Positions 1 through 17,273 of a stretch of 17,273 nucleotides of DNA are shown piece after piece. This stretch comes from an uncultured Erysipelotrichaceae bacterium (GTDB taxonomy: Bacteria; Bacillota_I; Bacilli_A; Erysipelotrichales; Erysipelotrichaceae). The notes beneath the pieces were generated by a model. The model saw only the letters and a list, made by a program, of their open reading frames with translations, did no database searches and was not told the origin of the DNA. The position numbers were made by a program, and so were the translations under genes. The first letter of the stretch is position 1, and every line of letters starts with the position of its first letter. Where the stretch lies: positions 1 through 17,273 of the forward strand of contig ONOV01000039.1 in NCBI GenBank assembly GCA_900319505.1. Reading direction: 5' to 3'.

Positions 1-12
1 ATCAAAGATGAA

Positions 13-1092
13 TCATTCATCACCGAAGGAAATGCCGATGAACTTGGCTTCCTTGATGATCTCCGCATTCGGATCGAGGGTCTTGAGCTTGCCGGCAACA
101 TCCTTCAGCGGTACCTTGATCATTTCTCTGTTCTTATAACCGACCATGAAGCCGAACTTCTTCTGCAGAATCAGCCTGGCTGCTTCCGCACCAAGACGGG
201 AAGCGAATACTCTGTCATAGGCAACCGGTGTACCGCCTCTCTGGATATGTCCAGGCACAGTCACTCTGACTTCACGTCCGGTACGCCTGGTAATCTGATC
301 TGCCAGTTCATAGGAAACAGAAGGGAAGGCATACTTTTCCAGCTTCTTGCGGTATTCCTTCTTGGGCAGCTGGGCATCTGCCTTGGAAATGGCACCTTCC
401 GCCACGGCGATGATAGTGAAGCGCTTGCCGGACCTGTCACGCTCTTCAATGACACGGATGATATTTTCCAGATCATACGGAATTTCCGGCAGCAGAATGA
501 TATCAGCACCGCCGGCAATACCGGCATTCAGCGGCAGCCAGCCGACCTTGTGGCCCATGACTTCAACAATAAAGACACGGCCGTGTGAAGAAGCAGTGGT
601 ATGAATCTCATCAATACATCTTGTCGCAATATCAACGGCTGACTGGAAGCCGAAGGTCATATCGGTGCCCCAGAGATCATTATCAATTGTCTTAGGCAGG
701 GTAATGACATTGAGTCCTTCTTCACTTAACAGGTTGGCTGTCTTGGTGGAGCCGTTGCCGCCCAGCATCACCAGGCAGTCCAGCTGCAGCTTGAAGTATG
801 TCTGCTTCATGCATTCCACTTTATCTCTGCCATCCGGCAGCGGATCATGAATTTCCTTGAAAGGTGTACGGCTTGTTCCAAGGATTGTACCGCCTACGGT
901 AAGGATGTTGGAGAAGTCATCATCGGTCAGAAGTCTGAATTTGGAATTGATAAGACCTTTATAGCCATCCTCAAAACCATAGAACTCTACCGGTTCCCTG
1001 GCATTGTTCATGACGCCCTTGAATACACCGCGCATGGCAGCGTTGAGCGCCTGGCAGTCGCCGCCGCTTGTTAACATACCGATTCTCAGCAT
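13..1092 (-). CDS. pfkA: 6-phosphofructokinase (PfkA family, Lys-type)
   Basis: This 359-aa cytosolic glycolytic enzyme phosphorylates fructose 6-phosphate to the 1,6-bisphosphate. Visible motifs are the N-terminal GGDCQALNAAMRG loop (residues 10-22), GGTILGTSR, a GGNGS nucleotide loop (Asn113), PKTIDND (Lys134, catalytic-base Asp137), VEVMG and GHIQRGG near the C-terminus. In E. coli numbering, position 104 is Gly (ATP-type), 124 is Lys (as in PPi-type and in some ATP-using actinobacterial enzymes), and 103 is Asn instead of the Mg-binding Asp. Family knowledge says Gly104 favours ATP, so ATP is the more likely donor, but PPi is not excluded. The start is ATG at 1090-1092, preceded on the minus strand by GGAGG 11 nt upstream. 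Length is somewhat above the 320 aa of E. coli PfkA. It is a single-gene unit with its own promoter, directly downstream of deoD. Confidence 0.95.
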   Translation of the reverse strand: MLRIGMLTSGGDCQALNAAMRGVFKGVMNNAREPVEFYGFEDGYKGLINSKFRLLTDDDFSNILTVGGTILGTSRTPFKEIHDPLPDGRDKVECMKQTYFKLQLDCLVMLGGNGSTKTANLLSEEGLNVITLPKTIDNDLWGTDMTFGFQSAVDIATRCIDEIHTTASSHGRVFIVEVMGHKVGWLPLNAGIAGGADIILLPEIPYDLENIIRVIEERDRSGKRFTIIAVAEGAISKADAQLPKKEYRKKLEKYAFPSVSYELADQITRRTGREVRVTVPGHIQRGGTPVAYDRVFASRLGAEAARLILQKKFGFMVGYKNREMIKVPLKDVAGKLKTLDPNAEIIKEAKFIGISFGDE

Positions 1093-1135
1093 TTTCTATT
1101 TTTCCTCCATTACAGAACACGTAATTCTTAAGCCT

Positions 1136-1164
1136 ATTTTATGTCATGAAAGCGAATACAACAA
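1136..1164 (-). promoter_or_regulatory. pfkA promoter
   Basis: Read on the minus strand: -35 TTGTTG (1159-1164), a 17-nt spacer, then -10 TAAAAT (1136-1141). The predicted start is near 1129, giving a leader of about 35 nt with GGAGG. The -35 lies just beyond the A/T-rich tail of the deoD terminator, so the two elements are practically fused. Confidence 0.65.
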
Positions 1165-1170
1165 GAACAG

Positions 1171-1194
1171 AAAAGGCCTCCAGGAGCGGAGGCC
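1171..1194 (-). terminator. Intrinsic terminator of deoD
   Basis: On the minus strand a perfect 7-bp stem (GGCCTCC / GGAGGCC, 1175-1194) with a 6-nt loop is followed by TTTT and further T-rich sequence. It lies 8 nt beyond the deoD stop codon. Confidence 0.85.
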
Positions 1195-1202
1195 GATCAT
1201 AT

Positions 1203-1910
1203 TTACAGACGTGCTGTTTCCAGCGCAATCTTCATCATATTGGTAAATGAGTTCTGTCTTTCTTCCGGGGTTGTCTCGGCATGGGTGACAAGACTGTCGC
1301 TGATCGTCAGCAGGCAGGCGGCATTTTTATGAAGCACTCTTGCATTATTGAAAAGGGCAAAGCTTTCCATTTCCACGGCCAGACAATGGTGATCTGTAAC
1401 ACCTTTCATATAGGTGTCATCGGTGTGATAGAACACGTCGGAGGAATGAATGGTGCCAGGGTGCAGCGGGATGTTCAGGCTGTCTGCCGCTTTCTGAATT
1501 CTGGCATTGAGGGCAGCTGAAGCCGGTACAGTATCATCTGTGTACCCATCCAGTACTTTGGCATAGCTGCTTTCACTGTAGGCAGCTGAAGCCAGTACAA
1601 CATCATACAGATTGAGCTTTGTGGTATAGGTGCCGGCGGAGCCGACGCGGATGATATTGTCGACATCATAGAACTTGAACAGCTCATAGGAATAGATGCC
1701 GATGGCCGGCATGCCCATGCCGCTGGCCATGACGGTGATGGGTGTTCCCTTATAGGTGCCGGTATAGCCCTGTACGCCTCTGACGTTATTGACAAGGACA
1801 GGGTTTTCCAGGAATGTTTCAGCGATGAACCGGGAACGCAGCGGATCGCCCGGCATTAATACGGTACGGGCAATCTGATCCCGTCTGGCTTCATTATGGG
1901 GTGTAGACAT
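1203..1910 (-). CDS. deoD: Purine nucleoside phosphorylase, DeoD type
   Basis: This 235-aa cytosolic enzyme (E. coli DeoD: 239 aa) reversibly phosphorolyses purine (deoxy)nucleosides to base and (deoxy)ribose 1-phosphate. The family pattern is clear: STPH at the N-terminus (His5), VLMPGDPLR (19-25 region, phosphate-binding Gly21/Arg25), NNVRG with its phosphate Arg, MASGMGMP, RVGSAG, VEMES (ribose-binding Met/Glu) and TISDS followed by THAETTPEERQ (catalytic Asp and Arg). The ATG at 1908-1910 was chosen because an AAGGAG precedes it and the DeoD fold starts there. An upstream in-frame ATG would add 57 residues reaching into the preceding ddl gene and is not credible. The gene has its own promoter, a cre-like site and a terminator, so it is probably expressed separately and under carbon control. 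Confidence 0.95.
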   Translation of the reverse strand: MSTPHNEARRDQIARTVLMPGDPLRSRFIAETFLENPVLVNNVRGVQGYTGTYKGTPITVMASGMGMPAIGIYSYELFKFYDVDNIIRVGSAGTYTTKLNLYDVVLASAAYSESSYAKVLDGYTDDTVPASAALNARIQKAADSLNIPLHPGTIHSSDVFYHTDDTYMKGVTDHHCLAVEMESFALFNNARVLHKNAACLLTISDSLVTHAETTPEERQNSFTNMMKIALETARL

Positions 1911-1942
1911 AGATTTTATTTTCTCCTTCTTATTGCAAATCA

Positions 1943-1971
1943 AGTATAACATAGCGCTTACATGACAAAAA
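1943..1971 (-). promoter_or_regulatory. deoD promoter with embedded cre-like site
   Basis: Minus strand: -10 TATACT (1943-1948), a 17-nt spacer and a weak -35 TTTTTG (1966-1971). The spacer contains TGTAAGCGCTATGT (1949-1962), which matches the CcpA cre consensus TGWAARCGYTWWCA at 12 of 14 positions. Binding there would block RNA polymerase. Confidence 0.55.
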
Positions 1972-2006
1972 AGGACAGAAAAGGGGACCATCTGAAGATG
2001 GTCCCC
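1966..2006 (-). terminator. Intrinsic terminator of ddl
   Basis: A perfect 10-bp stem GGGGACCATC (1983-1992) / GATGGTCCCC (1997-2006) with a 4-nt loop lies 7 nt past the ddl stop. On the minus strand it is followed by TTTTCTGTCC and then TTTTTT. The far T-run also forms the -35 of deoD. Confidence 0.85.
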
Positions 2007-2013
2007 GTATGTT

Positions 2014-3234
2014 TCAGTGTTTTGTGCCTTTGGCGCCTTTGACGCCGGATTCAGAATAGGAAGAAAGCAGGTTGGAATCATAGGAGAAGATCATGCGGGA
2101 TCTTCTTCTTTCTCTGTCAAGCGCCTGCTGTACAAGCGTGTCCATAAGCTGCGGGAAGGATAGACCGCTGGCTTCCCACAGGTAATAGGCAAGGGAGCCC
2201 GGAATGGTGTTGATTTCATTGACATAGACATGTTTTGTTTCCGCATCCATCATGAAGTCGATCCGGCATACACCGGAGCACTGCAGACATCTGAACGTCT
2301 CCAGGGCGTATTTCTGAATGAGCTTTGTGGATTCTTCATCAATCGGAGCCGGTACACGTCTTGCGGTAGAAGCCATGCCTTTGGAAGCGCCGGAAGTTTT
2401 GGCGCCGCCTTTCTTGGCACCGCCGCCCATATACTTGTCCCTGAAGTCCAGCATGTTGTCACCTTCAGTCTGTTTGGTGACTTCTTCCAGAACGGAAGCT
2501 TTTGCATGGTGCTTATCACCAAGGACAGAACAGTTGATTTCCCGCATCGGATGAATGACTTTTTCCGTGATGACCTTTTCATCATACTGTCTTGTATCTT
2601 CAAAGCAGCTCAGATATTCTTCATCATTATGGGCAATGGCTATGCCTACGGAAGAACCGGTACGGCTCGGTTTGAGAATGACCGGATAGCCGATCTGATG
2701 GACTTTCTTCAAGATCTCTTCCTGATGTTCTTCAAGCTCATCGCTGTAGACATAGAACCAGTCAGCCATCGGCAGACCGCTGTCTCTGAGAATGTTCTTC
2801 ATCAGCACCTTATCCTGACCGACCGCAGCCCCATACAGATCACAGCCGGCATACGGCACTTTCAGCATTTCCAGAAAGCCCTGGATGGTGCCGTCTTCTC
2901 CGTTTGTACCATGCATGACCGGAATGGCCACATCAATGGTGCCAAGTTCCTTTTTGCCGAATAAGGATGTCTTTACCGGCAGGATGACCACCCGGTTGTC
3001 CACATTGGCCAGGGTGACCTGGGTGCACCTGGCGACAAGACCATTGAGGTCTTTGTAGTTTTTCATGTCATTGAGCAGTTCAGACACGTAGAGCTTTCTG
3101 TTTTTAGCGACATAGATCGGAATAACGTTGTATTTGTTTCTGTCCATGGCTTCCATGGCCTGGTGGGCAGAGATAATGGATACTTCATGTTCAACGGATT
3201 CACCGCCGAAAAATACTGCTGCGTTGAGTTTCAT
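2014..3234 (-). CDS. ddl: D-alanine--D-alanine ligase
   Basis: This 406-aa ATP-grasp ligase makes D-Ala-D-Ala for peptidoglycan. Motifs in order: FFGGESVEHEVSIISAHQ (residues 8-25), PVMHGTNGEDGTIQG, LKPSRTGSSVG (ATP/substrate loop), an REINCSVLG strand, the omega-loop DKY (Lys267-Tyr268), RIDFMMD and the Mg-binding NEINTIPGS. Tyr268 aligns with E. coli DdlB Tyr216, which predicts D-Ala rather than D-lactate as second substrate. Right after Tyr268 comes a stretch of about 25 residues rich in Gly, Ala, Lys and Ser, longer than the corresponding segment of DdlB. With that insertion and other loops the protein is about 100 aa longer than DdlB (306 aa). The ATG at 3232-3234 was chosen because GGAGG sits 10 nt upstream; the earlier in-frame ATG at 3256-3258 would place that site inside the gene. 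Confidence 0.95.
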   Translation of the reverse strand: MKLNAAVFFGGESVEHEVSIISAHQAMEAMDRNKYNVIPIYVAKNRKLYVSELLNDMKNYKDLNGLVARCTQVTLANVDNRVVILPVKTSLFGKKELGTIDVAIPVMHGTNGEDGTIQGFLEMLKVPYAGCDLYGAAVGQDKVLMKNILRDSGLPMADWFYVYSDELEEHQEEILKKVHQIGYPVILKPSRTGSSVGIAIAHNDEEYLSCFEDTRQYDEKVITEKVIHPMREINCSVLGDKHHAKASVLEEVTKQTEGDNMLDFRDKYMGGGAKKGGAKTSGASKGMASTARRVPAPIDEESTKLIQKYALETFRCLQCSGVCRIDFMMDAETKHVYVNEINTIPGSLAYYLWEASGLSFPQLMDTLVQQALDRERRRSRMIFSYDSNLLSSYSESGVKGAKGTKH

Positions 3235-3256
3235 GTAAAAAATGCCTCCGGGCTTC

Positions 3257-3262
3257 ATTATA
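3257..3262 (-). promoter_or_regulatory. Candidate -10 of ddl
   Basis: A perfect TATAAT on the minus strand lies 22 nt before the chosen ddl start. The predicted transcript begins right at the GGAGG, so the leader would be about 16 nt. No good -35 is visible at 16-18 nt spacing, so the call rests on the -10 alone. Confidence 0.4.
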
Positions 3263-3353
3263 GCCTATTTGTCTGTACAGTTTGACAGGAAATACGTGCA
3301 ATATCACAATGTACAGGACTGAAATGTCTTTTGACGCTGTTATGAAACTGTCA

Positions 3354-3379
3354 CAGCCCAGGGCTCTGCCAGTGGGCTG
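3354..3379. repeat. Imperfect dyad before the patatin operon
   Basis: CAGCCCA (3354-3360) and TGGGCTG (3373-3379) are perfect inverted arms. A further GGC/GCC pair (3362-3364, 3368-3370) lies inside. The dyad covers the presumed -35 of the downstream operon and could be an operator or an RNA-independent coincidence. No T-run follows, so it is not a terminator. Confidence 0.4.
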
Positions 3380-3395
3380 AAGCACAGTGTATAAT
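3366..3395 (+). promoter_or_regulatory. Promoter of the patatin-dut-map-nitroreductase-ppaC run
   Basis: A -10 TATAAT (3390-3395) sits 18 nt after CTGCCA (3366-3371; 4 of 6 consensus positions). The predicted start is near 3402, with AAGGAG following at 3410-3415. Confidence 0.6.
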
Positions 3396-3424
3396 GGCAT
3401 CGCTGAAGAAAGGAGCGTACGTAT

Positions 3425-4711
3425 ATGAAGAAAGCACTCGTACTGGCGGGCGGAGGTACCCGTGGGGCTTACCAGGCCGGGGCGATCCGGGCCTGCATGG
3501 AAATGGGCAGAGATGACTGGGATCTTGTGACAGGTGTATCGGTAGGAGCTCTCAATGCGGCACTTGTGGTACAGGGAGATATCGACGGGATGATCGATAT
3601 GTATGATCATCTTTCCATGTCACAGATCATCAACGGGGCAAATCCGCTGGATTTCAATCTGAATACACTCGTGAAAGATAAGGAAATGCAGCAGACATTC
3701 CTTGCCTATATCAAAGACAGGGGACTGGATATTTCTCCTTTTATTCAATACGTACATGAAAAATACAACCCTGAGAAGTTTTTCGCATCCCGCATGGATT
3801 TCGGTCTGATTACCGCGACCCGCAAAGGCCATGAAGGCGTCTACGTCAATAAGGCCATGATGAAAGAACACGGTGAGGACTGGCTGATTGCCAGTGCTTC
3901 GGCCTATCCGGCTTTTCCGGTGAAGGTGATTGACGGGGTGGAGTATATTGACGGAGGCTATTTTGACAACTGTCCCATTGACTATGCCCTGCGCATGGGG
4001 GCAGAGGATGTGCTGGTACTGGACATGAACCATGATCCCAACCATCCCAACATGATCCGCCGTTCCAACATCCATTATGTATATCCCAAGAGTGAAACCG
4101 GTGATTTCCTGGATTTCTCCCATGAGAAGATTGTTCATCTGTATAAGCTCGGGGCAAATGATGTCCGCAAGATCTACGGGGTATATATGGGACTGAAATA
4201 TACGCTGCAGCCCTATGGCATGCCGCGGTTTTTCAAACGCTGGTATATAGAAGTGGAAAAGCTTGAGACACGTATCAAGCTTGCCAGCAATATCAATGAC
4301 CGGTTCCGCTCAGACCAGCTGATTACCGACCGTATTAAAGAAATCACGCGTCTGCCGTATCTGACGGACAGAGATTATTTTGAAGCGATGCTGGATCAGT
4401 GCCTGGATCTTTCCGGGGCGGATGAAGAGAAAGTATTTACGCTGGAAGAGGCCCGCAATATTGTCTTTGCGGCCTTTGCGGACTGTGTCAATGAGAACTT
4501 TGTTTCCCATAAGGCGTCATTACTGGACAAGGCGCGGTTTGTCGGCGGGATGGACCATAAGAGTGTCATCAGCCATATGATTCATGCGGCCTTCTATCCG
4601 GATCATCAGTTCTTTTCCGAGAATACGATCCTGACGCTGTATCCGTTTGAACAGTCCATTGCGGATTTTATTGTGATGTGGATGAAGGAGTTTTCCTTCC
4701 AGAACAGATAA
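3425..4711 (+). CDS. Patatin-like phospholipase family protein
   Basis: This 428-aa protein has a bacterial patatin domain, a Ser/Asp-dyad acyl hydrolase fold. The N-terminus carries the oxyanion-hole loop LAGGGTRGAYQAG (7-19), the nucleophile elbow GVSVG with Ser39, and the catalytic DGG with Asp176. The patatin part ends near residue 200. The remaining roughly 220 residues match no domain I can name and are rich in charged and aromatic residues. No signal peptide or membrane segment is visible, so a cytosolic or membrane-associated lipase or esterase is likely. The substrate is unknown. GGAG lies 9 nt before the ATG. It opens a co-directional run, and dut follows after 9 nt, so the two are surely co-transcribed. 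The family call is firm; the physiological role is not known. Confidence 0.85.
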   Translation: MKKALVLAGGGTRGAYQAGAIRACMEMGRDDWDLVTGVSVGALNAALVVQGDIDGMIDMYDHLSMSQIINGANPLDFNLNTLVKDKEMQQTFLAYIKDRGLDISPFIQYVHEKYNPEKFFASRMDFGLITATRKGHEGVYVNKAMMKEHGEDWLIASASAYPAFPVKVIDGVEYIDGGYFDNCPIDYALRMGAEDVLVLDMNHDPNHPNMIRRSNIHYVYPKSETGDFLDFSHEKIVHLYKLGANDVRKIYGVYMGLKYTLQPYGMPRFFKRWYIEVEKLETRIKLASNINDRFRSDQLITDRIKEITRLPYLTDRDYFEAMLDQCLDLSGADEEKVFTLEEARNIVFAAFADCVNENFVSHKASLLDKARFVGGMDHKSVISHMIHAAFYPDHQFFSENTILTLYPFEQSIADFIVMWMKEFSFQNR

Positions 4712-4720
4712 GGAGAAAGA

Positions 4721-5224
4721 ATGGAAACAGCAGGACGTTTTGAACTGGTATCAGAGAAAGAGTTCATCAAAGACAGCCAGGGACTTCTCAAGGGAAATCC
4801 TTCGGAAATATATCAGAATCTGAAGCTGCCGCGGCGGGCAACGGCAGGATCGGCCGGCTATGATTTCTTCCTGCCGGAAGAGATTGAGGTGAAGCCTGGG
4901 CAGACCGTCACGATACCGACAGGAATCCGTGTTAAAATGAGACGGGATTATGTACTGCTTCTGATGCCGAGAAGTTCGCTCGGGTTCAGATACAGAATGC
5001 AGCTGAACAACACCGTCGGTGTGATTGACAGTGATTATTACCATGCGGATAATGAAGGCCATATCTTTGCCCGCATCACCAATGACACCAATCAGGATAA
5101 AACCATGTCTCTATCAGCCGGCACGGCTTTTCTGCAGGGCATCTTCATGAGATACGGCTTAGCGGAAGATGATGATACCGTAGCAGAGCGTACCGGCGGC
5201 ATTGGCAGTACAGACCGTCATTAA
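4721..5224 (+). CDS. dut: dUTP diphosphatase (trimeric, YosS/YncF-like)
   Basis: This 167-aa protein hydrolyses dUTP to dUMP and PPi, keeping uracil out of DNA and feeding dTMP synthesis. Trimeric-dUTPase motifs are visible: motif 1 AGYDF (Asp48), motif 2 PRSSLG (83-88), motif 3 GVIDSDYY (catalytic Asp103) followed by HADNEGHI, motif 4 FLQGIF, and a glycine-rich motif 5 RTGGIGST (157-164). The DSDYY...NEGHI arrangement is that of the Bacillus subtilis/SPbeta enzymes. The usual motif-5 Phe (GFGST) is Ile161 here. GGAGAAAGA fills the 9-nt gap to the patatin gene, giving a close Shine-Dalgarno site. The PPi it releases could be hydrolysed by the pyrophosphatase encoded at the end of the same run. 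Confidence 0.9.
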   Translation: METAGRFELVSEKEFIKDSQGLLKGNPSEIYQNLKLPRRATAGSAGYDFFLPEEIEVKPGQTVTIPTGIRVKMRRDYVLLLMPRSSLGFRYRMQLNNTVGVIDSDYYHADNEGHIFARITNDTNQDKTMSLSAGTAFLQGIFMRYGLAEDDDTVAERTGGIGSTDRH

Positions 5225-5240
5225 TTAGAAAGAAGTGTAT

Positions 5241-6107
5241 ATGAGCAAGGAAGAAGAAGTAAAACAGGCATACAGCTATTTCAAAACAGAACCGCTGTCC
5301 GAAGACCTGCAGGAAAAGCTGGCCATCGAACAGAGACATCATAAGGAAATACCGGATCCCGAACTGATCAAAAGACCCAGTCAGATTGCCGGTATCAGGG
5401 AAGCAGGACGCATCAACTCACTTGTGCTGGATGCCGTGTCGAAAGGCATTCATGAAGGCATGAGCACCCAGGATATTGATGATATTGTCATGAATACGAC
5501 TAAAGAGCTGGGCGGGGAATGTGCCTGCCTTGGCTATGAAGGTTTCCCCAAGGCTGTCTGCACTTCCATCAATGATGAAGTGTGCCATGGCATTCCGGCC
5601 CGTCACAGAAAGCTCAGAGACGGCGATATCATCAATGTTGACTGCACAACCTACTATAAGGGCTACTATGGCGATGCTTCCCGGATGTATATGATCGGGG
5701 AAGTGTCGGAAGAAAGAAGAAGACTTGTCGAAGAGACAAAGAAGTGCATGGAGATCGGCATTGAGGCTGCCCAGCCCTGGCATACAGTAGGGGATATCGG
5801 TGCGGCCATTGCAAAGTATGCCCATAAGCAGGGCTATTCGGTAGTCCGGGAGCTGGGCGGACATGGCGTAGGCATGGAGATTCATGAAGATCCTTTTGTT
5901 GCCCATATTGCCAAGGCCCATACCGGTATGCTGTTAGTGCCGGGCATGGTGATTACGGTTGAACCCATGATCAATGCCGGCAGGGCTGCCGTCTACATCG
6001 ATGCCTATAATGACTGGACGATCTATACAAAAGATAAGAGTGATTCAGCCCAATGGGAACATACGATTCTCATTACCGAGAATGGCAATGAAATTCTTTC
6101 GGAATAA
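5241..6107 (+). CDS. map: Methionine aminopeptidase, type I
   Basis: This 288-aa cytosolic metalloprotease removes the initiator Met from nascent proteins. The five metal ligands of the pita-bread fold are present: Asp134 (NVDCT), Asp145 (YGDAS), His208 (GGHGVG), Glu241 (VEPM) and Glu273 (QWEHT). The HEDP loop is also present. An N-terminal extension of about 45 residues, charged and helical-looking (SKEEEVKQAYSYF), precedes the core. It lacks the zinc/SEC-C cysteines seen in some long clostridial enzymes. The start could be ATG 5241 or GTG 5235 two codons earlier; ATG was preferred, with AGAAAGAAG upstream. It lies 16 nt after dut and 3 nt before the nitroreductase gene. Confidence 0.93.
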   Translation: MSKEEEVKQAYSYFKTEPLSEDLQEKLAIEQRHHKEIPDPELIKRPSQIAGIREAGRINSLVLDAVSKGIHEGMSTQDIDDIVMNTTKELGGECACLGYEGFPKAVCTSINDEVCHGIPARHRKLRDGDIINVDCTTYYKGYYGDASRMYMIGEVSEERRRLVEETKKCMEIGIEAAQPWHTVGDIGAAIAKYAHKQGYSVVRELGGHGVGMEIHEDPFVAHIAKAHTGMLLVPGMVITVEPMINAGRAAVYIDAYNDWTIYTKDKSDSAQWEHTILITENGNEILSE

Positions 6108-6110
6108 GTT

Positions 6111-6605
6111 ATGATGCTGGCAGAGAAAAGACGTTCCATCCGTTCCTTTACAGCTGAACCCGTAAGCCATGAGGATATAAGCGCCCTGATGAAGGCGGCA
6201 GTTCTGTCGCCCAGCGCCATGAATGAACAGCCATGGTTCTTTGTTCTGATTACAAGAAGCGATATCATTCATCAGATTGAAGCCCTGCATGAACCGGCAG
6301 GAAACTGTCATGATGCACCGCTGCTGTGGATCGGCTTTGCCGAAAATGAGGGTATTGCCCCGGATACGGATACCGTGCTTGCCTTAAGCAGTGTGATGTA
6401 TGCCTGTACGGAAAGAGGGCTGGGTTCCTGCTGGATTGCTTTTGTACAGGAAGTCATGAACTGTCCGGCCTATTGTAAACTCAGTACAGCCCTGGGGGTG
6501 CCGGAAGGCTTCCATTGTGTCGGTGCGCTTGCCATCGGTCATCCATCTCAAGAGAAAGAAGTTCCTGAAGATCGCCGCAGAGATGTTTTTTCCATTATTT
6601 CTTAA
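6111..6605 (+). CDS. Nitroreductase family FMN-dependent oxidoreductase
   Basis: This 164-aa protein is of the typical small size for the family. FMN-binding features are the N-terminal RRSIRSF, SPSAMNEQPW (about 33-42) and GLGSCWI in the C-terminal half. Such enzymes form homodimers and reduce nitro, quinone or other electrophilic compounds with NAD(P)H; the substrate cannot be told from sequence. It starts 3 nt after the map stop at a double ATG (6111 and 6114), with only a weak GGAATAAG upstream. Translation is probably coupled to map. Either ATG is possible. Confidence 0.85.
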   Translation: MMLAEKRRSIRSFTAEPVSHEDISALMKAAVLSPSAMNEQPWFFVLITRSDIIHQIEALHEPAGNCHDAPLLWIGFAENEGIAPDTDTVLALSSVMYACTERGLGSCWIAFVQEVMNCPAYCKLSTALGVPEGFHCVGALAIGHPSQEKEVPEDRRRDVFSIIS

Positions 6606-6621
6606 TAGAGGATAATTTTTT

Positions 6622-8259
6622 ATGAACAACACAATTTATGTCATCGGCCACAAACATCCAGACAGTGATTCCATCTGCTCGGCACTGACGTATGCCAATC
6701 TGCTGCGTCAGACAGGAAAAGAAGCCATTGCCTGCCGGCAGGGTCCGCTCAATGAAGAGACAAAATTTATCCTGAAGCGGTTCCATCAGGAAAATCCCCT
6801 GCTGTTAACCGATGCCCGTGCCGCTTTATCTGACATCGACCTGGATCAGCCGACGGTCATCCGTCATGATGAAACGGTGCATCATGCATGGCATGTGATG
6901 CTGCATACACAGAACCGTTCCCTGTTTGTCAATGATGATGCAGGAAACCTGGTCGGGATCTGCACGACCAGTGATCTTTCCCGGGTCAGAATTCATCCGA
7001 CTGCTGATCTGCAGCAGCTGATGTCCACCGCATCTCTTTCCAACATTGCCCGTACCATCGGCGGTACGATCGTGGTGGACAAAGAAAACTTCCACTGCAA
7101 TGGACATGTGCATATCATCACGCTGGAAGGCAATGAAGTCGCCCAGAATTACAAGTTCAGGGATGATATTGTCATTCTTTCTTCCGGCGAAGCGAAGATG
7201 CAGATCATGATCGATATGCATGTGGCATGCATTGTCATTACCTGCGGTCAGAAGGCTTCGGAGCAGATCCGTGAAAATGCCCGCAGAGCCGGCATAGCCA
7301 TCATTGAAACGCCGATGGAGACCATGCATACCGCCCGCATCATTACGGAAAGCTACAGTGTGGAACAGGTCATGACCAAGGATATGATCACTTTCCGCAA
7401 TGATGAATACGTGGAAGATGTAGCGGCCAAGATGAATAAATCACGGGTGCGTTCCTATCCGGTGCTGGATAAGGCAGGACATGTGGTCGGGGCAGTATCG
7501 CGCTATCATACCCGCAACTACAATCACAAGAAGTTTGTGCTGGTGGACCACAGTGCCCCCAACCAGACTATCAGCCATATTGAAAATGCCTGTGTGACCG
7601 CCATTATCGACCACCATCATATCGGCGGCGTGACAACGGATCATCCGATCATGTACCGCAATATGCAGGTGGGATGTACGTGTACGATCATCAATCTGCT
7701 GTACGAGGAAGCCGGGATTGTACCGGACAAAGACATGGCGGGACTGATGATGAGTGCCATTCTCTCGGATACGCTCAATTTCAAATCCGCTACAACAACG
7801 GATCTGGACCGCAATACAGTTAAAAAGCTGGCAGAAATTGCCGGCATTGACGATGTCAATGCCTATGCAAGAGAGATGCTGGGCGCCAGTGTATCACTGG
7901 CTGATGCATCGCCGCATGAGATTCTCAACCGCGATCTCAAGTCCTATCAGATCGGTAAATACAGATTTGCAATCGGCCAGACCAACTACTCCCGCATGGA
8001 GGAAGTACAGAAGATCCTGCCGGCCTTTAAGGAAAATCTGCAGAAGGAACAGGCGGAAAACAAGCTGGATCTTCTGGTCATGCTGTTTACGGATGTCATG
8101 GGCGAAGGCAGCCTGTTTGTGTATGATGGACCGCTGTCCTATGTGATCAGTGATCTGCTGGAAACAAAGTTTGATGACCATTCCGGCTTTGATTCCCGCA
8201 TTATCTCCCGCAAGCAGCAGCTGATGCCGATGATATCGGAAGCACTTGGAAATATCTAG
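6622..8259 (+). CDS. ppaC: Manganese-dependent inorganic pyrophosphatase with CBS-DRTGG-CBS insert
   Basis: This 545-aa family II pyrophosphatase hydrolyses PPi to phosphate. The DHH half starts with GHKHPDSDS (His10, Asp14, Asp16 as Mn ligands) and resumes with DHHH (Asp330-His333). DHHA2 follows, ending in SRKQQ (529-533), the substrate-binding motif usually SRKKQ. Between the two parts of the DHH domain lie CBS1 (about 70-125), a DRTGG domain (about 130-245) and CBS2 (starting near VMTKDM, 250). The size and order match the Clostridium perfringens CBS-PPase. In that family AMP/ADP inhibit through the CBS pair and diadenosine polyphosphates activate, so this enzyme is probably under adenine-nucleotide control. 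GAGG lies 10 nt before the ATG. It is the last gene of the run, followed by a terminator. Confidence 0.95.
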   Translation: MNNTIYVIGHKHPDSDSICSALTYANLLRQTGKEAIACRQGPLNEETKFILKRFHQENPLLLTDARAALSDIDLDQPTVIRHDETVHHAWHVMLHTQNRSLFVNDDAGNLVGICTTSDLSRVRIHPTADLQQLMSTASLSNIARTIGGTIVVDKENFHCNGHVHIITLEGNEVAQNYKFRDDIVILSSGEAKMQIMIDMHVACIVITCGQKASEQIRENARRAGIAIIETPMETMHTARIITESYSVEQVMTKDMITFRNDEYVEDVAAKMNKSRVRSYPVLDKAGHVVGAVSRYHTRNYNHKKFVLVDHSAPNQTISHIENACVTAIIDHHHIGGVTTDHPIMYRNMQVGCTCTIINLLYEEAGIVPDKDMAGLMMSAILSDTLNFKSATTTDLDRNTVKKLAEIAGIDDVNAYAREMLGASVSLADASPHEILNRDLKSYQIGKYRFAIGQTNYSRMEEVQKILPAFKENLQKEQAENKLDLLVMLFTDVMGEGSLFVYDGPLSYVISDLLETKFDDHSGFDSRIISRKQQLMPMISEALGNI

Positions 8260-8270
8260 TTCATATTGAT

Positions 8271-8309
8271 ACAGCCTCTGGGACAATAACCCAGAGGCTG
8301 TAAGTGTTT
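8271..8309 (+). terminator. Terminator of the patatin-ppaC run
   Basis: A perfect 12-bp stem, ACAGCCTCTGGG (8271-8282) / CCCAGAGGCTGT (8290-8301), with a 7-nt A/T-rich loop is followed by AAGTGTTTT. The T-run is short and interrupted, but the stem is very stable. It also lies just downstream of the minus-strand kptA remnant. Confidence 0.75.
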
Positions 8310-8315
8310 TCCGCT

Positions 8316-8534
8316 TCAGAAAGTGATCTGTTTCAGATACATGGGCGCAGCCGATCCGGTGAGTCAGATGTGATTGGCAGAAAGATAGAAAGCATAGCCA
8401 TCCTGTACCATCTGATCCGCATAGATCAGAAAAACAGCCGGATGACCATGACGGATACCGGCGTGCGGGCGGTGCAAGAGAAAGCTCATGTATTCTGAGA
8501 TGCGGGTATCCTGTGAATTGCGGCTGTTTTCCAT
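8316..8534 (-). pseudogene. kptA: Remnant of RNA 2'-phosphotransferase (KptA/Tpt1), C-terminal part
   Basis: Minus-strand translation from 8534 gives 56 codons, a TGA at 8364-8366, then 15 more codons to TGA at 8316-8318. The peptide contains RHGHPAVFLIYADQM, QDGYAFYLSAN, and after the TGA LTGSAAPMYLK. This matches, in order, the C-terminal core of KptA (RHGkPvvf.id...M..DGy.Fy.S.NGVWLT..vP..YLk), and the TGA stands exactly where the conserved Trp of NGVWLT belongs. In another frame just upstream (about 8502-8461) RIHELSLAPPARR recalls the VHLS...A..VG segment, suggesting a small frameshift. The N-terminal two thirds (the SKxLSxxLRH and YHGT motifs) are absent. KptA is an NAD-dependent tRNA/RNA 2'-phosphate remover; this copy cannot be functional. 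The ATG at 8532-8534 is only the frame edge, not a claimed start. Confidence 0.75.
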
Positions 8535-8563
8535 AAGGCTATTATAGTCAGATCCTGTATAAT
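8518..8563 (+). promoter_or_regulatory. Candidate promoter(s) of rnz
   Basis: TATAAT at 8558-8563 lies 24 nt before the rnz ATG but lacks a good -35. A second option is TTGCGG (8518-8523), 16 nt, TATTAT (8540-8545). One of these probably drives rnz and the SdpI-family gene. Both overlap or abut the 5' edge of the kptA remnant. Confidence 0.45.
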
Positions 8564-8587
8564 AGAGAGACGGAAAGGAAGCTGCTT

Positions 8588-9499
8588 ATGCTCAATGTAT
8601 GTTTACTTGGAACAGGAGGAACCGTACCGCTGCCGCATAGATGGCTGACCAGCTGTCTTTTACGGTTCAATGGACATGCGTTTCTGATTGACTGCGGGGA
8701 AGGCACTCAGATTGCTCTGCATAAGCAGAGGGTCTCCGTCAAACATATCGATGCCATTTTTCTGACCCACTACCATGCGGACCATACGGCCGGATTGCCC
8801 GGCATCCTTTTAACCATGGCCAAGGCTGGAAGAACAGAGCCGATCCTGATTGCCGGCCCGAAAGACCTGCATGATGTCATGCGGGGCGTCATGTCCATCG
8901 CCCGCTATGTGCCGTTTGAAATCCGTGAATGTGAATATCATGAACGGGAAGTGGAGATGGATTTCAAAGATGTGATCATGACCGCTTTTGCGGTCAGACA
9001 CAGTGTGCCGTGCTATTCCTATGTGCTGGATCTCAGGCGCAATGCCCGGTTTGATCGGCAGAAAGCAGAAAAGAACCAGGTGCCTTTGAAGGCATGGAGC
9101 AGGCTGCAGAAGGGGGAAACCGTAGAGATGGACGGAATTGCCTATACCCCGGATCAGGTCATGGGGGAAGAGAGAAAAGGATTGAAGGTTGTGTACAGCA
9201 CTGATACAAGACCCGTGGAACAGATCGCAAGACATGCACAGGGGGCCGATCTTTATATCGGAGAAGGCATGTATGGCGATCCGGAAAAGGCGGATAAGGC
9301 AAAGCTGAATCTGCATTCCACCATGTATGAAACAGCTGCCATTGCGGCCAGAGCCAATGTGAAAGAGCTGTGGCTGACCCATTATTCTCCCAGCATGGAA
9401 ACACCATCTGAATATACCGAACAGGTACAGGCGATATTCCGCAATACGGTTGTATCAGCAGACGGTCAGCAGAAAGAGCTGAGATATGAAGATGAATAA
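8588..9499 (+). CDS. rnz: Ribonuclease Z (tRNA 3'-processing endonuclease)
   Basis: This 303-aa metallo-beta-lactamase-fold nuclease cleaves pre-tRNA 3' trailers, needed for tRNAs without an encoded CCA, such as the tRNA-Arg in this window. Visible features are LLGTGGTVPLPHR (6-18), the zinc motif THYHADH (His61, His63, Asp65, His66), a metal-binding His in AVRHSVP, YSTDTRP with a metal-binding Asp, LHSTMYETA and THYSPS near the C-terminus. The tRNA-binding exosite region is present (ARFDRQKAE...VPLKAWSRLQKGE) but lacks the Gly-Pro (PPGP-like) turn of the Bacillus enzyme. Length agrees with bacterial RNase Z (about 300). AAAGGAAG lies 6 nt before the ATG. An arylsulfatase-like MBL hydrolase is the only realistic alternative. 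Confidence 0.87.
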   Translation: MLNVCLLGTGGTVPLPHRWLTSCLLRFNGHAFLIDCGEGTQIALHKQRVSVKHIDAIFLTHYHADHTAGLPGILLTMAKAGRTEPILIAGPKDLHDVMRGVMSIARYVPFEIRECEYHEREVEMDFKDVIMTAFAVRHSVPCYSYVLDLRRNARFDRQKAEKNQVPLKAWSRLQKGETVEMDGIAYTPDQVMGEERKGLKVVYSTDTRPVEQIARHAQGADLYIGEGMYGDPEKADKAKLNLHSTMYETAAIAARANVKELWLTHYSPSMETPSEYTEQVQAIFRNTVVSADGQQKELRYEDE

Positions 9500-9514
9500 A
9501 GAGGAAACAGGACA

Positions 9515-9892
9515 ATGCATTTCTATCTGTTTACACTGATCACTTCATGCATCATACCGCTTGTCATGATTCTGTTCGGATACCGCTTCAATGATGGCGG
9601 GCCGAAGAAAATCAACAGTTTCTATGGCTATCGCAGCGTCATGTCCATGAAGAACAGGGATACGTGGAATTTTGCCCACCGGTATATCGGAAAGATCTGG
9701 GTCAGAAACGGATGGATCGCTCTTTCTCTGACCCTTGCCGTTATGCTTTTCATGAAGAACAGCAGTGATGATGCGATCGGTACGGCAGGACTGGTTCTTC
9801 TGTGTGTACAGATGGCATTCCTGATGGTTCCGATTTCGCTGACGGAAAAAGCACTGAAAGAAAACTTTGATACATCCGGAAAAAGAAAATAA
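9515..9892 (+). CDS. SdpI-family integral membrane protein
   Basis: This 125-aa membrane protein has three hydrophobic stretches: residues about 4-22, 68-81 (WIALSLTLAVMLFM) and 90-108 (TAGLVLLCVQMAFLMVP). Between the first two lies the family signature NSFYGYRSVMSMKNRDTWNFAHRYIGK, with its Y-G-Y-R, S...N...W and G. SdpI of B. subtilis gives immunity to the toxin SdpC and relays a signal to SdpR. Here there is no SdpR, SdpABC or toxin gene nearby, so the immunity role is not supported and the function is open. It starts 15 nt after rnz with GAGG upstream and is probably co-transcribed with it. Confidence 0.8.
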   Translation: MHFYLFTLITSCIIPLVMILFGYRFNDGGPKKINSFYGYRSVMSMKNRDTWNFAHRYIGKIWVRNGWIALSLTLAVMLFMKNSSDDAIGTAGLVLLCVQMAFLMVPISLTEKALKENFDTSGKRK

Positions 9893-9916
9893 AAAGGTCA
9901 GCTGAATCAGCTGACC
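9883..9916 (-). terminator. Terminator of tRNA-Arg
   Basis: Minus strand: GGTCAGCT (9909-9916) / AGCTGACC (9896-9903) with a 5-nt loop, 6 nt past the tRNA 3' end, followed by TTTTTATTTT. Its T-tail overlaps the last codons of the convergent SdpI-family gene. No T-run exists on the plus side, so it serves only the tRNA. Confidence 0.85.
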
Positions 9917-9922
9917 GACAGG

Positions 9923-9996
9923 TGTGCCCGATGGGGCTCGAACCCACAACCTTTTGCTTCGGAGGCAAATACGCTATCCAGTTGCGCTACGGGCAC
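9923..9996 (-). tRNA. tRNA-Arg (anticodon CCG)
   Basis: A full cloverleaf can be drawn on the minus strand: acceptor GTGCCCG/CGGGCAC, D-arm GCGC...GCGT with GG in the loop, anticodon stem TTTGC/GCAAA with loop CTCCGAA (anticodon CCG at 9960-9962, reading CGG), and T-arm GTGGG/CCCAT with loop TTCGAGC. The discriminator is A. The next bases are CCT, so CCA is not encoded and must be added after RNase Z-type processing. It has its own promoter and terminator. Confidence 0.97.
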
Positions 9997-10012
9997 ATGC
10001 AGGTATTATAAT
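9982..10012 (+). promoter_or_regulatory. Promoter of the HAD gene, -35 inside tRNA-Arg
   Basis: TTGCGC (9982-9987) lies within the D-arm/acceptor part of the tRNA gene. A 16-nt spacer leads to TATTAT (10004-10009), or 19 nt to TATAAT (10007-10012). The -10 region overlaps that of the oppositely directed tRNA promoter. Confidence 0.45.
10005..10010 (-). promoter_or_regulatory. -10 element of tRNA-Arg
   Basis: Perfect TATAAT on the minus strand, 8 nt from the mature tRNA 5' end. Transcription would begin almost at the mature end, leaving a leader of 1-3 nt for RNase P. The -35 region is T-rich (TTTTCT) and weak. Confidence 0.5.
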
Positions 10013-10035
10013 AACACAGTTTCAAGGAGAAAAAA

Positions 10036-10848
10036 ATGAGAGAAGATATCAGTGCAATCAGATTAATTGTATGTGACATTGACAATACGCTGCTGCCTTC
10101 GGGCTGGGATGATCTGTCTGATTATACGTATGCGGCCCTGTTCAGGGCACTGCAGAAGGGATACAGGCTGCTGATCTGTACGGGCAGACATTATACCCTC
10201 ATGCCAAAAGGCATGATGGCTAAGCTGCCGATGGAGCGGATCGGTACGATCAACGGCGCCTGTCTGTGTGATCATGACGGACATACCATTGAGAAACATC
10301 CGATGAAAGAAGAAGACATGAATACCATCACCAGGATCTGTATTGAGAATGATATCGGTCTTGGTTTCAAGTTTGAGGATGCGATTGTCACCTATGCCAA
10401 TTATGATCGCTTTGTGGCCAACTATGCCAAGAAGCCGGGAGAAGCAGAGCTGATTGTCAATGATGACGCAAAGCGCACGCATCATCTGAAGTATGGTCTT
10501 CCCCTGGGTACGTTCATTGTCGGGGATGAAAGCAGGATTGAGCCGTTTGTCGGTAAAATGGATAATCTGATTTTTGCCTGGTCCCACCGCAGCGGGTATG
10601 ATGTGTTCCTGAAGGATATCAACAAGTGTACGGCGGTAGAAAGAGTGCTGAAGGATGAAGGGCTGACATGGAACAATGTCATTGCCTTTGGGGATGCCGG
10701 CAATGATACGCCGATGATTGATAAGGCAAAGATCGGGGTTGCGCTTGGCAATGCCAAGGATAATGTGCAGGCGCATGCGGATATTGTGGCGGATACGTGT
10801 GCCAATGACGGTGCGGCAAGGGTCCTGGAAGAACTGGGAATTGCCTGA
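10036..10848 (+). CDS. Cof-type HAD-superfamily hydrolase (subfamily IIB)
   Basis: This 270-aa cytosolic phosphatase has motif I DIDNTLL (nucleophile Asp14, acid Asp16), motif II CTGR, motif III Lys197 in DINKCTAV and motif IV GDAGNDTPM (Asp220, Asp224). The large C2B-type cap lies between motifs II and III. Length and order match the Cof/YidA/YkrA family, which dephosphorylates sugar phosphates, FMN precursors or other small phosphoesters; the substrate cannot be assigned. AAGGAG lies 6-7 nt before the ATG. The gene stands alone between the tRNA and the ABC-transporter leader. No terminator is visible after it, so some read-through into the leader is possible. Confidence 0.88.
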   Translation: MREDISAIRLIVCDIDNTLLPSGWDDLSDYTYAALFRALQKGYRLLICTGRHYTLMPKGMMAKLPMERIGTINGACLCDHDGHTIEKHPMKEEDMNTITRICIENDIGLGFKFEDAIVTYANYDRFVANYAKKPGEAELIVNDDAKRTHHLKYGLPLGTFIVGDESRIEPFVGKMDNLIFAWSHRSGYDVFLKDINKCTAVERVLKDEGLTWNNVIAFGDAGNDTPMIDKAKIGVALGNAKDNVQAHADIVADTCANDGAARVLEELGIA

Positions 10849-10882
10849 TCCGGCATATAATACACAATCCATACAAAGATAC

Positions 10883-10910
10883 TTGACAATATGAAAAAGA
10901 AGCGTAAAGT
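10883..10910 (+). promoter_or_regulatory. Promoter of the cysteine ABC-transporter operon
   Basis: Perfect -35 TTGACA (10883-10888), a 16-nt spacer, -10 TAAAGT (10905-10910). The predicted start near 10917 gives a leader RNA of about 174 nt before the first transporter gene. Confidence 0.75.
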
Positions 10911-10935
10911 ATTGGACAAGGAAAGGGGAACAGCC

Positions 10936-11001
10936 ATGAAGATGTACAGTGCAGTCTGTTGTATGTTTGAACATAAAACTGAATTTCTGCATACGTACTG
11001 A
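10936..11001 (+). CDS. Leader peptide with tandem Cys codons (attenuator peptide)
   Basis: A 21-codon frame, ATG 10936 to TGA 10999-11001, is preceded by AAAGGGG at an ideal 7-nt distance. The peptide begins MKMYSAVCCMF; Cys8 and Cys9 are adjacent TGT codons (10957-10962). It lies between the operon promoter and an intrinsic terminator. Its codons overlap RNA segments that can pair alternatively with each other and with the terminator. The small size, strong ribosome site, tandem codons for a normally rare amino acid and position are those of a classical attenuation leader peptide. I do not recognise it as a described peptide. The downstream receptor resembles a cysteine-binding protein, which agrees with Cys being the sensed residue. 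Confidence 0.75.
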   Translation: MKMYSAVCCMFEHKTEFLHTY

Positions 11002-11072
11002 GCAGGCTCCTTTTTCGACACGTGGAATACATGAAGTGAATGGCAGATGTGCAGGCGTACATCTGTTTTTTT
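10960..11072 (+). promoter_or_regulatory. Putative cysteine-responsive transcription attenuator
   Basis: Four RNA segments form exclusive pairs. 1:2 is 10960-10966 with 10989-10995 (7 bp, two G-U). 2:3 is 10986-10993 with 11048-11055 (8 bp, two G-U). 3:4 is 11044-11050 with 11059-11065 (7 Watson-Crick bp, the terminator, followed by T7). Segment 1 covers the second Cys codon. A ribosome stalled on Cys codons would mask segment 1 and free 2 to pair with 3, so the operon is read. A ribosome reaching the stop at 10999 would cover segment 2 and allow 3:4, so transcription ends. Pairings were found by eye. Confidence 0.65.
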
Positions 11073-11077
11073 GTTTT
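11044..11077 (+). terminator. Attenuator terminator
   Basis: CAGATGT (11044-11050), an 8-nt loop and ACATCTG (11059-11065), then seven T (11066-11072) and GTTTT. It stands upstream of the first transporter gene rather than at an operon end, so it must be regulated or leaky. Confidence 0.85.
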
Positions 11078-11090
11078 ATAAAGGAGGCTT

Positions 11091-11750
11091 ATGAACTGGA
11101 CGATTATGCAGTCATACTGGCCGCTGTTTCTGGCGGCTGCCGGGGTTACCCTGCGGATTTCCTTCTTCGGCATTCTGCTGGCGGTGATCCTGGGCATGGT
11201 GATCAGTCTGATCCAGTATGCAAAGATACCGGTATTGAGACAGATCGCATCTGTCTATATTGAACTGAGCCGCAATACACCGCTGCTGGTGCAGCTGTTC
11301 TTCATCTACTTTGGTCTGCCTAAGATCGGGGTGGTGCTGAGCGGGGAAGCCAGTGCGATTGCCGGGGTTGTGTTTCTGGGCGGCAGCTACTTTGCGGAAA
11401 ACTTCAGATCAGGTCTGGAAGCAGTGGCCCTGAGTCAGAAAGAATCGGCTATGTCGCTTGGCATGAGCAGTGCACAGACGATGCGCTATGTCATTCTGCC
11501 TCAAGCCTTAAGGGTGGCTCTGCCGGGCTTCTTTGCCAATGTGATCTTTCTGATCAAGGAAACTTCAGTTGTCTCTGCCATTGCCGTACCGGATCTGATG
11601 TATGTGGCAAAGGACCTGATGGGCAATGACTACCGTACGGCGGAAGCGCTGGGGATGCTTGTCATCTTCTATCTGATCATCATCCTGCCGGTGACAATAC
11701 TGGCCTATGTTCTGGAAAGGAGGCTGCGGTATGGGAAAGTCAGGCATTGA
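11091..11750 (+). CDS. Amino-acid (probably cysteine/cystine) ABC transporter permease, HisM/GlnP family
   Basis: This 219-aa inner-membrane permease has about five hydrophobic segments, starting with residues 12-37 (LFLAAAGVTLRISFFGILLAVILGMV). The EAA-type coupling loop follows SQKESAMSLGMSSAQTMRYV (about 116-135) and ILPQALR. RNTPLLVQLFFIYFGLP is typical of polar amino-acid permeases. It is the first transporter gene after the attenuator. AAGGAGG (11081-11087) is strong but only 3 nt from this ATG. A second in-frame ATG at 11106 is 18 nt away, so 11091 is kept. It overlaps the second permease by 20 nt, and the two presumably form the heterodimeric channel. Confidence 0.92.
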   Translation: MNWTIMQSYWPLFLAAAGVTLRISFFGILLAVILGMVISLIQYAKIPVLRQIASVYIELSRNTPLLVQLFFIYFGLPKIGVVLSGEASAIAGVVFLGGSYFAENFRSGLEAVALSQKESAMSLGMSSAQTMRYVILPQALRVALPGFFANVIFLIKETSVVSAIAVPDLMYVAKDLMGNDYRTAEALGMLVIFYLIIILPVTILAYVLERRLRYGKVRH

Positions 11751-12405
11751 GCTTTTAGCCAACTACAAGTACTGGATCCGGCTTCTGGAGGGATTATGGG
11801 TGACAATCCGGATTGCGCTGATCTCAACCGGATTATCCATGGTGCTGGGGACGCTGCTTGGTATGGTCATGACGGTCAGGAACAGGATCATCACGGTCAT
11901 AACGCAGATCTATCTCGGCTTTGTCAGAATCATGCCGCAGCTTGTTCTGCTGTTTATCGTCTTCTATGGCTTTTCAAGATGGACAGGCCTGATGATGGAT
12001 GCAGAGACAAGCGCAATTGTGGTATTCACCTTCTGGGGAACAGCCGAAACGGCGGACCTTGTCAGAGGTGCCCTGGAGTCCATTCCATCCCACCAGTATG
12101 AATCCGCCTATGCTCTTGGCATGAATCGGAAACAGACGTTCCGGTATGTAATACTGCCTCAGACCATGAGACGGCTGCTGCCGCCTTTGATCAATCTGAT
12201 TACCCGTATGATCAAGACGACTTCGCTTGTAGAGATCATCGGTCTTGTTGAAGTGCTTAAGACCGGTCAGCAGATTATTGATGCCAACCGGATGAAATAC
12301 GCAGATGGTGCTTTCTGGATCTATGCAGCAGTATTTGTGCTGTACTTCCTGATCTGCTGGCCGATCAGCAGCTATGCAAAGCATCTGGAAAAGAAGTGGA
12401 GGTGA
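11731..12405 (+). CDS. Amino-acid (probably cysteine/cystine) ABC transporter permease, second subunit
   Basis: This 224-aa permease is of the same HisM/GlnP family. Hydrophobic segments start at about residue 22 ([20 protein letters not shown]), and the coupling loop is [20 protein letters not shown] followed by [14 protein letters not shown] 11731 was chosen because AAAGGAGG lies 7 nt upstream; the in-frame ATG at 11707 has no such site. Translation begins inside the previous gene, a sign of coupling and stoichiometric production. The ATPase gene follows 7 nt after the stop. Confidence 0.92.
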
Positions 12406-12412
12406 AAGGAAG

Positions 12413-13186
12413 ATGGAAAATAGAATACAGCTTTCCGTAAAGGATCTGGTGAAATCATATGACGGCAGTAGCGAAGTGCTCAACGGCATCAGCTTTGATG
12501 TCCATCAGGGTGAAGTCGTTGTCATTCTGGGACCGTCAGGCTGCGGCAAGTCTACTCTGCTCAGATGCCTGAATGGGCTGGAAACATATCAGTCCGGTTC
12601 CATTACCCTGGATGGTCAGCCTATTACGCATGGCGGAAAAAACATGAATGCCATGCGCCAGCGGATTGGGATGGTCTTTCAGAGCTATGATCTTTTCCCG
12701 CATTATACCGTGCTGGACAATATCACGCTGGCCCCGCTCAAAGTAGCGCATCGGCCTAAGAAAGAGACGGAAGCCGAAGCAAGAGCTTTATTGAAAAGAG
12801 TCGGGCTGGAAGATAAGGCGGATGCCTATCCCAATGAACTGTCCGGCGGACAGAAACAGAGAGTGGCGATCTGCCGGGCGCTGATCATGAAGCCGGAAGT
12901 GATGCTGTTTGATGAAGTGACGGCAGCGCTTGATCCGGAGATGGTTCATGAAGTGCTCAATGTCATGATGGAGCTGGCTGACCAGGGTATGACCATGGTC
13001 ATTGTCACCCATGAAATGAAGTTTGCCGAAGCGATCGGTGACAGAGTGCTGTTTCTGGATGGCGGCAGGATCGTGGAAGAAAATACCCCGGAAGGCTTCT
13101 TCCATCACCCCAAGACGGAGCGGGCCGATGCCTTCCTGCATACATTTACCTATACAAGAAAAAGAACTGAGAAAAGTGCTCAGTAA
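12413..13186 (+). CDS. Amino-acid (probably cysteine/cystine) ABC transporter ATP-binding protein
   Basis: This 257-aa cytosolic ATPase of the GlnQ/HisP family powers the importer. Walker A is GPSGCGKST (40-48), the Q-loop [10 protein letters not shown], the ABC signature LSGGQKQR (143-150), Walker B MLFDE (Asp167, Glu168) and the switch His200 in VTHEM. The D-loop stretch reads [10 protein letters not shown], with Val in place of the usual Pro. ATG 12413 was chosen because the family's N-terminus begins there; GGAGG is 10 nt upstream and overlaps the permease stop. An in-frame ATG at 12374 would add 13 residues from within the permease gene. Confidence 0.95.
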
Positions 13187-13203
13187 ATAAGGAGGATAAG
13201 AAT

Positions 13204-14073
13204 ATGTCACATACAGAGCTGATCAAAGGTTTACTCGCAGGATTTTTAACAGTAGGACTGGCCGGCTGCGGCAGCACGGCAGCCGCCAGATCCGCTTCTT
13301 CCACTTCTTCCAGTGATACAGGAACGGTATTCCGTACGGTGGATGAAATCAAGAAAGACGGTACGTTAAGAGTTGCGGTATTCAGTGATAAAGCACCGTT
13401 CGGCTATGTGGATGAGAATGGTGATTACCAGGGCTATGATGTATATTATGCCAAGCGCATTGCCAAGGATCTCGGGGTTGATGTTGAATTTACCCCGGTA
13501 TCACCGAGCGCCCGTATCGATATTGTCAATTCCGGACAGGTGGATATTACCCTTGCCAACTTTACGGTCACAGATGAAAGAGCCAGTCAGGTTGATTTCA
13601 CAGCCCCTTATATGAAAGTTGCTTTAGGTGTCGTTTCCCCCGACAGTGCGGTGATTACGGATGTCAATGATCTCAAAGAGCTGATTGTTGCCAAAGGCAC
13701 AACGGCTGAAACCTACTTTGAAGAAAACTATCCGGATGTCAAACTCATCAAGTACGATGAATATGCGGATGCCTACAATGCTTTACTGGATGGCAGAGGA
13801 CCTGCCTTCTCCACCGATAATACGGAAGTGCTGGCATGGGCCAAGGCCAATCCTGGCTATACCGTAGGGATTACCCAGCTTGGAGATTATGATGCCATTG
13901 CTCCGGCTGTTGCCAAAGGCAATAAGACCCTGGCTGATTTCCTGAATGATGAAATTCAGACTCTGGGTGATGAACAGTTCTTCCATAAGGATTATGAGGA
14001 AACCCTGCGTCCGGTCTATGGCGATGCGGCTGATCCGGATGAGATTGTGGTTGAATACGGCAAGATTGAATGA
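13204..14073 (+). CDS. CjaA-like cysteine-binding lipoprotein (ABC transporter receptor)
   Basis: This 289-aa family 3 solute-binding protein has a hydrophobic signal ending in the lipobox LAGC (19-22), so Cys22 is lipidated and the mature protein sits outside the membrane. A Ser/Thr/Ala-rich linker follows. The binding domain reads LRVAVFSDKAPFGYVDENG, QGYD, AKRIAKDLG, DITLANFTVT, VDFTAPYMKVALGV, KGTTAETYFEENYP and GDEQFFHKDYEETL. From memory, this runs parallel to Campylobacter CjaA, a cysteine-specific receptor (VAVFGDKPPFGYVDE, VDFCLPYMKVALGV, EQFFHKAYDETL). That makes cysteine or cystine the most likely ligand. AAGGAGG lies 8 nt before the ATG, and it is the last gene of the operon, before a terminator. 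Confidence 0.9.
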   Translation: MSHTELIKGLLAGFLTVGLAGCGSTAAARSASSTSSSDTGTVFRTVDEIKKDGTLRVAVFSDKAPFGYVDENGDYQGYDVYYAKRIAKDLGVDVEFTPVSPSARIDIVNSGQVDITLANFTVTDERASQVDFTAPYMKVALGVVSPDSAVITDVNDLKELIVAKGTTAETYFEENYPDVKLIKYDEYADAYNALLDGRGPAFSTDNTEVLAWAKANPGYTVGITQLGDYDAIAPAVAKGNKTLADFLNDEIQTLGDEQFFHKDYEETLRPVYGDAADPDEIVVEYGKIE

Positions 14074-14122
14074 GCAATCCGGGCGTATTGTCAATTCCAA
14101 TCTGAGTGAAGTGTAATAGAAT

Positions 14123-14158
14123 ACATCATGTGCAGTATGTACATGATGTTTCTTTTTA
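14123..14158 (+). terminator. Terminator of the ABC-transporter operon
   Basis: Perfect 9-bp arms ACATCATGT (14123-14131) and ACATGATGT (14141-14149) with a 9-nt loop, followed by TTCTTTTT. It lies 50 nt past the receptor gene and only 18 nt before the next gene's ATG. Confidence 0.8.
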
Positions 14159-14175
14159 TCTGAATGGAGGAAGCT

Positions 14176-15090
14176 ATGGAAGTTTATGAAAAAGTAGATG
14201 AACTGCCGCAGGGGCAGGCAGATCTTCGTTATCTTCAGCATGGCTGTATGGTGCTGGAAGGCGGCGCATGGCGCGGTCTCTATACCCAGGGGGTATTGGA
14301 TGCCCTGATGGAAAATGATATCAATCTGGACTGCACCATCGGCGTATCGGCCGGGGCCATGTCAGGACTGGCCTATGTCAGCGGTCAGATCGGCTTTCCC
14401 GGCCGGATGAATCTTACCTACCGCAATGATCAGAATTACTGCGGCATCGGGGCTTTGAAAAAGGATCACGGCATTACCGGGTTTACATATGCTTTTACGG
14501 AACTGTTTGATAAGGGCGGTTTTGCCAGACAGGATTTTCTGAACAGTCCCCGCAGATTTGTGGCTGTCGCAACGGATATCGATACGGGAAAGCCGGTTTT
14601 CTTTGAAAAGGGAAAGTGTCCGGATATCTTTAAAGCTGTACAGGCAAGTGCTACGGTACCGTATGTATCCGAGCCGGTGGAGATTGAAGGCAGGAAGTAT
14701 CTGGATGGCGGCCTTGGGGTAAAGGTGCCGTATGAATGGGCTTTGAAGGAAGGCTATGAGAAGATTGTTGTCATCCGCACGCGGGACAGAGACTACCGCA
14801 AGCCGGTGAAGAAGCCGTCAGGCATCAATCACATGTATCGCAAAGAACCGCAGGCCATGGAAGATCTGGCAGAAGAGGCACCGCGCTATAATATCTCACT
14901 GGACAGGCTTGACATGCTGGAAAAGAAAAAAAGACTGTATGTCATTGCCCCTTCAAAGCCGATCACGATCAGAAGGTTTGAAGATGATATGAACAAGCTC
15001 GGCGATCTGTACTGGCAGGGGTATGAAGATGGAAAGAATGAAATCAGGGGGCTTAAAGCATACCTTGGAATCAGCGCGCAGGAAGAGTGA
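14176..15090 (+). CDS. Patatin-like phospholipase family protein (YjjU-like)
   Basis: This 304-aa protein has a patatin acyl-hydrolase fold. The oxyanion loop LEGGAWRGLYTQG (27-39) has Ala31 in place of the third Gly, as I recall for YjjU-type patatins of Firmicutes. The nucleophile is Ser58 in GVSAG and the partner Asp177 in DGG. FVAVATDIDTGKP and the C-terminal LYVIAPSKPITIRRFE are also YjjU-like. No signal peptide or membrane segment is seen. It is a different subfamily from the longer patatin at 3425. The ATG at 14176 was chosen because GGAGG lies 5 nt upstream; the in-frame ATG at 14164 overlaps that site. The substrate is unknown. Confidence 0.85.
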   Translation: MEVYEKVDELPQGQADLRYLQHGCMVLEGGAWRGLYTQGVLDALMENDINLDCTIGVSAGAMSGLAYVSGQIGFPGRMNLTYRNDQNYCGIGALKKDHGITGFTYAFTELFDKGGFARQDFLNSPRRFVAVATDIDTGKPVFFEKGKCPDIFKAVQASATVPYVSEPVEIEGRKYLDGGLGVKVPYEWALKEGYEKIVVIRTRDRDYRKPVKKPSGINHMYRKEPQAMEDLAEEAPRYNISLDRLDMLEKKKRLYVIAPSKPITIRRFEDDMNKLGDLYWQGYEDGKNEIRGLKAYLGISAQEE

Positions 15091-15105
15091 CCTGCGTGTT
15101 TTTTT
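15075..15105 (+). terminator. Terminator overlapping the end of the YjjU-like gene
   Basis: CGCGCAGG (15075-15082) pairs with CCTGCGTG (15091-15098; one G-U), the 8-nt loop contains the TGA stop, and seven T follow (15099-15105). It shares bases with the downstream promoter. Confidence 0.8.
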
Positions 15106-15115
15106 CTTCTATAAT
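15087..15115 (+). promoter_or_regulatory. Promoter of the PcrA-type helicase, giving a leaderless mRNA
   Basis: -35 GTGACC (15087-15092, 4 of 6 consensus), an exact 17-nt spacer, -10 TATAAT (15110-15115). Seven bases later comes ATG 15123, so the expected first transcribed base is the A of the start codon. Confidence 0.6.
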
Positions 15116-15122
15116 CATGAGT

Positions 15123-17273
15123 ATGAAAGATATTCTTGAAGATCTCAATGAAGAACAGAAAGAAGCCGTTACCGCGACCGAAGGCTATGTGGCAGTCATT
15201 GCCGGGGCCGGCTCCGGCAAGACCCGGGCTTTGACAAGACGCTTTGCGTATCTTGTCAATGAAGTGGGGATTTCACCCGGCAATATTCTCTGTGTCACCT
15301 TTACCAACAAGGCCGCTGGTGAAATGCGCCAGCGTATTCATGCGCTTACCGATGATGCCGACACAGGCTATATCAATACCTTCCATGGCTTCTGTGTGTC
15401 TGTGCTGCAGGAAGACAGCCATGTCATCCATTATCCCAAGAGCTTCATGGTACTCGATAATGGGGATATCGATGACATGCTCAATATCATCTATGAAGAA
15501 AGAAATCTCACTTCCCGGGACATGACCTATTCTCAGGCAAGGGATATGTTTGAAATGCGCAAATGCATCACGGAACGCAGTTACTTTCATGATCTCATTG
15601 ATCTTTCTCTAAAGGATCTGGAAGAAAAATACCGGCAGACGAGTGAAGTAAAGGACATTCTGTTCTATGGCTATCTGTACCAGGAAAGAAAGTGCTTCGG
15701 GCTGGATTACAATGATCTGATTATTCTGACGCTGCATATCTTCCATACGGATGAAGCGGTGCATCTGAAGTGGCAGAAGCGATTGGAATACATCATGGTG
15801 GATGAGTTTCAGGATATTGATCCGCTGCAGTATGAACTGATGGAATCCTTATGCGGGTATTATGAAAATCTGTTTGTGGTGGGGGATCCGGACCAGACCA
15901 TCTATACCTGGCGCGGGGCCCGGATCGGCTATATTCTTGATTTTGAAAGATCCCATCATGACACAAAGACGATCATGATGATGAAAAATTACCGCTCCAC
16001 CCCGGAAATCCTGCAGGCCTGCAATTCGCTGATTTCAAAAAACCGCAATCGGATTGAAAAGAATCTTGTTCCGGTGCTGCCTTCCGGTAAGCCGGTGCGC
16101 TATCACCATGCCAGAACCCAGGAAAAGGAAGCAGAGTTCATCGCTGCTGAAATTGAGAAGCTTCATGAAACAGGGGTGAACTACCGGGATATGACGATTC
16201 TCTATCGGGCGCATTATGTTTCAAGGCAGATTGAAGAGATACTGATAAAAAAAGAGATTCCCTACCGGATCTATTCCGGCGTATCCTTCTTTGACCGGAT
16301 GGAGATCAAGGATGCCATTGCCTATCTGCGTATGATTGCACGGCAGGATGATCTCTCTTTCCGGCGCATTGTCAACCAGCCTAAACGCAACATTGGCCGC
16401 CGGCGCATGGCTTATCTGGAACAGCTTGCGGCCCAAAGCGGCAGGACCCTTTATGCCTGTCTCAATGAACATCTGGAAGATCCGCTTTTTACCGGTACAA
16501 AGGCAAAGCAGTTCATCAGCCTGGTTGAAAAATACCGCCATCAGAGCGATCTGCCCATTTCAAAAATGCTGACCGGTATTCTGGAAGACAGCGGGTATGA
16601 GAAGATGCTCAGAACAGAAGGGGCACAGGAGAGGCTGGATGATCTTGCCGAGCTCAAACAGTCCGTACTGGAATATGAAATGACCTGCGGTGAGGAAACG
16701 GATCTGCAGACCTATCTGTCGCAGATTGCCCTGTATACAAATACGGACATGGAAGATCATAAGGATGAAGTGAAGATGATGAGCGTTCATGCCGCCAAAG
16801 GTCTTGAATTTCCCTATGTGTTTCTGGCCGGCATGAACGAAGGTATTTTCCCAAGCCGTAAAATCACTTCCGAAACGGAAATGGAAGAAGAAAGAAGACT
16901 GGCTTTTGTGGCCATGACAAGAGCTGAGAAGGGACTGATCCTGAGTGATGCCGAAGGGCGCAACTTCAACAATACCTGCCGTTATCCTTCCCGCTTTATT
17001 CTGGACATTGACCGGCCGTACATCCAGTATGATGAAGAATTGCCTGAGGATCTGATCCGTAAGACAGAAAACTGGATCCGTAAAGGACCTGGTGTTTCCA
17101 TCCGCAGAGATGAACTGCCGTTTCATGAAAAGGACAGGGTTTTTCATAAGGTGTTCGGCGAAGGAACGATTCAGAAGATCAATTTCAAAGAGGGCAGTGT
17201 TGAGATCCGCTTTGACCGGTTTGAAAGAGAAAGAGTATTGAGCCTTTCGGCTCTGGATAAGATGGAAAAGAGA
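15123..17273 (+). CDS. pcrA: UvrD/PcrA-type superfamily 1 DNA helicase (3' end outside window)
   Basis: 717 codons are open to the window edge. SF1A helicase motifs are complete: Q-motif LNEEQ, Walker A AGAGSGKT (27-34), Ia TFTNKAAGEM, TFHGFC, Walker B VDEFQD (Asp227, Glu228), III GDPDQTIYTWRGA, IV KNYRST, V VHAAKGLEFPYVF, VI EERRLAFVAMTRAE. Near the edge the basic, Tudor-like tail begins (VFHKVFGEG, then IRFDRFERERVL). PcrA is about 720-740 aa, so only the last residues are missing. It acts in repair, replication-fork and transcription-conflict clearance. ATG 15117 is two codons earlier, but the promoter predicts initiation at 15123. No Shine-Dalgarno site precedes either. A UvrD-family paralogue such as YjcD is possible. 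Confidence 0.9.
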   Translation, partial: MKDILEDLNEEQKEAVTATEGYVAVIAGAGSGKTRALTRRFAYLVNEVGISPGNILCVTFTNKAAGEMRQRIHALTDDADTGYINTFHGFCVSVLQEDSHVIHYPKSFMVLDNGDIDDMLNIIYEERNLTSRDMTYSQARDMFEMRKCITERSYFHDLIDLSLKDLEEKYRQTSEVKDILFYGYLYQERKCFGLDYNDLIILTLHIFHTDEAVHLKWQKRLEYIMVDEFQDIDPLQYELMESLCGYYENLFVVGDPDQTIYTWRGARIGYILDFERSHHDTKTIMMMKNYRSTPEILQACNSLISKNRNRIEKNLVPVLPSGKPVRYHHARTQEKEAEFIAAEIEKLHETGVNYRDMTILYRAHYVSRQIEEILIKKEIPYRIYSGVSFFDRMEIKDAIAYLRMIARQDDLSFRRIVNQPKRNIGRRRMAYLEQLAAQSGRTLYACLNEHLEDPLFTGTKAKQFISLVEKYRHQSDLPISKMLTGILEDSGYEKMLRTEGAQERLDDLAELKQSVLEYEMTCGEETDLQTYLSQIALYTNTDMEDHKDEVKMMSVHAAKGLEFPYVFLAGMNEGIFPSRKITSETEMEEERRLAFVAMTRAEKGLILSDAEGRNFNNTCRYPSRFILDIDRPYIQYDEELPEDLIRKTENWIRKGPGVSIRRDELPFHEKDRVFHKVFGEGTIQKINFKEGSVEIRFDRFERERVLSLSALDKMEKR

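Follow-up and report, generated by a model that had tools for sequence, protein, structure and literature searches.

Cys-codon leaders ahead of a CjaA-like importer operon in Erysipelotrichales: a probable ribosome-mediated transcription attenuator

The leader element and its proposed mechanism

The operon for a CjaA-like ABC importer in an uncultured Erysipelotrichaceae bacterium is in all likelihood controlled by a ribosome-mediated transcription attenuator of the trp/his type, which would sense charged tRNA-Cys; very probably the leader switches the importer on under cysteine shortage. The DNA analysed (the window, a stretch of 17,273 nucleotides) contains a short frame with two tandem Cys codons, followed by an intrinsic terminator and the first structural gene. 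The combination of signal, target and group is, as far as searched, new and has unusually clear comparative support, while the kind of attenuator is already known. Taken by itself the window leader is weak evidence; the comparison with relatives decides.

The features of the element and of the operon are presented in Table 1. A first-pass annotation made from the DNA letters had described this leader, and the observation is real: the 21-codon frame and its TGT TGT codons are read directly in the sequence, and the terminator ahead of the first structural gene is present with a longer stem than described (10 base pairs found instead of 7, with a loop of 4 and -13.4 kcal/mol). A pattern scan draws this terminator with 11 pairs and finds two terminator-like sites in the region vs a shuffle mean of 0.5. 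The promoter, which had been called strong, has a good consensus match, but the promoter scan of the leader region gives one site vs a shuffle mean of 0.9, by itself within chance. Similarly, the Shine–Dalgarno-like site and its spacing are graded good and not ideal. Transcription presumably starts near 10917. In the Rfam search of the whole window the leader contained neither a T-box (the RF00230 gathering threshold is not reached) nor another Rfam element; the sole match in the window is a tRNA gene at 9923-9996 (- strand).

Table 1. Features of the leader and of the importer operon in the window
Feature	Position	Strand	Remarks
Sigma-70-like promoter, TTGACA-16-TAAAGT	10883..10910	+	10/12 positions match
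Shine–Dalgarno-like AGGGGA of the leader frame	10924..10929	+	Read in the sequence; 6 nt ahead of ATG 10936
Leader frame, MKMYSAVCCMFEHKTEFLHTY and stop	10936..11001	+	21 codons and TGA; counterparts ahead of 10 of the order's 13 remaining orthologous operons
Tandem control codons TGT TGT (Cys8 Cys9)	10957..10962	+	Read in the sequence
Segment 1	10944..10954	+	Alternative to the 10960-10966 of the first-pass annotation; paired with 10987-10998 in the minimum-energy fold
Segment 2	10986..10998	+	1:2 pairing in the minimum-energy fold; 2:3 duplex -12.0 kcal/mol
Segment 3	11043..11055	+	Terminator 5' arm with the loop bases next to it; can pair with segment 2 instead
Intrinsic terminator	11043..11072	+	Stem 11043-11066, T7 11066-11072
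Ribosome-binding site AGGAGG of the first structural gene	11082..11087	+	Read in the sequence
Polar amino acid ABC permease 1	11091..11750	+	BPD_transp_1, HEQRo_perm_3TM
ABC permease 2	11707..12405	+	Family searches; true start may be internal to the frame
Amino acid ABC ATPase	12374..13186	+	Family searches; true start may be internal to the frame
CjaA-like substrate-binding lipoprotein (family 3 binding protein)	13204..14073	+	Family and PDB searches

According to the proposed mechanism, a ribosome would begin the 21-codon leader soon after RNA polymerase has started near 10917. With ample Cys-tRNA, it would get to the stop codon (10999-11001) and mask segment 2; segment 3 would then pair inside the terminator stem and transcription would stop. 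With scarce Cys-tRNA, the ribosome would stall on the TGT TGT codons and mask segment 1, and the free segment 2 would pair with the terminator's 5' arm (2:3 pairing), so that the polymerase could read on through the genes for the permeases, the ATPase and the CjaA-like protein. Without any translation of the leader, the 1:2 pairing would form, and then the terminator.

The CjaA-like importer

By sequence, the best PDB matches of the binding protein are 1xt8 (E 2.7e-81), which we take to be Campylobacter CjaA, and 2yjp (E 3.5e-70), presumably the gonococcal counterpart of the meningococcal cysteine transport system NMB0787-0789; the next match has an E-value of only 5.3e-36. These two matches support the earlier reading of the operon as a CjaA-like cysteine importer. 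In the accessible parts of the respective papers, CjaA is described as binding cysteine with a Kd of 0.5 uM (PMC9040844) and the NMB0787-0789 system as importing cysteine (PMC6299482); as of 2022, the function of the CjaA-type importer was still to be tested and its distribution was sparse and scattered (PMC9040844). As none of the four transporter proteins reaches an NCBIfam equivalog cut-off among the matches listed, cysteine is named here as the putative substrate. Judging from these homologies the operon is likely a cysteine importer, and the control codons would match the amino acid that it handles.

The order of the four genes is shared by 10 of the 11 loci compared, the exception being L009 (loci are numbered with the prefix L), where the binding-protein gene lies upstream. 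In the window's genus the importer is patchy: with permease 1 as the query, an ortholog (E <= 1e-60) is found in 10 of 70 genomes, including the window's own. This distribution suggests loss or horizontal transfer.

Cys leaders in the order Erysipelotrichales

The permease 1 search matched 14 of 315 genomes of the order, and the upstream regions of all 14 orthologous operons were inspected for an ATG frame with adjacent Cys codons and, after it, a terminator-like hairpin. Eleven of them, the window included, have this arrangement, vs 1 of 560 shuffles; L029, L030 and L038 do not. Many of the genomes compared throughout are metagenome bins or fragmented assemblies, some of which may be misplaced. 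The check proposed earlier, namely that the Cys codons should be kept in relatives, is thus strongly passed: the leaders contain two to nine Cys (window 2; L028 and L037 3; L023, L024 and L036 4; L025 5; L026 and L027 6; L035 7; L034 9), the window leader having the fewest of the eleven. They comprise ten distinct peptides, those of L024 and L036 being identical. Examples are MTAYRISAKCCSSCCCRTYAVSVCHAEMLF (L027), MKKFLMSCCCGCCCEMYDGTSLCSALIRRN (L035) and MTAYRMIHNTCSNACCCCCEKSSASLCCAHCLL (L034); farther off are MNLFTIRFSVSCCCMPSGPEVRSGIFGML (L037, another genus) and MTMKNVCCMLKKKNLTEHYIFMDIKTC (L028, another family). Cys is the sole shared feature noticed among leaders which otherwise differ, e.g. 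SCCCGCCC, CCSSCCC and ACCCCC.

When upstream regions of this sort are shuffled with their dinucleotides kept (7000 shuffles), 8.3% contain a Cys-Cys ATG frame. The frame with a later terminator is found in 11 of 1514 half-overlapping real 350-nt stretches, one of which is the present leader and some of which are overlapping copies; these background rates are drawn from the fetched loci, with no genome-wide scan behind them. Concerning the window leader alone, neither the 2:3 duplex, i.e. the antiterminator (p 0.236), nor the 1:2 pairing (p 0.387) is beyond chance. A random two-Cys frame before an unrelated terminator could be argued from the frequency of such frames in shuffles and from the poverty in Cys of the window leader; yet this reading is contradicted by the comparison, in which 11 of 14 orthologous operons share the arrangement, and is extremely improbable. 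For the window alone it could hold if the leader had lost its function.

It is also conceivable, at a very low probability, that the small peptide encoded by the Cys-rich frame is itself the working product, binding metal or acting in redox reactions, and that the terminator only marks the border of the operon or stops transcription in part. The leader of L034, with nine Cys in 33 codons, and the CC and CxC patterns, which could bind metal, are in line with such a peptide; however, the number and spacing of the Cys vary between leaders, and no other residue is seen to be kept across the set. Moreover, the C-terminal HAVG block conserved in five relatives is accounted for by RNA pairing, the leaders of L114 and L154 (from the second sample, below) are alike in the Cys part and divergent downstream, and none of the ten leader peptides tried has an NCBIfam match.

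Beyond these operons, the three loci added by a sample of 392 genomes of the phylum (L039-L041) have no such Cys leader, and no clear one was seen by eye in the named loci L002, L003 and L005-L013, among the matches listed. A covariance model of five leaders (R1) was run against the 70 genomes of the genus; under the stricter filters its strong matches are the five training loci only. The best 7 of its 18 weaker matches by E-value (0.004-0.16) were inspected. Two of these lie in truncated loci and are placed roughly, and L080 has a Cys-Cys frame without a terminator by the definition above. Among these 7 of 18 there is no sign that the subtype of the five leaders controls other genes in the genus.

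Leaders in Clostridia-like loci

A second group was entered via L004 (Clostridiales). Matches were found in 23 of 300 genomes of its family and 29 of 391 of its class; at the genus level, one genus gave 4 of 32 and another 3 of 9. These samples overlap. Eleven of the 55 distinct Clostridia-like loci have the Cys-Cys frame and terminator, vs 2 of 660 shuffles, and 44 do not; two more (L105 and L112) resemble leaders when read by eye. Gene starts in these loci were placed by motif, the upstream stretches of L103, L130 and L139 are short, and the start of L131 is uncertain. The Rfam run on the 44 loci lacking the arrangement found a T-box in one, before the orthologous importer (L143:2236-2478, - strand). 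In the two samples pooled, 22 of 69 loci have a terminator-like hairpin after the Cys codons, vs 3 of 1220 shuffles.

In the Clostridia-like leaders, a segment of the CTCCCGGGC type lies a few bases past the Cys codons and is matched by the arm GCCCGGGAG of the terminator; all eight aligned leaders have the core TCCCGG paired. The first-pass annotation had also called for compensatory changes: in the eight leaders, both partners have changed at 3 of 11 pairs, but the support is thin, as 58 of 500 shuffles equal it.

A second leader subtype can be recognised here (L101, L108, L112, L113, L114, L138, L152 and L154), in which the Cys codons precede the CTCCCGGGC-like segment with its match to the terminator arm. 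Most of its members have, further on, a GGGG-rich segment which, as drawn by eye, is able to pair with segment 2. This segment could be an anti-antiterminator.

Pairing of the leader segments

All three pairings named in the first-pass annotation can be drawn in the window leader, but the minimum-energy fold favours a different 1:2 pairing (10944-10954 with 10987-10998) and also pairs the leader Shine–Dalgarno region (10921-10929) with 11008-11016. The exact 1:2 pairing is uncertain. The fold has a z of -2.53, and 2 of 200 shuffles are equally stable.

In five relatives (L023, L024, L025, L026 and L036) four blocks are kept: AAGGRAGACCGTATGA-like, YCATGCGGTCGGAA, ACGGGYGCATG and CCCGTTTT. They include the leader's Shine–Dalgarno site and start (GACCGTATG), the leader end (YCATGCGGTC) and the 5' and 3' arms of the terminator (ACGGGYGCATG and CCCGT), and they allow 1:2, 2:3 and 3:4 pairing. 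GACCGTATG is complementary to CATGCGGTC over 9 bases, with one extra in some of the five, and CATGCG is complementary to CGCATG (in L025, CATGC to GCATG). Read from these complementarities, segment 1 of the five relatives appears to be the leader's own start site and not the control codons, a twist on the trp scheme. The 2:3 complementarity has a combined p of 1e-7 over 12 leaders and of 2e-6 over 12 Clostridia-like leaders, values which are merely indicative, the rows being related.

The ribosome footprint was assumed to reach from 13 bases 5' of the P codon to about 10 bases 3' of the A codon. With this footprint, a ribosome at Cys8/9 of the window leader masks most of 10944-10954 and frees 10986-10998, and one at the leader stop masks most of 10986-10998, as the model would have it. 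At equilibrium, with the RNA starting at the presumed 10917, the terminator has a probability of 1.00 with the ribosome at Cys8 or Cys9 and of 0.51 at the stop, the opposite of the model; the value at the stop is 0.94-0.96 when the RNA starts at least 11 bases earlier. As this fold runs against the model, our confidence in the attenuator is slightly lowered. In most other leaders the terminator is near 1 with the ribosome at any codon; L025, L027 and L034 vary. Attenuation depends on the order in which the RNA is made, which equilibrium folding disregards, and in the control, full-length E. coli trpL under the same folding, the terminator stays at 0.96.

In a transcript truncated ahead of the 3' arm, the window leader has an antitermination value of 0.17 for a ribosome on the Cys codons and of 0.00 for one at the stop. 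The trpL control gives 0.28-0.60 at the Trp codons vs 0.00, and L035 gives 0.72-0.78 vs 0.10; several other leaders are unchanged or go the other way (L036 and L026). Over 12 leaders, antitermination in the cut transcripts is alike at the stall and at the stop (Wilcoxon p 0.57). No switch common to the leaders emerged from the thermodynamic ribosome walk, and exact pairings are therefore not claimed. In L027, L034, L035, L037, L028 and L004, most or all of the best segment 2 is 5' of a ribosome placed at the stop codon, and therefore the trp geometry is not transferable unchanged. Of the trp/his logic put forward initially, the geometry and the four-block layout of the five relatives stand, but the folding switch is not seen and is reversed in the window at equilibrium.

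The lack of a clean 2:3 switch in the folding is compatible with another route, in which Cys-tRNA is sensed mainly via translation coupling, Rho or RNA decay and not via the named antiterminator vs the intrinsic terminator; the mycobacterial cys leaders, which lack conserved terminators in the accessible text of PMC1262725, point the same way. Against it stand the pooled excess of terminator-like hairpins after Cys codons (22/69 vs 3/1220) and the complementarity of segment 2 to the terminator 5' arm, which is above shuffles in aggregate. We consider this route unlikely, if somewhat less so than the working peptide, and keep to attenuation at the intrinsic terminator as the preferred reading.

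Codon choice, T-boxes and cysS

The leaders of both groups favour TGT over TGC when compared with long stop-free stretches from their own loci: the ratio is 33:20 vs 131:220 in the order (p 8e-4) and 39:26 vs 143:287 in the Clostridia-like group (p 5e-5); these p values are a guide only, the rows being related and the background being any long stop-free stretch.

In Clostridium thermobutyricum a T-box (113.6 bits) is found ahead of the orthologous operon, with the letters UGC at the place of the Rfam consensus uuc, which is presumably the specifier. T-boxes also precede cysS in 2 of the 10 cysS loci searched in the window's genus (L048:1276-1469 and L054:1273-1466), and both tRNA-reading devices are thus present in the window's lineage. 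Concerning cysS as a further target of the leader, a Cys-Cys frame is found in none of 30 upstream regions of the genus (28 full length; 70 genomes with a match), a result that doubles as a real-sequence control for the importer leaders.

We regard as evenly balanced the wider proposal that the Cys attenuators of CjaA-type importer operons are a recurrent and fast-changing class in Bacillota, with multiple origins and swapping with Cys T-boxes, and that one subgroup, with segment 1 on the ribosome-binding site and start of the leader, gauges both initiation and Cys-tRNA.

Comparison with known systems

In Bacillota, CymR, SAM and T-box elements are the usual explanations of cysteine control. 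The ORFs of mycobacterial cys leaders are reportedly leaderless, going by the title of a 2020 study by Canestrari that is cited in PMC13236596. The T-box (RF00230) likewise reads tRNA charging and differs in that the RNA binds the tRNA directly.

As far as the accessible parts of the sources go, leader-peptide attenuators for other amino acids are known in the same phylum: a Leu attenuator of the Staphylococcus aureus ilv-leu operon, ribosome-mediated and backed by suppressor mutations (PMC5794164), and His attenuators in bacilli (PMC2965389) and in six Erysipelotrichales species (PMC9413887). The His attenuators resemble the window leader in having a short frame, a run of control codons, and a terminator and antiterminator, in belonging to the same bacterial order, and in having the T-box as an alternative (PMC9413887, PMC2965389); they differ in that His codons precede his operons or hisS paralogs, whereas in the window Cys codons precede an importer. 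The ilv-leu system is also ribosome-mediated transcription attenuation in Bacillota, but the amino acid is Leu and the operon biosynthetic (PMC5794164).

Two systems with Cys codons are described in the accessible parts of the papers on other phyla. The uORFC-8-2 motif before cysS of Rhodobacterales shares with the window leader the tandem Cys codons in a uORF and the intrinsic terminator (PMC8632094); it differs in belonging to Alphaproteobacteria, in preceding the gene of cysteinyl-tRNA synthetase and in being one conserved RNA motif, whereas the window element precedes an ABC importer. Polycysteine leaders of actinobacterial (mycobacterial) cys operons likewise have, ahead of cysteine genes, a short ORF with Cys codons in runs (PMC1262725); unlike the window leader, which has a terminator and a Shine–Dalgarno site, they have no conserved terminator hairpin in that text and precede biosynthesis genes. 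The window leader was assigned to neither type: an ABC importer and not cysS lies downstream, which rules out uORFC-8-2, and the presence of both an intrinsic terminator and a Shine–Dalgarno site rules out the mycobacterial type.

The literature search, with subscription papers and preprints mostly outside its scope, found no Cys leader-peptide attenuator in Bacillota and none before a cysteine importer. The earlier suggestion that such an attenuator would be new in this group consequently holds for cysteine, as far as searched, but not for attenuators of this kind in general, the Leu and His examples having been described in Bacillota and the latter in Erysipelotrichales too (accessible parts of PMC5794164, PMC2965389 and PMC9413887).

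The Cys-codon attenuator would be a further RNA route to cysteine control in Bacillota and would link the little-studied CjaA-type importer to cysteine limitation. One operon exchanging a T-box and a leader peptide which read the same signal would be a natural experiment. A cheap annotation rule is also suggested: to look for short poly-Cys frames ahead of amino acid ABC operons.

Neighbouring genes

In L038 and L151, which have no Cys leader, the gene just 5' of the permease reads by eye like the C-terminus of an O-acetylhomoserine sulfhydrylase (MetY). A MetI-like permease, also read by eye, is located just 5' of the importer permease in L006, L007 and L153. These MetY-like and MetI-like neighbours fit a role connected with sulfur amino acids. 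In the window, a patatin-like phospholipase with DUF6363 (14164-15090) directly follows the importer operon, and a second patatin-type protein, as read by eye, is found at 3425-4711.
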